From assembly GCA_002009975.1 (NCBI GenBank), contig MTLP01000042.1:1-64000 (forward strand): DNA of 64,000 nucleotides. The letters are read 5' to 3'. Position numbers and translations under genes: made by a program. The notes under the pieces are model-generated. The model did not search any database. It was not told where the DNA came from and saw only the letters and a program-made list of their open reading frames with translations. This document shows, piece by piece, positions 1 through 64,000 of this stretch. Source of the stretch: Thermococcus sp. JdFR-02. Lineage in GTDB: Archaea; Methanobacteriota_B; Thermococci; Thermococcales; Thermococcaceae. Every line of letters begins with the position of its first letter. Position 1 is the first letter of the stretch.

Positions 1-1
1 T

Positions 2-91
2 GCCAAAATTACCGGGCACAAAACACTTGATTACATTCTCTATTACACTCAGCAAACCAAAGCAGAAGAACTTCTCAAAGACCTGAGGTGA
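2..91 (+). CDS. Tyrosine recombinase/integrase, C-terminal end (partial)
   Basis: An open frame enters from the left window edge and stops at 89-91, giving 29 residues. It contains TGHKTLDYILYYTQ, which matches the last box of tyrosine recombinases: a conserved Gly-His pair, then a Tyr-Thr pair where the nucleophilic tyrosine sits. The tail is a short charged helix, as usual at the end of these enzymes. Only the C-terminus lies in the window, so size and subfamily cannot be judged. A ribbon-helix-helix gene and a tRNA gene follow within 300 bases, which is the normal setting for the integrase of a tRNA-integrated plasmid or virus. A chromosomal Xer-type protein is the alternative, but the tRNA context makes it less likely. 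Confidence 0.65.
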   Translation, partial: AKITGHKTLDYILYYTQQTKAEELLKDLR

Positions 92-102
92 CCTCCCAAT
101 GT

Positions 103-118
103 TCATATATAGTATAAT
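103..118 (+). promoter_or_regulatory. Probable TATA promoter of the ribbon-helix-helix gene
   Basis: The AT stretch CATATATAGTATAATAG lies about 30-40 bases before the ATG at 146. That spacing suits an archaeal TATA element giving a transcript start near 135. No strong ribosome site precedes the ATG, so a short or absent leader is likely. Confidence 0.4.
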
Positions 119-145
119 AGGTAATTCATTATTTGGTGCAAAACA

Positions 146-427
146 ATGGCCAAAATGGGCAAAGTGGCCACTAAAAATAGCGGCTCTCATTCAGGAGATT
201 TGGGCAAAAAGAGGCGAAAGACACGCATTCATATTACCATTGATAGGGAAGTCGGCGAAGTCCTGGACAGGCTTTACATTAAGAAGTCTAAATTCATTAA
301 TGACTTGCTCAGAACAGTCCTCTTTGGGGAGGGTGATGTTATGAACTTTCTAGAATCGATCTGGTGGGCCCGCGGGGATTCGAACCCCGGACCTCCGCCG
401 TGTCAAGGCGACGTCATAACCAGCTAG
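146..427 (+). CDS. Ribbon-helix-helix (CopG/Arc-type) DNA-binding protein whose frame ends inside tRNA-Val
   Basis: The product is 93 residues. After a basic N-terminus rich in Lys and Arg (residues 1-27) comes KTRIHITIDREVGEVLDRL, a beta strand plus helix pattern typical of ribbon-helix-helix repressors, then a second helix (KSKFINDLLR). From about residue 73 the protein is only the translated antisense of the tRNA-Val gene (WWARGDSNPGPP), and the stop codon is the TAG at 425-427 within that tRNA. The genuine conserved fold therefore ends near residue 65. The gene probably belongs to the integrated element and acts as a small repressor or copy-control protein. In the excised circle its 3' end would be supplied by the attachment site. 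Confidence 0.6.
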   Translation: MAKMGKVATKNSGSHSGDLGKKRRKTRIHITIDREVGEVLDRLYIKKSKFINDLLRTVLFGEGDVMNFLESIWWARGDSNPGPPPCQGDVITS

Positions 428-438
428 ACCACGGGCCC
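362..438 (-). tRNA. tRNA-Val (GAC)
   Basis: The minus strand folds as a full cloverleaf: acceptor GGGCCCG paired with CGGGCCC, T-arm GGTTCGAATCC, and anticodon loop TTGACAC with anticodon GAC. The 3' CCA is encoded at 362-364 and the discriminator is A. No intron is seen. Its 3' half faces the integrase fragment on the left and overlaps the end of the ribbon-helix-helix frame, so it is the likely attachment site of the integrated element. It is cotranscribed downstream of tRNA-Ala, 10 bases away. Confidence 0.95.
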
Positions 439-448
439 GCCCAAATTG

Positions 449-525
449 TGGTGGACCGGCCGGGATTTGAACCCGGGGCCTCTGCCTTGCCAAGGCAGCG
501 CTCTCCCAGGCTGAGCTACCGGCCC
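449..525 (-). tRNA. tRNA-Ala (GGC)
   Basis: The minus strand gives a complete cloverleaf with acceptor GGGCCGG and CCGGTCC, including the G3:U70 pair that is the identity element of tRNA-Ala. The anticodon stem-loop is CTGCC-TTGGCAA-GGCAG, so the anticodon is GGC. The T-arm is GGTTCAAATCC and the CCA end is encoded at 449-451. It is the first gene of a two-tRNA operon with tRNA-Val. Confidence 0.95.
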
Positions 526-559
526 ACCTAACGTCCAAGTAATAGAGGATAGAAGGGAC

Positions 560-572
560 CTTATAAAGTTTT
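560..572 (-). promoter_or_regulatory. TATA promoter of the tRNA-Ala/tRNA-Val operon
   Basis: On the minus strand the element reads AAACTTTATAAGG with a purine-rich BRE-like run just before it. It lies about 40 bases upstream of the mature 5' end of tRNA-Ala at 525, which predicts a leader of some 10-15 bases. Confidence 0.6.
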
Positions 573-635
573 CGGTTCTTTTAAGTGCTCTCTTTACAGC
601 AAAAGACAAGAAAAAGAAAAACAAATGTAAAATAA

Positions 636-1667
636 CTATCCACTAGCATTAGCACTTTGTTCAACATTGCAAGTTAATGGCTCTATTTCAATGTTAAATG
701 CCTCTGGATGTATGAATTTAGCTAATTCTTCCAAACCATAGACAATTCTTGGTGAGGGTCTAACTAAGATATTATCGTCGCTTATGGTGAACACTTTGCC
801 GTTTTTAATTGCATCAGTTTTTGCTAATTCCGTGTTACAAAGCTCTTCTGCTGTAATTCCGGAATGGGGGGTTAGAATTATCACATCTGGATTTCTTGCT
901 AATATTTCTTCAACACTTACTTGAGCCCAACCTTCAGCATCATCAAAAATGTTCTTTCCACCAGCTAATTCTATTAAATCTCCAATGAACGTCTTTTTCC
1001 CAGCGGTGTATATTGGATTCCACCATGCTATATACAAAACCTTAGGCTTTGGTTCATCTTTAACAGTTGATGTTATGGAAGAGATTTTAGCTTTCATGTC
1101 ATCGATTACATTCTCTGCATAGTCTTCCTTATTCAAAACTTTACCTAAGAGCTCAATTTGTTTATAAATCTCTTCAATGTTCTTCGGATCGACAATAATA
1201 ACTGGAGCAATTTTTTCAAGCTGATCTAAGTATTGCATGTGCATAGAAGTTGCAATTATCAGATCTGGCTTTAAAGAGGCTATTATTTCAATGTTTGGAT
1301 CGCTAAATCCTCCAACTATTTCCCTACCCTCTTTAACGTTCTCTGGAAAATCATCAAATTTGGTGATACCCACAACTTTCTCTAATGCACCCAAGAAATA
1401 GAGTGTTTCTGTTATGCTTGGGGCTAAAGAAACGATTTTTTGTGGTTCTTTTTCAATCGTAACATTTCTTCCAGCAAAATCGGTTATCACCATAGGATAT
1501 TTTGGCTTTTCTGTCTGCGTTATTTGTTCTTGTATTTGAGTTGTTGTAGTTGGAGTTTCCTTTGTTGTTTGGGTTGTTGCTTGAGTTTCTTCACTTTGAC
1601 TTATGCATCCAGCAACTGTAACACCTAAAAGTAAAACCATCAGGAGCAATGCCAACTTCCTCTTCAT
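636..1667 (-). CDS. ABC transporter substrate-binding lipoprotein, cobalamin/iron-siderophore (BtuF-like) family
   Basis: The 343-residue product starts with a lipoprotein signal peptide and the lipobox VAGC (Cys21). A Thr/Gln-rich linker to about residue 53 then acts as an extracellular stalk. The mature domain follows the periplasmic-binding-protein type III pattern, with KIVSLAPSITETLYFLGA near residue 80 and DVIILTPHSG near 265. Family members bind cobalamin, heme or ferric siderophores outside the cell and deliver them to a BtuCD/FhuBG-type permease. No permease or ATPase gene adjoins it, so the ligand cannot be fixed from context. The ATG is preceded by AGGTGAGAAT, and a TATA-like GATTATATATCC lies about 45 bases upstream. 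Confidence 0.8.
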   Translation of the reverse strand: MKRKLALLLMVLLLGVTVAGCISQSEETQATTQTTKETPTTTTQIQEQITQTEKPKYPMVITDFAGRNVTIEKEPQKIVSLAPSITETLYFLGALEKVVGITKFDDFPENVKEGREIVGGFSDPNIEIIASLKPDLIIATSMHMQYLDQLEKIAPVIIVDPKNIEEIYKQIELLGKVLNKEDYAENVIDDMKAKISSITSTVKDEPKPKVLYIAWWNPIYTAGKKTFIGDLIELAGGKNIFDDAEGWAQVSVEEILARNPDVIILTPHSGITAEELCNTELAKTDAIKNGKVFTISDDNILVRPSPRIVYGLEELAKFIHPEAFNIEIEPLTCNVEQSANASG

Positions 1668-1752
1668 ATTCTCACCTTTGGATTATTTGTCCAACTCAAA
1701 TCTATCAGTTGGATATATAATCCTTTCGCCTCCAAAAGAAAAGAAGCCTGAA

Positions 1753-3030
1753 TCAGTGGTCCTTCATTATTTCTCTCAAGACACTTGTGGCATAGGTTCC
1801 TCTGGGCAGAAAGAATTTGAAAATTAGTGTATTTTTGTCTCTAATTGGTTTATACTTGAATCCTATAGGTTTAATAATCAGTTCCCTTCTTCCCCCACCC
1901 TCGGCTAAAATCTTTAGAGATTTCATCTTGAACTCTTCTAGGCTTATTCCCTCCTCCTGCAAAATTTCCCTTTCAATTTTGCCCATTTCTCCGTCAGCTA
2001 AACGAGAAGAAAAGCCAAAAATTGGTCCAGTAACCATTGCCTCTCCCTTCTTAATTTTTTCATTAACCATTCTTAAAGTTCCCTTTGTGACTTTGAATGT
2101 TCTTGTCCTTAGAGGAATACCCTTTTTAACTTGGCAGACTATATCACCAATTAGGGCTTCATTTAGCGGCAATCCCTCCTCAATCCTTCTTGAAAGTGCT
2201 TTATTAAAGAGATATGACTGATAGGAGTGAATGAAGATCTTTACAATGGGTCTTGGAAGAACGGCAAAAGCTTTTTTCCAGCTTTTAGTTTCTTTAAACT
2301 TGTAGAGCATTGCTCTCTCATACCTCAAGAATTTTGGAAATTCCTCTAAAGCCTTATCAACATCTCCACTTTCTAAGAAAGCTTTCCTTGCTTCATCTCC
2401 AAGCATGTCTCCACTATATTCACCTAAGAACTTAATTGCAGCCTCTTCAAACTTTCCTTTTAAAAGAAGCTTACCAATCTCATGGTTTACAACCCTTTTC
2501 TCACCAAACCTTTGATATCCAAAATAGTTTGGGAATCCACCTCCAGCTTTAATCTCTCTCAAAATCTGCTTTGTTCTCTCAAATGCTTCATCTAAAGGAA
2601 CATCTAAGTCTCTCACAACTATCGTGAATTTGTTCCCAAGAAGGGAGCCAAGTTTAAGCTTCTTTCCATATCCAACAAATTCAAGCTTCACATCTTGAAT
2701 CTCCAAAGAATCGACCTTTTCTTTAAGCTCTTTTAAATTTCCTCCACAGATGCTTATATATTGAGTTGTTACTGCATGTCTATCTTTCGTCCCAGCAAAG
2801 CCTATATCTTTGTAGTGGATTCCAATTCTTTTTGCAATCTCCTTAATCACAACCATTGTATCCCATTTTCTCTTTGTAAGCTTGTAGATTAAGCAGTCTT
2901 GCTTTTTAAAAACACCCTTTGAAATAATTTCTTCAACTATAAAGTCTTCTGGCTTATATTTTATCTTCCCACCAATTCCGGGAGTTTTGCTTAAATGCCT
3001 GAACTGCTTAAATAATTCTTTGTAGTCCAC
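1753..3030 (-). CDS. truD: tRNA pseudouridine synthase D
   Basis: The 425-residue protein carries the TruD signature [14 protein letters not shown] near residue 78, where the Asp of the KDR motif is the catalytic residue that makes pseudouridine-13 in tRNA. The later blocks [11 protein letters not shown] and NYFGYQRFG-type context, and PLIG-like ALIGDIV, also fit. The length is normal for archaeal members, which carry the long insertion shared with eukaryotic Pus7. Translation begins at GTG 3030 after GGTGAGGTAGG. The gene lies 11 bases downstream of pth2 and is probably cotranscribed with it. Confidence 0.93.
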
Positions 3031-3041
3031 CCTACCTCACC

Positions 3042-3398
3042 TTATACCAGCTTCAAATGTCCTGTCACTTTATCCACTAGCTCCTCTGGTGCTGGGCCTA
3101 TAGCCAAGCAAGTAATAGTTCCAGGAGGAATTTCAGTTAGCCCCGCATCTTTAATCAATGCACAAGGCAAATCTAATGCTTTTGCTTTTCCCATTAATTC
3201 AAAGAGCTCTTTTTCATTCTCAGCTCTTACAACAACTTTCTTTTGTCCCTCATTAAACCAAGCTTTAAACCATTCTGGTTTTTCTTTGTAAGCTTTAAAA
3301 GCTGCTGTAACTGCTCCATGAGCAACTTGAACTGCCAATTTTCCTTTGCTGAGACTTAAATCTCTCCTAATTACCATGACTTGCTTGTACTTAAACAT
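3042..3398 (-). CDS. pth2: Peptidyl-tRNA hydrolase, archaeal/eukaryotic type (Pth2)
   Basis: The 118-residue protein has the Pth2 features KGKLAVQVAHGAV (residues 19-31) and IKDAGLTEIPPGT (82-94), which form the active-site cleft. Pth2 releases tRNA from peptidyl-tRNAs that drop off the ribosome and is unrelated to bacterial Pth. The length matches the family. The ATG follows GGGATGGAGG at close range. It is the first gene of a pth2-truD unit, both concerned with tRNA. Confidence 0.95.
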   Translation of the reverse strand: MFKYKQVMVIRRDLSLSKGKLAVQVAHGAVTAAFKAYKEKPEWFKAWFNEGQKKVVVRAENEKELFELMGKAKALDLPCALIKDAGLTEIPPGTITCLAIGPAPEELVDKVTGHLKLV

Positions 3399-3455
3399 CC
3401 TCCATCCCTATGAATAGCCAAGAAAAGAAGTTTATAAAGATTAAGGAGAGAAAAA

Positions 3456-5522
3456 TCAGAAACTTTCAATTTCAGTCTTTTCAACTTCAGTGGTTTCTTG
3501 TATTATTTCCTCCTTTTCCTCCTCTTCCTTCTTTGGAAGTCCACCTTTCCTCTTCCTTCTTCTCTCAAGCTTCTGTCTAACCGTTTCATATTTGGTCTTG
3601 TAATTAATGGTCGTTGCACCTAATGCCGCGACTAATATGAATAAGACAACTAACAATGGTGTCTTGTAGTCACTCTTTGGTGGCAGGTACTTTGAAGAAA
3701 TGTTTGATATGCTTTCTGCAAGCTTTAATCTTGTGTTTTCATCGAGGGAACTTAATGTTTTGTCCAGATAGGATGGAAGCTCTTCTGGCTTGGGCCACTT
3801 CTCGATGATCTTCTCTTCAACAATTACCTTTGGAGGAATCGAATTTATGAGCAATAGGTTTGTGAAATCCTTCTCATGCCAGTTTCCTAGGGGATCTTGA
3901 TACTTGAGCTTTGCACCAATAACAGAAACATCTTGCTTTAATATGAGATATTGACTCTCTATGACCTTCTCTTCTCCAGCTTTGATGGTTCCAATAGTAA
4001 GTTTACTCTCTCCATCTATACTTTCTGGAAGCAATAACTCCAAGGTTGCATTTTGGATAAATTCATAATCTGGATTTCCATTGCTCGCTGTGACCTTAAA
4101 TCTTAGTTTAATCATCTTGTCTTGGGTCGCTATATAATTGCTCCACGTTCCATTAAATGCCTCACCAGCAACACTAATCTCTGGAACTCCATAAACGATT
4201 ATTCCTTTAACAGTGTTTGAGGAAACGCTATTTTCTTTTCCTGCTTCATCATAATACTTCACTTTTACAGCTCCTAAATCAAAGCTACCCACCTGTGTTG
4301 GCTTTAGTGTATAAACCAAAACGGGCATTTCACTAAATGCATCCAAGGTCTTCAAGACCCACGTACCAATACCACTCCTTAATTCAAAGTTGTTTGGTAG
4401 TGGTGCAATAACATTTAAGTCAAAAGCCTTCCCTCTCCCCTCATTCTTTATGTTAACAAAGACTATCAGCTCATCACCATCTAAGAGCATTTTCTTAACG
4501 TTTGTGCTTAGGCTGACTTTTATATCGGCTTTTCTGATTATTGGCGTGACTTCTGTTCCAGAGGGAGCGTAGACTTTTAGGTAGGTTCTATTATATGTCA
4601 AATCAACACTGTTTGGAGGTATCTCAACCCTAAGCGGAGCTTTCTTACTTGTGTAGCTTTTTCCTTCTTTTATAGTCACGGTTTCCAATGGTGTTGTTCC
4701 TTTGAAGATGCTTATACTTGAATAGAGTCCAATTGAGTTGAGCCTTATTCTATAAACAGTGGTGTTATGGGTTAGTGTTAAAATCTCCCCAACATACATG
4801 ATATCATTGTAAACCAACTCCTCTGGCTCAAGTGGTGCTTCCTCTGGTTTTTCTTCAGTTGTAACCCTCTTTATTGTCAAGCTTGTAGAGGGGTATTTAG
4901 GAACGTAAATGTCAATTTTTGCAGATTTTCCTTCTACGGAATCTTTCACAACTATGTATACATAGCGATAGTATGAAACGTCTTTCGTCAATTGGTATGA
5001 AATAGCAGAACCTTCGTTTTCATCTATTATCTTTTCAATAGGCTTTGTTGTATACGGAAGGTAAATATAGAATTTTGCTTTTGTTTCATATGCTGTCACA
5101 AGCTTTATTCGTATGTTGGGAAGCCATTGAGGGAATGTATAACTTTTTCCTTCTCTTAATGATAGATTTTCCTCTAATGCATGAAGTGGTGAACTAACTT
5201 CAACCCAAATCCTTTTTTCGTATGACTGAATATATTTTAATGTGACTTTTATGTTAGGATCTGTTTGCGGATAGCTTAGAGTTTGTTCTTCACTTAACAC
5301 ACCAGATGCAACTCTTTTTCCGTTTTTGTATATTTCTAAATATGCTTGTGTCCACCCAGCGTTAACATCAGCGAACTTAATTTCATAGTTACCAAACACA
5401 ATAGAATCCTTTAAGCCGAGCGTTATTATACTTAAGCTGGCATCAGGAATGCTGGCAGATTTTACAAGGGGAGTAGTTGAGAAAACCAACAATGCAGCTA
5501 ATATCAGCGCCATCCTCTTCAT
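3456..5522 (-). CDS. Secreted/surface-anchored COG1361-type beta-sandwich protein
   Basis: The 688-residue product has a signal peptide (MKRMALILAALLVFSTTP), several repeated beta-rich domains, and one C-terminal membrane helix (LLVVLFILVAALGATTI, roughly residues 618-640). A basic then very acidic Glu/Lys cytoplasmic tail follows. The middle (about residues 340-440) has the CARDB/DUF11-like pattern seen in S-layer-related archaeal proteins. The chosen ATG at 5522 has GGAGGAG eight bases upstream; the in-frame TTG at 5537 lies within that ribosome site and is rejected. The function is probably structural or adhesive at the cell surface; no enzymatic motif was seen. Confidence 0.7.
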   Translation of the reverse strand: MKRMALILAALLVFSTTPLVKSASIPDASLSIITLGLKDSIVFGNYEIKFADVNAGWTQAYLEIYKNGKRVASGVLSEEQTLSYPQTDPNIKVTLKYIQSYEKRIWVEVSSPLHALEENLSLREGKSYTFPQWLPNIRIKLVTAYETKAKFYIYLPYTTKPIEKIIDENEGSAISYQLTKDVSYYRYVYIVVKDSVEGKSAKIDIYVPKYPSTSLTIKRVTTEEKPEEAPLEPEELVYNDIMYVGEILTLTHNTTVYRIRLNSIGLYSSISIFKGTTPLETVTIKEGKSYTSKKAPLRVEIPPNSVDLTYNRTYLKVYAPSGTEVTPIIRKADIKVSLSTNVKKMLLDGDELIVFVNIKNEGRGKAFDLNVIAPLPNNFELRSGIGTWVLKTLDAFSEMPVLVYTLKPTQVGSFDLGAVKVKYYDEAGKENSVSSNTVKGIIVYGVPEISVAGEAFNGTWSNYIATQDKMIKLRFKVTASNGNPDYEFIQNATLELLLPESIDGESKLTIGTIKAGEEKVIESQYLILKQDVSVIGAKLKYQDPLGNWHEKDFTNLLLINSIPPKVIVEEKIIEKWPKPEELPSYLDKTLSSLDENTRLKLAESISNISSKYLPPKSDYKTPLLVVLFILVAALGATTINYKTKYETVRQKLERRRKRKGGLPKKEEEEKEEIIQETTEVEKTEIESF

Positions 5523-5584
5523 GTTTTTCTCCTCCAAAAGTTATTGAACCTAAAAATTGTAAAGGAAAAAGAAGTATAAAGGTC

Positions 5585-6901
5585 TTATGGTGTCAACCTT
5601 TTTCTATCTCTTGGGAAAAGTATAACCTCCCTAATGTTTTGGAGGTTTAGCATTTGTTTGATTAGTCTTTCAGCACCAAGACCAAAGCCTCCATGTGGGG
5701 GCATGCCATAGCGGAATGCTTTTAGGTAAAAGTCAAAGCTCTCTGGGTTTAGTCCTTTCTCTGCAATTTGAGCCTTTAATATGTCATAACGGTGTTCTCT
5801 TTGCCCTCCAGATGTTATTTCAATTCCTCTATATTCCAAATCAAAAGCCCTGCAAATTTCAGGCTTATCATCGTATCTCATTATGTAGAAGGGTTTTGCT
5901 TCACTTGGATATTGGGTTAAGAAGTATAAATCCTCGTCATAGGTTTCCTTTATGTACTGTCCAAGTATTTTTTCACCCTCTGTGTCTATATCCTCTCCCC
6001 AAGGAATATCTTTTCCTAAATCTTTCAAGATTTCCAAAGCTTTGGTGTATGTGATTCTCCTAAATGGCAGCTTTGGTTCCTCAAGTTCAAAGTTTAGAAG
6101 CTTTAGCTCTTTTTCATTGTGCTCCTTAACATAACCAATCGTATAAGCCACTAACTTCTCTAAAACTTGCATTACTTCATCTTCATGCTCTATGAATGCA
6201 ATTTCAGCATCAATGCTCCAAGCTTCATTTAAATGCCTCGTTGTGTTGTGTTCTTCAGCTCTGAATATTGGAGCAATCTCAAACACCTTATCTAATCCAG
6301 ATGCCATCATTATTTGCTTATAAAGCTGAGGACTTTGAGCTAAGAAAGCATCTTTTTCGAAGTATTTCATTGGGAAAAGCTCTGTTCCGCCTTCAGTAGC
6401 TGTTGCTATTATCTTTGGTGTGTGAATTTCAATAAAGCCCTCTTGATGGAAGAAATCTCTAACTGCTTTGAAAACGCTTGAGCGTATTCTAAAGAGTGCC
6501 ATTATTTCAGGTTTTCTCAAGTCTATAAAACGATTATCTAACCTTGTATCAAGCTCAGCTTTTACTTTTCCAGTAGGATCTAAGGGTAAAGGAGATTCTG
6601 ACTTGCTTAAAACAATGATTTTTTCGGGGATAATTTCAAAACCAAGCTTTGCTTTTGGTGTGAAATTGACTATTCCCTCAGCAGCTACTACATCCTCTGA
6701 ATTTAGCTTTGGGATAAGCTTGAAAATCTCTTCACTAACCTTTTTCTTTGGCGCGGTTATTTGAATTATTCCCTCTCTATCCCTAATCCAGACGAACTTA
6801 ATTCCACCGAGGTCTTTTACTTCGTAAACCCAACCAGCAACTCTAATTTTTTGCCCGTTTAGCTCAGGGGTTATTTGATTTGAGTAATGGGTTCTAAACA
6901 T
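5585..6901 (-). CDS. aspS: Aspartyl-tRNA synthetase, archaeal type
   Basis: The 438-residue class II synthetase has an N-terminal OB-fold anticodon-binding domain (residues 1-100, [13 protein letters not shown]). Its catalytic core shows motif 2 [15 protein letters not shown] and motif 3 [14 protein letters not shown] near the C-terminus. The block [11 protein letters not shown] lies between. The size equals that of known Thermococcales AspS. The ATG at 6901 has GGAGGT seven bases upstream, so the in-frame TTG two codons earlier is not used. The enzyme charges tRNA with aspartate in the cytoplasm. Confidence 0.96.
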
Positions 6902-6924
6902 GTCCAAACCTCCAAAGAATAAAA

Positions 6925-7422
6925 TTAAGCAAAGACAATTTTTGATTCCTTTCCAGTAATCTTGGTAACTAAGCTCTCTAAAACTTCTGGCTTAGCTGGT
7001 AATTTTTGCTGGTCATCTCTTGGAACCAAAATCTTGTAATATTGATATCCACCTGGTCTGAAAACTATGTTGACACCGAATATCCTTGCTGGGACAAATA
7101 AATCTGTCGCAAGCTTCTTAACGTCTTTTGTGTCTTCTATAATCCTAACACGCTTTCCAAGCTCTCTCATTAGAATCTTTACGTTCTTTCCACCTTTGCC
7201 GATAACAAGTGCAACGTCTCCTTCTCCTACGATAATCACTATCAAATCGCCCTCTTCAACAGCTCTCTTGAACTCTATGTTTGCATCTCCTAAAAGTCTA
7301 TAAAGAAGCCTTGCAATTTTTACATCAAGCTCAGAAATAATGCCTTCTTGCACCTTTTTTTCGTCGGCAGGACAAAGAATGTCGTCAGTTTTTAAACAAA
7401 CCTCGCATATTGGAGCTTTCAC
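6925..7422 (-). CDS. KH-domain RNA-binding protein with N-terminal cysteine cluster (NusA-like)
   Basis: The 165-residue protein begins with a probable zinc-binding cluster (CEVCLKTDDILC). A KH domain follows, with the loop GKGGKNVKILMRELGKRV at about residues 75-92, and then a second strand-helix unit. The KH fold and length recall archaeal NusA-like proteins, but this gene lies beside aspS and not in the RNA polymerase operon. GTG 7422 follows GGAGGTG at six bases; the ORF could begin at GTG 7431 but that codon overlaps the ribosome site. The role is likely RNA binding in translation or transcription; the exact target is unknown. Confidence 0.7.
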   Translation of the reverse strand: MKAPICEVCLKTDDILCPADEKKVQEGIISELDVKIARLLYRLLGDANIEFKRAVEEGDLIVIIVGEGDVALVIGKGGKNVKILMRELGKRVRIIEDTKDVKKLATDLFVPARIFGVNIVFRPGGYQYYKILVPRDDQQKLPAKPEVLESLVTKITGKESKIVFA

Positions 7423-7616
7423 TCTCTTCACCTCCTATTTATTCACAAAAATGAACATGATAATGGAAACTAACACTTTTTCGCAAGGGGGATTTAAAAA
7501 CCTTATCCTACATTCATAGAACGAAAGCAAAACTAAAAATTAACAACATGATCTTGCTCAAAAATGAGCGGAAGTAATTATACAATTGAGCAACAGAGAA
7601 ATAAGAGGGAAACGAG

Positions 7617-8873
7617 ATGAAGGACAGCAGAAACTTCTGGCTTTATGCAGTTGGAAGGCTCGTATCTTTAATTGGAAGTGGAGTTCAGGATGTAGCCTTA
7701 CCTTTATTTATTTTGGATTTAACTGGATCTGGAGCGATTATGGGAACGTTCATGATTATTTCAATGCTCCCAAGACTAATTCTCTACCCAATAGCAGGTG
7801 TTGTGGGAGACAGGATTAATAGAAAATGGATAATGGTATGGACAGATTTTGGAAGAGGATTCGTGATCTTAAGCTTAGCTTTTTTAGCCATACAAAATTT
7901 AATAACAATTCCAATTCTTTTCATCGCTCAGTTTTTGGTATCTATAATGAATGCCCTTTTTGGACCTGCAACGAGCGCAATGCTTCCAGATATCGTTGAA
8001 AAGGAAGAGCTTACAAGAGCAAACTCTATATTAGGAGCAATAAGTGGAATTTCTTACATAGTTGGACCTGCTTTGGGAGGAATAATTTACGCTTTAGGTG
8101 GGATAAAAGCAGCTTTCTTGATTAATGGTATTTCCTTTATAGCTTCAGGAATAAGTGAGCTTTTTATCAAATATAAACAGAAGACAAGAGCACTTGAAAA
8201 TGTAAAGCAGGTTATAGAAGATCTAAAGGAAGGGATAAATTTTGTAAAAGCCCATAGGGGAATTTTAATTCTCATGACTTTTGCGTTAGTGGTGAACTTT
8301 CTTATCACTCCAATTTTTTCCGTTCTCACGCCTTATGTTCTCAGGGTTGTGATAAAGTTCTCTTCGGAGCAGTATGGATTAATTCAGACCTCTTTCATGG
8401 CGGGGATTTTGATTGGTAACATTCTTATTGGAGCAGTGTTTGCTAAAAGTAAAGTTGAGAACATGTTGAATAGAGGCTTATTAAGTCAAATGAGCTTAAT
8501 ATTTGTCTTTGTTGCTCTAATTTTTCCACAGACAATGAAAGAGCTTGGTTATGCAAGCTGGGCAATGTTCTTTGCTATGGTTACTACCTTTGCACTCATG
8601 GGACTTTTTAATGCATTCATCAACACTCCATTAAATGTTGAGTTCCAAAAGCTTGTTCCGACAGAGTTTAGGGCAAGAGTATTTTCAGTAATAGAGGTTA
8701 CAGGACAGGCTATAATTCCTTTGGGATTTGGATTAATCGGATTTGCTTTGGATTATGCTCCAGCACACATCGTAGCTTTAATTCTTACACTGATTGGCTT
8801 TGGAGTTTCATTACTCTTCGTTTTCAAGTACTCGAAGGAGGTCTTCAAAGAATTTGATGAAAATAAAATTTAA
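7617..8873 (+). CDS. Major facilitator superfamily transporter (MFS_3/enterobactin-exporter-like)
   Basis: The 418-residue membrane protein has about twelve hydrophobic helices. Its start, NFWLYAVGRLVSLIGSGVQDVALPLFILDLTGSG, is the typical first pair of helices of the PF05977-like MFS group. The cytoplasmic loop after helix 2-3 carries GDRINRKWIM, the family A-motif. These carriers export small molecules by proton exchange; the substrate is not predictable. The ATG follows GAGGGAAACGAG. It is divergent from the KH gene, and a TATA-like GATTTAAAAACC sits near 7490-7502. A probable guide RNA follows its stop codon. Confidence 0.8.
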   Translation: MKDSRNFWLYAVGRLVSLIGSGVQDVALPLFILDLTGSGAIMGTFMIISMLPRLILYPIAGVVGDRINRKWIMVWTDFGRGFVILSLAFLAIQNLITIPILFIAQFLVSIMNALFGPATSAMLPDIVEKEELTRANSILGAISGISYIVGPALGGIIYALGGIKAAFLINGISFIASGISELFIKYKQKTRALENVKQVIEDLKEGINFVKAHRGILILMTFALVVNFLITPIFSVLTPYVLRVVIKFSSEQYGLIQTSFMAGILIGNILIGAVFAKSKVENMLNRGLLSQMSLIFVFVALIFPQTMKELGYASWAMFFAMVTTFALMGLFNAFINTPLNVEFQKLVPTEFRARVFSVIEVTGQAIIPLGFGLIGFALDYAPAHIVALILTLIGFGVSLLFVFKYSKEVFKEFDENKI

Positions 8874-8894
8874 ATGGAAAAACTTAATTTATAA

Positions 8895-8950
8895 TGCCGA
8901 TGAGGAAAAGGCCCGGCACCGATTGGTGATGAGGGCTATCACTTCTGAGG
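8895..8950 (+). ncRNA. Probable C/D box guide RNA
   Basis: In order on the plus strand are a C-like box CCGATGA (8897-8903), a D'-like CCGA (8919-8922), a perfect C' box GTGATGA (8926-8932) and a D box CTGA (8945-8948). The C'-to-D guide is 12 bases, the usual length in archaea, and the whole unit is about 55 bases. It fills the gap after the MFS gene, and its D box overlaps the last codons of the opposing GH13 gene, a common place for Thermococcales guide RNAs. The C-to-D' spacing of 15 is slightly long. Such RNAs direct 2'-O-methylation of rRNA or tRNA by fibrillarin; the target was not identified. Confidence 0.6.
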
Positions 8951-10189
8951 CTTTATTATGAGTGGTTCAAACTCTAATTCAAACTTTCCTTTTTTGCTCT
9001 TAATTGTCTTCCCGCTCAGCAAATCTTTACCTTTAATGTCAAGCTCTATTTCACCAATTTTTCCTTCTAAGTTAAAAATTCCTACAGCCTCTTCACCTTC
9101 AATAATTGCAATCCCTTCCTTAGCTAAGTAAACTCTCTGTTTATCCCAGCTTGTCAGCTTTTTGATTTTAATAAGCTTTTTTATGAACTCTAAAAATCTT
9201 TTATCTCCCTCGTCCCATGGTATTGGGTCTTTTTCAAAGAGGTTTGGCTGTTTTGTAAGTCTATATTCCTGACCTGTATAGATCAGCATAGCTCCTTTAA
9301 GCATAAACATAAAGGCAGTCCAGTTCTTTAAGCGAAGTTCATCAGAAAATATCTTTGCTGCCCTTGGTAGGTCATGGTTCTCTAAAAATCTTAGCTTTAC
9401 ATAATTTTCTGGATAAAGGGTGTCCTGAATGTAGAGATAGTCGATGTAAGAACTTAATGGGGATTTCCCTTTCAAGTAGCTTTCTAATCTTTCCCTTCCA
9501 TCATAATCATAGGTGATATCAAAGACTTGATGCATCTCAACATCTGAATGGGCTATAAAGCCTCTTTCCCTAAGCCATCTTACAAAAGACGGATGAACAG
9601 TCTCTGCTAACCAGAGCAAATTTGGATTAACCTTATTTACTTCTTTCTTCGCTTTTTTCCAAAATTCAATAGGCACCAGAGGAGCAACGTCACATCTAAA
9701 ACCATCAACGTATTTTGCCCAGAATTTTAGGGTTTCAATCTGATAACTCCAGAGCTCTTTGTTTGAATAATCCAAGTCGCTCACATCACTCCAATCCTTA
9801 ACTTTTCTCGAAATTTTTCCATCTTCTTTGTAAAACCATTCTGGATGCTCTTTTAAAAGAATTGAGTCATTTGATGTGTGGTTGTAAACGATGTCAATCA
9901 TAACTTTAAGTCCAAGTCTGTGGGCTTCTTTAACAAAAGTTTCAAAATCTTCAAAAGTTCCCAATTCCGGATTTATTGAACGATAGTCTCTTATTGAATA
10001 GGGGGAACCTAAATTCCCCTTCCTTCCCTTTTTCCCTATTGGATAAATTGGCATTAACCAAATATAGTCCACACCCAAGCTTTTTATTCTCCTTAGATCA
10101 GGAATGATAGCCTTTAAGGTCCCTTCTTCTGTGTGATTTCTCGGGAAAATCTCATAAATAACGAGTTTCCTAAGTTCCTTTGAATTCAC
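8939..10189 (-). CDS. Intracellular alpha-amylase family (GH13) enzyme
   Basis: The 416-residue protein has the four GH13 regions: DIVYNH (about residue 99), GFRCDVA with the nucleophile Asp (about 163), AETVH with the acid-base Glu (about 194), and ENHD (about 270). There is no signal peptide, so it acts on maltodextrins or related oligosaccharides in the cytoplasm. At about 48 kDa it is short for the family but includes the C-terminal beta domain. GTG 10189 follows GGTGATTAAAT, which overlaps the stop of the SWIM-domain gene, so the two are translationally coupled. Hydrolase and transferase activities cannot be told apart by eye. Confidence 0.85.
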   Translation of the reverse strand: MNSKELRKLVIYEIFPRNHTEEGTLKAIIPDLRRIKSLGVDYIWLMPIYPIGKKGRKGNLGSPYSIRDYRSINPELGTFEDFETFVKEAHRLGLKVMIDIVYNHTSNDSILLKEHPEWFYKEDGKISRKVKDWSDVSDLDYSNKELWSYQIETLKFWAKYVDGFRCDVAPLVPIEFWKKAKKEVNKVNPNLLWLAETVHPSFVRWLRERGFIAHSDVEMHQVFDITYDYDGRERLESYLKGKSPLSSYIDYLYIQDTLYPENYVKLRFLENHDLPRAAKIFSDELRLKNWTAFMFMLKGAMLIYTGQEYRLTKQPNLFEKDPIPWDEGDKRFLEFIKKLIKIKKLTSWDKQRVYLAKEGIAIIEGEEAVGIFNLEGKIGEIELDIKGKDLLSGKTIKSKKGKFELEFEPLIIKPQK

Positions 10190-10191
10190 AT

Positions 10192-10770
10192 TTAATCACC
10201 ATCAGTGATACCATTCTTGGGATATAAATATTTTGAGTTCAGCTTTTCAAATTCCTTGAACTCATCGAGCAAAAGGTTAGTGGAGTTGTAATCTTCAAAC
10301 ACCTCATAAAACTCTTTAAAGAGCGATAGAAGTTCACGATAAATGGTGGAATCTGGATGCAAACTTAAAAGCTTCAAGGCTTTTCTGAAGAGATATATTG
10401 TTCTGCTTCCGCTTTCATCACTATTAACTTCGTATTTAAGTTCTTTTAAGAGTATTTTTAACCCAAATTCTGGATTTTTAGAAGAATACCCCTCTACAAT
10501 GGCTTGAGGGTCTATCTCCACTAATGGATTCTCGGTTTCAATGTAAAAACCTCTCTGATAAGCTGTTAGAGCAGCATAGCTGTGCTTACAATCTCTTCCC
10601 AAAGGACAACTGCACTTATTTTCCTCAGTTTTCAGATTAACTTCAACATAGTAAGGATAAACTCCCAGTACCTTTGAAAAAAGCATTTCTCTATACTTAA
10701 CTACCCATAAGACCTTGCCTTTCTTAAAATACATCTCTCCCTTCTTTATAGTTTGAGTGTCAAAGGCCAT
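10192..10770 (-). CDS. SWIM zinc-finger protein
   Basis: The 192-residue protein holds a SWIM motif of the form CxCx(n)CxH, here CSCPLGRDCKHSYAAL near residues 55-70, preceded by the conserved strand YYVEVNLKTEEN. The rest is helical with no second domain recognised. SWIM domains bind DNA or protein and occur with helicases and recombination factors. Here the partner downstream is a GH13 enzyme, which does not explain it. ATG 10770 follows GTGGTTAAA; a GTG three codons earlier is possible. Confidence 0.75.
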   Translation of the reverse strand: MAFDTQTIKKGEMYFKKGKVLWVVKYREMLFSKVLGVYPYYVEVNLKTEENKCSCPLGRDCKHSYAALTAYQRGFYIETENPLVEIDPQAIVEGYSSKNPEFGLKILLKELKYEVNSDESGSRTIYLFRKALKLLSLHPDSTIYRELLSLFKEFYEVFEDYNSTNLLLDEFKEFEKLNSKYLYPKNGITDGD

Positions 10771-10870
10771 TTTAACCACAAAAAATGGTAAAACTTTTAA
10801 AGTTTTTAAGTTTATCCGTCAATGAAAAAACGCTTAAGGAGAGGAAGTTAAAATATTATTGGGTGGTAGT

Positions 10871-11104
10871 ATGGATGTTTTTGAATTAGCTAAAAAATAT
10901 CATCAAGATTTGGGTATCAAAGAGCCAAGCTTTGCAACCTTAGCCGCTGAGATATTTGACGATTTAGGCTTAAAAATCGTTGAACATTTAAAAAATGAAG
11001 GCTATATCTTGAAAGGAACGAGATTCATTGACTACGAAAAAAGTCTGGTCTTGGAGATAATAAAGGAAGATAAAACCTTTGAAATAGCACTAAGAAAATT
11101 GTAA
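10871..11104 (+). CDS. Small conserved-looking protein of unknown function
   Basis: The 77-residue acidic protein is mostly helical at the start (DVFELAKKYHQDLGI), then has a helix-turn-strand pattern (LKNEGYILKGTRFIDYEKSLVLEIIKED). No family was recognised. The ATG at 10871 is chosen because GGTGGT lies just upstream; the earlier TTG overlaps it. It is a single gene between the divergent SWIM gene and the convergent DUF4139-like gene. Confidence 0.6.
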   Translation: MDVFELAKKYHQDLGIKEPSFATLAAEIFDDLGLKIVEHLKNEGYILKGTRFIDYEKSLVLEIIKEDKTFEIALRKL

Positions 11105-11111
11105 AGGAAAG

Positions 11112-12425
11112 CTAGTAAGTAACTTCATATTCAAAGGTTATTTCTTTCTTTTCTCCAGGTTTTACCGTAACTTTAAATTCCACGTAATTTGCTGTTTCAT
11201 TAACTGGACTTGTTGTAGAGCTTAGAATCTTCCCTCTATACTTGTAGTGCCTTATTATGACTTCTTTCGTCTCTTCACCAAAGTTTTCTATGCTAACCTT
11301 AACCTTATAGTATGAGTATTTTTCAGCATGCTTTTCTTCCAAGACTACAGTTTCTCCTTTTAAGTCAATGTCTTTCCCAATCTTAAGTCTCAATATGTCC
11401 CCTTTTGGAGTATGCTCTATATATTGCTCACCAATCAAGACTGTGCTTTCCTCCATTTCTTTGTAGATTTCAACAATACCTGCTGGAAGAACTTTCTCTG
11501 TTTTCATTGAAATTATTTCGTAAACATCTGTGTTCCCTCCCCAAGGATAGCTTTCATAGAGATATTCGCGTGAGTATTCACCTTCTTGGTAAACGTAGGG
11601 TATTAACTTTTGCTCGAAGGCATTAATATCCATCTGTCCAAGTTTATACAAATAGAACGCTTCTATCTTTTGAGGTTCCATTGGTGGGGCTTTTTGCACA
11701 GTCTTTTCCGCTAAAGCATAAACTTCTCTATAAACTGGATAGGGTTGATAGAACTGAACTTCCCCAGATACTAAGAGAACGTTAATATCTTCCCAGCTCT
11801 TGTTTGTTGGGTTGTCAATTAAAACATAGCCATAAAGTTCAGCATCCTTTCCTAAATAAAGCTTATATCTTGAACTCCACCCGATTGGAGAAATCCTATA
11901 AATTAGCTTAAACTTATATGTCCCATCATTTTGGGCTTTTATCACTGCATAGGCTGAGCTTTTTCCTTCTTCTCCGAGTTTTGCAAGTTTCATATAAGCT
12001 ATCTCGTTTGGCTCTATTAAGTAGTATCCATCTCCTTGAATCGCTATTTTTCCATCTTGATAACCTAAAAACTTGCCGCTGGTAACCTCTCCACTCTTCA
12101 GCTTTATAGTTACGCTTTCATCTATATTTGCCTCAAAGACATTCTTCCCAAGGATATTTTGACTCACGATTCCATAAATCTCTACTCCTTCGCTTAGAGG
12201 CTTTAAAGTTATCTCCGCAATGTTTAATCCTTCAATCTCCTTCAAAGGCACTTCATTTAGACCTTTCTTCAAATCTAGGCTAATTTCTTTTTCAATAACT
12301 CCAATCTTTGCTGAATCATAGAGAACTAAATTTCCTCTCTCGTCTACAGCTTTAGTTTGATGTAGCACTATCATTGCTAAGAGCAAAAAGATTACAAAAA
12401 TTCCAGTTAAAATTCTCTTCCTCAT
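11112..12425 (-). CDS. Secreted DUF4139-like beta-rich protein
   Basis: The 437-residue protein has an N-terminal hydrophobic signal or anchor (residues 1-26). The central part SPIGWSSRYKLYLGKDAELYGYVLIDNPTNKSWEDINVLLVSG is the hallmark of DUF4139 domains, and a C-terminal beta-sandwich region ends in a conserved GEKKEITFEYEV strand. DUF4139 proteins are extracytoplasmic and of unknown biochemical role, possibly structural. The ATG lies close to the SD-like TGATAAAGAATG. The gene is alone, convergent with the small gene at 10871. Confidence 0.65.
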   Translation of the reverse strand: MRKRILTGIFVIFLLLAMIVLHQTKAVDERGNLVLYDSAKIGVIEKEISLDLKKGLNEVPLKEIEGLNIAEITLKPLSEGVEIYGIVSQNILGKNVFEANIDESVTIKLKSGEVTSGKFLGYQDGKIAIQGDGYYLIEPNEIAYMKLAKLGEEGKSSAYAVIKAQNDGTYKFKLIYRISPIGWSSRYKLYLGKDAELYGYVLIDNPTNKSWEDINVLLVSGEVQFYQPYPVYREVYALAEKTVQKAPPMEPQKIEAFYLYKLGQMDINAFEQKLIPYVYQEGEYSREYLYESYPWGGNTDVYEIISMKTEKVLPAGIVEIYKEMEESTVLIGEQYIEHTPKGDILRLKIGKDIDLKGETVVLEEKHAEKYSYYKVKVSIENFGEETKEVIIRHYKYRGKILSSTTSPVNETANYVEFKVTVKPGEKKEITFEYEVTY

Positions 12426-12577
12426 TCTTTATCACCAAAAACAGTTGACTTTCATACTATTTATAGAGACCGACAGCTTCAAGCTGAGTTGAAGTGTTAA
12501 TGATGTGTTCATGTATCCTTTTGTTCTCTTCATCTTTTAGTTACTATTTTTAGTGGTATGCAAAATTTGTAGAAAAA

Positions 12578-12590
12578 AATTTATAAATTT
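12578..12590 (+). promoter_or_regulatory. TATA promoter of the small-peptide/ABC exporter unit
   Basis: The run AAATTTATAAATTT, preceded by an A-rich BRE-like stretch, lies about 50 bases before the small peptide ATG at 12636. It predicts a transcript start near 12610, leaving room for the ribosome site GGAGGTGG at 12623-12630. Confidence 0.55.
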
Positions 12591-12635
12591 AACTTTTATA
12601 ATGCGTGATGCAAAAATTACATGGAGGTGGTATAG

Positions 12636-12722
12636 ATGGGGCAGACAAAGCCGGTATATGATATGAGCCTTAAAGTTGGGGGAGGTATAGTTGAGCCATA
12701 CGACAAATGGTGTGCCCAATGA
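12636..12722 (+). CDS. 28-residue peptide, possible exported or modified peptide precursor
   Basis: The ORF ATG 12636 to TGA 12720-12722 has an excellent ribosome site (GGAGGTGG, five bases before the ATG) and its own TATA promoter. The first part has KPVYDM, the middle a Gly triplet (residues 15-17) followed by IVEPYDK, and the end is WCAQ with a single Trp and a single Cys. The KP-start, GG-centre and aromatic/Cys core recall precursors of ribosomally made, modified peptides, but no family was recognised. An ABC-2 exporter starts 24 bases downstream in the same direction. No radical SAM enzyme or peptidase is nearby. Alternatives are a regulatory leader peptide controlling the exporter, or a short toxin. 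Confidence 0.6.
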   Translation: MGQTKPVYDMSLKVGGGIVEPYDKWCAQ

Positions 12723-12746
12723 TTTTCTTTTGGGATACTCCTAGGG

Positions 12747-13691
12747 GTGAGGAGGGTGCCAGTATTAGAGATTAGCAACCTAAGCTTTTCTTATGATGGG
12801 AAAAATTATGCATTGGAGGGTATAAACCTAAGCACAGATATACCCAGCGGTATACTCTCAGTTTTGGGCCCTAATGGTGCTGGAAAGACAACCCTAGTTA
12901 ATATACTAACAACCACGTTTAAACCTCAAAAAGGCACAGCCAAAATCTTTAGTCTTGATGTAGTTAAAGATAAAAAGAAGATCAGAGAAATGATATCGTT
13001 ATGTGCTCAAGACTTGGAGCTTGATGTTTTACTTTCTGTTAGGACAAATCTCAAATTCTATGGCATGATACGTGGAATTCCAAAGAATGAACTTGAGAGA
13101 CGCTTAGATGATATTATTGAGATGTTTGGTTTAACTGAGCATCAACATAAAAGAGTGCTTGAATTGTCTGGAGGATTAAGGCGGAGGACGCAGCTGGCTA
13201 GAGCTTTCTTAGATCCAAGAACTCGATTAATATTTATAGACGAGCCAACTTTGGGTTTGGATCCTATTGGGAAAAAGATTACTTGGGATCTCATCCGCGA
13301 AATGAGTAAAGAGGGGTATTATTTCATCCTAACAACTAACGATATGACAGAGGTTGAGAGTTTATCTGATGAGATAGTCTTTATACATAAAGGGAAGATA
13401 ATTCTCCATACGACTCTCAAGGAGTTCAAGCATGTTTATGCAGGTAAAGTCATGGTGACGTTCAAAAAGGAATTATTCCCCCAAGTTATTGAAATGTTAT
13501 CAAATTACCTTAGGCGCAACAACTTAGGAAAAATTATTGGAAAGAATACAGTGGAGCTTGAAGATAAGTCCGCATTCTATGAACTTCTCCTGTTTTTACG
13601 GGAAATTGGTTTCGACATTACTCAAATTGTTGTTAAAGAGGAGACATTGCTTGATGGATTTATAAAGCTCATTGGAGGGATTAAACAATGA
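12747..13691 (+). CDS. ABC-2 type exporter, ATP-binding protein
   Basis: The 314-residue ATPase has Walker A GPNGAGKTT (about residue 40), signature LSGGLRRRTQLARAF (about 143), Walker B LIFIDEPTLGLDP and the switch His replaced by Asn in LTTNDMTE. It closely fits the drug/natural-product export class (CcmA/DrrA-like), with a C-terminal extension of about 90 residues. The 3' end overlaps the permease by ATGA. The GTG at 12747 is the annotated start; GTG 12756 is possible because GGTGAGGAGG sits between them. Together with the permease it should pump a hydrophobic or peptide substrate outward, the small peptide upstream being the obvious candidate. Confidence 0.85.
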   Translation: MRRVPVLEISNLSFSYDGKNYALEGINLSTDIPSGILSVLGPNGAGKTTLVNILTTTFKPQKGTAKIFSLDVVKDKKKIREMISLCAQDLELDVLLSVRTNLKFYGMIRGIPKNELERRLDDIIEMFGLTEHQHKRVLELSGGLRRRTQLARAFLDPRTRLIFIDEPTLGLDPIGKKITWDLIREMSKEGYYFILTTNDMTEVESLSDEIVFIHKGKIILHTTLKEFKHVYAGKVMVTFKKELFPQVIEMLSNYLRRNNLGKIIGKNTVELEDKSAFYELLLFLREIGFDITQIVVKEETLLDGFIKLIGGIKQ

Positions 13692-14437
13692 AGCTGTATG
13701 GATTTATATATAGGGAGGTATCATTAAAGAAAGAGGCAATAGGTGGATTTATATCCCAGTTCATAACTCCACTAATGTATTTTCTGTTTTTTGCATTCTC
13801 ATTATCAAAAACTGTAAATTTTGAATACCATGGAAGGACAATAAATTATCTCCTTTACGTCCTTCCTGGTATTATTGCAATCCAGATATTCTACTCTTAT
13901 CCGGTTGTTAGCTCAACAACATTTAATGATGTAAGATTTGGGATAATAAGGACCTCTCTCCTTGGTGGAGGGACTTTAGGCGGTTACATTCTTGCAAAAA
14001 TTTTGATAGAGAGTAGTGTGGTCATTTTGGCATCTCTATTTTTAGCGTTCATTGGAGTTTTGTTTCTCAATTTACCATTATCTTTAACGACATTGCTTCA
14101 GTTCATAATCTATTTAGTAATCTCGACAATGTTTTGGATAAGCGTGGGTATAGTAACCGGAGTAAAAATACGGGGTGAATTAACAAGAAACATGATATTC
14201 GCTCTTCTTAATCTTCCGATAATCTTTACTGCTCCCGTGTTCTATCTTGAAGGTTCTGCTCCTCCATGGATACAAATATTGGGGAAGATCAATCCTTTAA
14301 CATACCATGTTGTTGGTCTCAGAGGTATCCTGCTACTGGGTAAGGTACCTCTCACTTTTTGGGTTGTCTCTCTAGTTTTGGGAATCAGCTTAGTTATTTT
14401 ATCAATAAAACTAACCTCAGAAGTTGCTCCGAAATGA
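13688..14437 (+). CDS. ABC-2 type exporter, permease protein
   Basis: The 249-residue membrane protein has about six helices and the usual ABC-2 pattern: an N-terminal FIYREVSLKKEA amphipathic segment and a late conserved NPLTYHVVGLRGIL block. It overlaps the ATPase by four bases and pairs with it. A T-rich stretch right after the stop (14440-14461) looks like an archaeal terminator, which closes the peptide-ATPase-permease unit. Confidence 0.85.
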   Translation: MKLYGFIYREVSLKKEAIGGFISQFITPLMYFLFFAFSLSKTVNFEYHGRTINYLLYVLPGIIAIQIFYSYPVVSSTTFNDVRFGIIRTSLLGGGTLGGYILAKILIESSVVILASLFLAFIGVLFLNLPLSLTTLLQFIIYLVISTMFWISVGIVTGVKIRGELTRNMIFALLNLPIIFTAPVFYLEGSAPPWIQILGKINPLTYHVVGLRGILLLGKVPLTFWVVSLVLGISLVILSIKLTSEVAPK

Positions 14438-14439
14438 CT

Positions 14440-14461
14440 TTCTTTTTGTTATTTCTTTATT
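14440..14461 (+). terminator. Probable oligo-T terminator after the exporter
   Basis: The stretch CTTTCTTTTTGTTATTTCTTT directly follows the permease stop codon. Archaeal polymerase stops at such T-runs without a hairpin. Confidence 0.4.
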
Positions 14462-14613
14462 CCTAACAATATCCTTAACAATTTAATTTGAGATATTATG
14501 TCCAACTTGATTCATTATAATGAACTGGTCCCTCCCTCAGTTCAATGATGGAAAGACTTTTAACATTGTAAACATAGTTGAAACTGCAGTCATGATAATT
14601 AGAGGTGGTTGGT

Positions 14614-15315
14614 ATGAACAGGATTGAAAAGGCAAGACAGATTATCGAAAAAGCAAAACAAGAAGGAAGAAACGCTCTTGTTGAGCCAGAAGCTAAAGAG
14701 ATACTCCAACTATATGGCGTTCCAACTCCAGAATTCAAGGTTGCTACAAATGAGGAAGAGGCAGTTAAATTTGCTCAAGAAATTGGTTATCCCGTTGTTA
14801 TGAAAATCGTTTCTCCAGATATTATTCATAAGAGTGATGCTGGTGGTGTTAAAGTCAACATTAAGAACGACGAAGAGGCAAGAGAGGCATTTAAGACAAT
14901 TATGGAAAATGCTAAGAAGTATAAGCCAGATGCTGATCTTTGGGGTGTAATTGTTTACAAGATGTTGCCTCTTGGAAAGGAAGTTATCGTCGGTATGATT
15001 AGAGATCCACAATTTGGTCCAGCTATTATGTTTGGTCTCGGTGGTATCTTCGTTGAGATTCTCAAGGATGTTAGCTTTAGAGTTGCTCCAATCACAAAGG
15101 AAGAAGCTTTGGACATGATTAAAGAAATCAAAGCCTATCCAATCTTGGCTGGAGCAAGAGGAGAAAAGCCAGTCAACATTGATGCATTGGCTGAATTCAT
15201 TGTTAAAGTTTCACAATTAGCCGTTGAACTACCAGAGATTAAAGAGCTTGATATTAATCCAATCTTTGCTTACGAAGACTCTGCAGTTGCAGTTGATGCA
15301 AGAATGTTACTCTGA
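14614..15315 (+). CDS. acdB: Acetate-CoA ligase (ADP-forming), beta subunit
   Basis: The 233-residue ATP-grasp protein closely matches Thermococcales ACD beta subunits: LVEPEAKEILQLYGVP (about residue 28), YPVVMKIVSPDIIHKSDAGGVK (about 62), and FGLGGIFVEILKDVSFRVAP near 140. With the alpha subunit it converts acetyl-CoA, ADP and phosphate to acetate, CoA and ATP, the main substrate-level phosphorylation step of peptide and sugar fermentation in these archaea. The alpha gene is not in the window, as is usual. ATG 14614 follows GAGGTGGTTGGT; an upstream TTG is less likely. Confidence 0.95.
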   Translation: MNRIEKARQIIEKAKQEGRNALVEPEAKEILQLYGVPTPEFKVATNEEEAVKFAQEIGYPVVMKIVSPDIIHKSDAGGVKVNIKNDEEAREAFKTIMENAKKYKPDADLWGVIVYKMLPLGKEVIVGMIRDPQFGPAIMFGLGGIFVEILKDVSFRVAPITKEEALDMIKEIKAYPILAGARGEKPVNIDALAEFIVKVSQLAVELPEIKELDINPIFAYEDSAVAVDARMLL

Positions 15316-15594
15316 GGATTTAGGGGAGAATCTTCTCTTTCATGTAACTTTTCTCTATTCTCTTTTACTACTGAGGGAGCAAAGCTCTCCACGACCCCTT
15401 ACATCTTTATCTTCTTTCTATATTTGACTCACTTTGTTCTTTTATCACTAAAAGTGAGATGATAATAGAGGAGGGCAGAAGACCTTTAAAACAGTCAAGA
15501 TGTACAAAAATCTACAAAATAAATAAATTCCTCTTAAAGACTTCTTCTATCCTCTAAATGGATTAGTATATCTCCAACTCCAATTTTAGTAGGC

Positions 15595-15681
15595 TTAAAA
15601 TATAACCCTTAGCTTAATGATCATGACAGTACTCTCATCAAAATCTTTGTATTCTAGAACAACTTTATAAACTCCCTTTGT
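15595..15681 (-). pseudogene. Possible gene remnant (29 codons, no start)
   Basis: The minus strand reads KGVYKVVLEYKDFDEST followed by a hydrophobic strand and a TAA at 15595-15597; a TAA also lies just upstream in frame and no start codon is present. The alternating pattern resembles the last strands of a beta-sandwich surface protein. It could be chance, given the short length. Confidence 0.25.
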
Positions 15682-15732
15682 TTTTTATTTTTAAACACTA
15701 CTAGTGATAAAATAAAAATTATAAAGTATAAG

Positions 15733-15776
15733 AGTTATATTTTACCTGATTATGTATTTTATGATAATCTGGAGGG
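15733..15776 (+). promoter_or_regulatory. Promoter and ribosome site of the large secreted protein
   Basis: GTTATATTTT at 15735-15744 is a TATA-like element about 45 bases before the ATG, and GGAGGG at 15771-15776 lies six bases before ATG 15783. Confidence 0.45.
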
Positions 15777-15782
15777 ATATAT

Positions 15783-18203
15783 ATGAAGGGAAAATCAGCC
15801 ATAGTAATAATACTTTTCGTTATGCTTTTAGCACCAATGCTACCACAAGTAACTGCAAAACAGGAACAAATTCAAAACAGAGTTCAAAGAAACGAAAAAA
15901 TAAATCCATTCTTTGCACCCTTTTTAGAGGTATTTAAAAATATGACAGATGAGGAAAAGAAAGCTCTCCTTAACGCACTTGAGTTAATGATTAATGAGAT
16001 GATTAATGGAACAATAGTAGTCTCAGAAAACATGAAAATTATGAACATTACGTGGACTAATGAAGGCTTAAAATTCGAGCTATGGTATTTTAACAGTACT
16101 GATCCAATAAAGATTAGACATTATTTATGGAACAACCCAGAAAAAGCTCTTCATACTATAGAAAGGCTAAAAGCAGATGACAATATTACAGATTCTGAAA
16201 TTAAAGAACTTTCTGAAGACCTGAAGGTTGTTCCTCTATCAATACCCTACAGCGTTGTGATAAAGGACGTTGATTACCTAACAAATGATGGAAATGGCGA
16301 GTATGTAATCCTCTACAATCCGAGTAGCTCCTCAGCAAATATTCCAGGTTGGTACATAATGGATAGCTTTGCCTACAATAACAACGAATGCTGGAACTAT
16401 GATGGAACACCAAAAGATTCATGTAAATATTATGGTAGGGAACACATAATCAAGGTTTACGGTACAATTGTCCCGTTTGGAACATATATTGTAAAAGTTG
16501 CTTCAAGCCCGGAGGATGCTATCCTCAATAATGATGGAGATACTGTGTATTTAGTTGATTCACTGGGAAACGTTATTAGCACATACCATTATTCAGCTTC
16601 TCCTGAGATAACTGTAGAGGATATCCATTACTATCCAAGCAAACCTTCTCCCGGAACTCCAGTGGATTTCACAATAAAGCTCGATAACAGAGGAGCATTG
16701 GGAGGTGCCGGAACCCTTCAGCTTGTTATAGATGGAGAAATACTCAAAAGTGAGAGTGTTTATGTGGAAAAATACTCAATCAAGTATTTCCGCTTCTATG
16801 ATGCATGGACTGCAGAGCCTGGCACCCATGTTGTAGTTGCAAAGTTTATTCCTTCTTATTCAGGAGGGAAAGAGTCAACGGAAATTACTTGGATTTCTGT
16901 ACCCACTGTTAGCATAACCAGTGTAAATTATCCCTCCCCAGTTATTGAAGATAGGGATATTAAATTTGATGTTTTAGTCAATAATCCTGCATCTGAAAAA
17001 GTGGATGTTACCCTAAAACTGTTGGTTGATAATGAACAAAAATGGAGCTTTTCGGGATATGTATTACCTGAGCAAAGCTATCAATTCTATCTAATTTGGA
17101 AGGATCCTACACCTGAAACTCACAATGTCACTATTGAGCTCTGGGAAGATAGTGAACTCAGAGATACATGGAAGAAGACAATCTACGTGAAACCTAACTT
17201 ACCTCCAAAAATAACTAACATAACAATTCCTGAAGAAGCATATTCCGGGTATAGATTTGATGGGACAGTAACGGTGTACGACGAGGAGAGTGATGAGGTA
17301 TATGTCAGAGTCTACGTTAATGATGAGTATAAATTCACAATAGGCCCAATTACCTCTGAAGAAACTGCAAGCTACTATTATTATCCGGTGATAAACAACT
17401 GTACCAAGGAGCTTAGATTCATGTTTGTCCCAGTGGATGAGAGGGGTAACGTTGGGACACCCGAAGAGAGGACTGTCCTTGTTAAACTGGACACTGACTT
17501 TGATGGCTGGTGTGATATTGAAGAAATAGAAAAGTACAAGACAGACCCATATAAATGGGACACTGATGGAGATGGTATAAAAGATTCAAAAGATGTGGAC
17601 CCACTAACAAGGAACTTAACATTAACGGTGTATGTCTTTCGTGCAAGAGTTCTCGATCCAGTTGATGAATGGCTTTCCGCTGATTATCAGAAAGCTGATA
17701 TGACCTTGGAGATTGGAGCTAATCTCGGACATGGTAACATTGTATGGCAGAGTTTTACAATATCAGATAATCAGGATGATGCTGAGAAATCAATAATACT
17801 AACTAACGACACGCTTGTAAATATGGAGCTTCAGCAGATAGCCAAGTTTACAGTTGACATCCCAGAGTACTTTGAGTTTACATGGATTTACTTCAAGCTC
17901 TTTGACAGAGATACTCTGTCGTCTTGGGATATGCTCGATGTATCTCCAGAAAGCGGGACAGATGAGGAAGGCAAGATGGCTAAAGTTATGTTCTCTGTAA
18001 AGAGTGGTACGTGGGGCTTCCACGATTATCCAAATGATCACAAAGTTTACTTTGGCTATGGTCATCTGAGCGGTTGCGGTGATGGCTCCTGTGGTGATTT
18101 AGACTCAAGCACTGACATTGAACCATTCGTCAAGTACTACGATGAGCTTGAAGCCATGGGTTATGATTTAAGCATTGTTAACATCACAGATGCTAAAGGG
18201 TAG
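15783..18203 (+). CDS. Large secreted multidomain protein, N-terminal part, ending at an in-frame TAG
   Basis: The 806-residue product has a signal peptide (residues 1-26) and a helical segment to about residue 150. A lamin-tail-like domain follows (about 157-272, VVIKDVDYLTNDGNGEYVILYNP), then two CARDB-type adhesion domains (about 278-475) and a third beta domain. Asp-rich calcium-binding repeats come next (about 569-609, DTDGDGIKDSKDVDPL), and then a C2-like domain to about 730. The frame ends at TAG 18201-18203 but continues open directly after it into the protease domain at 18204-19658. The natural protein is therefore probably one polypeptide of about 1291 residues, interrupted here by a nonsense codon or an error. 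It would be exported and surface-attached or released, presenting a C-terminal metalloprotease. Confidence 0.75.
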   Translation: MKGKSAIVIILFVMLLAPMLPQVTAKQEQIQNRVQRNEKINPFFAPFLEVFKNMTDEEKKALLNALELMINEMINGTIVVSENMKIMNITWTNEGLKFELWYFNSTDPIKIRHYLWNNPEKALHTIERLKADDNITDSEIKELSEDLKVVPLSIPYSVVIKDVDYLTNDGNGEYVILYNPSSSSANIPGWYIMDSFAYNNNECWNYDGTPKDSCKYYGREHIIKVYGTIVPFGTYIVKVASSPEDAILNNDGDTVYLVDSLGNVISTYHYSASPEITVEDIHYYPSKPSPGTPVDFTIKLDNRGALGGAGTLQLVIDGEILKSESVYVEKYSIKYFRFYDAWTAEPGTHVVVAKFIPSYSGGKESTEITWISVPTVSITSVNYPSPVIEDRDIKFDVLVNNPASEKVDVTLKLLVDNEQKWSFSGYVLPEQSYQFYLIWKDPTPETHNVTIELWEDSELRDTWKKTIYVKPNLPPKITNITIPEEAYSGYRFDGTVTVYDEESDEVYVRVYVNDEYKFTIGPITSEETASYYYYPVINNCTKELRFMFVPVDERGNVGTPEERTVLVKLDTDFDGWCDIEEIEKYKTDPYKWDTDGDGIKDSKDVDPLTRNLTLTVYVFRARVLDPVDEWLSADYQKADMTLEIGANLGHGNIVWQSFTISDNQDDAEKSIILTNDTLVNMELQQIAKFTVDIPEYFEFTWIYFKLFDRDTLSSWDMLDVSPESGTDEEGKMAKVMFSVKSGTWGFHDYPNDHKVYFGYGHLSGCGDGSCGDLDSSTDIEPFVKYYDELEAMGYDLSIVNITDAKG

Positions 18204-19658
18204 GATGGGATTGAGAGTGTAGAGGTCAAAGATTATCAAAAAGGGAAGCTTTATCAGTATTCCAAGCCTGAAGAGGCAGTTCTATTCACCCTAGCCTTGC
18301 CAAACGGGACTGAGAGGAAGGTCTTAATAATCAATAAGAGAAACGCCAAAGTTCAGGTGCAGAACCTTCCAAGTGAAGACGTTAAACTATTGTCCACGGA
18401 TAGTGAAGCGAGTAATGGAAATATTACAGTTAAACAAAATGCAACAGTAGGAAAACGGATAAGATATGAAGCAGTCTTTATCTTCAGAGAACAGAATGAG
18501 AATGTAAAGGAGCAAGAAGTCCAAGCTTTAAGCAACAGTGAAACTGAGAACACGTCTACTGCGTTGACTTTTGATGCCTTAGGGACCTCAGAAGATGGTG
18601 ATGAAGATGACGCCGAGATATGGTTCATCATCAAGCTGAACGATGCTGATGGGGATGGAATACCATTCTACAAAGAGTTAGAGCTTAACAAAGAGCTTGA
18701 GAAGAGAGGCTACAGTAGAAGATTTGACCCGCGTAAGAACGATGCCTACGGCGACTATGACGGCGATGGAGTTCCTAATAGCGTGGAGCTGTTTATTGGG
18801 AAGGATCCGGCGAAGAGGGATATACTAGGGATAGAACTAAATATTTCAGTAGAGTGGACTATGAGCGAAGATGACAAGAAAAACTTGATCTACAGCATCA
18901 GGAAGGCCAGTGACTTCATCTACGACTACACGGACGGCTACGCCATGATAACGAAGATAAACGTGTGGGATGGGAAGAGAAATATCAAACGGGCAGATGT
19001 CTGGGTGAATGAAACGTTCCTAGAAGTCAAATTCATAGGGGACAATAAAAAGTGGCCTCAAGCAACGATTGGTGGCTACTGGACTGGAGGGAAACTCGTA
19101 ATGCCTTATAGGTTCTTACGGCCTACTCCTCCCGTTGGGATTGCAGAGCTGGGGGATGTGCAGTGGGCCCGGGCCCTCGGTCATGAGCTCGGTCACTATG
19201 TCTTCTGGCTCGGGGACGAGTATGAAGACTGGAAAGGAAGAACGTACTACTGGAATTATGGGCTAGATGGTCCCGATGTTGATACCCATGCTCCACACTC
19301 AGTCATGCATCACGAGTGGAAGTGGAGCGAGTTGAGCACCCCGAGAGATTACGAAAACTTCAAACAGTACTTAACAAATAAATACGGTGACTGGAAGCCA
19401 TACATCACGGACCAATGGGGTAACGTAACAAAGAACCCTATGACTGACTATCCAATTTGGCACTGCTCGGCATGGGAAGCACTGTTTAAGTCCTTAACGG
19501 GCCATGGCAGGCCTGAATGGACCAAAGGACCATATACCAACATTTGCATGGATTTGAATTTTGATGGAACATGTGACAGAACATTTCCACAAGAGTATAT
19601 CCCCAAAACTGGCCCGTACACTGGTGTCGGCTACTTCATGGGGGTGAACCTAAAATGA
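18204..19658 (+). pseudogene. C-terminal M64-like metalloprotease domain of the large secreted protein (after the in-frame stop)
   Basis: This is in the same frame as 15783-18203 with no start signal at the junction; the first later ATG/TTG (TTG 18297) has no ribosome site. It contains another calcium repeat (YDGDGVPNSVELFIGKDPAK, about 18755-18815) and the catalytic motif HELGHYVFWLGDEY (HELGH at 19182-19196). This HExGHxxxxLGDEY form is close to IgA-peptidase-like M64 enzymes: two His and a later Asp/Glu bind zinc and the first Glu is catalytic. The end has the hallmark PKTGPYTGVGYF followed by a GGGGGTGA sequence that serves as ribosome site of the next gene. It would be active if the TAG were read through or absent; as written it is not translated from the main start. 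Confidence 0.7.
18784..18808 (+). repeat. 25-base exact repeat, copy 1 (protease 'ELFIGKDP' hinge)
   Basis: Starting TGGAGCTGTTTATTGG and ending AAGGATCC, this block is identical to 21068-21092 although the flanks differ in many third positions. It encodes ELFIGKDP, just before the protease domain, and is a plausible crossover site for exchanging protease tips. Confidence 0.75.
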
Positions 19659-20602
19659 GACGGGTTTTCATTTCCATTTTCCTTTCGCTCGTGCTCTTAA
19701 CAGGCTTCCTTGCATACAACGCTTACACTTACCACGAGCTCAGCTCAGCGGAAGGAGCTTACAAGCTTGCTGTAATCCCAGAGAAAGAGAAACTCATTGC
19801 TGTCTACCACGGTGACAACCTCTGGCAGTTCGCGACCTACGATGAGGAAACGAACACGCTAAAGCTTTACAATTTAAAACAGTCCTCAATCCTCGATCTC
19901 AAGGACAGGAGTGTCGAAAAGATCAAAGCGATGCTCAACTACTCTCCTCTCACACTCGACCCAAAACTCCTCAAAGAGTACACGCCTCATACCCGTGCTC
20001 TTCTCTTTAAACCCCTCGGCTGGAAATACGATAATGAGATCAGCGGCTCGTACTGGAGAAACTTGAGTGAGGTGATAAAGCCCGGGGAAGAGTACTACAA
20101 GATTTATGGCGTGGGAACGAGCAGGAAACTCTGGATAAAGCGGAAGGAAGTCTGTGAAAAAGCCAGCATCTTCGCCCATGATTACGTTTGCTATGGGTAT
20201 ATTGGAGTGAGTGGTATTCTCGTGATCCCAGGGTACGAGGGTGAAAGAATGCTCTGGGTGATAGAGAAGCCCCATGATAACCAAACCGAGATGATCGCTT
20301 ACTACCCGGGCATCACACTGAAGAAAACCAAGACACCAGAAGAAAACCAAAAACCACGCAACTACACTGGAGAGGACGGTAAAATAATCCTTGAAATGCT
20401 AAACAAGTTGAAGGGAAACAAAACGGAATACGTGCAGATTGTCCTGTATGAAAAGCTAAAGAGACTCCCCGGATACCGCGGACTTGGGTGGTCTCTCGGG
20501 TCAGGAGGCTACTGCCACGTTGAAGCATGTTGCAAGGATTTAGCACAAATAAACATTTCAAAACCCTGGTGCGTTTCCCGCTGGAGGCTTCGAGATGACT
20601 AA
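19655..20602 (+). CDS. Membrane-anchored extracellular protein coupled to the metalloprotease (possible immunity/inhibitor)
   Basis: The ATG overlaps the protease stop (ATGA) and its ribosome site GGGGGTGA lies inside the protease 3' end, so the two are tightly coupled. The 315-residue product has one N-terminal membrane helix (about residues 4-23, VFISIFLSLVLLTGFLAY) and an extracellular remainder with several Cys near residues 161-175 and 289-304. No family was recognised. Membrane-anchored small proteins right after a secreted toxin-like enzyme are typical of immunity proteins, but a chaperone, inhibitor or substrate role is equally open. Base composition looks richer in G+C than the neighbouring chromosome. 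Confidence 0.65.
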   Translation: MRRVFISIFLSLVLLTGFLAYNAYTYHELSSAEGAYKLAVIPEKEKLIAVYHGDNLWQFATYDEETNTLKLYNLKQSSILDLKDRSVEKIKAMLNYSPLTLDPKLLKEYTPHTRALLFKPLGWKYDNEISGSYWRNLSEVIKPGEEYYKIYGVGTSRKLWIKRKEVCEKASIFAHDYVCYGYIGVSGILVIPGYEGERMLWVIEKPHDNQTEMIAYYPGITLKKTKTPEENQKPRNYTGEDGKIILEMLNKLKGNKTEYVQIVLYEKLKRLPGYRGLGWSLGSGGYCHVEACCKDLAQINISKPWCVSRWRLRDD

Positions 20603-20640
20603 GAACTGTAATCAAGCATGACTGGAGAGGTGAGCTGGAG

Positions 20641-21118
20641 ATGAAAAAAGCTTTGGTAATGTTCAGCATTTTCCTCTTCCTTTTGCTCGTTTCCTACTAC
20701 TATCTACCAGCCTACAGCATGACTGAACTCTATCAAAAAAATTCCAGAAAAAGTTCGGGAAGATTCACAACTCATAGCCGCTTATTACTCCCCGAAAACA
20801 GGCTTTGGAGGCTTAGAGAAGAACACAATAACCTGCAAGACTCAATTCAACTACTTGATAATGAAGACAAACCCAGAAAAAATCAAAGAACTCACAAACT
20901 GCGATAACTGTCAAATCCTCCTGTACTTAGACAAAATCTACCAAAACAGCGAAATTGAAACCCTATATCTCCCAATCGAACAAGTACTCAAAAACAAACA
21001 AAACACAATCTATATTGAACTCACCTTTATCAAAGATTGCGAACTCTCATCAGAGCCAAAACAGTGTTGGAGCTGTTTATTGGGAAGGATCCTGCAAAGC
21101 CAGATGTTCTCGGAATAA
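20641..21118 (+). pseudogene. Frameshifted, 3'-truncated membrane-anchored partner protein
   Basis: ATG 20641 follows GAGGTGAGCTGGAG. The first 33 residues give a signal/anchor (MKKALVMFSIFLFLLLVSYYY) and YSMTELYQK, then a run of seven A (20734-20741 region) puts the reading out of frame. With one A fewer, the frame would continue as KIPEKVREDSQLIAAYYSPK and stay open for about 95 further residues, through a Cys-rich stretch (NCDNC, QCWSC). It then runs out of frame into the protease hinge at 21068. The gene thus looks like a partner protein with a homopolymer frameshift whose 3' end was replaced by the next cassette. The beginning is loosely similar to the partner at 19655 (LIAVY versus LIAAY). 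Slippage on A7 could restore expression. Confidence 0.65.
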
Positions 21119-22023
21119 AACTGACGGTTGCCGTCGGATTTAATGCCAGCCAGGATTATCTCACAAAGCTCGTCAAGGGCTTCCAGAGGGCGAGTCAGGT
21201 GGTTTACGATTACACGGATGGGTATGCGATGATAACGGAAATCAGCATAAAGAACAACGTGCCCGAGGGGAGCGAGGAATGGGAGGAATCGATGATAGTA
21301 ATCCACAGCAATGAATCCAAAAAATTATACACAGATACTCCAATAATTCCCCACAATCCGGAGGAACCAGCGTCGAGCTGGGTGATTCCTATACCTGGGT
21401 ATTGGCTATGGTTTAAAACAGAAGAACAAAACAATTCAAAGCCCCACGTCCATCTTTATAAGATATACAGGGGAACATATCCAGATTCTAAAGTATACTA
21501 TGGAGGCATTGCTCATGAGTTAGGACATTTTGTCTTTGCATTGGGTGACGAATACATCACAAAGAACATATACAACATTAAAGCCGGCGAATATAAACAC
21601 CTGTACTATGACACTATAATATCGCTTTGTGGATTCAAGAACTTTACAAAGCTACCCACTATTATGGAAGCAGGAGATAAAATGACAGAATTGAGTACTC
21701 CCCAAGATTACATAGAATTCAACAACCAACTCATTAATTATTATCAACAGATTAGGGAGGTCTTGGTTCCTCTGGGATGGAACATAACAAAATGGGACGA
21801 CTTAATAACTAGTCACTTGGGCGATAATCGATACTTCTATAATGGAGCACTTCATGAGAATTTATCCGGATGGGAAGTGTTAGTGGCAATTATGAATTAT
21901 ACCGAATTTAACTATGTCAACACCACGAGGATACAGATTGACATCGATGCAAAAAAGCATATCCCCTTCGTAGGCCCATACACAGGCGTCGGATATTATC
22001 TTATAACTAGACTACAGGGGTGA
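21037..22023 (+). CDS. 5'-truncated M64-like metalloprotease tip (second cassette)
   Basis: The open frame of 328 codons enters the protease domain at the shared hinge LELFIGKDPAK (21068-21092). It then follows the first copy: YDYTDGYAMITEI, HELGHFVFALGDEY (HELGH at 21514-21528), STPQDYIEF, and the end GPYTGVGYY. All catalytic residues are kept. It has no signal peptide, no calcium repeats upstream, and only TTG 21037 or GTG 21064 as starts, with no ribosome site. It is therefore a displaced tip that would work only after recombination onto a complete N-terminal part. Its divergence from copy 1 suggests a different specificity rather than a recent duplication. Confidence 0.65.
   Translation: MRTLIRAKTVLELFIGKDPAKPDVLGIKLTVAVGFNASQDYLTKLVKGFQRASQVVYDYTDGYAMITEISIKNNVPEGSEEWEESMIVIHSNESKKLYTDTPIIPHNPEEPASSWVIPIPGYWLWFKTEEQNNSKPHVHLYKIYRGTYPDSKVYYGGIAHELGHFVFALGDEYITKNIYNIKAGEYKHLYYDTIISLCGFKNFTKLPTIMEAGDKMTELSTPQDYIEFNNQLINYYQQIREVLVPLGWNITKWDDLITSHLGDNRYFYNGALHENLSGWEVLVAIMNYTEFNYVNTTRIQIDIDAKKHIPFVGPYTGVGYYLITRLQG
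21068..21092 (+). repeat. 25-base exact repeat, copy 2 (cassette junction)
   Basis: Identical to 18784-18808. On its left is the broken partner gene 20641, in a different frame; on its right is the second protease tip. It therefore coincides exactly with the point where two unrelated sequences join. Confidence 0.75.
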
Positions 22024-22028
22024 CCACA

Positions 22029-22952
22029 ATGCCAAAAAGGTCACTAATACAATATTTGTTCTTTTTAGTTTTTGTAATTTTAGCACTAATGCTTATAGTT
22101 TCACCCCAAGATAACAGGCCCTCAGGTGTTCCCCAAGAACTTTCTCCCTATGATGCATACTTATTATTTGCAAAGCCATGCGCAGAGAACTGGAGTGCTG
22201 ATGCCGTTCTAATCGAAGCGGAATTTATAGAGCCTCCCGCGGGGAAATGGGAACCTACTGATGGACAGCTCTACAAGCCACCATTAGAGATAGTTCAGGA
22301 ATCCAAATTCAACAACGGCCGTTCACACCTCCATGTATTCACATTCTATTTCCCCTCAAAAAAGGAGCTCCTGCTGTTAACTGTTTACGTCACAAACACG
22401 ACTAAAAAATGGGATGTGCTGGAAATATCCAAGCAGACTCCCATGGATTATTCTTCATTCAAAGTCCTTCCAGAGAGGCTCCAGGGAGTTCCCAACACTA
22501 CTCATGCAATCTTGTTCCTTGGGGAATGGCATGAAGTTGCCGATATCGGCTCTCCCAAACTAGCGGAGAACCTTACAGTTATGGAGGTCACAGTTTGGGA
22601 TACGAAGCACACTTCTATTGATGAGGGAATCCTGATTCCGATAAGAGCGGTTTTGTATAGACTTCCCAACGGCACGATTATAGTCAACTATCCAGGAGGG
22701 GTAAAGGTATCAACCAAGGCGGGTATTCCTCCCGGATTAACAACATTCAAGCTCAATAGTAGCGTTATTGCCACGTTTGAAAAGATAAGAGAAGGCTGGC
22801 ACCGCAGTGGAATAGAAAAATACGTGATAACATCAGAAACCATCAAGGGTTTCAGGCTCACAAGACTGAGTGGGCCGGGGCTCAATATCAAGGAGTGTAC
22901 GGTTAGAATCGGTAATCTATCAACAGCCAAATGTTATGGAACTCAGAGTTAA
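22029..22952 (+). CDS. Membrane-anchored extracellular partner protein of the second cassette
   Basis: The 307-residue product has an N-terminal membrane helix (LIQYLFFLVFVILALMLIV) and an extracellular beta-rich domain. GGGGTGA, which includes the protease stop, lies five bases before ATG 22029; a GTG at 22020 is the alternative. The motif QTPMDYSSFKVLPERL (about residues 139-154) recurs in the next protein as QPTPFDYSKFAITPKML, so the two are diverged paralogs. Function unknown; immunity or inhibitor of the coupled protease is the working inference. Confidence 0.65.
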   Translation: MPKRSLIQYLFFLVFVILALMLIVSPQDNRPSGVPQELSPYDAYLLFAKPCAENWSADAVLIEAEFIEPPAGKWEPTDGQLYKPPLEIVQESKFNNGRSHLHVFTFYFPSKKELLLLTVYVTNTTKKWDVLEISKQTPMDYSSFKVLPERLQGVPNTTHAILFLGEWHEVADIGSPKLAENLTVMEVTVWDTKHTSIDEGILIPIRAVLYRLPNGTIIVNYPGGVKVSTKAGIPPGLTTFKLNSSVIATFEKIREGWHRSGIEKYVITSETIKGFRLTRLSGPGLNIKECTVRIGNLSTAKCYGTQS

Positions 22953-22977
22953 TGTCAAGGTGGAGGTGAAACAACAC

Positions 22978-24000
22978 ATGATTCCCAAGAGTCCAAAAAT
23001 CGCCCTTCTCTTCTTTATTATCACCGTAAGTCTTGTCTATTTCAAAATGCATTCACAAGAAAACCAAGAAACTCCCTTTGAACTTACAGCATTTGAGGTG
23101 TATACCAACATTATACAAGATGAAATAAAACGTTGGGACAAGCACGCTGTAATTATCGCAGTTCAAGGAATTGACTACAAATACCCCGTGAGGATTCCCC
23201 AAGAGACTATAAGCAACGAATTCATAACCAGCTCAAAAATTCCCACTAAAACCCTTCTTGACTACAAAGCACCATCTTGGATTTTTGTTCTATACTCAAA
23301 ACAGAGAAAAGAACTTATGTGGATTGAGGCGGCTATCTTAAAGGATCGCGCTAATAAAGAAGCGTGGAAAATTGTCAAAATAATCCAGCCAACTCCATTT
23401 GATTACTCAAAATTCGCAATTACACCTAAAATGCTGGAAAGAAATACAAGCTGGAAAATTTTGAAATCCTCCAATGGAGTTTCATACTTTGTCTCAAATC
23501 TTAAGCTACCAAATATAACGTCCAACACGACAATGATAGCAAAAGAGATTAGGGTGCTTTATTCACAGTTTCTGATTATCAATGTGCCAGTTCATGACTC
23601 GTATTTGAGTTCAAAATTCAAATTCGAACCTATTACAGGAGTCGTAGTTCTTCCGGACAAGAAGAGTTATGGCGTGGTAGTTCAAATAATTCCATGTATA
23701 CAATACCTGGAACTTTCAAGCCCGAAATTAGTTCTTCTGCTCTATAATGAAACTCACGATAGAATACTTGCAGAATATGCCAGAGCCGTATTGGAGGGGA
23801 CTGTACTAAAAACTGAGAGCAAACGAACTTCTCTTACCATTACAAGCCCTGTGCCTAGTAATGTGCATCAAGCCGAAACCATGATTAAAGAAGATTACAT
23901 AGTGTCCCACTACTGGATTGACATCATAAGGGAAGGGTTCTGTGAGGGTTCTGAGGATTACAAATGCAGGGACATTAACTACGAGTGGGTGAGGGATTAG
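22978..24000 (+). CDS. Second membrane-anchored extracellular partner protein, paralog of the preceding gene
   Basis: The 340-residue protein begins with a membrane anchor (ALLFFIITVSLVYF). It shares with its neighbour the order W-x-(K/A)-(H/D)-AV(I/L)I near the start, an ELxxIxAxxLK-type strand, and PFDYSKFAITPKML near residue 140. GGAGGTGA lies nine bases before ATG 22978; a longer frame upstream overlaps the previous gene and is rejected. The downstream stop abuts a short protease remnant. It may have belonged to a cassette whose protease tip was lost. Confidence 0.65.
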   Translation: MIPKSPKIALLFFIITVSLVYFKMHSQENQETPFELTAFEVYTNIIQDEIKRWDKHAVIIAVQGIDYKYPVRIPQETISNEFITSSKIPTKTLLDYKAPSWIFVLYSKQRKELMWIEAAILKDRANKEAWKIVKIIQPTPFDYSKFAITPKMLERNTSWKILKSSNGVSYFVSNLKLPNITSNTTMIAKEIRVLYSQFLIINVPVHDSYLSSKFKFEPITGVVVLPDKKSYGVVVQIIPCIQYLELSSPKLVLLLYNETHDRILAEYARAVLEGTVLKTESKRTSLTITSPVPSNVHQAETMIKEDYIVSHYWIDIIREGFCEGSEDYKCRDINYEWVRD

Positions 24001-24001
24001 A

Positions 24002-24175
24002 ATGCTTACAAGATGGCATACGTTAAGCTACAACGGTGTTTACAACGTGGATGCGGGCATCTACCTTGACCTGGACTTTGATGGTGTAGCAGACTATGAA
24101 CTCCCCAAGGGATACATACCCAAAGTCGGCCCATACATAGGAGTCGGCCAATACATGATCATCCAATGGGGGTGA
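24002..24175 (+). pseudogene. 3' remnant of a metalloprotease tip (third cassette)
   Basis: An open stretch of 57 codons ends LDLDFDGVADYELPKGYIPK then VGPYIGVGQYM. It aligns with the last 35 residues of the protease at 19658 (MDLNFDGTCDRTFPQEYIPK, TGPYTGVGYFM). The catalytic part is absent. The final GGGGGTGA again supplies the ribosome site of the next gene, so the protease-partner junction is preserved although the enzyme is gone. Confidence 0.7.
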
Positions 24176-24180
24176 AGAAT

Positions 24181-24894
24181 GTGAGAATTGTCTCTTTCTC
24201 GGTCTCTATTCTTATCCTTCTCCTTTTAACATCACTCCCCGTTAATGCGGTGAGTATTTGGGATGGTCTCGTCGACAGGCCCATTTACTACATTAACATT
24301 GAAGGTTACAGTCTTACAGGAGCTCCACCATGGAACCCATTTAACGATTCCTCAATAACACGGATCAACATCGGATATTCATACAACGAAACACACACAT
24401 TCAATAAATACTATGAGAACGGAATATGGAAAGAAGGATTCTACCTCAAACACCAAAACCCCAAACCATTCACCCTCTCCGACTGGAACCTTTCAAAAGT
24501 TCTTGAAGAGTACCAGTGGGGCGTTGAGAAATACCTGCCCAACATTACCGGGAAATTTGCGGCTGGAGAATGGAAAAAGGGCTACTGGAACAGCTCAATA
24601 GCCCGGTGGAATGTAATAATCAACGCACACCAACTCAAAATAACCCTCAACACCATGGCCAGTGAAGGCTCAGGAGAATTCGATGAATACATTACCTTCG
24701 AATGCTGGCGGAATGAAAGTAATGTAACGTGCAAATGGAACAAACCAGTCTTCAAACTCTACCCCAGCCGGCCACCAATAGGAAAAGACACAACAACAAG
24801 CACGACAAAAGAGGAAAACAAAACCTGCGGGCCAGCTTTGCTGGTTGGATTAGCATTAGTTCCTATATGGGTTAGGAGGTGGCATAAGAGGTGA
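24181..24894 (+). CDS. Secreted protein with CGP-CTERM anchor (cassette partner)
   Basis: Translation probably begins at GTG 24181, five bases after GGGGTGA. The 237-residue product has a signal peptide ending VNAVS, a mature domain starting SIWDGL, and a Thr-rich stalk. At the C-terminus is CGPALLVGLALVPIWVRRWHKR: the CGP-CTERM pattern of Cys-Gly-Pro, a hydrophobic stretch and a basic end, which is known in Thermococcaceae as a surface-anchoring signal processed by an archaeosortase-like system. The domain is paralogous to 25140-25757 (FNDSSIT-x-(I/V), YSYN(E/Q)TH, DW(N/D)L). Function unknown. Confidence 0.7.
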   Translation: MRIVSFSVSILILLLLTSLPVNAVSIWDGLVDRPIYYINIEGYSLTGAPPWNPFNDSSITRINIGYSYNETHTFNKYYENGIWKEGFYLKHQNPKPFTLSDWNLSKVLEEYQWGVEKYLPNITGKFAAGEWKKGYWNSSIARWNVIINAHQLKITLNTMASEGSGEFDEYITFECWRNESNVTCKWNKPVFKLYPSRPPIGKDTTTSTTKEENKTCGPALLVGLALVPIWVRRWHKR

Positions 24895-25115
24895 AGAATG
24901 GATTATCTTTGGCTTTGCTCTTCCTCCTTTTCCTTCCTTTGGCTTCAGCTGGAAAGGTTAACCTGTTCAACCACCTGCCGGGCAATGAGACGGTGAAGTT
25001 GGTAACTTTCGAATGCCACTCAAACTGCACGCCCCAAAAATGGTTCATGGTCGATAACTTAACCATCATAAAACCCCACAACGGGACCGTATACTGGGAC
25101 TGGATATTATCTTAG
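24891..25115 (+). CDS. Small secreted protein of unknown function
   Basis: The frame starts at GTG 24891, overlapping the preceding TGA, and encodes 74 residues with a clear signal peptide (MKNGLSLALLFLLFLPLASA). The mature part of about 54 residues has two Cys (ECHSNC) and no anchor. An ATG at 24898 in another frame gives a poor protein. It may be complete or the truncated start of a longer partner protein. Confidence 0.5.
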   Translation: MKNGLSLALLFLLFLPLASAGKVNLFNHLPGNETVKLVTFECHSNCTPQKWFMVDNLTIIKPHNGTVYWDWILS

Positions 25116-25139
25116 AGTTCTATATCAGGAGGGATCACA

Positions 25140-25757
25140 ATGAAAAGATTGTTCATAACAATTTTTCTTTTTTCCTTGGTATTAACCCCAGCTACTCACT
25201 TCCTAAAGGCAGTTAGTCTATGGGACGTGCTAGAAGAAAATCAAAGCATTAAGTATATCCTCATTGATGGAGCTGGCCCAAATATCCCAACTAATCTATT
25301 CAATGATTCTAGCATTACGAAAGTGAAAGTAATATATTCATACAACCAAACTCATGATATCCTTGTAGAGTACACAAAAAATAGAACAACCAAAAGAATG
25401 ATTCCTACAAAGAACATCAGCCCCTTTAGGATTTCAGACTGGGATTTAGACGCATTTCTGGAAAAATACCATGAACACATCAAGATATACGATAACGCTC
25501 CCATCAAGAAATGGACTCTTGAAATTACAAATTTCGACATTGGTGTAACAGTGTTCATGGATGATGGAGTTTACAGTGAGTTTGACTGCTACGGACCAGA
25601 AAACCTTTCATGTTATTCCCAATTCCACTCCCCCAGGAAATACACACCAAACAACACGACAACACCCATCACAACAAAAAAGAACAAGAAAATCTGCGGG
25701 CCGGCTTTGTTGGTTGGGTTAGTTTTGATTCCTGCATTAACAAGAAGGAGGAAATGA
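25140..25757 (+). CDS. Secreted protein with CGP-CTERM anchor, paralog of 24181
   Basis: The 205-residue product has a signal peptide (LFITIFLFSLVLTPATHFLKA) and a SLWDVL start. Internal similarity to the protein at 24181 includes LFNDSSITKVKVIYSYNQTH and FRISDWDLDAFLEKY. A Thr-rich stalk leads to CGPALLVGLVLIPALTRRRK, a CGP-CTERM signal. AGGAGGGATCACA precedes the ATG. Its stop overlaps the start of the next protease remnant. Confidence 0.7.
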   Translation: MKRLFITIFLFSLVLTPATHFLKAVSLWDVLEENQSIKYILIDGAGPNIPTNLFNDSSITKVKVIYSYNQTHDILVEYTKNRTTKRMIPTKNISPFRISDWDLDAFLEKYHEHIKIYDNAPIKKWTLEITNFDIGVTVFMDDGVYSEFDCYGPENLSCYSQFHSPRKYTPNNTTTPITTKKNKKICGPALLVGLVLIPALTRRRK

Positions 25758-25897
25758 GGTGGAGCAGAAAACAGCTAGAAGTTCCAATCAGTCATACTCC
25801 AAAGGTTGGCCCATACACAGGAATCGGCTACTACATGACAGTGAAGATTAACGTTAAAAGACTTACAGAATATAACATGTACCTTTTGTTAAAGTGA
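25754..25897 (+). pseudogene. 3' remnant of a metalloprotease tip (fourth cassette)
   Basis: The 47-codon frame overlaps the preceding stop by ATGA and contains PKVGPYTGIGYYM, the conserved protease end, followed by an unrelated basic tail. The catalytic region is absent. It marks the right edge of the array; ordinary chromosomal genes begin at 26021. Confidence 0.6.
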
Positions 25898-26020
25898 TCA
25901 CATGGCAAAAGTTCAATGTTAAGTTAATGATATGGGAAAACTGAAGAAGACTAATGCTTAACTTTTTTCCTACCGTTAGATTTATTACAACTAATCTGCA
26001 AATTTTTTTGGTGTATTGAA

Positions 26021-26830
26021 ATGATAGCTCATTTAATAAACACGGACATTGGAAATAGAGGAATCTTAAAAGTTTATCTTGAATATAGGATGCAAAACTA
26101 TAATTTTTTAGAAAATGCAGCAAAAATTTTGCTTAACAATATTGAAAACGTCTTGATTGTCACAGGCTTCCCAATTCCACCAATGAATATTTGCGAAACT
26201 GACGGAACTTTGGGGGCTTTAGCCCTTTATAATGCCATCGAAAAAGTTGGCGGAAAAGCTGAGATTTTAACCTATGAGGAAGTGGAGAAAGCCCTAAGCC
26301 CTTTTGGTGTTAAACTCGCTAGAAATCCAGAAGTTGAAGATTACTCCCTTTTAATTAGTGTTGAAACTTCTGGAAAAGCAAAAGATTGGAAATATTACTC
26401 AATGAGCGGCTTAGAAATGAAGACTAAGCCTTTCGATAACCTCTTTCTAAAAGCAAAAGAACTTGGTATCCCAACAATTGGAATCGGCGATGGTGGAAAC
26501 GAAATAGGAATGGGGAAAATAAGGGAGCTTATCAAAAAATATGTCCCTTTAGGCGAGAAGATAGGAAGTATAATTGAGACCGATGAACTTATAGTATCAG
26601 CTGTTTCTAATTGGGGAGCCTATGGTCTAATAGCTCAAGCTTCACTTGAAATAGGTAGAAATCTTTTAGAGAACTGGGAAGAGAGGAAAAACCTTGAAAT
26701 TATTGTAAAAGCAGGATTAATTGATGGTGTTTCTAAGAAAAAAGCTTTGAGCGTTGACGGAATAAGTGTTGAAGTTCATGAAAGGATGATAGAGCTTTTA
26801 AAGGAGATAATAAAAGTTTCACTTAGATGA
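26021..26830 (+). CDS. DUF4392/D-glutamate cyclase-like domain protein
   Basis: The 269-residue protein has VLIVTGFPIPP, ETDGTLGALALYNAIEKVGG and GIGDGGNEIGMG, the pattern of the DUF4392 family related to the C-terminal part of mammalian D-glutamate cyclase. Archaeal members are stand-alone and soluble; the substrate is not established. GGTGTATTGAA precedes the ATG. An HD-domain gene follows closely and may be cotranscribed. Confidence 0.75.
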   Translation: MIAHLINTDIGNRGILKVYLEYRMQNYNFLENAAKILLNNIENVLIVTGFPIPPMNICETDGTLGALALYNAIEKVGGKAEILTYEEVEKALSPFGVKLARNPEVEDYSLLISVETSGKAKDWKYYSMSGLEMKTKPFDNLFLKAKELGIPTIGIGDGGNEIGMGKIRELIKKYVPLGEKIGSIIETDELIVSAVSNWGAYGLIAQASLEIGRNLLENWEERKNLEIIVKAGLIDGVSKKKALSVDGISVEVHERMIELLKEIIKVSLR

Positions 26831-26928
26831 AAACATTTATAAAAAATTTCCCTATGAATGAGGAAACACCAGAGAAGATATTGGTAAGAAAAGACAATAA
26901 AAATTCTCTCGAGCTCAAGGTGATTAAA

Positions 26929-27543
26929 ATGAGGATTGAAGATTTCATAAAGAATGAAGAAAGCTTGGCGATAATCAAAAGAACTGAAGAATTTGCCAAA
27001 AACTTTTTTGAGAGAGAGGGAACTCATGGATGGAGTCATGTGGAGAGAGTATTAGCTTTGTGCATGCACATAGGAAGAGAAGAAAATGCTGATTTAGAAG
27101 TTTTAGCCTTAGCGGCTTTGCTGCATGACATTGCAAGACCCTTGGAGGATAAAGGAAAAGTGGAAGATCATGCTATTGAAAGTGCAAAAATTGCGAGACG
27201 CTTCTTGAAGAGCTTAGGCTATGAAAAGGTTGATGATGTTGTACATGCTATTGAAGCTCATAGATTTAATGGTTCAATAAAGCCTCAAACTTTAGAGGCT
27301 AAGATCGTAAGCGATGCGGACAAGCTCGACGCAATTGGTGCAATCGGTGTTGCAAGGGTTTTCATGTATGGAGGAGAGCATGGAAGGGACATTGAAACTT
27401 CTTTAAAGCACTTTGAAGAGAAAATTCTAAAACTAAAAGACTTGATGCATACAGAGACTGCAAAGAAAATGGCGTTAGAAAGGCATCGCTATGTGGAGGA
27501 GTTTGTTAAGAGGATTAGGAGGGAAATTGAGGGAGAGATCTAA
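26929..27543 (+). CDS. HD-domain phosphohydrolase
   Basis: The 204-residue protein shows the HD order H...HD...D: GWSHVERV near residue 29, LLHDIARP near 63, and SDADKLDAIGAIG near 116. The best fit is the YedJ-like HD family acting on nucleotides or phosphate esters; the substrate is unknown. ATG 26929 follows AAGGTGATTAAA. An upstream in-frame ATG at 26827, overlapping the previous stop, would add 34 residues without homologous character. Confidence 0.8.
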   Translation: MRIEDFIKNEESLAIIKRTEEFAKNFFEREGTHGWSHVERVLALCMHIGREENADLEVLALAALLHDIARPLEDKGKVEDHAIESAKIARRFLKSLGYEKVDDVVHAIEAHRFNGSIKPQTLEAKIVSDADKLDAIGAIGVARVFMYGGEHGRDIETSLKHFEEKILKLKDLMHTETAKKMALERHRYVEEFVKRIRREIEGEI

Positions 27544-28076
27544 CCCTGTTTCTCTAACAATAGCTCAAGATAAGATTTTCTTTCAAATTTCTTTACTCCC
27601 AAACTTTTCAAAATGTTTTTAAGTTTCTTAACTTCCTTTTCAATGCTTTTCTCATCCCTTACAAGCTTTTCAATTTCAATGAACTTACCAAGTCCTTCAA
27701 CCTCATCAAGAGATATAGTAACTCCTTTTTCAGCATAGTACTTTTCTCTAATTTTTATAACTGTGAGAACGTCCCTAAACCCTAAAGATCTCAACAAGTC
27801 TATGTAAGCATCTATATCACTTATAACAACCTCTATTTCTTTTCTCGTCTTTGATTCATTGTCTACTTTGGGACCTTTATAAGTCAAAAAACTCTCAAAA
27901 TGACCATTAAAACGCTTTATCCTAATCCTTAAGGCTTCATCTGTTTTGGAGAAATCTCTACACGGATGTTGGAAATATATGTCCTCATGCATCTCTTTTC
28001 TCATGAATTTAAACTTCTCCCTAACCTTCTCAAATATCTCCTCATCGGCATATCCTTTTAGCTCGACTTCAATCAT
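27540..28076 (-). CDS. CYTH-domain protein (class IV adenylate cyclase/ThTPase-like)
   Basis: The 178-residue protein starts with EVELKGY, the ExExK signature, and has the tunnel-lining basic residues of the fold (ALRIRIKRF, LTYKGPK, RKEIE, EVEGLGKFIEIE). CYTH enzymes hydrolyse triphosphates or make cAMP; archaeal CyaB-like activities vary. Its ATG overlaps the archaemetzincin stop by ATGA, so it is the third gene of a HepT-like, archaemetzincin, CYTH operon. Confidence 0.88.
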   Translation of the reverse strand: MIEVELKGYADEEIFEKVREKFKFMRKEMHEDIYFQHPCRDFSKTDEALRIRIKRFNGHFESFLTYKGPKVDNESKTRKEIEVVISDIDAYIDLLRSLGFRDVLTVIKIREKYYAEKGVTISLDEVEGLGKFIEIEKLVRDEKSIEKEVKKLKNILKSLGVKKFERKSYLELLLEKQG

Positions 28077-28729
28077 TTAGCCCACCCCAACTTTTGCTCC
28101 AGCTCCTTCTCACATCTCTCACAATAATTCTTCCCTTTTAAATCGGTATCAGCAATGCTGTTCGAGAAGTGCATGACGCATTTTATATCTTTGCAGTGCT
28201 CAAGCCCAAAAACATGTCCCAACTCATGCATAGCCTCTTTTATAGCCCTCTCCTTCAAAAGCTCGTCATCTTCATCATTCCCATAAAATTCAGGCTTTAA
28301 ACGATGTAGTGAAATTATTGCAGAACCAAGATAAGGATTTGCTAAGCCAAAGATAAAATTAAGTCCACTTTCATATAAATCAACATCAGTAACTCCCAGT
28401 ACAGCCTCAACTTTTAAATTCACTCTAATTGTTGCTAAGCGGTATAAAAATACTCTTCCAAGAAATTGCCCTCTAAATTCATTGTAAGCTTCAAGAAAGG
28501 GTCTTATGCTTATTTTTGGAATGATCTTTGTTGAAAAGTTAAATTTAGAATAAAAATCCTCAATATGTGCTCCAATAGCCTTCAATACCTCATACTCAAC
28601 CGATTTTGCCACTATTGGAATTATCACAATTTTCCGTGGTCTTTTCTCTTTTATTGTGGCATTCTCAGAAGCTAGAGCGGTTGCGATGCTTTTTCCACTC
28701 TTTTTTACCAGACTCTCAGCTGGAACCAT
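28073..28729 (-). CDS. amzA: Archaemetzincin (zinc metalloprotease)
   Basis: The 218-residue protein has the motif HELGHVFGLEHC, then CVMHFS and a CERC pair. That is the archaemetzincin pattern HExxHxxGxxHC-x4-CxM-x17-CxxC, with one catalytic zinc and one structural zinc. The stretch of about 30 residues before RKIVIIPI is unusual for the family. The ATG at 28729 shares a base with the upstream TGA; an internal start near IIPI cannot be excluded. Physiological substrates are unknown. Confidence 0.9.
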   Translation of the reverse strand: MVPAESLVKKSGKSIATALASENATIKEKRPRKIVIIPIVAKSVEYEVLKAIGAHIEDFYSKFNFSTKIIPKISIRPFLEAYNEFRGQFLGRVFLYRLATIRVNLKVEAVLGVTDVDLYESGLNFIFGLANPYLGSAIISLHRLKPEFYGNDEDDELLKERAIKEAMHELGHVFGLEHCKDIKCVMHFSNSIADTDLKGKNYCERCEKELEQKLGWAK

Positions 28730-29157
28730 CACCCTCCCTCTAACAGCTTCTCGCCAAAATTTAAAAATCGCCCAATTTGCTCCAAATATTCTTGAAAGTT
28801 TTTAAAGGCAATTTCATCACTAATTAAGTCATAATCGTATATCAAAACATCTCTAAGTTTGTTTAAGAACTCCAAATCTCCTTTGAGCTTTTCATCTATG
28901 AGTTTTACATTGTAAAGATTTTCAATTGTTTCCTTGTAGCTCACACTTATACCTAAATCTAAGTCAGAATTAATTAGTGAACATATGTCAAGAATGTTTT
29001 GAATTGCAAACTCTAACTGTTTGTAAATTCCATCCTTTGCAATTCCGAGAGATTTAAACTCTTCAAGACTCTCAGGAAGATTGTTTTTAATAGCTTCCAC
29101 ACTTTCTTTGATGTTATTAATTCTAAGCTGTATTTCGCCACTACTCAATTTTTCCAT
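28729..29157 (-). CDS. HepT-like (DUF86) protein lacking the catalytic histidine
   Basis: The 142-residue helical protein ends with [19 protein letters not shown]. This matches the HepT toxin pattern R-x4-H-x-Y except that the His is replaced by Tyr. Known HepT proteins pair with an MntA nucleotidyltransferase antitoxin, which is absent here. ATG 29157 follows TTGGTGTATATTA; the longer frame has no homologous start. It is probably an inactive or repurposed relative, first in an operon with archaemetzincin. Confidence 0.7.
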
Positions 29158-29213
29158 TAATATACACCAAATTATTATTAAACTCAAGGGGAAATAAGGC
29201 TTTGGGTGAGAAG

Positions 29214-29918
29214 ATGATAAAGGTAATTTCAATTGATATTGATGGCACGATAACTTACAAAGATAGACGTTTGCATGAAGAAGCTTTGAAAGCTATTCGT
29301 TTAGCCGAAAACTTGGGAGTTAAGGTAATGCTCGTTACTGGAAATACTGCAGGATTTGCAATGGGAGCGAGCATTTTAATTGGGACAACTGGTCCCATAA
29401 TAGCCGAAGATGGTGGAGTTATAGCGGATCATAGGGGAGATAATAGGGTCTATCTTGGGGATATGGGAGAAGCGATGATCTTATGGAGCGAGCTTAAGAA
29501 AAGATTTCCCCAAGCAAAGATGAGCTATACAATGAAATATGGAGAAAGAAAAGCTGGCTTAGTCTTAAGGAGGACTGTACCAGTTGAAGTTGTTAGAGAG
29601 ATTATAAAGGAGCTTAACCTAAACTTAGTTGCAGTTGATTCTGGTTATGCAATTCACGTTAAGCAGCCGCATGTAAACAAAGGAAATGGAATAAAAGAAG
29701 CCTGTAAAATGCTTAAAGTTAAACCCAGTGAGGTAGCCCATATCGGAGATGGAGAAAATGATTTAGATGCATTTAAAGTTGTTGGATACAGAATTGCTGT
29801 CGCTCAGGCGCCAGAATCCTTAAAGAGAAAAGCGGATTACATAACTAAAAATCCTTATGGAGAAGGTGGAGCGGAAGGAATAATGCACATTTTGAAAAAA
29901 TTTGAATATATAAAATGA
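29214..29918 (+). CDS. Phosphoglycolate phosphatase, archaeal HAD type
   Basis: The 234-residue HAD protein has [14 protein letters not shown] with both Asp of the DxDGT motif, VTGNT (motif II Thr) and [10 protein letters not shown] (motif IV). The C2-type cap and length agree with archaeal phosphoglycolate phosphatase (PGP). It dephosphorylates 2-phosphoglycolate, a damage or repair by-product. GGTGAGAAG precedes ATG 29214. It is divergent from the HepT-like gene. Confidence 0.88.
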
Positions 29919-29920
29919 AA

Positions 29921-30958
29921 TCAGGGAATTAAATCCATTGGTTTTAACTCTTCAAGGAGGTGCTTAGCCAATTTAATTGTGTTGTCAACATCTTTTGCAT
30001 CCGCTATTTCAACTTGAGAGTGCATATATCTTATTGGAATTGATAACACAGCTGTTGCAACTCCTTCTCTGTTTATTTGCATTATGTTGGCATCTGTTCC
30101 AGTTGGTCTTGGACTTGGCTCAACTTGAAGAGGAATTTCGTATTTCTTCGCAACTTCCTCAGCAAATGCTCTAACCTTTGGATTAATGTTTGGTCCAACA
30201 TCCATAACTGGACCTTTGCCGAGTTCAACGACAATTTTCCCTTTATCTCCTGGCTGCTTTGCAAATGTAACATCCATTGCAATTCCAATCTCTGGATCAA
30301 TTGCATATGAAGCGACCCTTGCTCCTCTTAATCCAACTTCCTCTTGAACACTTGCAACAAAATAAATGTCAGCCTCGTGATTTTCTAATGCTCTTGCGGT
30401 TTCAATCATCGCGTAAAGACAAATTCTATCATCTAAATAGGGCGTGGAAAATCTATTTTCACCCAATCTTGTGAAAGCTGGTGCAAACTCCATTACAGTT
30501 CCGATTTTAATTCCCATTTTTTCAACTTCTTCCCTATTCGAAGCTCCAACATCAATAGCTATCGTATCCCAATCAGCGGCTTTTTTTCTGTCTTCAGGCT
30601 TTGTTAAGTGTGGTGGAACATGTCCAACGACACCATAAAGCTCTCCATTCTCAGTGAAAATTCTAACCCTTTGAGCAACCAAAGTTCTTGGATCAACTCC
30701 TCCAATTGGAACAACGCGTAAATAACCATCTTTATCGATGTGATTTACCATTAAACCAATCTTGTCCATATGGGCGGCAATCATTATTTTTGGGGCTTTG
30801 CCCTTCTTATGAGCAATGACGTTTCCAAGCTTGTCAATCTTAATTTCATCAACGTAATCCTTCAAAGCTTCAATTACAACATCTCTAATTCCCATAAACT
30901 CGTGTCCGCTAACTCCAGGGGCTTCGATAATCTTCTGCATTAATTCCCAATCTACCAT
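29921..30958 (-). CDS. M42 family aminopeptidase (TET-type deblocking/glutamyl aminopeptidase)
   Basis: The 345-residue protein has the M42 metal ligands in order: [16 protein letters not shown], the catalytic pair VQEEVGLRG, an Asp in IAMDVTFA and MHSQVE near the end. Thermococcales members form dodecameric tetrahedral particles in the cytoplasm that trim peptides. GGTGATTAAA precedes ATG 30958. It is convergent with the phosphatase gene by two bases. Confidence 0.9.
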
Positions 30959-31227
30959 TTTAATCACCTTTTAGACCTGTGTCTCAATGTTCAAATGCAG
31001 AATATTTAAGGTTTTAGGTAAAGATTCAGTTCAGGAAATTGCTGGCGCCTACTACGAGAAAAACATCTTACAGATAATACTTATATGATTTGACAGATGT
31101 CATGATACTTTTGTACTTATCACAAAGTTTTTATACAATAAATGTAAAATTGGTTTTGTATATTTTTATAAAAATGTTGGAATAATGTAAAAATTATATT
31201 AAAAAAAGTAAAGTGAAGGTTGATAAG

Positions 31228-31680
31228 ATGATAAAAAGAAAGGAAGAAGTATTGGGAATCCTCTGGGGTGTAACCTGCTGGCATAGAGAAAAGCCTAGAA
31301 ATGTAATTTTTGGTTCAACTGTTGGTAATCTCGTTCTCACAGAAAATAGGTTGATGTTCCTGTCCACAGGAGAGAAGGATTTATCTGGTGGCGTAGCTAC
31401 AGATGTGATGTATGTGGATGTAGACGCTCCAGATGTTGATGCCCTTGGAGAAGAAGCCCTCAAAAATAAGCACAGTGTTGAGATACCTCTAGATCGATTG
31501 GACTCTATAAAGCTTAAAAGGAGACTAATGGGTCTCAGCAACTGGCTAAGTGTGAAATATCGGGATGAGAATGGAACTGTCCGCTATCTTGCCATAGTTC
31601 ACAATCAGAAGTTACCCCAAGAGTTTGTGGATGAGGTTCTTAAAACTAAGGAAAGGTACATGAGAGCAAAAGGGGAGTAG
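31228..31680 (+). CDS. Conserved-looking protein, possible PH/GRAM-like domain
   Basis: The 150-residue protein is beta-rich with a final helix. Strands such as GNLVLTENRLMFLST and the helix EFVDEVLKTKERYMRAK fit the layout of bacterial/archaeal PH-like (GRAM) domains, though this is only a fold impression. There is no signal peptide. The next gene, a lipoprotein, begins two bases after its stop, so they are coupled. A TATA-like TATATTTTTATAAAAA lies at about 31158-31173. The 260 bases before it hold no other feature I can support. Confidence 0.55.
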   Translation: MIKRKEEVLGILWGVTCWHREKPRNVIFGSTVGNLVLTENRLMFLSTGEKDLSGGVATDVMYVDVDAPDVDALGEEALKNKHSVEIPLDRLDSIKLKRRLMGLSNWLSVKYRDENGTVRYLAIVHNQKLPQEFVDEVLKTKERYMRAKGE

Positions 31681-31681
31681 A

Positions 31682-33502
31682 ATGAAGTATATCTTTCTGT
31701 CTTTAACCATACTATTGCTGATTCTAACCGCTGGGTGTGTAAATTATAGCAATCAAACAATAACGGATTCTCAATCGACAGAAGCTTCGAGCGTTTCAAA
31801 ACAACATACAGAACCAGATAAATTAGAATCCTCCATCATAAGGTTAACTGACAATAATTACTGCATTGGTTTTATCGAAACAGTGCCCAAGGGGAGTTGG
31901 GTTTTAATTTATGAATATAACAGCCAGAATCATAAGTACTATAATGATGATGAGCGTATTGTTCTTATAAATCCTAATACGGGCGTCAAAAAAGTTTTAA
32001 TGACGGGTTCTGAAAAGGAGCAGATTAAGTTGCTAGAGAATCCAAGTGTATATAGACCTGTTCTTCTTACGGGAAACAATGGAACTCCTCTGGCAGTTTT
32101 TGGGTACCAAAAGATGGAAGAATGGTCGGAATACTCATACACAGGCAAGATACGTGTGGCATATCTCTATATGGGTGGGAATCACGTAAGAATAGAACCT
32201 GAAATGTTTCCCAACTACTTTGATCCCAATATGAAGTTTGGACCCGATAATTGGTGGATTGCTCTTGCAACCCAACTCATTCCGTACGATGACGGTGTTG
32301 TGGGCATGTTTAAGGTTACCCTTCCAACCTCAACATACTTCACTTACGGGCAGCATAGTTACAATGCCTTCTATTTTATAGCCAAAATAAATTTAGACGG
32401 TTCTGGAGAGGTTATATATGGTCCCGATATTGATTGGAGCAGAGAAACACCCTCCATATCCATGAAAGGACAACCACTCATTAGTGATACCTATGGTCCC
32501 ATCATGTTTCCAATAGGTTCAAACGAAATAGTCTTCAAGGGAGTAGATACAGAAGGGAACATCAATCTCTATGTCCTGCCCTCTCTTAGAATCTTGCCTC
32601 AAGTAGTGGCTTCATCTTGGTTTACATCATCGAAGATGGTACCAGTAGATGGGGGCGTACTTTATGGAAAACAGGGAATCAGCATCATTGTTAGGGTTGA
32701 TGGAGCTTGGGAGCTAGGGGTGAGAGATGAGCCAGCAACAGATATAAGAATTCTAGTTTATAGCAGCAATGATAATACAAGCAAACTTTTGGATACAAAA
32801 CTAACAAATTCCGTAAAGTGGGCTTTGTCTCCCGACCACAAAAAGATCATATACATTCCAAAAAGCGTGAATAAACTCAAAGAAATAAATCTGGAGGAAG
32901 ATATTGAAACGGAATTAATAACCCTGCCGAATCTAACAATTGATGCTAATGCATGGGATTCAAATTTCGATACATCACAAGCCTATGGATCTGTAGCTAA
33001 TAATGGTGATAGAATATTCTTCGCAATCCAAGAAGGTGTTTGCAATAACTTATACATGTTTTCAAGAGGAGCGGGACAGTCTAATTTTGTATTCTCTCCC
33101 ACTGTTTCTCAGGAGAAACAATCAAAAGAGTCAATCTCCCAGAAGCAGCAAAAAGATTCATCTGAAGATGTTCACCAAGGACACAGATTAAGTGGTATCA
33201 ATTATGAGAAATGCATCTCCCCATGTATTGAATCCGGTGAATGTGTAGAGGGTTCCATTGCAGACGAGGAGTGGTGGTACAAGCATATGAGGGAAAAGCA
33301 GGAGATCATTAACAGCTACTGGAAGGGTAACGCTACTAAAGAAGAAGCATTGTTGGCAACAATTCAGCAAAAACTTGCTCTAGCATGCTACGAACGGGCA
33401 AAGGAGATGAGAATTAAAGGAATTTGGATCAAGGAACCGGATCCTAAAGAGATTCTGGGGGAAGAATACTATAAGCTGTATCTCGATATGATAGAGCGCT
33501 GA
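31682..33502 (+). CDS. Large lipoprotein, probable beta-propeller
   Basis: The 606-residue product has a lipoprotein signal with lipobox TAGC (Cys19). The central 400 residues are repeating strands with patterns like WALSPDHKKIIYIPK and AVFGYQK, suggestive of a TolB/WD-type propeller. A Cys-bearing piece follows (EKCISPCIESGECVEG), then a helical C-terminus. It is coupled to the small upstream gene. Function unknown; extracellular and membrane-tethered. Confidence 0.6.
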   Translation: MKYIFLSLTILLLILTAGCVNYSNQTITDSQSTEASSVSKQHTEPDKLESSIIRLTDNNYCIGFIETVPKGSWVLIYEYNSQNHKYYNDDERIVLINPNTGVKKVLMTGSEKEQIKLLENPSVYRPVLLTGNNGTPLAVFGYQKMEEWSEYSYTGKIRVAYLYMGGNHVRIEPEMFPNYFDPNMKFGPDNWWIALATQLIPYDDGVVGMFKVTLPTSTYFTYGQHSYNAFYFIAKINLDGSGEVIYGPDIDWSRETPSISMKGQPLISDTYGPIMFPIGSNEIVFKGVDTEGNINLYVLPSLRILPQVVASSWFTSSKMVPVDGGVLYGKQGISIIVRVDGAWELGVRDEPATDIRILVYSSNDNTSKLLDTKLTNSVKWALSPDHKKIIYIPKSVNKLKEINLEEDIETELITLPNLTIDANAWDSNFDTSQAYGSVANNGDRIFFAIQEGVCNNLYMFSRGAGQSNFVFSPTVSQEKQSKESISQKQQKDSSEDVHQGHRLSGINYEKCISPCIESGECVEGSIADEEWWYKHMREKQEIINSYWKGNATKEEALLATIQQKLALACYERAKEMRIKGIWIKEPDPKEILGEEYYKLYLDMIER

Positions 33503-33537
33503 GAGCAAAATGTCCAACCTAATAAAAAGTTAAAAAT

Positions 33538-35100
33538 CTACAAAATAACTTGCAAAAATGCTTCTTCTCCTGGAGCAAGTTCATCAATCTCCCAAATTAT
33601 TTCGCTATCCTTAATTTCTACCCTCCCCTTTGTTGCTCTAACGCTTGCAACGCTTATCGCTTTTCTGTATCTGAACTTCTTTAATTTCCTTAATCTTGGA
33701 GCTTTAACTTTCACAAAATAATATCCATCCAATTGCTCCTCCAACTTTATTGGGATGAAAAATGCCGCATAAGATGAAATTCCAAATAAGAGGGCTGAAA
33801 CTATTAGTATTATTGACAGTCTTTCATAGTCTATTCTTATCTTCAGGGGTATCTTTATAGAAAATCGTGTGGGGGTTGTTGTGGTTATCTTTCTCGTAGT
33901 TGTGGTGGTGTTTGTTGGGGTTTTTGTTGTAGTCGTTGTGGTTTGAATTGGTTTTGGCTTTTTCACGGTGATGATCCTTTCATCTCCTATGTATTTACTG
34001 CTTTCAGCTCTTAGAGTTATTAATCCAAAGCCTGTTTCATTTAAATTTATCCTAACCTTTCCTTCAGAATCTGCTATGGCGTAAACATTTCCCTTACTTC
34101 CACTAGCTTTTATCGTGACATTTGGAATGCCATTTCCGGCAGAATCTCTAACATAAACAACCAACGTTTCATTTTGTTGCTGATAGTGCAAGAATAGCTT
34201 TTCAACATTTACAAGACTTTCAACCACTTTACCGTCCAAATTTAGCTTTATCTTATATACTCCCGGTTCTTTGACTTCATATTGAACCATTCCAAAGGAA
34301 TCGGTCTTAAACACAACGCCTTCAATCTCTACAGGAATATCTTTAACTCCTTTTCCTTCCTTATCAAAAACCCTGACAGAGATTATTCCATTCTCAAATT
34401 TCGTTTCGTAGGAAAGATGTCTTTGATAAACCAAAAAGCTCTTGCTCAAAGTTTTTGGGATTCCACCAAAATTTGTTCTTAAAATTGCAGTGTATTTCCC
34501 AATCCCCGGTCTGGGTAAGAAGAGTAAATACTCCCATTTGTCTTGAGGATTTAGGTAAGTTACCCACGATTTTTTCGTTAACAATCCTTTTTCAGAATAA
34601 AGCTCAAGTTCTATCTTTCCCAGAATAACTCCATTAGAAAGAGACTTAACTTGGAGTTTTATTTCAACATCACTTCCATACAGGTATTTTTCATTCATTT
34701 CCATGCTTATTTTGTAATCAACGATCGTCAAAACCTTGACTTTTATAGGCTTTTCAAACAACAATGGTCCAAGTCTACTGACAACTTTTAAATCATAGAC
34801 ACCAGCATCTGCGTCTTTTATGTAAATCTGTAAATTAACTTCTCTCGTTTGGTTAGGCTCAAGTTTAGGAATAACGGCTTGAGTATACAAGAATCCTTTA
34901 ACTGGTCCAGAGATGTAAACGGTAACGTTTTCTGCTGTTGTATCACCTATGTTTTTCACCAAAATGGGAATATTAATAGTATCCCCCGGTTTTCCTTCAA
35001 AGGAATCTTTTTGAAGCTCTAAAACTATTATAGGTTGGGCTAATGAAAATGAAGCAGACAAAGAGAGCATCACTATTAAAAGTGCAATATGTCTATTCAC
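33538..35100 (-). CDS. Secreted, membrane-anchored NEW3/CARDB-type surface protein
   Basis: The 520-residue protein has a signal peptide (residues 1-21), an N-terminal alpha-galactosidase-associated NEW3-like domain (PGDTINIPILVKNIGDTTAENVTV) and two further Ig-like carboxypeptidase-regulatory-type domains (VFDKEGKGVKDIPVEIEG and RDSAGNGIPNVTIKA). A Thr-rich stalk, a membrane helix (about 430-452) and a cytoplasmic or distal beta domain complete it. GTG 35100 overlaps hjc and uses GAGGTGATTAGGC. The role is probably structural at the cell envelope. Confidence 0.65.
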   Translation of the reverse strand: MNRHIALLIVMLSLSASFSLAQPIIVLELQKDSFEGKPGDTINIPILVKNIGDTTAENVTVYISGPVKGFLYTQAVIPKLEPNQTREVNLQIYIKDADAGVYDLKVVSRLGPLLFEKPIKVKVLTIVDYKISMEMNEKYLYGSDVEIKLQVKSLSNGVILGKIELELYSEKGLLTKKSWVTYLNPQDKWEYLLFLPRPGIGKYTAILRTNFGGIPKTLSKSFLVYQRHLSYETKFENGIISVRVFDKEGKGVKDIPVEIEGVVFKTDSFGMVQYEVKEPGVYKIKLNLDGKVVESLVNVEKLFLHYQQQNETLVVYVRDSAGNGIPNVTIKASGSKGNVYAIADSEGKVRINLNETGFGLITLRAESSKYIGDERIITVKKPKPIQTTTTTTKTPTNTTTTTRKITTTTPTRFSIKIPLKIRIDYERLSIILIVSALLFGISSYAAFFIPIKLEEQLDGYYFVKVKAPRLRKLKKFRYRKAISVASVRATKGRVEIKDSEIIWEIDELAPGEEAFLQVIL

Positions 35101-35503
35101 GCCTAATCACCTCATCCAAGAGCTTTTGTTTTCCAATAAGCTCTTCAAAGTTCTTTCCCTTATATTTAGCCAATTGCAGGTCAACCCTATAATTCTTTCC
35201 ACTTTTGGACAAATGATGAGGCTCAAAAAAGAACCATCCATTGTTTATGAACTTAACTGCTATCAAAGCTTTTCCACCAAACTTTTCTGCAAAAAATGTT
35301 AGCTTTTCAATGTCTTCTCCATTTAAATAAACTCTCTCTCCTTTTGTGCTCTTAACCTCAATGCAAAAATAGAACTTCCCATTTCCCGCTACTAAATCAA
35401 CCTTTTTACTCCCAGCTGACCTTATTACTGCAAATCCTTCCCTCTCCAACATTTTTATTAATTCTCTCTCAACACTTGCTCCCCTTCGATATTTGGTCTT
35501 CAT
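35093..35503 (-). CDS. hjc: Holliday junction resolvase Hjc
   Basis: The 136-residue protein begins with RRGASVERELIKMLEREGFAVIRSAGSKKVDLVAGN and continues CIEVKSTKGE. It contains the acidic residues and Lys of the Hjc nuclease site (Glu in ERELI, Asp in KKVDLVAG, and ExK in IEVKS). Hjc cuts four-way junctions made during recombination. It overlaps the preceding small gene by four bases and the following surface-protein gene by eight. Confidence 0.93.
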   Translation of the reverse strand: MKTKYRRGASVERELIKMLEREGFAVIRSAGSKKVDLVAGNGKFYFCIEVKSTKGERVYLNGEDIEKLTFFAEKFGGKALIAVKFINNGWFFFEPHHLSKSGKNYRVDLQLAKYKGKNFEELIGKQKLLDEVIRRE

Positions 35504-35775
35504 TTGCCACCCACACTTAAGCTTTGAGCAGTTACAATTATACAGTTTTCTGGTAATTCTAAGTCATTACCCCTATAAACAATAACACTTCCATCAAAGG
35601 TTGTTATGTAAATCTTAAATTTCCTAAAACCTCCACTCTCACCTACTACCACAATTGGTTTTTCTTTCATGGATAAAAAGTTTAGGAAGTCTTCTTTTTC
35701 AACATAAATGATTAATCCTCCAACAATGACTCTCGTTGCTTTAACCTCCATCCCACAGCCCACAATTATCACCAT
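35500..35775 (-). CDS. Small protein of unknown function upstream of hjc
   Basis: The 91-residue, beta-rich protein (VIVGGLIIYVEKEDFLNF, IVVVGESGGFRKFKIYITTFDGSVIVYRG) was not recognised. The start is ambiguous. ATG 35775 would be leaderless from the shared TATA at 35796; ATG 35751 lies after a GTGGGCTGTGGG stretch. It overlaps hjc (ATGA-type) and is cotranscribed with it. Confidence 0.6.
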   Translation of the reverse strand: MVIIVGCGMEVKATRVIVGGLIIYVEKEDFLNFLSMKEKPIVVVGESGGFRKFKIYITTFDGSVIVYRGNDLELPENCIIVTAQSLSVGGK

Positions 35776-35792
35776 GTATTTTTAGCACAAAA

Positions 35793-35803
35793 GCATATAA
35801 AAC
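35793..35803. promoter_or_regulatory. Shared bidirectional TATA between the hjc operon and pelA
   Basis: GCATATAAAAC reads as a TATA box on both strands (TTTTATATGC on the minus strand). It lies about 25 bases from the start of the 35775 gene on one side and about 30 from the pelA ribosome site on the other. The intergenic gap is only 57 bases. Confidence 0.5.
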
Positions 35804-35832
35804 CCTATTCCTATGGTCTTTTGGTGGTGAGA

Positions 35833-36903
35833 ATGAAGGTTATTCACTCTAATATGAAAGAAGGCATCATTAAAGTTAAAGCTGAGACTTTAGATGATTT
35901 ATGGCATCTTTATCATATCATTGAAGAGGGAGATATTGTTTACGCTAAAACGTTGAGAAAACAGTCTCAAAGGAGTGATTCTCTAAGACCTGAAAAAGTC
36001 CAAGTTATTCCAGTTTATTTGGGAGTGAAAGCTGAAAAAATTGAGCTTCACAGATATGCAAATGCATTAAGAATTACTGGACCGATAGTTCACACATCCA
36101 ATGAGGAAGTTCCATTGGGAAAGTATCACACCATAGCTGTTGAAGAAGGGAGTGTTATAACGATAAAAAAGCCAAAATGGAAGGGTTATCAGTTAGATAG
36201 GCTCAAACAAGCAGTTGAAGCCTCTCAAAGAGCTAAAATCATGATTGTGGTTATTGAGGACGGAGAAGTTGATATGGCTCTCGTTAGAGAATATGGTGTC
36301 GACATAATTACAGAAATTAGGCACAATCTTGGAGGAAAAAGATACAACACCAATAGAGAAAGCGAGGAGATCAAGTTCTTTCATGATGTTGCAAAGACAA
36401 TGATAGAAATAATGAACAGGGAAAAAGTCGAGAAAGCTATCGTTGCTGGTCCAGGCTTTGTTAAGGAGGAATTTTATAAGTTTTTACAAGAAAACTATCC
36501 AGAGCTTGCTAAAAGAGTCGTTATTGAAGATACGAGCGTTACTGGGAGGACTGGAATTTATGAAGTAATTAGGAGGGGAACTGTTGACAAAGTCTACCAT
36601 GAGAGCAGGGTTACAAAGGAGATTCAATTAGTTGAGAAGGTTATAGAAGAGATCGCAAAAGGTGGTTTGGTTGTATACGGTTTGAAGGAAGTTGAGGAAG
36701 CTGCTAACTACGGTGCAGTTGAAAAACTCTTAGTTTTAGATGAACTTTTGAGAGGCGACTTAAAAGAAAAAATCGAAAGGCTTATGGAGTTTGTTAGAGG
36801 AATGAGGGCAGAGGTTATAGTTGTAAGCTCAGAGCATGAGGGAGGAGAAAAGCTCAAGGCTATTGGAGGAATTGCAGCTTTGTTGAGGTATAGGATAAAG
36901 TGA
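35833..36903 (+). CDS. pelA: Protein pelota (mRNA surveillance, ribosome rescue)
   Basis: The 356-residue protein has the three-domain pelota layout: an Sm-like N domain (residues 1-125, with SVITIKKPKW at its end), a central eRF1-like domain with the DTSVTGRTGIYEVIRRG segment, and a C domain with LLVLDELLRG and VVSSEHEGGEKL. It recognises stalled ribosomes together with aEF1A and ABCE1. GGTGGTGAGA precedes ATG 35833. Confidence 0.95.
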   Translation: MKVIHSNMKEGIIKVKAETLDDLWHLYHIIEEGDIVYAKTLRKQSQRSDSLRPEKVQVIPVYLGVKAEKIELHRYANALRITGPIVHTSNEEVPLGKYHTIAVEEGSVITIKKPKWKGYQLDRLKQAVEASQRAKIMIVVIEDGEVDMALVREYGVDIITEIRHNLGGKRYNTNRESEEIKFFHDVAKTMIEIMNREKVEKAIVAGPGFVKEEFYKFLQENYPELAKRVVIEDTSVTGRTGIYEVIRRGTVDKVYHESRVTKEIQLVEKVIEEIAKGGLVVYGLKEVEEAANYGAVEKLLVLDELLRGDLKEKIERLMEFVRGMRAEVIVVSSEHEGGEKLKAIGGIAALLRYRIK

Positions 36904-36907
36904 AAAG

Positions 36908-37900
36908 CTAGAGGTAGATCTCAGCATAAGGATCTTTTTCAAACTTTGGAAACTCCTCCATCTTCTCCTCTCTTATCAGCACTCTCTCCTTCTCCTCTGT
37001 GAACTCCCCAATAACAAATGCTTTAATTCCATTATTATTTAATTCTTTAATTATGTAATTGCTTTTTTCTTTAGGTGATATTATGACCAATGTTCCAGTT
37101 GATGAAACAGTTAAAGGATTAACTTCATAAGTCTCTAAAACTTTTTTAACTAAAGGAGGAACATAAAGTGTTTTTTCATGAACCTTAAAGCCCAAATTTG
37201 AGTTATCTGCTATTTCATGCAGAGCACTTGCTAAACCTCCTTCAGTAACATCATGCATGCCCCTTGCAAAGTTTTTAGCAATTAGAGCGTCTTTGACAAC
37301 AGTTTCAAGCTTATACATCTCCTTAAGCTCAGCTATCTCTGAAATACTTAAGACATTCTTTAGCTCTTTTTCTTTAAAATAAGCTAAACCAACAGCAAAT
37401 TCGATTCCAAGCCCTTTGGTTATTATTATGTCATCTCCAGCTTTTGCAATTGGCAGCTTTAGCTCTTCTTTCTTTATTAAACCTAAAGCAGTTGTTGTTG
37501 CTACTATTTCATTGACGCTTGGATAGACCCCTGTGTGACCTCCAACTATTGAGGAATTGTAAGCTTTGCATTCGTTATTTAATTCCATAATTATTGAATT
37601 AAGTTCTTCTTTAGTAGTTCCCTTTGGTAAGAGCAAATCAACTACCAGCCATTTTGACCTTGCCCCAAAAGTTGAAACATCGCTTGAGGCAAAGTGGTAA
37701 GCAAAAAAGCCAAAGTGTTCAAAAGGAACTCCCAAAATAGGATCAGTTGCAATCACAAGGTAGTGATCGTCATCATATTCCAAAACTGCAGCATCAAACC
37801 CTTCTTTGGGACCCACGACAATTTTGGAATTTTTAATCCCAAGATTAGGCAAAATAATTTCTTTTAAAGTCTCATTCCTTAGCTTTCCCAATGGCAACAC
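36908..37900 (-). CDS. PurM/HypE-like (AIR synthase-related) protein
   Basis: The 330-residue protein has FDAAVLEYDDDHYLVIATDPILGVPFEHFG, ATP-grasp-like glycine loop VGGHTGVYP, and a later MHDVTEGGLASALHEIAD, the AIR synthase-related N- and C-domain signatures. Such proteins use ATP to activate an amide or thiol; HypE and ThiL are relatives. No hyp genes are near, so the substrate is open. The start is uncertain: GTG 37909, GTG 37900 or the following TTG, with GGTGAGGAG in front of the last two. Confidence 0.78.
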   Translation of the reverse strand: MLPLGKLRNETLKEIILPNLGIKNSKIVVGPKEGFDAAVLEYDDDHYLVIATDPILGVPFEHFGFFAYHFASSDVSTFGARSKWLVVDLLLPKGTTKEELNSIIMELNNECKAYNSSIVGGHTGVYPSVNEIVATTTALGLIKKEELKLPIAKAGDDIIITKGLGIEFAVGLAYFKEKELKNVLSISEIAELKEMYKLETVVKDALIAKNFARGMHDVTEGGLASALHEIADNSNLGFKVHEKTLYVPPLVKKVLETYEVNPLTVSSTGTLVIISPKEKSNYIIKELNNNGIKAFVIGEFTEEKERVLIREEKMEEFPKFEKDPYAEIYL

Positions 37901-38036
37901 TCTCCTCACCTGCTTTGCTATTACTTTCTCCTATTTTTATGTATTTTGACTTGAAGACCATTGAGAATCTAAGAAAAATTTAAATTTTTTGTTAAAAATA
38001 GTAAAAATAATCGAGACGGGTATGGAGGGAGCTAGG

Positions 38037-38792
38037 ATGCGAGTAGAAACATTTTATAGAGAGCTCGATGAAGTTCTTGGGGGAGGGTTGATAAAGGGCT
38101 CTGCTGTCTCAATATTCTACGACACCTATTCACTGGGCGCATTTTTTGGTTTGCACATCTTTGCAATGAGAATAAAAGAAGGGGACTTTGGTGTGATTTC
38201 CAATTATAATTTTCCCTTTGGAAGGTTGGTGAGAGGAGCAAAATTTTCTGGACTCGACATAATTAAAGAAGGGAAAAATGGGAATTTAGCAGTCATTGAT
38301 GTTTTCTCTTCTCGATATAAGCTTCCTTCCTTGTATCCGTTTGTGTATCTTTTACCCGGCGAGATAGATGCCGAAACTCTAAATCCAAAGATCCGTGATA
38401 TTTACAAAACGCATATACTTTCCAAAGCACATGGGAGGTCAATAATTAGGCTTATTTACTCCTTAGATGGTGTTGCCTTTTTCTTTGGAGAACAAAATAC
38501 ATTAAAGCTTCTGTATGCAGATCTTGCAAAGATCTCAGAGCTTGTTCCAAATTCCACTACAATACTCCTTACAAACAAGGATGCTGTTTCAAACTCATTT
38601 TTAGCTAGAATTTCAGATTTGAGTGATTATGTCATTGATTTTACAACAAATTTTGTTGAAAATGCTATTATTGAGAATGCAATGCTCACAAAAGCTCTAA
38701 CACCAGAATTTGCACCAGAAAGCTTCGACTTTTTTGTTAGAAAGAGTGAAGAAGGAAAGCACCATTTTGTGTTGAAGCGAAGAAGAAAATGA
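38037..38792 (+). CDS. Degenerate KaiC/RecA-like protein without Walker A
   Basis: The 251-residue protein has the RecA-superfamily start LDEVLGGGLIKGS and later strand-helix order, but the P-loop position reads FYDTYSLGAF instead of GxxGxGKT, so ATP binding is unlikely. The motif SNYNFP and the stretch EGKNGNLAVIDVFSSRY are shared with the protein at 56242, its paralog in this window. The C-terminus is basic. ATG 38037 follows GGAGGGAGCTAGG, though earlier in-frame starts exist. A scaffold or regulatory role is possible. Confidence 0.65.
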   Translation: MRVETFYRELDEVLGGGLIKGSAVSIFYDTYSLGAFFGLHIFAMRIKEGDFGVISNYNFPFGRLVRGAKFSGLDIIKEGKNGNLAVIDVFSSRYKLPSLYPFVYLLPGEIDAETLNPKIRDIYKTHILSKAHGRSIIRLIYSLDGVAFFFGEQNTLKLLYADLAKISELVPNSTTILLTNKDAVSNSFLARISDLSDYVIDFTTNFVENAIIENAMLTKALTPEFAPESFDFFVRKSEEGKHHFVLKRRRK

Positions 38793-38853
38793 ATCCATAC
38801 AAATAACCGCAATTCTTAAGTAAAGCTAACACAATTTCACTGGGGGGATGATT

Positions 38854-40368
38854 ATGGAGTTAAGCTATCATGAGAAACTAGCGCTTATAGCTCTAAAAGA
38901 GCTTAATGGGAAAGCAAAATTTGAGGAATTAGTTGAGAGATCAAAACTTGATCAAGTAGCCGTTATGAGAGCTGTTCTGTGGTTGCAGAGTAAAGGCTTA
39001 ACCAAGCTCCATGAAAGAGAGAAAAGGGTAGTAAAGCTAACTGAAATTGGGGAAAAGTATTCCAAAATTGGACTTCCTGAGAGGAGAGCTTTAAAGCTTC
39101 TCGTAGAAAAGGGAAAAGCAAGTTTAGACGATTTAAAAGATGTCCTTAGCGAAGATGAAATAAAGCCAATAATTGGTGTTTTGAGAAAAGAGGGATGGGC
39201 AAATATAAGAAAAGAGGAAGGAAAGCTCATCCTTGAAGTTACAGAGAAGGGGAGAAAAGCGTTAGGTGAAGAGAGACCAATTGACAAGGTATTGCAGATT
39301 TTAGCTGATAAGGAAGAAGTTGAAGTTGACGAGATTGAAAGATTGATTTCATTAAATGAGCTAAAGAGAAGGAAAATTGCAGAAGAGGAACAAAAAAGCG
39401 AAAGAGAAGTTGAGCTTACAGAGGAAGGACTAAAGTTAGTTGAAAAAGGTCTTGAACTTAAAGAAGAAGTATCGTATTTAACCCCAGAGCTCATAACAAG
39501 CGGAAAATGGAGAGAAGTAGAGTTCAAGCGCTATAACATAAAAGCCCCCGTAAAAGTCATCTATCCTGGTAAAAAACAACCATATAGAGCATTTCTTGAC
39601 AAGATAAGGCGCAAGCTAATTGAAATGGGCTTTATTGAAATGACAGTTGATAGCTTAATAGAAACACAATTCTGGAACTTCGATGCTTTATTTCAACCAC
39701 AAAATCACCCAGCGAGAGATTGGACAGATACGTATCAATTAAAGTATCCAAAGTATGGAATGCTTCCAAATGAAAAGCTTGTTGAGAAAGTCAAGGCTTC
39801 ACATGAAAGCGGCTGGATTACTGGTTCAAGAGGTTGGGGCTATAAATGGGACCCAAGATTGGCTATGCAATTGATGCCGAGAGCACATGGAACTGCGTTG
39901 AGTGCAAGGCAATTAGCTAAGGGAACTCAAATACCCGGAAAATACTTTGCAATTCAAAGGGTCTTTAGACCGGATGTTTTGGATAGAACACATCTAATCG
40001 AGTTTAATCAGGTAGAGGGATTTGTTATTGGAGAAGATCTTAACTTTAAGCATTTGCTTGGAATTTTAAAGCGCTTTGCCGTTGAAGTGGCTGGAGCTAA
40101 GAAAGTAAAGTTCTTGCCAGATTACTATCCATTCACAGAGCCAAGTGTTCAAATGAGCGCTTATCATAAAGAGTTAGGTTGGGTAGAATTTGGAGGAGCT
40201 GGAGTATTTAGAGAAGAAATGACAAAACCATTGGGCATTGATGTTCCAGTAATTGCATGGGGAATTGGAATTGATAGGTTAGCAATGTTCAAGCTTGGCA
40301 TAGATGATATTCGTTACCTGTTTAGCTATGATTTGAGATGGCTAAGGGAGGCAAAGATTCTCTGGTGA
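38854..40368 (+). CDS. pheS: Phenylalanyl-tRNA synthetase alpha subunit, archaeal type
   Basis: The 504-residue class II synthetase has an N-terminal winged-helix extension ([17 protein letters not shown]) and the catalytic domain with [30 protein letters not shown] and [18 protein letters not shown]. Archaeal/eukaryotic-type features include the long N-terminal DNA-binding-like region. It heads a pheS-pheT operon. GGGGGATGATT precedes ATG 38854. Confidence 0.96.
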
Positions 40369-40377
40369 GGTGGGAAA

Positions 40378-42057
40378 ATGCCAAAGTTCGAAGTATCAAA
40401 GGATGATTTGGAAAAACTTGTAGGAAAAACCTTCAGTGTTGAAGAATGGGAAGACTTATTCCTTTATGCTAAATGTGAGCTCGACGATGTTTGGGACTAT
40501 GAAGGTAAAATTTACTTTAAAGCTGATGCTAAAGATACCAACAGACCAGACCTTTGGAGCGCTGAGGGAATAGCAAGACAAGTAAAATGGGCTTTAGGGC
40601 TTGCAAAAGGCTTGCCAAAGTATGAGATAGAAAAAAGTGATATCGTTGTTTATGTCGATGAAAAACTAAAAGACATCAGACCTTATGGAGTTTATGCTAT
40701 TGTAGAGGGGCTTGAACTTGATGAAGAGGCTCTAAAACAGTTGATTCAGCTTCAAGAGAAGGTCGCATTAACCTTTGGAAGAAAAAGGAAGGAAGTTGCT
40801 ATAGGAACTTTTGATTTTGATAAGCTAAAGCCGCCCTTCTACTACAAAGCCGTTGAACCTGAGAAGATTAAGTTCGTGCCTTTGAATTATGATGTGGAAA
40901 TGACCGCCAATGAAATCCTTGAAAAGCATGAAAAAGGTCTTGAATATGGACATTTGATAAAAGGAAAGTCCTACTATCCCCTTTTAGTTGACAGTGAGGA
41001 AAATGTTCTCTCAATGCCCCCCGTAATTAACTCGGAAACACATGGAAAAGTTACAGAAGAAACAAGGAGCGTATTCATAGATATCACAGGTTATAATCTC
41101 GACAAGATAATGCTTGCATTAAACGTTCTCGTTACTGCCTTAGCGGAAAGAGGTGGGAAAATCAAGAGTGTAAAAGTTGTCTATAAAGACTTTGAGATTG
41201 AAACCCCAGATTTAACTCCAAAGGAATTTGAGGTTGATTTAAGTTACATCAAAAAACTCAGCGGTTTGGAGTTAACAGATGAGCAGATAAAGGAACTTTT
41301 AGAGAGAATGTTTTATGAAGTTGAGCTAATCAATGGAAAAGCCAAGTTAAAGTATCCTGCATTTAGAGATGACATAATGCATGCAAGAGATGTCTTGGAA
41401 GATGTGTTAATCGCTTATGGCTATAATGAGATTAAGCCAGAAGAGCCAGAATTAGCTGTTCAAGGAAAAGGAGATGATTTTGTTGAATTTGAAAATGCAA
41501 TAAGAGAACTAATGATAGGATTTGGCTTGCAAGAAATAATAACCTTCAACTTAACCAATAAAGAGAACCTCTTTGCAAGGATGAACATAGAAGAGGAACC
41601 AGTTGTAGAGATTGAAAATCCAATAAGTCTTAACTGGTCAACTTTAAGGAACTGGTTATTGCCAAGTCTAATGGAATTCCTAAGTAAGAACACTCACGAA
41701 GAATATCCACAAAAGATTTTTGAAGTTGGAAAAGCGACGCTAATAGATGAGACAAAGGAAACTAAGACCATCAGCGAAAGCAAATTGGCAATAGCCATTG
41801 CTCATCCAAGAGTTACATTCACAGAAGTTAAAGAAATCTTAGAGAGCTTTATGAGGCACTTGGAATATGAATATGAGCTTAAAGAGATCAATCATGGATC
41901 ATTCATTCCGGGGAGAGCTGGAAAAATAATAGTGAATGACAAGGAGATTGGAGTAATTGGCGAAATTCACCCGCAAGTTCTTGAAAATTGGGGTATAGAA
42001 ATGCCAGTAGCAGCTTTTGAAATATTTTTAAGACCACTTTATAAGCCCTCTACCTGA
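40378..42057 (+). CDS. pheT: Phenylalanyl-tRNA synthetase beta subunit, archaeal type
   Basis: The 559-residue protein begins PKFEVSKDDLEKLVGKTF and has B3/B4 editing-domain segments. The C-terminal pseudo-catalytic domain has LTNKENLF and PVVEIENPIS, ending GEIHPQVLENWGIE. It is shorter than bacterial PheT, as usual in archaea. It forms the heterotetramer with PheS, nine bases upstream. Confidence 0.96.
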   Translation: MPKFEVSKDDLEKLVGKTFSVEEWEDLFLYAKCELDDVWDYEGKIYFKADAKDTNRPDLWSAEGIARQVKWALGLAKGLPKYEIEKSDIVVYVDEKLKDIRPYGVYAIVEGLELDEEALKQLIQLQEKVALTFGRKRKEVAIGTFDFDKLKPPFYYKAVEPEKIKFVPLNYDVEMTANEILEKHEKGLEYGHLIKGKSYYPLLVDSEENVLSMPPVINSETHGKVTEETRSVFIDITGYNLDKIMLALNVLVTALAERGGKIKSVKVVYKDFEIETPDLTPKEFEVDLSYIKKLSGLELTDEQIKELLERMFYEVELINGKAKLKYPAFRDDIMHARDVLEDVLIAYGYNEIKPEEPELAVQGKGDDFVEFENAIRELMIGFGLQEIITFNLTNKENLFARMNIEEEPVVEIENPISLNWSTLRNWLLPSLMEFLSKNTHEEYPQKIFEVGKATLIDETKETKTISESKLAIAIAHPRVTFTEVKEILESFMRHLEYEYELKEINHGSFIPGRAGKIIVNDKEIGVIGEIHPQVLENWGIEMPVAAFEIFLRPLYKPST

Positions 42058-42074
42058 TTTTTTATTTGGTGAGC

Positions 42075-42494
42075 ATGATGAACTGGGGATTAATCATAGC
42101 AATTATCATCGGTATTTTAGCTGGAATAACGATTCCAGAGATTATGAGGCGGTACAAATATGCTGGAAGGGTTTTAATTTTAGCTTTTATGATTGCTTTA
42201 AGCTTGATTTACTGGAAACAGGGAAAAATTAGAGACGCCTACATATACTTTGAGATTACAGTATGGCTTCTCTTTGGCTTAGCTGACTATCTCGAAGAAT
42301 TTGGAATAAAGACCCTGCTTGGACTGCTTTTGATAGCAGTTGGGATACTTGGGTTAACTCTGTATGAATTTAAAATGACAATCACAGATGTTCTTGGATT
42401 AATAGTTAGTTCAGGAGTGGCACTTTATGGCTTTGTTTATCTTGGATACTTGGTAAACGAAAGAAGAAATCCAGAAAAAGTCAAGAAGAAGTAG
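42075..42494 (+). CDS. Small integral membrane protein of unknown function
   Basis: The 139-residue protein has about four hydrophobic helices (starting LIIAIIIGILAGITIPEI) and a basic C-terminus. It follows pheT by 17 bases and may be cotranscribed. GGTGAGC precedes ATG 42075. No family was recognised. Its last bases overlap the end of a small minus-strand gene. Confidence 0.65.
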   Translation: MMNWGLIIAIIIGILAGITIPEIMRRYKYAGRVLILAFMIALSLIYWKQGKIRDAYIYFEITVWLLFGLADYLEEFGIKTLLGLLLIAVGILGLTLYEFKMTITDVLGLIVSSGVALYGFVYLGYLVNERRNPEKVKKK

Positions 42495-42609
42495 AATCGT
42501 TCTCAGATTTTACCCTCTTTTCAATTCTCTTAAGGAGCTGAGTGAGCATTAATTCAAAATTCTCAATCGCATTCAAAATCTCAAGGTCTTTTATACATGG
42601 CATGTCCAT
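42481..42609 (-). CDS. Unannotated small gene, 42-residue helical protein
   Basis: The minus strand has ATG 42609 with an excellent ribosome site (GGAGGTG, six bases upstream) and encodes a charged, helix-rich 42-residue protein. It begins MDMPCIKDLEILNAIENF and contains LLKRIEKRVKSE. It is too short for usual gene calls. A second small frame on the same strand (42637-42798) stops 27 bases upstream, so the two may be an operon. The 3' end overlaps the membrane-protein gene by 14 bases. Confidence 0.5.
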   Translation of the reverse strand: MDMPCIKDLEILNAIENFELMLTQLLKRIEKRVKSENDSTSS

Positions 42610-42636
42610 TTCTCCCACCTCCAAGCTACTCTTAAT

Positions 42637-42798
42637 TCATTCATAATTTAAACTTTGTCTCAATTTATTTGTCAATGAACCGAAAAATTGAAGACATTTT
42701 GGAAGAATTTTGAATAATTTTTCTTGACGTTTATAAAGGTTTACATAATAAAAGACAACAAAGAAAGCAACGAGACCATAAAGCACATTTGTGTTCAT
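42637..42798 (-). CDS. Unannotated small membrane protein, 53 residues
   Basis: The minus strand encodes 53 residues: one membrane helix (VLYGLVAFFVVFYYVNLY) followed by a basic amphipathic tail (KRQEKLFKILPKCLQFFG). There is no clear ribosome site, but a TATA-like AAATATTTTTTG lies about 30 bases before ATG 42798, which would give a leaderless transcript, common in archaea. The intact frame in an otherwise noncoding gap, and the small gene just downstream, support it. It is not proven. Confidence 0.42.
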   Translation of the reverse strand: MNTNVLYGLVAFFVVFYYVNLYKRQEKLFKILPKCLQFFGSLTNKLRQSLNYE

Positions 42799-42854
42799 AA
42801 GTGCTCTACTATTGCAAAAAATATTTGCTTGCTAAAGCGTTGATTTCCACAAAA

Positions 42855-42864
42855 CTTTTATATT
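42855..42864 (+). promoter_or_regulatory. TATA promoter of truA
   Basis: CTTTTATATT lies about 35 bases before ATG 42897 and predicts a transcript start near 42885, just before the ribosome site GGCGAGAG. Confidence 0.5.
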
Positions 42865-42896
42865 TTGGTGATTTTAAAACTATTTTGGCGAGAGAA

Positions 42897-43697
42897 ATGA
42901 GAATTGCCCTAAAAATTGCTTATGATGGTACTAAATTTTATGGTTTTCAACGGCAACCAAACGTCAAAACAGTTGAAGGGGAAATAGTGAGCATATTAAA
43001 AAAGCTCAAAGTTATTGAAAATTGTGAGAAAGCAAATTTTAAGGGTGCTTCGAGAACTGATAAAGGGGTCTCTGCTTTTGGAAATGTAGTTGCATTTAAT
43101 ACGGAAAATGTAAAGTTAGCTCAACCAAGGGTTTTAAATCATCATTTAAAAGACATTTGGGTCTTAGGAATCGCAGAAGTTCCAGAGGACTTTCATCCGA
43201 GATTCTGGGCAATAGAGAAGGTTTACCGTTATTACCTTGTTGATGAGAACTTTGATTTAGGAAGAATCAAAGAATGTGCAAAGCTCTTCATTGGAAAGCA
43301 CAACTTTTCAAACTTTGCAAAGCTTGAAGAATTTAAAGATCCAGTTAGGGAAATTAAAGCAATTAACGTTGAAAAAAGGGGAAGAATTATTGTATTGGAA
43401 TTTGTTGGAAAAAGCTTTCTTTGGGAAATGGTGCGCCGTTTGGTAACTGCTTTAAAACTCTGCGGGTTAGGTCTAATAAGCTTAGATGAAATAAAGGAGC
43501 TTTTGGAAGTGGAAAGTGAAAAGAAAATTCCTCCAGCACCTCCAGAAAGCTTAGTTCTTTGGGAAGTACAATACGATAATATCAGCTTTGAAATCGATGA
43601 TTATTCCCTTCAAAAGATTAGGAGAGAGTTTTTTAACAACTTTAGCAGGACATTAATAAGAGCAAGTATCTTTGAAGATTGGCTAAGCTTTCTCTAA
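42897..43697 (+). CDS. truA: tRNA pseudouridine synthase A
   Basis: The 266-residue protein has KIAYDGTKFYGFQRQP and the catalytic GASRTDKGVSA with its Asp, then FHPRFWAIEKVYRYY and a final FLWEMVRRLV. TruA makes pseudouridine in the anticodon arm (positions 38-40). The longer frame upstream has no homologous sequence, so ATG 42897 is used. Its 3' end overlaps the helicase gene by 15 bases on the other strand. Confidence 0.95.
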   Translation: MRIALKIAYDGTKFYGFQRQPNVKTVEGEIVSILKKLKVIENCEKANFKGASRTDKGVSAFGNVVAFNTENVKLAQPRVLNHHLKDIWVLGIAEVPEDFHPRFWAIEKVYRYYLVDENFDLGRIKECAKLFIGKHNFSNFAKLEEFKDPVREIKAINVEKRGRIIVLEFVGKSFLWEMVRRLVTALKLCGLGLISLDEIKELLEVESEKKIPPAPPESLVLWEVQYDNISFEIDDYSLQKIRREFFNNFSRTLIRASIFEDWLSFL

Positions 43698-45044
43698 TTT
43701 TGCTCCCCTGTCGTAGTATTTTCCATAGTACTGCTTTAGAGCCTTCTCTCTTTCAATGAAATGCGTGAATAGTAGGGGATCATCATCTTCGATGTCAACG
43801 ATTATTGCTTCTTTTGCATTTTTCGGTCTCAATGCTCTGCCAATCGTTTGTATGGTCATTATGTCGCTTTTTCCTCCACCAGCTAAGATTATTGCAGAGA
43901 TCTCTGGAATATCGACTCCCTCTTTTAATAGGGTCGAAACCAGAACTTTAATTTCACCACTCTTAAATTTCTCTAAAATCTCCCAGCGGTTGGGGCTTTG
44001 AGAACTTAAGAACTCTGAGTTGATATTTCTCTGCTTTAACATTTCCACTAAAATCTTGCCGTGCTCAATTCTCCTAACATCAATTAAGACTCTATGACCA
44101 TCATTTGCAAGTTCAACAGCTTTTTCAATAATAGCTTTATTTCTCTCCTCATTTTCCATTATCATCTCTTCATAAAGTTCTTTATAGCGCTCACTGAAAG
44201 AAGGCATCTTTGAGGTGTATTTGACGACTTCAAATTTTGGTTTTGCCAAAAAGCCTTCTCTAATCAGCGTATCTGCTTTAACTTCATATATAATAGGTCC
44301 AATAGCACCTTCAATCTTGATCTCCTCTCCTTTAATTCTACGCCAAGGAGTTGCGGACAAACCAAAGCGGTATTTTTGAGGCAATTCCATTCCAAGCTCA
44401 TAAAACTTTTGAGCAGCAGATGTTCTATGGCATTCATCAAAGATTACAATCCCGTATGGAAGCTTGAGCTTATCAACTCCCCTCGAAAGCAGAGTCTGGA
44501 TCATTGCAACCGTTACTGGTCTTTCAATCCACTTGTTATCTCCAACAATCCCAGCCTCTATTCCCAAGATTTTTTCTACATTCTCAGCCCATTGATAAAG
44601 TAATTCTTTTGTGTGGACGACTACTAATGCTGACAGATTTAGCTCATGAATTATCCTTAACCCTACAACGGTCTTTCCGCTTCCAACTGGCAGAGCTAAA
44701 ACTCCCATGCCTTTCTTCAATGCAGTTCTAACTGACCTTTTCTGATAGGGTCTAAGCTTGTAATGCTCATTCCAAGAGGGATTAACCTCAATTCCCTCGA
44801 CTTCTCTCTCATCAATGACCCTTACCCTGTGACCCTTGGAATTTAGGATTTTCTTAACCCTGGGTATTAAGCCGATTGGGAATGATCGTTCAAATGGATC
44901 GTAGAGAGATTCGGGTTTCTTCCATTTACCATAGTCTTTTCTATATGTTAATGCCTCATACACTGTAAAATAGACCTTTGGAGGCGCTTTTTCAACTATA
45001 ACCTTTGCAGATTTGTTAGGTATTCTTAGAGTTACCATCCCCAT
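43683..45044 (-). CDS. XPB-like superfamily 2 DNA helicase
   Basis: The protein of about 453 residues has the Q-like region RPYQKRSVRTALKKG, Walker A LPVGSGKTVVG, DECH box IFDECHRTSA, motif III GLSATPWR and motif VI QTIGRALRP. This order and the N-terminal damage-recognition-like region fit archaeal XPB/Rad25 homologs, with a role in DNA repair or transcription. The start is unclear: GTG 45050, ATG 45044 or ATG 45038 lie within twelve bases. Confidence 0.88.
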   Translation of the reverse strand: MGMVTLRIPNKSAKVIVEKAPPKVYFTVYEALTYRKDYGKWKKPESLYDPFERSFPIGLIPRVKKILNSKGHRVRVIDEREVEGIEVNPSWNEHYKLRPYQKRSVRTALKKGMGVLALPVGSGKTVVGLRIIHELNLSALVVVHTKELLYQWAENVEKILGIEAGIVGDNKWIERPVTVAMIQTLLSRGVDKLKLPYGIVIFDECHRTSAAQKFYELGMELPQKYRFGLSATPWRRIKGEEIKIEGAIGPIIYEVKADTLIREGFLAKPKFEVVKYTSKMPSFSERYKELYEEMIMENEERNKAIIEKAVELANDGHRVLIDVRRIEHGKILVEMLKQRNINSEFLSSQSPNRWEILEKFKSGEIKVLVSTLLKEGVDIPEISAIILAGGGKSDIMTIQTIGRALRPKNAKEAIIVDIEDDDPLLFTHFIEREKALKQYYGKYYDRGAKLEKA

Positions 45045-45144
45045 TGCCACTCAAAATAAAGGTTCTGTTCATACCTCTTTATAGGTGTTTTGTTTGAGGA
45101 TAAAAACTAAATAGTAGATTCTGCCATTCCACTTTGGTGGTGAT

Positions 45145-46416
45145 ATGTTAAAGAAAATACTGGAAAATTTTGGTGATGAGTTAATTGTCATAAAAAAGCC
45201 TGTAAGTAAAAAGCTTGAAATAACAAAATACCTTCTTCAGAATAAAGATAAGCCGATACTCTTTAAAGATGTTGATGGTTGGGAAGTTGCGGGTAATATC
45301 TGGAGCACAAGAGAAAGGATTGCAAAATATTTGGGCATTAAAAGGGAGGAAATTCTTCATTTAATTACAGATGCTATTGACAATCCAAAATCTTATGAGA
45401 TTGTAAAAGATGCTCCTTTTTTGAAGAACAAGACAAGAGAATTCTCCCTAAAGGAATTACCAATTCCTCAATACTTCCCAAAAGATGGAGGACAATACTT
45501 TACTTCCGCTATAATTGCGGCAAAGGATAAGAATGGCTTTGTAAATCTCTCCTTTCATAGAATGATGGTGATTGATGACAAAAGAGTCACTGTGAGGATA
45601 GTTCCAAGGCATCTCTATGCAATGTGGAGAGATGCCTATGAGCATGGCGAAGAGCTCGATGTTAGAATTATCGTTGGAAATCCAATCCATATTCTGTTAG
45701 CTGCAGCAACAAGCGTTGAGTATGGAAAAAGCGAGCTTAACATAGCTTCAGCTATAAGCGAAAGAGCCTTTGGAAAACCATTGGAGGTTATAAATCTTAA
45801 TGGCATTGAAGTTCCTGCAGAGAGCGAATTTGTGTTTGAGGCTAAAATTCTTCCAGAGCTTGATAAAGAAGGTCCCTTTGTTGATATCACGGGAACTTAT
45901 GACTATGTAAGGGAGCAACCACTTATAGTTTTTGAAAGGATGTATCATGTTGAAGATCCAATATTCCATGCCCTACTACCCGGTGGATATGAACACTACA
46001 TGCTTATGGGACTCCCAAAGGAGCCTCAAATATATAAGAGCGTTAAGCAAGTCGTTCCAAAAGTTCACGGTATCAGATTGACAGAAGGAGGCTGTATGTG
46101 GCTTCATGCTGTAGTTAGTATAACCAAACAACATGATGGCGATGGGAAAAACGCTATTTTAGCGGCTTTTTCGGGGCATCCATCACTTAAGCATGTTGTT
46201 GTGGTCGATGAGGACATTAATATCTACGATGACAGGGAAGTGGAATGGGCAATAGCAACGAGATTTCAAGCTGATAAAGACTTAGTTATAATTCCAAATG
46301 CTCGTGGAAGTTCTCTAGATCCTTCAGCTGAGAAAAGCCTAACAGCCAAGTGGGGCATTGATGCAACAAAGCCGTTGGATAAAAAAGAGGAGTTTGAGAG
46401 AACCAAATTAGACTAA
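45145..46416 (+). CDS. UbiD-family decarboxylase (candidate anhydromevalonate phosphate decarboxylase)
   Basis: The 423-residue protein has [28 protein letters not shown], an acidic-metal motif PAESEFVFE and the later [13 protein letters not shown], typical of prenyl-FMN-dependent UbiD decarboxylases. In most archaea the single UbiD homolog serves the modified mevalonate pathway, decarboxylating trans-anhydromevalonate 5-phosphate for lipid synthesis; that function is inferred from family knowledge. GGTGGTGAT precedes ATG 45145. Confidence 0.8.
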
Positions 46417-46417
46417 C

Positions 46418-47314
<897 letters not shown>

Positions 47315-47354
47315 TTAATCACCCCTATTCCCTTTATCTGCAGTATTATTAAGC

Positions 47355-48632
47355 TTAACTTTGATCTTTAATTGACTTTTCATAAAGTTCAAAGGCTTTC
47401 TTTTCTGCTTTTTCTAAGAGTTTTTGTTCATCAGATACCAAGACTTTTCTATTTAACATTATGGGATTTCCATTAACTATCAAACCATCTACATCACTCG
47501 CCCTCATAGAATATACAGCTAAAGTTATTGGGTCATAGAAGGGCTTTAAATGGGGTTTATCCAAGTCGATGAGCATTAAATCTGCTAAATATCCCTCTTC
47601 AACCCTTCCAGCTTTAAATCCTAAGGCTTTCGCCCCATTTTCAGTTGCAACTTTAAAAACTTCCTCAGCTTTCGCTATCGTTGGGTTCCATCTATGATTC
47701 TTTTGGGCTATTGCCATAATCTTCATTTCCTCAAACATGTCAAAGTTGTTGTTGCTTGCAACGCCATCTGTGCCGAGGGTAACTAAAACACCGTATTCAA
47801 GCATCTCTGGAAAGGGCATTACCCCGCCAGAGGCTAGTTTTAAATTGCTTACGGGATTATGTGCAACTTTAACTTTATATCTGGCTAAGGTTTTTATCTC
47901 CGCTTTTGTGAGCCAAACAGAGTGTGCCGCTAAGACATTTTCTCCTAAAAAGCCTATGTCTTCTAAAAGTTTAACAGGTCTCTTTCCATAGCGCTTTTGA
48001 ATCTCATAAACTTCCCATCTTGTCTCTGCTAGATGAATTTGGAGCAAAATGTTGTATTTCTCTGCAAGCTCTTTTGCCTTCATTAGAGTTTCTGGAGAGC
48101 AGGTATAGGGTGCGTGAGGTGCTACACTTGGCTTAATTAGCTCGTGATCTCTGTATTTCTTTGCAAACTTTTCTGCTATTTTGAGCATTTCTTCTGGAGT
48201 TTCTGCCTCTGGAGAGGGGAAATCAAAAATTGTAGTTCCTAAAACACCTCTCAATCCTAAAAGTTCCAAAACCCTTGCGACTTCTTCCATGTAAAAATAC
48301 ATATCTGCTATAGCAGCGATTCCAGAGTGTATTAGCTCTAAAGCTCCAATTATTGCCCCCCAATAAACATATTCACCATTGATGTTTTTTTCCATGGGCC
48401 AAATAATCTTCTCAAGCCAGTCTTTAAGCCACATATCTTCTCCAAGTCCTCTAAAGACTGTCATTGATAGGTGAGTATGCGTATTATAGAAAGCAGGCAT
48501 TAGAAGCTTTCCTTTTCCATCTATTACCCAATCATCTTTTTTTGCTTCTTCATTTATGCTGGATATGACGTTTCCTTCAATGTAAACATTGGCTCTTTTT
48601 TTATTCGGCAAGATAACATTTTTGATGAGCAT
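47355..48632 (-). CDS. mtaD: 5'-methylthioadenosine/S-adenosylhomocysteine deaminase-type amidohydrolase
   Basis: The 425-residue protein has the amidohydrolase metal site in order: NTHTHLSM (HxH), LQIHLAETRWE (His and Glu), AHSVW (His) and LGTDGVASNN (Asp). The fit is best to MtaD, which deaminates MTA and SAH in archaea that lack SAH hydrolase variants; other purine-type deaminases are possible. ATG 48632 follows GTGGTGAAA; the longer frame upstream is rejected. Confidence 0.85.
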   Translation of the reverse strand: MLIKNVILPNKKRANVYIEGNVISSINEEAKKDDWVIDGKGKLLMPAFYNTHTHLSMTVFRGLGEDMWLKDWLEKIIWPMEKNINGEYVYWGAIIGALELIHSGIAAIADMYFYMEEVARVLELLGLRGVLGTTIFDFPSPEAETPEEMLKIAEKFAKKYRDHELIKPSVAPHAPYTCSPETLMKAKELAEKYNILLQIHLAETRWEVYEIQKRYGKRPVKLLEDIGFLGENVLAAHSVWLTKAEIKTLARYKVKVAHNPVSNLKLASGGVMPFPEMLEYGVLVTLGTDGVASNNNFDMFEEMKIMAIAQKNHRWNPTIAKAEEVFKVATENGAKALGFKAGRVEEGYLADLMLIDLDKPHLKPFYDPITLAVYSMRASDVDGLIVNGNPIMLNRKVLVSDEQKLLEKAEKKAFELYEKSIKDQS

Positions 48633-48688
48633 TTTCACCACAAAAAATCTTTTATTTACTATTGGGATTTTAGTTTTATGGTGAGCCA

Positions 48689-50170
48689 ATGCTAAAAGTA
48701 AGAAAGTACATCAACATTTCAGATGATTTATTTGTTGTTAAGAATCTCATAGGAGCATTGTTGCAGGGCATCGGGGTTGCGTATTTGGTCCCAGTCCTGC
48801 TGATATGGTTTTATCCTGATGAAATAAGTAATATCCATTATTTTGTTATTCCCGGTGTTGGGAGCATAATTTTAGGAGCTTGGCTTGGAAGACATGCTCA
48901 ACACATAGAAGATGTCAATTTGAGACAAGCTATGATAGCTTCCGCCTTCGTTTGGCTTACTGCTTCAGCGGTCGCGGTTATACCTTTTATAAAAATCGCT
49001 AACATGAGCTTTGTTGATTCATATTTTGAAAGCATGTCAGCTTGGACTGGTACAGGATTAACTATGATGCGCAATTTGGAGAGCTATCCACACATATTGC
49101 TCTTTTGGAGAGCATGGATGCAGTGGTTAGGGGGAATAGGTATAGTGTTAGTCGCTTTGACGATTTTAATTCGTCCAGGAGTTGCTGCCGCTCGTTTATA
49201 TAAGGCAGAGGCAAGAAGTGAAAGGATTTTGCCCAATTTAGCCAACACCTCACGGATAATCTTCCAAATCTACTTGGTTATAACACTTTTAGGCGTTTAT
49301 CTCCTCTATATAAATGGCATGCCTCTTTTTGATGCATTAATTCACTCAATGACGGGCGTAGGAACTGGTGGTATGAGCTCTCATGACTTAAGCATTGGAT
49401 TCTTCAACAGCTTAAGCATAGAAACCATTACAATCTTTTTGATGATACTGGGTGCAACAAACTTTACCGTTCATTATAGAATGCTCAAAGATAAGCTTAT
49501 AACGCCTTTTTTTGATGATATCCAAGTTCGCTATATGTTCTTTTTCTTAATCCCCGTAATATCCCTTATAGCCTATAGTCTGGTTCAAACAGGTCTTTAT
49601 GTTGGAACTGCTTTTAGAGAAGCAATATTCCATGCTGTCTCTGCAATAACGTGTACTGGTTTTGGGATTGGAAATTTAAGTCAATATCCTGAAATCGCTA
49701 AGCTTTTACTTGGATTTTTAATGGTAGTCGGTGGAGGTGCGGGAAGTACAGCAGGTGGTATAAAGCTCATTAGAATCACACTTATGTATGAAAGTCTAAA
49801 ATGGACAATAGAACAAGCAATATTACCAAAAGGAGCGGTTATAAAAAGAAAGGTTGGTAATTATGTCTTTTCAGAAGAAGAAATTCAAGAGGTTTTAAGC
49901 TTTACAATGACATATTTGGCTTTTCTCCTAATTGGTACAATTTGGACAATGTTTAGAGTGAATGCATCATTAGCAGACTCCTTTTTTGAGGTTGCGTCAG
50001 CACAAGGAAATGTTGGACTGAGCGTTGGAATAACCTCTCCAGCTCTCCCATTGGACATTAAGATCTTGCTGATTTTGCATATGTGGATTGGAAGGCTTGA
50101 AATATTCTCAACCTTAGTGTTCATAGTTAGCGCTGCGATGTTGCTTCCAAGGATAATTGAGAAGGGTTAA
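48689..50170 (+). CDS. trkH: TrkH-family potassium uptake membrane protein
   Basis: The 493-residue protein has about ten helices and four pore loops: SAWTGTGLTMM, MTGVGTGGMSSHD, ITCTGFGIGNLS and AQGNVGLSVGI. They correspond to the repeated selectivity filter of TrkH/KtrB, and WLGGIGIVLVALTILIRPG is another family block. It takes up K+, important for salt balance at high temperature. No TrkA regulator gene is adjacent. Confidence 0.92.
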   Translation: MLKVRKYINISDDLFVVKNLIGALLQGIGVAYLVPVLLIWFYPDEISNIHYFVIPGVGSIILGAWLGRHAQHIEDVNLRQAMIASAFVWLTASAVAVIPFIKIANMSFVDSYFESMSAWTGTGLTMMRNLESYPHILLFWRAWMQWLGGIGIVLVALTILIRPGVAAARLYKAEARSERILPNLANTSRIIFQIYLVITLLGVYLLYINGMPLFDALIHSMTGVGTGGMSSHDLSIGFFNSLSIETITIFLMILGATNFTVHYRMLKDKLITPFFDDIQVRYMFFFLIPVISLIAYSLVQTGLYVGTAFREAIFHAVSAITCTGFGIGNLSQYPEIAKLLLGFLMVVGGGAGSTAGGIKLIRITLMYESLKWTIEQAILPKGAVIKRKVGNYVFSEEEIQEVLSFTMTYLAFLLIGTIWTMFRVNASLADSFFEVASAQGNVGLSVGITSPALPLDIKILLILHMWIGRLEIFSTLVFIVSAAMLLPRIIEKG

Positions 50171-50214
50171 TGTTTTTATATCATGTATGCCGAGAAATTG
50201 CTAAGGTGTTAGAC

Positions 50215-51021
50215 ATGCAGATAGGAGTTAGTATTTACCCTCACTTTATCAACAAAGACAAAAGCTTAGCCTCAATACTTGCAGACGTTAAAATTAAGAA
50301 CTACGACTTTGTTCAGATATTCCCCCATACACTTGGATTGATAAAAAATGGTCAAGTGATGGAAAGAGAGCTTAGAGCAGTGGAGGCTACTCTCAAAGGT
50401 GTGGGGATTGACTACATAATAAGAATGCCAGTTTCCCTCAATCTAAGGGATCATGTATACTATGGAAGACATTTCAAAGTTGCAAAAGCGTGTGTAGATG
50501 TGGCAATAAAATTGGGATCAAAGCTGGTTGTAATGCAAAGTGGAACGACTGGGAGATTAGACTTGGAGATTGAAGCAATACAGGAGTTAGCGGATATAGC
50601 AGGTAAATTTGGAATAAAGATAGCACTCGAAAACACGTTTAGTGTAAAGGACACCCTCTATGTAGTAGACAATGTAAACAGAAATAATGTCGGATTTGCA
50701 TTAGATCTAGCACACGCATTTTTAAGTGCTGGAGGAGACGAGAGCAAGTTCCTTGATGATGTGAAACTTGGTGCCAAGAAAACGTTCATACTAATGGTTC
50801 ATGACAACTTTGGAAAGCTCTCCCCGCAGGTTGAACCTGAAGACGCTTTAGCCTATGGAGTTGGTGATTTGCATTTGCTACCCGGAGAAGGGAAGATACC
50901 ATTTAGCAAAGCATTGAGGCTCTTTGAGATTGTGCCCCTGCTAATAAAGATCAAAGATGCTGATAAATTCTCGAAGCTACCAAATAAACAGACACTCATA
51001 GAAATGTTAACAACTATTTAG
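50215..51021 (+). CDS. Xylose isomerase-like TIM-barrel protein (AP endonuclease family 2 fold)
   Basis: The 268-residue protein has the TIM-barrel pattern FVQIFPHT, LVVMQSGTTG, IALENTFS, VGFALDLAHAF and ILMVHDN. The metal-binding Glu, Asp and His of the AP_endonuc_2 family are visible. The reaction could be sugar isomerisation or DNA repair; family alone does not decide. ATG 50215 follows AGGTGTTAGAC; an ATG 45 bases earlier overlaps trkH. Confidence 0.7.
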   Translation: MQIGVSIYPHFINKDKSLASILADVKIKNYDFVQIFPHTLGLIKNGQVMERELRAVEATLKGVGIDYIIRMPVSLNLRDHVYYGRHFKVAKACVDVAIKLGSKLVVMQSGTTGRLDLEIEAIQELADIAGKFGIKIALENTFSVKDTLYVVDNVNRNNVGFALDLAHAFLSAGGDESKFLDDVKLGAKKTFILMVHDNFGKLSPQVEPEDALAYGVGDLHLLPGEGKIPFSKALRLFEIVPLLIKIKDADKFSKLPNKQTLIEMLTTI

Positions 51022-51404
51022 AGCTCCAATCTTTCTTTTATAACTTTTAAAAGCTCTCCAAAGGCTATTCCAATAATCTCTTTTTTTCTCACAAAATGCG
51101 TTATATCTGGAGTAAAGTTAGCTTTCAAAATATTGACAGCTTCATCTGTGTTAATTTTCTTTTCTAACCATGCATAGGCAATTATTGCTTCTGCAATGTC
51201 TCCTTTTCCATGTTTGTCTGTTCTTGATGGGACGTAATTTAGCAAGTTAGCCCTATCTAATGCGATTGCCAATGAAGAGTTGGGAACCCTTTCAGCGCTT
51301 GGTTTTCCTAAGTATTCACTTAAAGCTAAGGAAAAGAGAAAGTTAACCAAAGAGTCACCAAACTTTGAAAGGTTTTTGTCTGTAAAATCCTTGGAATACT
51401 TCAT
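51018..51404 (-). CDS. Ribonuclease III-like protein, short form
   Basis: The 128-residue protein has KFGDSLVNFLFSLALSEYLG, related to the RNase III signature, and KGDIAEAIIAYAWLE, which supplies the second acidic pair. It is only a single catalytic domain with no dsRNA-binding domain, comparable to Mini-III enzymes. It is cotranscribed at the end of the csl4-DUF2067-rpoL unit. The ATG at 51404 follows GGGATTGAA; the frame upstream overlaps rpoL. Confidence 0.65.
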   Translation of the reverse strand: MKYSKDFTDKNLSKFGDSLVNFLFSLALSEYLGKPSAERVPNSSLAIALDRANLLNYVPSRTDKHGKGDIAEAIIAYAWLEKKINTDEAVNILKANFTPDITHFVRKKEIIGIAFGELLKVIKERLEL

Positions 51405-51426
51405 TTCAATCCCAAAACAAAAATAA

Positions 51427-51714
51427 TTAGCCCTTAACTGCCTTTTCCCACGTTTCCAAGACATCCTTTGCTTTGTCGAATATCCTTTGTGCAGCTTCTT
51501 CTAAAGCTTGCTCTGGTGTTATTTTTCCATCAGTTTTGATCTTGAATCTTGGTTTCCTTGCCATTAGAATTGGATGCTCAATCGTATATCCAGCAAAGAC
51601 CACATGCTTGTTTTCATGAAGCACATCATTTAATAAATTAGCAAAAGTGTGATCTTCCCCTTCAATGTAGAACTCTAAAAGGTTTTTCTCACGCTTAATT
51701 ATCTCTATCTTCAT
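51427..51714 (-). CDS. rpoL: DNA-directed RNA polymerase subunit L (Rpo11)
   Basis: The 95-residue protein has [20 protein letters not shown] and [10 protein letters not shown], typical of Rpo11, which dimerises with subunit D to start polymerase assembly. The ATG overlaps the preceding stop (ATGA), so it is coupled to the DUF2067 gene. Confidence 0.96.
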
Positions 51715-52337
51715 TTTTCTTCACCTTCCAAATATTTTAACAGTAGTTCCATTGCTTGCTCCTTATTCTTAACAAGTTCGTATTTAAATTTATCCTCCTT
51801 GTATTCAGCTAATCCCAGTTCAACCATTATATCCAAAATTTCCTCTGGGTCTAAATCATGGGCAACTGCAACGGGCAAGACAACTTCCCTAATTTGTCTT
51901 GTCGTTTGGAGTGTTACTTGAGCCAATAAAGCTCCAAGACGCTTAACCAATTCAACAATCTCATTCCATGAGAGGGTGGTTTTGAGTGTTCCCTCTTCAA
52001 ATTGGACGACTTCATTAAGAAGCTTTAGAGTTTTTAACAATATTGGTGCAGAAATGCTGACCCCGGCTTCTCTAAATATGTCATCAATTACATACTCATA
52101 CAATCCTTTTTTGTTTGCATAAAGTCTTGAACGAACCCTTCTGTGAATTTCATTAATTTTATAAACTGCATCTCTGATCTCATCTTTTGTGCCTTGAATG
52201 TTGATTTTCAAAGTGTTCAACTTTCCATGAACATAAATAAAAGCGGGTAGATTAAGCTTTTGGACTTCTTTCATAAATTCCTCCTTTTCAACATCATTTT
52301 TGACATGAATTACGATGACCTTCTTTCCTGCTTTCAT
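51711..52337 (-). CDS. DUF2067 family protein
   Basis: The 208-residue protein begins [20 protein letters not shown] and is KH-like in the first part, with a helical second half ([21 protein letters not shown]). It is recognised as the archaeal DUF2067 family that sits beside Csl4 and RpoL. It is probably RNA-related; the activity is unknown. It overlaps rpoL by four bases. Confidence 0.7.
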
Positions 52338-52346
52338 ACTTCACAC

Positions 52347-52943
52347 CTAAATTTCAATCTTTATTTTTCTGTACATTGATGAGAGCTTTCTTGTTTCAGA
52401 ATTCCCACATTTTGGACAGATTAATTGACTACCCTTCCTTACAAGGGGAGCTCTACAAGTTGAACAAAGAGCAAAGACAACACCTAATCCTTGTCCTTTG
52501 GTGGTTAGCTGAATTGGACTTTTTTCATTTGCAATAACCTTTGCTCTAACAATGTCACTAACTTTAAACTCCCTGCTCATCTCATCAACATAGCCATCTT
52601 TCACTTGAGATATATGTATCCCGGCAAGCTTTGAGGCTGCAATTTCTCTATATCCGTTTCTTCCCTCTATTTTCAACAGTTGCACTATGGCTGCTTGAGG
52701 TTTAACCTCAATTACCTTTGCTATAACAACATCCCCCACCTTTGGAACAGGTGGAGTGTCTGTAACAGCTTCTACACTAATTTCCATCCTCTCAAGGTTT
52801 ACTTTAACTTTTCCAGCTCTCGTGGCATATAATTCCCCATTTTCTTCTATAACACCTTCTCCAGGCAAGAATTCTTCAATAATTCCAAGATAATCTCCAG
52901 GAAGAACAAAATCCCCGTTTTTTACGCTTTTCTTTTTATCCAT
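52347..52943 (-). CDS. csl4: Exosome RNA-binding subunit Csl4
   Basis: The 198-residue protein has an N-terminal domain (NGDFVLPGDYLGIIEEFLPG), an S1 domain in the middle (VGDVVIAKVIEV) and a C-terminal zinc ribbon (CSTCRAPL and CPKCGN). This is the full Csl4 layout. It caps the archaeal exosome and recruits RNA. ATG 52943 follows GAGGTGCGGACA. It is first in the csl4-DUF2067-rpoL-RNase III-like operon. Confidence 0.93.
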   Translation of the reverse strand: MDKKKSVKNGDFVLPGDYLGIIEEFLPGEGVIEENGELYATRAGKVKVNLERMEISVEAVTDTPPVPKVGDVVIAKVIEVKPQAAIVQLLKIEGRNGYREIAASKLAGIHISQVKDGYVDEMSREFKVSDIVRAKVIANEKSPIQLTTKGQGLGVVFALCSTCRAPLVRKGSQLICPKCGNSETRKLSSMYRKIKIEI

Positions 52944-53088
52944 TGTCCGCACCTCAAAACTTTTTTTACAATGGTCTACTTTTAAGTTTATGGCTTTCCA
53001 ATATGACACCCAATTTAAAAGATTATCTAACCTCAGCTTAAACTTTCTGGTGTGGCATAGATTTAAAAACTTCTGTTTTTAGCTCATT

Positions 53089-54234
53089 ATGGTGGCGGGA
53101 GTGGAGGAATATATAAAGTTAGCTGTTGAGTTAATAAAGAAAGGATGGGAAGAGAGGAAAATCAGAGTAAGACTGCCCAAGGATAATGCTGATGAAATAA
53201 TTGAAATTGCTAAAGCGAGAATTCGTGCAAAGGACAAATTTTCAAAAGATAACCTATGGATGGATTTAGAGGGATTAAGATATGCAACCCATGAAATTGT
53301 TGCTGAATATAGAGCTAAGAGAATAAAGCCCAAAAGTATAGCAGATGTTAGCTGTGGAGTTGGCATTCAGCTTATCTTCTTTGCAAAGTATGCAAGAGAA
53401 GCTTATGCAGTTGATATTGAGGAGAAAAAGCTGTTCTATGCCATGAAAAATGCTGAAGTTTATGGTGTTAAAGAGAAGATAAAATTTATTCTCGGAGATA
53501 GTCTAAGTAAAGAAGTTGTTGATCAAATAGATGCGGACATAATATTTTCAGATCCCGCGAGACCTCCAGAGATGCCAGAAAGAAATTTGGAAGATTTACT
53601 CCCAAGTCCATTGGCTATTTATAATGCCTACAAACATAAAACTGACTCGTTTATATTCGATTTGCCACCTCAAATAAGGAGGAAAAAAATCCCTTGGAGA
53701 GGAGAATTTGAATACATTGACCTACATGGACGCTTAAATAGATTAACCTTTTACTTTGAACCTTTAGCTAAAGCAGAGCGTTCTGCAGTCCTATTACCAA
53801 GAGGGGTTAGATTAGAAAGCAATCCAAATTTAGAAGACATAGTAGAGTGGAGCGAGCCAAAAGAGTATCTATATGAAATTCCTCAGAGTATAGACTATGC
53901 AGACCTAATAAATGAACTCTTTCATAATGTAAAGGGTGAGTTGTTCATAACGCTTAGAGAAAAGAGGAGGGTTTTAGCAACAAGTGATGAAGAAGTTAAG
54001 AGTGAATACTTTAAAAGAAGATATGTTTTAGTTGGCACTGTTCCATTCCATCCATTAAGAATTAACGACTTTTTGAGAAGAGAGGGCTTTAGGAAGGCAA
54101 CATTAAGGATAAGCATTCCAGATAAAGAGTACTGGAAGTTCAGGCATAAAGTAGAGGCTAATCTAAAAGGAGAAAGGAAAGCGTATGTTTTTCAATATAA
54201 AAATAAAGCATTGATCGCAGAGCCCTTAGACTAG
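53089..54234 (+). CDS. Class I SAM-dependent methyltransferase
   Basis: The 381-residue protein has a helical N-terminus, then IADVSCGVGIQLIFFAKYAREAYAVDIEE (motif I) and IIFSDPARPPEM, an unusual DPARPP form of motif IV seen in a THUMP-like methyltransferase group. It probably acts on RNA. The start is ambiguous: ATG 53089 or GTG 53101, the latter with GGTGGCGGGA upstream. Confidence 0.75.
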   Translation: MVAGVEEYIKLAVELIKKGWEERKIRVRLPKDNADEIIEIAKARIRAKDKFSKDNLWMDLEGLRYATHEIVAEYRAKRIKPKSIADVSCGVGIQLIFFAKYAREAYAVDIEEKKLFYAMKNAEVYGVKEKIKFILGDSLSKEVVDQIDADIIFSDPARPPEMPERNLEDLLPSPLAIYNAYKHKTDSFIFDLPPQIRRKKIPWRGEFEYIDLHGRLNRLTFYFEPLAKAERSAVLLPRGVRLESNPNLEDIVEWSEPKEYLYEIPQSIDYADLINELFHNVKGELFITLREKRRVLATSDEEVKSEYFKRRYVLVGTVPFHPLRINDFLRREGFRKATLRISIPDKEYWKFRHKVEANLKGERKAYVFQYKNKALIAEPLD

Positions 54235-55155
54235 CATCAGTGCCAATGGAACCGTGTATAGCCACTCTCCATCGACTATTAGGTCAATCTCTTTCCCTAT
54301 TTTCTTGCCTTTCTTTGAGAAGTGCAGTATATACCAGTAACCGTTTAATATTGAAAAGATTAAGACGAGGGAATATTCAGTGAAGTATCCAAAATGGTAG
54401 CCTATGAAGAACCATGGAATAAAAGTCGTGTTTAAAGCTAAGAGTAAAGCTTTACTCTTTTCAAACCCAAGCTTTACTGGAACGGTTTTAATTCCATTTG
54501 CCCTATCACCTTCAATGTCCCTGAGATCAAAAAGCATGGTATTTATTATGCTCTTCATGAAGAAGAAGTAATAAATTAGAGCCACTTTAAGTCCATCTAC
54601 ATGTGTAAGGGTCAAATAGGGGAGGAAAGTTGTACCATTTGCCCATGTTAACGCTATTATCAAGTTTTTAACTCCAGTTATATCCTTTAACCTTGGATAT
54701 CTTGGGGATACCCTAATACTATAAAGCACACCAGAGAATATAGGGAACATGACAACAAGGATTGCCCAGAAGCTCGTTAGGGCACTCAAAATTATGGCTA
54801 ATATAAATGATAGTAATATTGAGTACTTAAATATCCTAACAACCTTTTTTATATACTTAACTCTCTCAGGGTTGTTTATCTCGTCCTCTTTTAAATCCGT
54901 TAGTTTGTTTATTCCGTAAACACTGAACACTAAGAAGAATGTTGTTAAGAGAAGATTTACTCTTGGTTCAGTGCCATATAGCATGAAGGACAGGTACAGC
55001 TTAAATGTGCCACTTATGGCTAAAAACAGGGACGTTGCTATTAAAAACGCAAGCACTGAGTATGCTATGTCATAAACTTTCTTGAACTTTCTCAATAATA
55101 GCGTTGGAATTTCTAAATTTTTGTAATATCCAGAGACATATCTCCAGTCCACCAT
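54226..55155 (-). CDS. UbiA-family prenyltransferase
   Basis: The 309-residue protein has about eight or nine helices and the two Asp-rich motifs NKLTDLKEDEINN and DLRDIEGDRANGIKT typical of UbiA enzymes. It joins a prenyl chain to an acceptor in the membrane. Among archaeal members, DGGGP synthase is possible, but the long first loop and the GIKTVPVKLGFEKS segment are general. Convergent with the methyltransferase gene. Confidence 0.8.
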   Translation of the reverse strand: MVDWRYVSGYYKNLEIPTLLLRKFKKVYDIAYSVLAFLIATSLFLAISGTFKLYLSFMLYGTEPRVNLLLTTFFLVFSVYGINKLTDLKEDEINNPERVKYIKKVVRIFKYSILLSFILAIILSALTSFWAILVVMFPIFSGVLYSIRVSPRYPRLKDITGVKNLIIALTWANGTTFLPYLTLTHVDGLKVALIYYFFFMKSIINTMLFDLRDIEGDRANGIKTVPVKLGFEKSKALLLALNTTFIPWFFIGYHFGYFTEYSLVLIFSILNGYWYILHFSKKGKKIGKEIDLIVDGEWLYTVPLALMLV

Positions 55156-55297
55156 ATTTCTTTCCCCCAGTACCCTTTTTAAAATATCTACTACGTTAGA
55201 TTGCTAAGCCCTTATTCCAAAAAATCGTTATTTGATACGCGAGACACTGATTCAAGCCTAGAGGCAATAATTAAATTATAAATGAAAAGGGTAAAGA

Positions 55298-56092
55298 TTA
55301 CAAAACCCTTTTTGCATTCTCTTTATAATACTGGAAGAGGTCTAATCCCCATTTCCTTGCTTTTTCGTTGTTGCTGATTAGGTCCATAGTTGTATCGTAT
55401 CGCCCATCGAGGAAAAACAATCCAAGGGACATGAACGTATCTGTAACAGTAAAGGCAACCCTTGGATTCCAGTCTAATGTATAGATTTTAACGTTTGGCA
55501 AGCTCTTAACCCTCTCAACATCTTCAGAAGGTGCTAATTCCAGCAATCTTTCATAGACTGCTTGTGTTATAATGATCTCAATATCAATATTTTTGGTTGA
55601 TGCAAGATCTGAAAATGCCTCTGGATAGTCAGAAAAGAGTATGGGGGAAACTCCCCTAATCCATCTTGAAGTCTTTACAAGTCGCATATATATTTCATGT
55701 GGCATTGCAAGCTGGTCTGGAGGAGTAACATACAACTCAGATTCCTTTAAGTCTCCTATTCTTTCAAGCAATTCTAAAGGAATTCCACTCAAATCATGAG
55801 TTAACCAAAACTCCTCAAATTTTTTCACAGTCTCAAGAGTGTCTAGCAATCTTGCCATTTGTAAATATATTATGCGTCCGGTATTTGTGAGCATATATTC
55901 TTTAGTCTCTTTATTTTGCACGATTAACTTTTCTTCCTCAAGATCCTTAAGAGAGTGAGAAATCGTAGATTTAGTAGAACCGATTATATCTTGTAACTCT
56001 CTAAGCAATTTCGGCTCTCTTGCTAGTACTAATAGTATCCTACGACGTAGATCAGATGATACAATTAGTTTTAGTATTTTCTCAACATTCAT
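55298..56092 (-). CDS. HTH transcriptional regulator with DUF1724-type sensor domain
   Basis: The 264-residue protein has an ArsR-like winged helix (SSDLRRRILLVLAREPKLLRELQDIIGSTKSTISHSLKDLEEEKLI) and a longer C-terminal sensing domain like COG4742/DUF1724. It is divergent from the degenerate KaiC-like gene at 56242, and a palindrome lies between them, so it probably represses or activates that pair. GGAGGAG precedes the ATG. Confidence 0.78.
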   Translation of the reverse strand: MNVEKILKLIVSSDLRRRILLVLAREPKLLRELQDIIGSTKSTISHSLKDLEEEKLIVQNKETKEYMLTNTGRIIYLQMARLLDTLETVKKFEEFWLTHDLSGIPLELLERIGDLKESELYVTPPDQLAMPHEIYMRLVKTSRWIRGVSPILFSDYPEAFSDLASTKNIDIEIIITQAVYERLLELAPSEDVERVKSLPNVKIYTLDWNPRVAFTVTDTFMSLGLFFLDGRYDTTMDLISNNEKARKWGLDLFQYYKENAKRVL

Positions 56093-56154
56093 AAGCTTCT
56101 CCTCCTTTTTCTTTTATACCAGAGGTTGTTAATAAGTTTTTCTTTAAAATCCAG

Positions 56155-56203
56155 TTTTGTTCTCTGAGAACAATTTTGTTCTCGTAAAACAAAACTTTAT
56201 ATC
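56155..56203. promoter_or_regulatory. Operator-like palindromes and TATA between the regulator and the KaiC-like gene
   Basis: TTGTTCTC-T-GAGAACAA at 56157-56173 is an exact inverted repeat around T56165. The half-site TTGTTCTC recurs at 56176-56183, 19 bases on. The TATA element ACTTTATATC at about 56194-56203 directly follows. This is a typical layout for repressor binding over the promoter of the plus-strand gene. Confidence 0.65.
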
Positions 56204-56241
56204 TCACCATGATAAATATTAGTACAGAGGGGGAAGATAAT

Positions 56242-57009
56242 ATGAAGATTTTAAAGTCTGGATTTGAGGAATTTGATAAGATTTTGGGTAGCGGTATTTT
56301 AGAAGGTACTAACGTTCTTTTTATTTACGATTCATTCTCACTTGGTTGGATAATGCCATTTAAGATATTTCAGTATAGAGTTAGCAAAGGAGATTTTGGA
56401 GTAATAATAAACTATAACCTCCCTTTGTCAAAGCTTGCATTGAGAGCTAAATCCGCAGGTCTGGATATAGAAGTGGAGGGCAAGAATGGAAACTTGGCAA
56501 TTATAGATGTATTTGGGTCAAGATATGGGAGTAAGCGTTCGGATGATTATGTATACACGATTGAAGGTTTTGATCCAGACACATATGTTCCAAAACTTTT
56601 AGAGATTTATCATGAGATTCTAAAAAAGGCAAATAATAGGAGATTAATAGAGATAAACTTTACAGTCGATGGACTTGCATTTGAAATTGGGGAGGACAGA
56701 AGTATTAGAATACTGAAGCATATACTTTCAAAGAAAGAGTATATACAAGGGAAAAAGACACCATCTCTGCTTTCAATGCTCCTTCTAAACAAGGACAGAG
56801 TCTCAAAGGAATTTGTTTCTTGGAATATTGAGTTTGGAGATTATGTTATTGAATTCATCTTTGAAGGAAGAGCTGGACAAGTTATGGAAGAAATGTACGT
56901 CCTAAAATCTCCCTCTTTTGACTTTGAACCAAAGGCTTATGCATGCACAATTAAAAACAGCAATATCTTTATTCAAAATATAAATCAAAGGGGGAGGGTT
57001 ATACTTTAA
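56242..57009 (+). CDS. Degenerate KaiC/RecA-like protein, paralog of 38037
   Basis: The 255-residue protein starts LKSGFEEFDKILGSGILEG, then IYDSFSLGWIMPF where RecA proteins have the P-loop, so ATP binding is improbable. Shared stretches INYNLP and EGKNGNLAIIDVFGSRY make it a paralog of the protein at 38037. ATG 56242 is preferred over ATG 56209 because the TATA at 56198 puts the transcript start near 56224. GGGGGAAGATAAT precedes it. It is probably controlled by the divergent regulator. Confidence 0.68.
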   Translation: MKILKSGFEEFDKILGSGILEGTNVLFIYDSFSLGWIMPFKIFQYRVSKGDFGVIINYNLPLSKLALRAKSAGLDIEVEGKNGNLAIIDVFGSRYGSKRSDDYVYTIEGFDPDTYVPKLLEIYHEILKKANNRRLIEINFTVDGLAFEIGEDRSIRILKHILSKKEYIQGKKTPSLLSMLLLNKDRVSKEFVSWNIEFGDYVIEFIFEGRAGQVMEEMYVLKSPSFDFEPKAYACTIKNSNIFIQNINQRGRVIL

Positions 57010-57563
57010 ACCATGAATTCACTTGCCGTTTGAGGTTTCATAGGGAGTTCTTCTGGTAATGAAAAGAAAGCGATTATTTCTAGAACTTTTGCCACTATTA
57101 GAATTAAACCTCCAATCATTACTATCAAGAGTGCTGCTCCAATTAAGTAGAGCGCCCCTACTGTGCTAAACATGCTCACATCAGTGTATTCTGCTATCGA
57201 GGTATAACTTTTTCTTATAAAGAATGAACCCGCTAGGAGGAATATCCATAACAAGAAAATTCCGAGCAAAATGCTTCCCATCATCGCTGTAAATCCTCGT
57301 GCACCCATTGCCATCGCGCCAACTACTGATCCGCCTATTACTACTAATAAAACACCAATTCCTAATATCTGCATTATAAAAGCAATTAAGTAATTTTTGA
57401 AAATCGATTCGTCATTAGTCTCATCGGAAATATATTTCACCGCTAGAATAATCAACACTAATCCAACTATGCTGAATACACTGCCAATACGGGGTATGAT
57501 CCCTCCTATAAGTCCCAATAATGCTCCGACTCCTCCATATGTTTTTGCTTGACTTAGACTCAC
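57006..57563 (-). CDS. DUF996 membrane protein
   Basis: The 185-residue protein has about four helices. Its start LSQAKTYGGVGALLGLIGGIIPRIGSVFSIVGLVLIILAVKYIS matches the DUF996 family of archaeal membrane proteins of unknown function. GTG 57563 follows GGTGAGGACT. It overlaps the end of the KaiC-like gene by four bases. Confidence 0.75.
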   Translation of the reverse strand: MSLSQAKTYGGVGALLGLIGGIIPRIGSVFSIVGLVLIILAVKYISDETNDESIFKNYLIAFIMQILGIGVLLVVIGGSVVGAMAMGARGFTAMMGSILLGIFLLWIFLLAGSFFIRKSYTSIAEYTDVSMFSTVGALYLIGAALLIVMIGGLILIVAKVLEIIAFFSLPEELPMKPQTASEFMV

Positions 57564-57684
57564 AGTCCTCACCAGAGATTATTACTAGCTAAAAATATAA
57601 AAGCATAACGAAAAAACACAGTAGCTAGATGTATCTATTAAGAAAGTTTGACTTCAAGCAGAAATAAGCAAAACAATCATAAAA

Positions 57685-57876
57685 TTATTCTTCGATAATT
57701 TTAGCATTTCTAATCTTTTTTGAGCCAATCCTTAGGCTTTTAAAGTAGTTTATATGCTCCTCTGGAAGGAAATTATCGAGCTTAGTTGGTTTTAACCTTT
57801 TTCGCTTTACCTTTTGTGGCTGTTCATTGAATTTTATAGTAGATTTCTCAATGAATTCATCAAGCTTTTTATCCAT
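57685..57876 (-). CDS. Small basic protein of unknown function
   Basis: The 63-residue protein has a lysine-rich middle ([15 protein letters not shown]). ATG 57876 follows GGGTGGGTGT, and the upstream frame is rejected for lack of a site. No family was recognised. The roughly 280 bases between it and glmS hold only AT-rich promoter-like sequence; TTTTAATG near 58096 could be the glmS TATA. Confidence 0.5.
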
Positions 57877-58156
57877 ACACCCACCCAAAAGATTTGGACT
57901 GATATTGTTATATAGGTTTTTTGATAATTTTAATAGCAAATTAAAGGAACAAACGAAACCAACAACCTTAATCTATAGGCATAGGTACATTTTTGTTTTC
58001 TGTTCAGCGCTTGAAAAGGTGATAAACTTTTTTACATTGAAAGCAATTGTTTAAAACCTTAAAAAATAACCTACCAAAACGGTTTTGCAGAAACCCTTTT
58101 AATGAACAAATTTACCTAATATGATGATAAATAAAAGTTCCAGAGAGGGAAGTGAA

Positions 58157-59965
58157 ATGTGTGGAATCATCGGATACATTGGAGATCGAAAAGCATGTGA
58201 AGTCATTGTTGATGGTTTAAAGAGATTAGAATACAGGGGTTATGATTCTGTTGGGGTAGTAACTGAAGAAAATGGAAAGTTACATATAAGGAAAGGCGCT
58301 GGCAAGATAGATGAACTAAAGGAGAAGTTAAGATTAAATGAGATGCCCGGAAATAGGGGAATTGGGCACACACGATGGGCTACCCACGGTATTCCAAATG
58401 ATATCAATGCTCACCCTCACACAGATTGTACTGGAGAAATTGCTATCGTTCATAACGGAATAATTGAGAATTATCTTGAACTTAAAGAAGAGCTTATCAA
58501 AAAAGGCCACAGATTTGTTAGTGACACTGATACCGAGGTTATTGTCCATCTAATTGAGGAGGGTTTAAAAGACTTTAAGAATCTTGAGAATGCACTAAGG
58601 TATGCTCTTCTAAAGCTTAAAGGTTCATTTGCATTGGGGATTATCTACACAAAAGATAGAGAACACCTGTATTTAGTTAGAAATGAAAGTCCACTTGTCT
58701 TGGGAATAGGAAATGGGGAGATGCTTTTTGCCTCTGACATACCTGCCTTGCTTCCATATACAAATAGGGTAATTTTCTTGGATGATGGAGAATATGCCGT
58801 GATAACTAAAAACTCTTTTGTGATTAAAGATATGAGAACGGGAGAAATTAGAGATAAACAAATACAGGAGATAAATTGGAGTTTAGAAATGGCTGAAAAA
58901 CAAGGTTATGATCATTTCATGCTTAAAGAGATTCATGAACAGCCAAAAGCTGTAAAGGAAGCATTTTATGGAAATGTTAAGACAATAGACAAAGTTGCAA
59001 AGGAGATTGCAAAATACGAAAAAATATTCATAGTTGCAATGGGAACTTCATATCATGCTGGAATAGCTGGAAAATATCTCTTCCAAAGATTAGCTAAAAA
59101 AGTTCCTATAGTTGAAGAAGCAAGCGAGTTTAGGTATGAAGCGGAGGATTTGGTTGATGAAAACACGTTAGTTATTGCAATAACACAAAGTGGGGAAACT
59201 GCAGATACATTAGCGGCTATAAGGTTAGCTAAAAAGAAAGGTGCAAAGGTTCTAAGTATTGTGAACGTTGTTGGAAGCATGGCTACAAGAATCAGTGATT
59301 TAGTGGTTTATACCCATGCAGGTCCAGAAATAGGGGTTGCAGCAACTAAGACCTATGCAACACAGTTAACTGTTTTAGCAATGTTAACAGCAGCTTTAGC
59401 CAAACATTTAGGAACTGTTGAAGAGAGCTACTTAAAAGAGCTGGAAAATCAGATACACGATTTGCCAAAGTATGTTGAGGCTGCACTAGGCTATGAAAAT
59501 AAAATTAAAAAGCTTGCAAAGGAACTGAAAGATAAGAGGGACTTCTTCTACATTGGAAGAAGCATAAGCTTTGCGACTGCTTTAGAAGGTGCACTAAAGC
59601 TTAAGGAGATAAGCTACATACATGCTGAAGGATTATCTGCAGGTGAACTTAAGCATGGACCCCTAGCTTTGATTGAAGAAGGCGTCCCAGTTGTTGCAAT
59701 AGCTCCAACAGGAAAAACCTATGACAAGATAATTTCAAATATTGAAGAAGCAAAGGCAAGAAAAGGCTTCATAATAACATTAGGAGACAGTGAAGAGCTT
59801 AAAGAGATAAGCGACGTCTTTATAAAGATGCCGAAAGTTGATGAGCTTTTAAGTCCAATAGTTTATATAGTCCCACTCCAATTATTAGCTTATCACTTAG
59901 CAGTTTTAAGAGGCAATGACCCTGATAAACCTAGGAATTTAGCAAAATCTGTTACCGTTGAATGA
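58157..59965 (+). CDS. glmS: Glucosamine-fructose-6-phosphate aminotransferase (isomerizing)
   Basis: The 602-residue enzyme starts [12 protein letters not shown], so Cys2 is the glutaminase nucleophile. The class II glutaminase domain (1-220) has [11 protein letters not shown] and GHTRWATHG. Two SIS domains follow ([37 protein letters not shown]). It makes glucosamine-6-phosphate for cell-surface glycans. The Met immediately before Cys2 fixes the start; upstream codons are rejected. It lies directly before aglB. Confidence 0.96.
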
Positions 59966-59975
59966 GGTGGTGTGC

Positions 59976-62822
59976 ATGGTAAAAGGGAAGAAGAAGGTTA
60001 AGAAAGTTGAAAAAAGTGAAGAAAAACCTTCTTCCTTTAATTTTAGTAAAGTGTTAAGATTCGCAATTCCGGTGATTGTGATTTTAGTTGCTTTTATCGG
60101 ATTTAAATTGAGAATGCAAACTGCACAGGCAAGGTACTTCATAGACTTCGACACCTTCTATCACTATGAGATCTACAAGCTCACAATAAAGGAGTGGATA
60201 CCAAAGTACTATCCAATGTCTGATGCCCCATTTGGGTCTAAAATTGGAGAACCTTTAGGACTCTACATCTTCCCAGCACTTCTCTATAAGATAGCCTCAC
60301 TATTTGGATATAATGATCTTCAAGTTTTTAGAGCATTCCCTCCTTTGGTAGGATTTTTCAGCATAATAGGAATATATCTGCTCGGTAAAAAGCTACATTC
60401 AGAATGGGCTGGGCTTTGGAGCGCTTCAATAATGATGTTCTCAACCTCCCACTTTGTTAGGACTTTTTCTGGAAATAATAGGGGAGATGGTATCTTTCTT
60501 ATGTTTTTCTTCTATGCATTGATCTCCCTGTTCTATTATTTAGATACAAGCAAGAAGAGCATAAAATACACATTTGGAATTTTATCTGTTCTGTTTATGG
60601 TGGCATCTTTAAGTGCATGGAATGGCAGTCCTTTCGGTTTGATGGTTTTACTTGGCTTTGCTAGTGTTAACTCAATAATACTCTTCATTTTTGGAAAAAT
60701 TGACGAACTGAAGACCTTTGTAAGAGATTTTTACCCGGTTTATGCTTTAATGTTGATTATGGGCTATGCACTAACTCCAAGTGGCATTGTAAGAGTTGCA
60801 GGACATATAAAGTTTGCATTTGAAGTCTTTATTGGACTCCTGCTTCTAACTTCCATAATGCTCTATGGAGAAAGACTTAAACTAAATTACTCAGATAAGA
60901 CGCATAGATTCGGAGTTGTTGCAGTTATAACCTTTATTGGCTTTGCTGGGGCATATCTATACGTTGGTCCAAAATTATTCAGCCTAATGGGTGGTGCCTA
61001 TCAATCAACTCAAGTTTACGAGACGGTGCAAGAATTGGCAAAGACCACTTGGACAAGTGTTTCTCAATATTATGCAGTGAAAAGTAATGATGGTATAATA
61101 TTCTTGGTCTCGCTTGTCGGTATTTTATTAACGGCTTTTCATTTCTTTAACAAATTGTCTAAAAATAACAGGGTGGACACAAAAGCACTCTTCGTTCTAA
61201 TCTATTACGGAATGTCGATTTATCTAATGTGGACTGCAGTGAGATTTCTTTTCCTCGCTTCAGGGGCGATTATATTAACCTTTGGAATCCTTGTCGGTGA
61301 ACTATTTAAATTAGTCGAAAGTATGCAGGAGAAGGTTTCAACAAAAGCTCTCTACGCTGCTTTATTGGTCATTTTGTTTATTCCAATTCCAATAGTAGGG
61401 GCAACTACAATGAACAATCAGGCAAAAGCAATGGCAATTAGCGAACCTGTAACTCCTTCTTGGGAAGAAACGTTAAAGTGGCTTAGAGAAGAAACACCAA
61501 AGCTCTCAACAGCAACTTCTTGGTGGGACTATGGTTATTGGATTGAGAGTTCACTTTTGGGCAATAGGAGAGCAAGTGCTGATGGGGGACATGCGAGGGA
61601 TAGAGATTACATACTAGCCAAATTCCTAGCAAATACTGGACAAAAAAGTGAGATAGACTTTGAAAGCTGGGAACTAAACTATTTCATAACCTGGAGTCAG
61701 GATATATTCAAATTTAATGCAATAAGCTACCTTGGAGGAGTTATAAGTAGGGAAGAGAGGGATAGAATAGCAATGTTCGTGCCTTTCCAAAAAGTCGCTG
61801 AGAATATTTACATGATAGATCAATACAGACAAATAAAAATTGTCACGGAAGAAGGCAAAAAGAAGGTTGTAATGAGTATTGGAACTCAAGAGGGAGAACC
61901 GATTAGAAGTATAATTGTGGAAAATGGAGAAGTCATTCAAGGGAAGGGAGACTTCCCAGGAGTAGTGTGGATTTTCCCCAATTATGCAATATATGCATAT
62001 CACAAGATAGCTTTCAGTAACTTCTTTAGACTGGCTTTCTTAAATGGAAATGGTCTTCCAAACTTTAGACTCGTAAAATCAACAGGAGATATAAACGTCT
62101 ACGAATTCAGACCCTTTGTCTTAGTTCGTATTGAGGTCTTTGAAAACAACACATGGAAGAGCATTAGAAAATTAACCCCAGGAGAATACAAAGCCAAGCT
62201 TTACATTTCAGCCTTTGGAAGAGATGTAAAAGGTGCAATCCTAAAGCTCAGGGCATACAATGGTGAAAAGCTGATAAAAGAAGAGATTTTAGCTCAAAAC
62301 GTCAATGTGGATCATTTAAACGAGCAGCCAATTGAAGTAACATTAAACGTCCCAGAAGCTGAGAAGTATGAGATAGTTTTAGTTCAAGAGGGTCCTGTAG
62401 GGGTCTTAAAAGATGTTCCAAAGGTTAATGGAAAGATCAGCAACCCAATATACGTCTTAAGAGAGGGAGAAAGTGGAAATATTGAGCTTAAGGCTGAGTT
62501 TGATAGGGATTACACAGTTGACCTGTATCTGCGGGCTACAATTATTTACCTTGTGAGAACTCAAGGAACAAGCAACGAAGATGAAAAAGCCGTTTTTGAG
62601 CCTCACATGGACATTATTGAGTATGTCCCAGTGAAGGAGAAAATTAATGTTAAAGCTGGAGAAAATGTGATTTTAGCAAGTGCAAGCATGCCAGAGGTCT
62701 TTAATTCATATATACAGAAGCTTAAGGAAGAGTATGGCGAAGATAAATTAGTCATTAGAGGAAAAAGGATAGAGCCAGTATTCATAGCACAAAAAGAGTA
62801 CGTAATTTATGAGCAAAGCTAA
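59976..62822 (+). CDS. aglB: Oligosaccharyltransferase AglB (STT3 family)
   Basis: The 948-residue protein has an N-terminal basic tail, then the first lumenal loop with DFDTFYHYE (residues 57-65, DxD-type catalytic site) and about twelve membrane helices. The peptide-binding motif WWDYGYW is near residue 516, followed by an extracellular C-terminal beta-rich domain. It transfers lipid-linked glycan to Asn-X-Ser/Thr on secreted proteins. GAGGTGGTGTGC precedes ATG 59976. With glmS it forms a glycosylation operon. Confidence 0.95.
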   Translation: MVKGKKKVKKVEKSEEKPSSFNFSKVLRFAIPVIVILVAFIGFKLRMQTAQARYFIDFDTFYHYEIYKLTIKEWIPKYYPMSDAPFGSKIGEPLGLYIFPALLYKIASLFGYNDLQVFRAFPPLVGFFSIIGIYLLGKKLHSEWAGLWSASIMMFSTSHFVRTFSGNNRGDGIFLMFFFYALISLFYYLDTSKKSIKYTFGILSVLFMVASLSAWNGSPFGLMVLLGFASVNSIILFIFGKIDELKTFVRDFYPVYALMLIMGYALTPSGIVRVAGHIKFAFEVFIGLLLLTSIMLYGERLKLNYSDKTHRFGVVAVITFIGFAGAYLYVGPKLFSLMGGAYQSTQVYETVQELAKTTWTSVSQYYAVKSNDGIIFLVSLVGILLTAFHFFNKLSKNNRVDTKALFVLIYYGMSIYLMWTAVRFLFLASGAIILTFGILVGELFKLVESMQEKVSTKALYAALLVILFIPIPIVGATTMNNQAKAMAISEPVTPSWEETLKWLREETPKLSTATSWWDYGYWIESSLLGNRRASADGGHARDRDYILAKFLANTGQKSEIDFESWELNYFITWSQDIFKFNAISYLGGVISREERDRIAMFVPFQKVAENIYMIDQYRQIKIVTEEGKKKVVMSIGTQEGEPIRSIIVENGEVIQGKGDFPGVVWIFPNYAIYAYHKIAFSNFFRLAFLNGNGLPNFRLVKSTGDINVYEFRPFVLVRIEVFENNTWKSIRKLTPGEYKAKLYISAFGRDVKGAILKLRAYNGEKLIKEEILAQNVNVDHLNEQPIEVTLNVPEAEKYEIVLVQEGPVGVLKDVPKVNGKISNPIYVLREGESGNIELKAEFDRDYTVDLYLRATIIYLVRTQGTSNEDEKAVFEPHMDIIEYVPVKEKINVKAGENVILASASMPEVFNSYIQKLKEEYGEDKLVIRGKRIEPVFIAQKEYVIYEQS

Positions 62823-62835
62823 CTTCTCTTTTTTA

Positions 62836-63243
62836 TTAATTTCTAACAACTACGATATCCTCAAGAGTTTTTAGTCCGCTTTTCTTTACTGTCTCTTCAA
62901 TTTTTGTCTCAATTTCTTTCTCGGGCTTTAAAACTAAGACCTCTATCTGAGAGTAGCCAAGTTTTTTTAGAGCAAATGCCCTATGATGACCATCTAAAAT
63001 GTAGTATCGTCCTTTGTGAGATAAAACGATTACTGGTGCATCATAGCCGTGTTTAATCTCTTGCAAGACAACAAGGAGTTTTGTCTCATTTAATTCTCTT
63101 TGTGTAGGTATTAACACATCAATTGGAAGAAATTTTTGCTCTATTTCAAATTTAACGTTATATATTGCCTCGTTTATCCTCTTAAGCTTCTCTGCTCTTC
63201 TAAATGCGTCTTCTCTTGAAATTACACTTATCTTTTCGTTCAT
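62836..63243 (-). CDS. ParB/sulfiredoxin-fold protein
   Basis: The 135-residue protein has VIVLSHKGRYYILDGHHRAFALKKLGYSQIEVLVL, the ParB-like nuclease/sulfiredoxin signature LDGHHRAxA. In Thermococcales the ADP-dependent serine kinase SerK uses the same fold, but it is longer, so equivalence is not claimed. It overlaps the methyltransferase gene by four bases and is cotranscribed. Confidence 0.72.
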   Translation of the reverse strand: MNEKISVISREDAFRRAEKLKRINEAIYNVKFEIEQKFLPIDVLIPTQRELNETKLLVVLQEIKHGYDAPVIVLSHKGRYYILDGHHRAFALKKLGYSQIEVLVLKPEKEIETKIEETVKKSGLKTLEDIVVVRN

Positions 63244-63917
63244 TCTTTAACCCCTCTTACTACTATAAATGCCCCCAACGATTTTAGCTCAGCATTGAAT
63301 CTCTTATCCATATCTTCAGCCAAGCTTAGAAAAGGTAAGAAAGATGGAAAGAATATAACACCTCTACTTTCAATTTCCTTAAATCCAGATTTACTCAAGA
63401 GTTTCTCAAGTTCCCTAGGTGTATAAAAGCGTGCATATCTATAGGCTGTTTCAAAAAATATGCTCTTCAAACGCTTAAAAATAAACCAAAGACTCCTTCC
63501 GTTCATAGTACCAATAATAACTTCACCATTTGGCTTTAGAACTCTATGAATCTCACTTACTACTTTTTCAGGCTCTTTTAGGAATTCGAACATTGTAATG
63601 CTCATAACCAAATCAAAAGTGTTATCTTTAAATGGTAGATTATAGGCATCTGCCCTAAGAAAAGGTACATTGGGAAGCTTTTGCTTTGCAATTTTAAGCA
63701 TTTCAAGGCTTAAATCAGCGCCTATAACTTTAAATCCTCTTTTGTATAATTCAAGAGTATAATTTCCAGTCCCACAACCCAAATCCAAAGCTAAGCCCTT
63801 TTTAGACTTTAAGAGAGAAAAAATTAACCTCTTCTCTGTTCTGTCAACATATTGTCCAACCTTTGTTTGATACCACGCATCATAACGATGGGCTATTTTA
63901 TCAAAGTATTCTGCCAT
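63240..63917 (-). CDS. SAM-dependent methyltransferase (type 11)
   Basis: The 225-residue protein has ALDLGCGTGNYTLELYKRG (motif I), VIGADLSLEMLKIA, FDLVMSITMFEFL and VLKPNGEVIIG, a classic class I methyltransferase. The substrate is unknown; ubiquinone-type or small-molecule methylation is common in this group. Upstream of the ParB-like gene in the same operon. Confidence 0.85.
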   Translation of the reverse strand: MAEYFDKIAHRYDAWYQTKVGQYVDRTEKRLIFSLLKSKKGLALDLGCGTGNYTLELYKRGFKVIGADLSLEMLKIAKQKLPNVPFLRADAYNLPFKDNTFDLVMSITMFEFLKEPEKVVSEIHRVLKPNGEVIIGTMNGRSLWFIFKRLKSIFFETAYRYARFYTPRELEKLLSKSGFKEIESRGVIFFPSFLPFLSLAEDMDKRFNAELKSLGAFIVVRGVKE

Positions 63918-63918
63918 T

Positions 63919-64000
63919 TTATATCCCGAGCTTACTCTCTATTGTTAGTGGTTTATCAATCCTGTCGTCGATTCTGATACTTATTACTACCCTTTTCACA
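63919..64000 (-). CDS. Partial gene at the window edge
   Basis: The minus strand has an open frame entering from the right edge and ending at TAA 63919-63921, two bases before the methyltransferase ATG at 63917. It encodes VVISIRIDDRIDKPLTIES and a few more residues. Too little is visible to name it; it is probably cotranscribed with the methyltransferase. Confidence 0.45.
   Translation of the reverse strand, partial: VKRVVISIRIDDRIDKPLTIESKLGI

Follow-up and report, generated by a model that had tools for sequence, protein, structure and literature searches.

Archaeal polymorphic toxins are mostly predictions, and antagonism between archaea is, to our knowledge, barely known. Among the described systems that the locus studied here resembles are the bacterial polymorphic toxins of the CDI/Rhs type (Zhang et al. 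2012, PMC3482391; PMC3150448), in which a conserved secreted backbone carries a C-terminal tip that is swapped together with the next gene, and in which orphan tips and orphan partner genes lie downstream, as they do in the archaeal module. The module differs from them in using one hypervariable zinc-protease fold, with partners that belong to two new families and are predicted to lie outside the membrane.

Among archaeal systems, VARTIG (Makarova et al. 2021, PMC8416519) comes closest in style. It is likewise a system of the Thermococcales that begins with a large secreted protein with a hypervariable C-terminus, also contains a variable set of small secreted or membrane genes, and is also exchanged between species. 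The VARTIG tips described there consist of Ig domains with a D[ND]NxxxG[GD] end, whereas the tips of the module are metalloproteases ending in GPYTGVGY; in addition, a pairing of tip and partner is seen in the module, and none is reported for VARTIG in the parts of the article examined. Membership of VARTIG was rejected, the C-terminal D[ND]NxxxG[GD] motif being found in 0 of the 458 ORFs of the loci. A further likeness is to the orphan immunity arrays of type VI systems (PMC10470768, PMC12247911, PMC10539506), in which, according to the abstracts, immunity-like genes retained without effectors match the effectors of other strains, as appears to be the case here. These arrays belong to another secretion system and another domain of life, and no sequence relation to the module was found.

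Comparing the loci, we consider it likely that the module is an archaeal polymorphic effector-immunity system with one diversified protease fold and with immunity located outside the membrane. A more specific proposal, to which we give slightly better than even chances, is that of a self-contained archaeal kin discrimination, in which one extracellular protease fold would be diversified in specificity rather than in toxin type and would be neutralised outside the membrane by two new inhibitor families, kept as banks with about a dozen members at most. With the reservation that a 2019 survey of archaeal polymorphic toxins may mention these genes, the module seems to be covered by no described archaeal family.

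The array in the window

The window, that is, the whole 64-kb stretch of DNA analysed, opens contig 1 of JdFR-02, a 2.36-Mb Thermococcaceae genome that is the sole representative of its genus in the genome set. Table 1 lists the features of the array. Across most of the tip-partner region the G+C content is raised, to 0.41-0.48 from about 0.36-0.40, which fits a foreign origin.

Table 1. Tip and partner genes of the array, with matches to profiles built from tips or partners
Feature	Coordinates	Strand	Profile match	Remarks
Backbone of secreted protease	15783..18203	+		Signal peptide, LTD domain, Ig-like and TSP3-like regions; ends at in-frame TAG
Backbone end and tip 1	18204..19658	+	18819-19652, E 2e-104	Continues frame of 15783..18203; core 18819-19655; HELGHYVFWLGDEY; ends GPYTGVGYFMGVNLK
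Partner A1, first partner of tip 1	19655..20602	+	E 4.6e-69	N-terminal membrane anchor
Broken partner A gene	20641..21060	+	20816-21046, E 3e-14	Frame broken; joined directly to tip 2
Orphan tip 2	21067..22023	+	21103-22014, E 2e-91	Core 21103-22020; HELGHFVFALGDEY; without signal peptide or backbone
Partner A2, first partner of tip 2	22020..22952	+		Partner A family
Partner A3, tipless array member	22918..24000	+	22993-23946, E 5e-36	
B-type tip remnant	24002..24175	+	24002-24172, E 1e-10	DAGIYLDLDFDG...GPYIGVG
Partner B1	24166..24894	+	E 4e-100	Secreted, CGP-CTERM anchored; TIGR04288 22.4 bits (cut-off 21)
Partner B gene, N-terminal fragment	24891..25115	+	24909-25112, E 3e-17	
Partner B2	25140..25757	+	E 6e-60	CGP-CTERM anchored; TIGR04288 26.5 bits
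Last tip remnant	25724..25897	+	25724-25849, E 4e-7	GPYTGIGYYM

The sequence-only reading of this DNA had described the first gene as a complete-looking surface protein with a C-terminal protease. The protease tip is indeed present, and is of the A type on the tip tree, but the ORF (15783-19658), which is one frame, is cut once, by a single TAG at 18201-18203. Backbone relatives in other Thermococcaceae are 41-48% identical, and since all nine relatives that cover this stretch have a tryptophan codon at the site, the copy is probably broken, an assembly error at this base being the alternative. Reading of the TAG as a read-through amber codon was not supported, as the relatives have an ordinary sense codon there. 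With its main protease interrupted, the locus may now mainly carry partners; the effector may be dead in the JdFR-02 genome, its partners persisting. A signal peptide (judged by hydropathy) and an LTD domain (Pfam E 2.7e-11) were all that was recognised ahead of the tip. No domain for contact delivery or toxin release was recognised, which may count against an effector-immunity system.

The start of partner A1 overlaps the stop of tip 1 (ATGA), the usual arrangement of a tip and a family A partner. A second protease tip lacking signal peptide and N-terminal domains had been proposed as well and was confirmed, its homology beginning at 21067, immediately 3' of the broken partner A gene. The profile matches also bear out the two short 3' remnants with the GPY(T/I)G(V/I)G block. 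The small secreted or membrane-anchored proteins following the tips had been thought to be different from one another: the genes are present as described, but they are not unrelated, all of them falling into family A or family B. About 2 kb beyond the array, at 28073-28732, lies a gene for an M54 peptidase (archaemetzincin family), an HExxH protein unrelated to the tips.

Tip sequence, family and distribution

The tip is a hypervariable zinc-protease domain (HExGH...DEY) that stands on a conserved secreted backbone and closes with an invariant GPYTGVGY; the 522 kb of loci contain 45 copies of GPYTGVG, compared with 0 in shuffles. The final 15 residues are nearly fixed, and the blocks ahead of HExxH and behind DEY are hypervariable. 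The invariant residues are H122, E123, H126, Y135 and M163. HExxH is retained in all tips that span the active site, as is DEY, except in one genome (G059), where it reads GEDY. Unrelated toxin folds on one backbone were thus not found: in classical polymorphic toxin systems the toxin domains are of mixed, unrelated kinds, whereas the archaeal tips form one alignable family, a difference that counts against reading the module as effectors with immunity.

The label "M64-like", given to the protease from the beginning, could be kept in part. Peptidase family M64 (the IgA protease family) has in common with the tips a motif of the type HExGHxxxxLxDEY, and HExxH, DEY and a Met-containing segment together make a fair case. 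The profile scores, on the other hand, are weak. The best PDB profile match of the tip is the M64 IgA protease 9ekk (E 0.034); Pfam M64 against 27 tips gave a best E of 0.005, under the family cut-off, and a genome search with PF09471 retrieved no tip. The tip is M64-like, though not classed in M64.

Some tips appear to be composite. In two genomes (loci L050 of G038 and L055 of G068), the tips have a near-identical central block around HExxH and different sequence ahead of it, which suggests mosaic recombination inside tips. At L046 (G042 C3, 8054-8446), a gene that begins with the N-terminus of a partner A runs on in the same frame into the GPYTGVG end of a tip. An in-frame fusion of the same two elements with a similar junction is found at L070 (G056 C16, 2600-2944, reverse complement), and this junction, similar in two genomes, is a recombination footprint.

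Tips were found in 21 of the 94 Thermococcaceae genomes (about a fifth), in three of six genera, and none was found outside the family among 115 genomes searched across the phylum. Partner A is present in 19 of the 94 genomes; full-length or near-full matches to partner B (E<1e-26) occur in 17, weaker ones spanning mainly the anchor tail. The backbone-tip gene, which has a long form (about 1300 aa) and a short form (about 850-910 aa), stands first in the locus and is followed by 1 to at least 12 partners. One chromosomal insertion site is empty in three genomes (G022, G013, G063) and full in seven (G044, G025, G014, G038, G061, G059, G058); G017 has partner B genes at this site, and G039 has a decayed one. 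In G032, a complete genome without a tip, the site holds partners alone, and the A partner there and the first partner behind the G014 tip are 90% identical. Carriage of the module by viruses or plasmids was rejected, as the viral contigs searched yielded no relatives of the tip, and the plasmids no relatives of the tip or of partner A. A role in anti-phage defence was also rejected, PADLOC giving no match.

Exchange of the tip with its first partner

As in polymorphic toxins, a conserved N-terminal part meets a variable C-terminal domain at a sharp boundary, a co-varying partner gene lies directly downstream, and displaced orphan tips and orphan partner genes occur. When loci with nearly the same backbone are compared by sliding identity, identity drops sharply where the tip starts and is regained at the GPYTGVG end. 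For example, G044 and G025 are 89% identical in the backbone, 48% in the tip and 27% in the partner, and the corresponding values for G038 and G059 are 85%, 36% and 24%. Aligning the N-terminal part and the tip separately, as had been suggested, therefore gave the expected result, i.e., backbones 85-89% identical with tips 36-48% identical. Conversely, in G024 and G001b, which belong to different genera, the tips are 98% and the partners 95% identical. The pair G019/G033a is imperfect (tip 44%, partner 80%) and counts against effector and immunity being matched.

The pairing was assessed with 30 tip-partner pairs (19 with family A and 11 with family B). On the tip tree, the partner family switches once, compared with a mean of 9.2 for shuffled assignments (0 of 500); on the backbone tree it changes at least four times, which is not clearly fewer than in shuffles. 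In Mantel tests, partner distances follow those of the tips (r=0.65 for A, n=19; r=0.91 for B, n=11, a value that includes near-copies; p=2e-4 each) and not those of the backbones (r=0.08 for A and -0.01 for B). Without near-copies, the correlation persists in family A (r 0.46-0.57, p<=6e-4), and family B is reduced to n=4, too few for a correlation. As a control for linkage, we used 12 loci with two A partners: the tip correlates with the first partner (r=0.68, p=2e-4) and not with the second (r=-0.004, p=0.47). Since only the first of the two partners follows the tip, the exchanged unit is the tip core plus the first partner. Note that linkage could explain the joint transfer; however, the strict match of partner family and tip type makes linkage alone insufficient. 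The initial proposals that partners pair with tips, and that a tip and its cognate partner are exchanged together, are both supported by these results.

Short remnants that have the GPYTGVG end alone number more than 20 in the loci, and nearly all of them lie directly 5' of a partner gene. The likeness to displaced 3' cassettes of CDI/Rhs loci, also pointed out earlier, is strengthened by these remnants, by the partner arrays and by the insertion site that holds partners only.

Partner families and tipless banks

Family A has an N-terminal membrane anchor in 63 of 68 members and a beta-rich ectodomain, and family B has a signal sequence and a CGP-CTERM anchor in 29 of 31. By this topology, judged from hydropathy, both families are predicted to sit outside, on the membrane surface at which a secreted protease would be active. 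Partner A1 was modelled with AlphaFold2 (pLDDT 84, pTM 0.84) and partner B1 with pLDDT 86; partner A gave no meaningful PDB match (best E 5e-3, TM <=0.2), and neither did partner B. Searches of Pfam and PDB with both families gave nothing meaningful beyond the anchor tail of B, and no close fold. This lack of resemblance to known inhibitors or solved folds counts against an immunity function. A profile comparison of A with B gave a weak signal of 29.6%, which was 2.4% with the ectodomains alone.

Among about 99 near-complete partners, 71 are not behind a complete tip. In at least six cases, such a tipless partner is 80-91% identical to a partner that is linked to a tip in another species: G017, of another genus, against partner A2 of the window (91%), G001a against G030 (87%), G038 against G068b (85%), G033a against G058 (84%), G019 against G025 (83%) and G061 against G038 (80%). 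Across 12 tipless partner pairs dN/dS is 0.17-0.38; the tipless partners are under purifying selection.

These data bear directly on whether the region simply arose when an ordinary secreted protease was tandemly duplicated along with an adjacent gene family, is now decaying, and shows pairing through linkage only. Truncated tips, pseudogenes and remnants are common, and the main gene of this genome contains a stop codon, all of which would agree with such decay. Against it are the selection on tipless partners, the exchange between genera, the end of the pairing at the first gene, and the association of partner family with tip rather than backbone. Uniform decay, which the sequence-only reading had named among the outcomes that would count against it, is thus not what we found, and we rejected this very improbable explanation on the dN/dS and exchange data.

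Two other explanations concern the function of the partners. They might be helpers in folding, anchoring or latency (a propeptide in trans), the pair feeding on environmental protein and varying with the prey proteins, with no antagonism involved. Thermococcaceae are peptide feeders, and the overlap of tip stop and partner start, together with the tight co-evolution, would also suit a chaperone or anchor. Helpers would be expected to decay once they have no protease, but the tipless partners are intact, under purifying selection and banked in arrays of up to about 12 copies, and G032 retains partners with no tip; we regard this explanation as unlikely. Alternatively, the partners may be surface-displayed recognition proteins, or substrates cut by the cognate tip, in a device for self/non-self recognition or surface variation like that proposed for VARTIG rather than a weapon. 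VARTIG (PMC8416519) occurs in the same clade with a similarly hypervariable C-terminus and variable downstream genes, and both partner families are predicted to be exposed at the surface. A bank of substrates without proteases, however, has no obvious use, and the tip is tracked by the first partner only, so that we give this possibility little chance. Owing to the tipless banks, immunity fits better than either helpers or substrates.

The effector-immunity interpretation would work as follows. The large secreted protein bears the hypervariable zinc-protease tip, which would cleave proteins on the surface of neighbouring cells. The gene immediately following would encode the cognate partner, which would block its own tip on the outer face of the producer's membrane. 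Tip core and first partner move between species as a single cassette; displaced cassettes would be eroded starting with the tip, so that short GPYTGVG footprints stay behind, and their partners would be retained as a bank against the proteases of other strains. Harm by proteolysis, neutralisation by the partner and competition between strains are the inferred elements of this scheme. With about 20 genomes, 30 tip-partner pairs, about 120 partner genes and clear natural swaps, the idea of effector and antidote can be tested now in Thermococcus. If it is true, the module would provide two probably heat-stable families of protease inhibitors without known relatives, and a weapon that acts at the cell surface through proteolysis.

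Apart from the loci described above, G019 has extra tipless partner A arrays at L103 (C1, 72-86 kb) and L104 (C1, 1823-1837 kb), one of which begins right after a lone GPYTGVG remnant.

What the first reader, a model, noticed from the sequence alone, without database searches (positions are those of the whole stretch)
18201..18203. In-frame TAG inside an otherwise continuous 1291-codon gene
Frames 15783-18200 and 18204-19658 are identical in phase, and the codons immediately after TAG read as sensible protein (DGIESVEVKDYQKGKLYQYS). No start signal lies at the junction. So the protease domain is separated from its secretion signal by a single stop codon. It could be a recent nonsense mutation, a consensus error, or a readthrough/phase-variation point.
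Basis: seen in the sequence. Interest (0 to 1): 0.65.

Follow-up and report, generated by a model that had tools for sequence, protein, structure and literature searches.

The report
Nonsense stop in swappable archaeal protease
The stop codon is real in this sequence and replaces a tryptophan found in every comparable homolog, so it most likely switches off a large secreted protease; the more interesting fact is that this protease belongs to an apparently undescribed modular gene system of heat-loving archaea whose catalytic ends are exchanged between species and whose signal peptide is often shifted in or out of frame by a run of Gs.

Summary
Confirmed: TAG at 18201-18203 cuts an open frame (15783-19658) after 806 codons; the next 484 codons stay open and encode a conserved HExxH protease. 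The TAG column is tryptophan in all 10 homologs of the same N-terminal subtype, one transition away. TAG is an ordinary stop here, with no CUA tRNA or PylS found and no good restart site. Best reading: a recent lineage-specific nonsense mutation; a consensus error cannot be excluded without reads. It is not a repeat-based switch point.
The gene itself is more unusual. It is a chimera, switching relatives at residues 985-1000, where 25 bp recur exactly 2284 bp downstream; a displaced C-terminal protease module begins at that second copy. In Thermococcaceae, one long secreted protease with a variable C-terminal module heads an array of secreted or CGP-CTERM-anchored genes; the neighbouring gene family matches the module type. 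The layout resembles a polymorphic toxin-immunity system. In nine relatives a G7-G9 tract lies at the signal peptide, in frame in 3 and out of frame in 6, suggesting phase variation. This window lacks that tract. Toxin function is inferred, not shown.

The parts
15771..15776 (+). Shine-Dalgarno-like GGAGGG upstream of ATG 15783
   Evidence: sequence
15783..18200 (+). N-terminal 806 codons: signal peptide by eye, Lamin Tail Domain (residues 157-271), Ig-like stretch resembling other surface proteins, Ca-binding-like DTDGDG repeats
18201..18203 (+). In-frame TAG at the column that is Trp in all same-subtype homologs
18204..19658 (+). Same frame continued: 484 codons with type I HExxH metalloprotease module (module about 18783-19655)
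18784..18808 (+). 25-bp direct repeat, copy 1 (codes for the conserved VELFIGKDP); recombination junction
19655..20602 (+). acc1: family A secreted accessory gene, overlapping the protease stop by 4 nt; Shine-Dalgarno 19640-19647 lies inside the protease tail
20641..21066 (+). Broken family A accessory gene: frameshift near an A7 run (20735-20741) and 3' end missing
21068..21092 (+). 25-bp direct repeat, copy 2, 2284 bp from copy 1
21067..22023 (+). Orphan type II protease C-terminal module, without signal peptide or N-terminal part
22029..22952 (+). acc2: accessory gene with hydrophobic leader (ORF 22020-22952), 91% identical to one in G064
22978..24000 (+). acc3: accessory gene, family C
23999..24172 (+). 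Remnant of a protease C-terminal tail carrying the Shine-Dalgarno of acc4
24181..24894 (+). acc4: family B accessory gene with CGP-CTERM anchor (TIGR04288); start codon chosen by eye
25140..25757 (+). acc5: family B accessory gene with CGP-CTERM anchor
25736..25849 (+). Remnant of a protease C-terminal tail, end of array

Best explanation
TAG 18201 is a recent nonsense mutation at a conserved tryptophan codon of a secreted, modular metalloprotease gene. Shown: the TAG, the conserved Trp, the intact frame on both sides, and absence of repeats at the site. Inferred: translation ends at codon 806, giving a secreted surface protein without its catalytic module, so the genome's only full-length copy is off. 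The downstream accessory genes acc1 to acc5 remain open (a sixth, at 20641-21066, is broken), so a cell could keep the presumed protective genes after losing the protease. The gene is itself recombinant: a foreign type I catalytic module with family A accessory genes entered at the conserved VELFIGKDP codons and displaced the older type II module downstream. The family looks like a polymorphic toxin-immunity system in organisation, and in relatives is probably phase variable through a G tract at the signal peptide.
For: Column 807 is Trp in 10 of 10 same-subtype homologs; the other subtype has a 3-residue gap there. The post-TAG frame deviates from near-invariant columns no more than intact copies do (3 of 85; intact copies 0 to 10 of 88), and a neutral frame would be expected to gain another stop by about 0.04 substitutions per site. 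TAG ends 14 of 55 window ORFs; no CUA anticodon among 43 tRNAs; PylS only far below its cut-off. Chimera: N-part tree rejects {win, L070, L051} with p-AU 3e-67; C-part tree joins them 97/89; identity to L070 goes from 30/17/57% to 85/83/77%; GC3 rises from about 0.35 to about 0.55. Exact 25-bp repeat flanks the insert. Type I modules are followed by family A in 12 of 12 cases and type II modules never. G7-G9 tracts at the signal peptide.
Against: No reads and no second strain were available, so a consensus error is not excluded. No close relative exists in the held data to measure selection after the TAG. The protective role of the accessory genes and any toxicity of the protease are untested. 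Within family A the immediate neighbour does not strictly follow the protease (WIN versus L070/L051), and the module-accessory correlation is only moderate (Spearman 0.14-0.47).
Confidence: 0.72

Rival explanations
1. Consensus or assembly error: the genome really has the tryptophan codon and the protease is intact.
For: Draft assembly in 44 contigs; one-base difference from the family state; downstream frame shows no decay; all other long copies in the family run through this position.
Against: A single G-to-A substitution is not the typical assembly error, there is no homopolymer at the site, and the genome is 99.99% complete by markers. The gene family decays elsewhere too (G074; frameshifted accessory gene).
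Confidence: 0.17
2. Translational readthrough or suppression of the TAG makes both an 806-residue and a full-length form.
For: Downstream frame is preserved.
Against: No CUA tRNA among 43 found, no PylS, TAG is a common terminator in the window. No homolog keeps a stop at this place. tRNA-Trp was not among the 43, so the tRNA set is slightly incomplete.
Confidence: 0.04
3. The downstream half is made separately from an internal start, giving a cytoplasmic or leaderless protease piece.
For: GTG 18783 lies at the module start with a weak GGAG about 12 nt upstream; orphan modules elsewhere also exist as separate frames.
Against: No strong Shine-Dalgarno; no signal peptide, so the piece would not be secreted; orphan modules look like displaced remnants.
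Confidence: 0.04
4. The TAG is a selected reversible OFF switch (phase variation) at this site.
For: The family does appear phase variable in relatives, at a G tract.
Against: No repeat, homopolymer or inversion site at 18201; a point substitution reverts rarely.
Confidence: 0.03

Closest known systems
VARTIG, hypervariable module of Thermococcales (PMC8416519)
   Same: Thermococcales only; a large secreted protein first in an array, variable C-terminal region exchanged between species, shorter genes homologous to the C-terminal end, downstream secreted or membrane genes that go with C-terminal subfamilies
   Different: There the variable part is an Ig domain with no enzyme found and recombination sites not located; here it is an HExxH protease module with a defined junction motif, CGP-CTERM accessory genes and G tracts. 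Whether any locus is shared with that paper's islands was not checked.
Polymorphic toxin systems (PMC3482391)
   Same: Constant N-terminal part plus exchangeable C-terminal domain, displaced orphan modules, type-matched genes directly downstream
   Different: All modules here are one metalloprotease family rather than unrelated toxin folds; accessory proteins are secreted or anchored; no toxicity or immunity shown
Peptidase M64 (IgA peptidase)
   Same: HExxHxxxxxxDEY motif region; weak profile match (PDB 9ekk E 0.0095, Pfam best E 0.0055)
   Different: Below Pfam's cut-off; the rest of the domain does not match; structure prediction failed
Phase-variable G-tract contingency genes of bacteria (PMC11868660)
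   Same: G7-G9 tract in the signal-peptide region of a surface/secreted protein, lengths that put the rest in or out of frame
   Different: Archaeal; seen between species, not within a population; absent in this window's gene

Membership tests
Polymorphic toxin system | Exchangeable C-terminal module on a constant N-terminal part | tested here: met
   N and C trees disagree, switch at residues 985-1000; caveat: holding the W-type rows without L067 together on the C part gave p 0.058
Polymorphic toxin system | Orphan C-terminal modules downstream | tested here: met
   WIN 21067-22023, and L067, L071, L074, L076
Polymorphic toxin system | Type-matched gene directly downstream | tested here: met
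   Type I followed by family A 12 of 12, type II by B, C or H or an unclassified gene, never A in 11; genomes are related, so p values are rough
Polymorphic toxin system | C-terminal domain is toxic and the neighbour protects | not testable with these tools
   needs experiment
VARTIG | arCOG07710 protein with hypervariable C-terminal Ig domain | tested here: not met
   C-terminal module is an HExxH protease domain; arCOG membership itself could not be searched
Peptidase M64 | Match above Pfam gathering score | tested here: not met
Peptidase M64 | HExxH zinc site with M64-like fold | tested here: inconclusive
   motif conserved in all modules; models of pLDDT 36 and 42 are unusable
Phase-variable contingency gene | Long homopolymer in the 5' coding part with lengths giving both frames | tested here: met
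   In relatives: 3 in frame, 6 out of frame; all 7 G runs of 8 or more in 358 kb lie there. Not met in the window gene itself
Phase-variable contingency gene | Length changes within one population | not testable with these tools
   one genome per species held
Stop-codon readthrough / Pyl insertion | Suppressor tRNA(CUA) and PylS | tested here: not met

The most novel reading that the evidence does not exclude
Thermococcaceae carry an undescribed conflict system: a secreted metalloprotease whose catalytic module is swapped between species by recombination at the VELFIGKDP codons, with surface-anchored protective proteins encoded next to it, and whose secretion is switched on and off by slippage of a G tract at the signal peptide. 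This would be an archaeal polymorphic toxin system under homopolymer phase variation. The window shows a copy silenced by nonsense while most of its accessory genes stay intact.
Probability: 0.4. Interest if true: 0.75.

Novelty: new variant of a known kind. Interest (0 to 1): 0.5.

Why it matters
The stop codon alone is an ordinary gene loss. The family around it would give Thermococcales a variable secreted module with an actual enzyme domain, which was the missing piece in the VARTIG proposal. It also names a recombination junction that can be tested, and would be a rare candidate for homopolymer phase variation in archaea; a 2025 review of phase variation mentions archaea only as a future extension (PMC11868660).

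Tried and rejected
Structure prediction of the type I and type II modules gave pLDDT 36 and 42, so no fold search was made. Viral contigs and plasmids hold no relative. Readthrough was tested through tRNAs and PylS and found unsupported. The genome-contig scan found four relatives, three of them already held as genomes, and no second strain. No paper describing this protease array was found in eight searches of open-licence papers; the main review of archaeal polymorphic toxins was not held. The 25-bp repeat was not found in G061, where the longest shared run is 11 bp, so that displacement is older or different.

Full report
Observation. ATG 15783 opens a frame that stops at TAG 18201-18203 and stays open in the same phase to the TGA at 19656-19658. 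The 484 codons after the stop would be open by chance about once in 1e12 by composition, and they align over their length with homologs whose frame is continuous.

The stop. In an alignment with 19 homologs the stop sits in the motif GWDGIE: the column is Trp in all 10 homologs of that subtype, while the other 9 lack three residues there. TAG is therefore one transition away from the family state. The post-TAG frame keeps the HELGH...DEY site, and deviates from near-invariant columns as little as intact copies do. If it were drifting neutrally, a further stop would be expected by roughly 0.04 substitutions per site, so the change is recent, tolerated, or an error. TAG is used as a normal stop in 14 of 55 window ORFs. 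Forty-three tRNAs carry no CUA anticodon; tRNA-Trp was not among them, so the set is not quite complete. PylS matches only far below its cut-off. The site has no repeat or homopolymer.

What the protein is. The N-terminal 806 residues hold a signal peptide (by eye), a Lamin Tail Domain, an Ig-like stretch and Ca-binding-like repeats. The C-terminal module is a putative metalloprotease with weak similarity to M64 IgA peptidases. The module was found in 21 of 94 Thermococcaceae genomes and in none of 17 other genomes of the phylum held.

The gene is a recombinant. Upstream of residue 985 the window protein belongs with the Trp subtype; downstream it belongs with L070 and L051 from the other subtype (identity table). 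Trees agree: on residues 601-985 joining the window with L070 and L051 is rejected (p-AU 3e-67), while on residues 999-1196 they group with 97/89 support. One test was borderline: holding the Trp-subtype rows without L067 together on the C part gave p 0.058. GC3 rises from 0.35 upstream to 0.5-0.6 in the module and 0.58 in acc1. The junction DNA, 25 bp at 18784-18808, recurs exactly at 21068-21092, where an orphan type II module begins. The simplest reading is that a type I module with family A accessory genes was inserted there and pushed the old module downstream. G061 (L067) shows the same order, type I in the gene and type II displaced, without the long repeat.

The array. In relatives one long protease is followed by up to six or more secreted accessory genes plus orphan modules or short tail remnants. 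Type I modules are followed by family A in 12 of 12 cases; type II by families B, C or H (in the window by acc2, unclassified), never A, in 11. Family B proteins in the window end in CGP-CTERM anchors. Forty-one of 42 module ends or tail remnants carry a Shine-Dalgarno-like sequence for the next gene, which would explain why tails survive as remnants. Within type I, module and neighbour identity correlate only moderately. This is the layout of polymorphic toxin systems and of VARTIG (PMC3482391, PMC8416519). Toxicity and immunity are inferred.

A switch in relatives. Nine relatives carry G7-G9 at the signal peptide or just after it: in frame in L064, L067 and L053, out of frame in L052, L066, L071, L072, L074 and L075. 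All seven G runs of eight or more in 358 kb of fetched loci lie there, and such runs number only about one to ten per genome. A third in frame is what a freely slipping tract would give. Some tracts are related by descent, and assembly errors in homopolymers could change lengths, so phase variation is likely but not shown. The window gene has no such tract.

Verdict. The stop is most likely an ordinary, recent inactivation of one copy, or a consensus error. The system it lies in is a new variant of a known kind and deserves attention.

Noticed in passing
L052:3663, L053:4045, L064:4478, L066:4153, L067:3510, L071:5015, L072:4381, L074:4673, L075:3497 (loci oriented with the protease on +): G7-G9 tracts at the signal peptide of homologous proteases, 3 in frame and 6 out of frame: candidate phase variation.
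   Followed up: partly
L124, L126, L138, L139, L141, L148, L152, L156, L159, L161: Other G8+ tracts in Thermococcus-like genomes lie just before the ATG of predicted secreted proteins, over the Shine-Dalgarno, some with a similar upstream sequence; L131 and L151 have G8 inside signal peptides. Possible wider set of switchable surface genes.
   Followed up: partly
window 20641-21066: Second family A accessory gene is frameshifted near an A7 run (20735-20741) and fused into the orphan module.
   Followed up: partly
window 23999-24172 and 25736-25849: Short remnants of the protease C-terminal tail precede or end accessory cassettes; the same occurs in many relatives, nearly all carrying the next gene's Shine-Dalgarno.
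   Followed up: yes
L051, L052, L066, L068, L070: In several relatives the array lies next to the indolepyruvate ferredoxin oxidoreductase alpha gene; in others next to an acetyl-CoA synthetase beta gene as in the window (14605-15315): favoured chromosomal sites.
   Followed up: partly
L068 (G074): A heavily decayed copy of the same protease with several stops and frameshifts.
   Followed up: no
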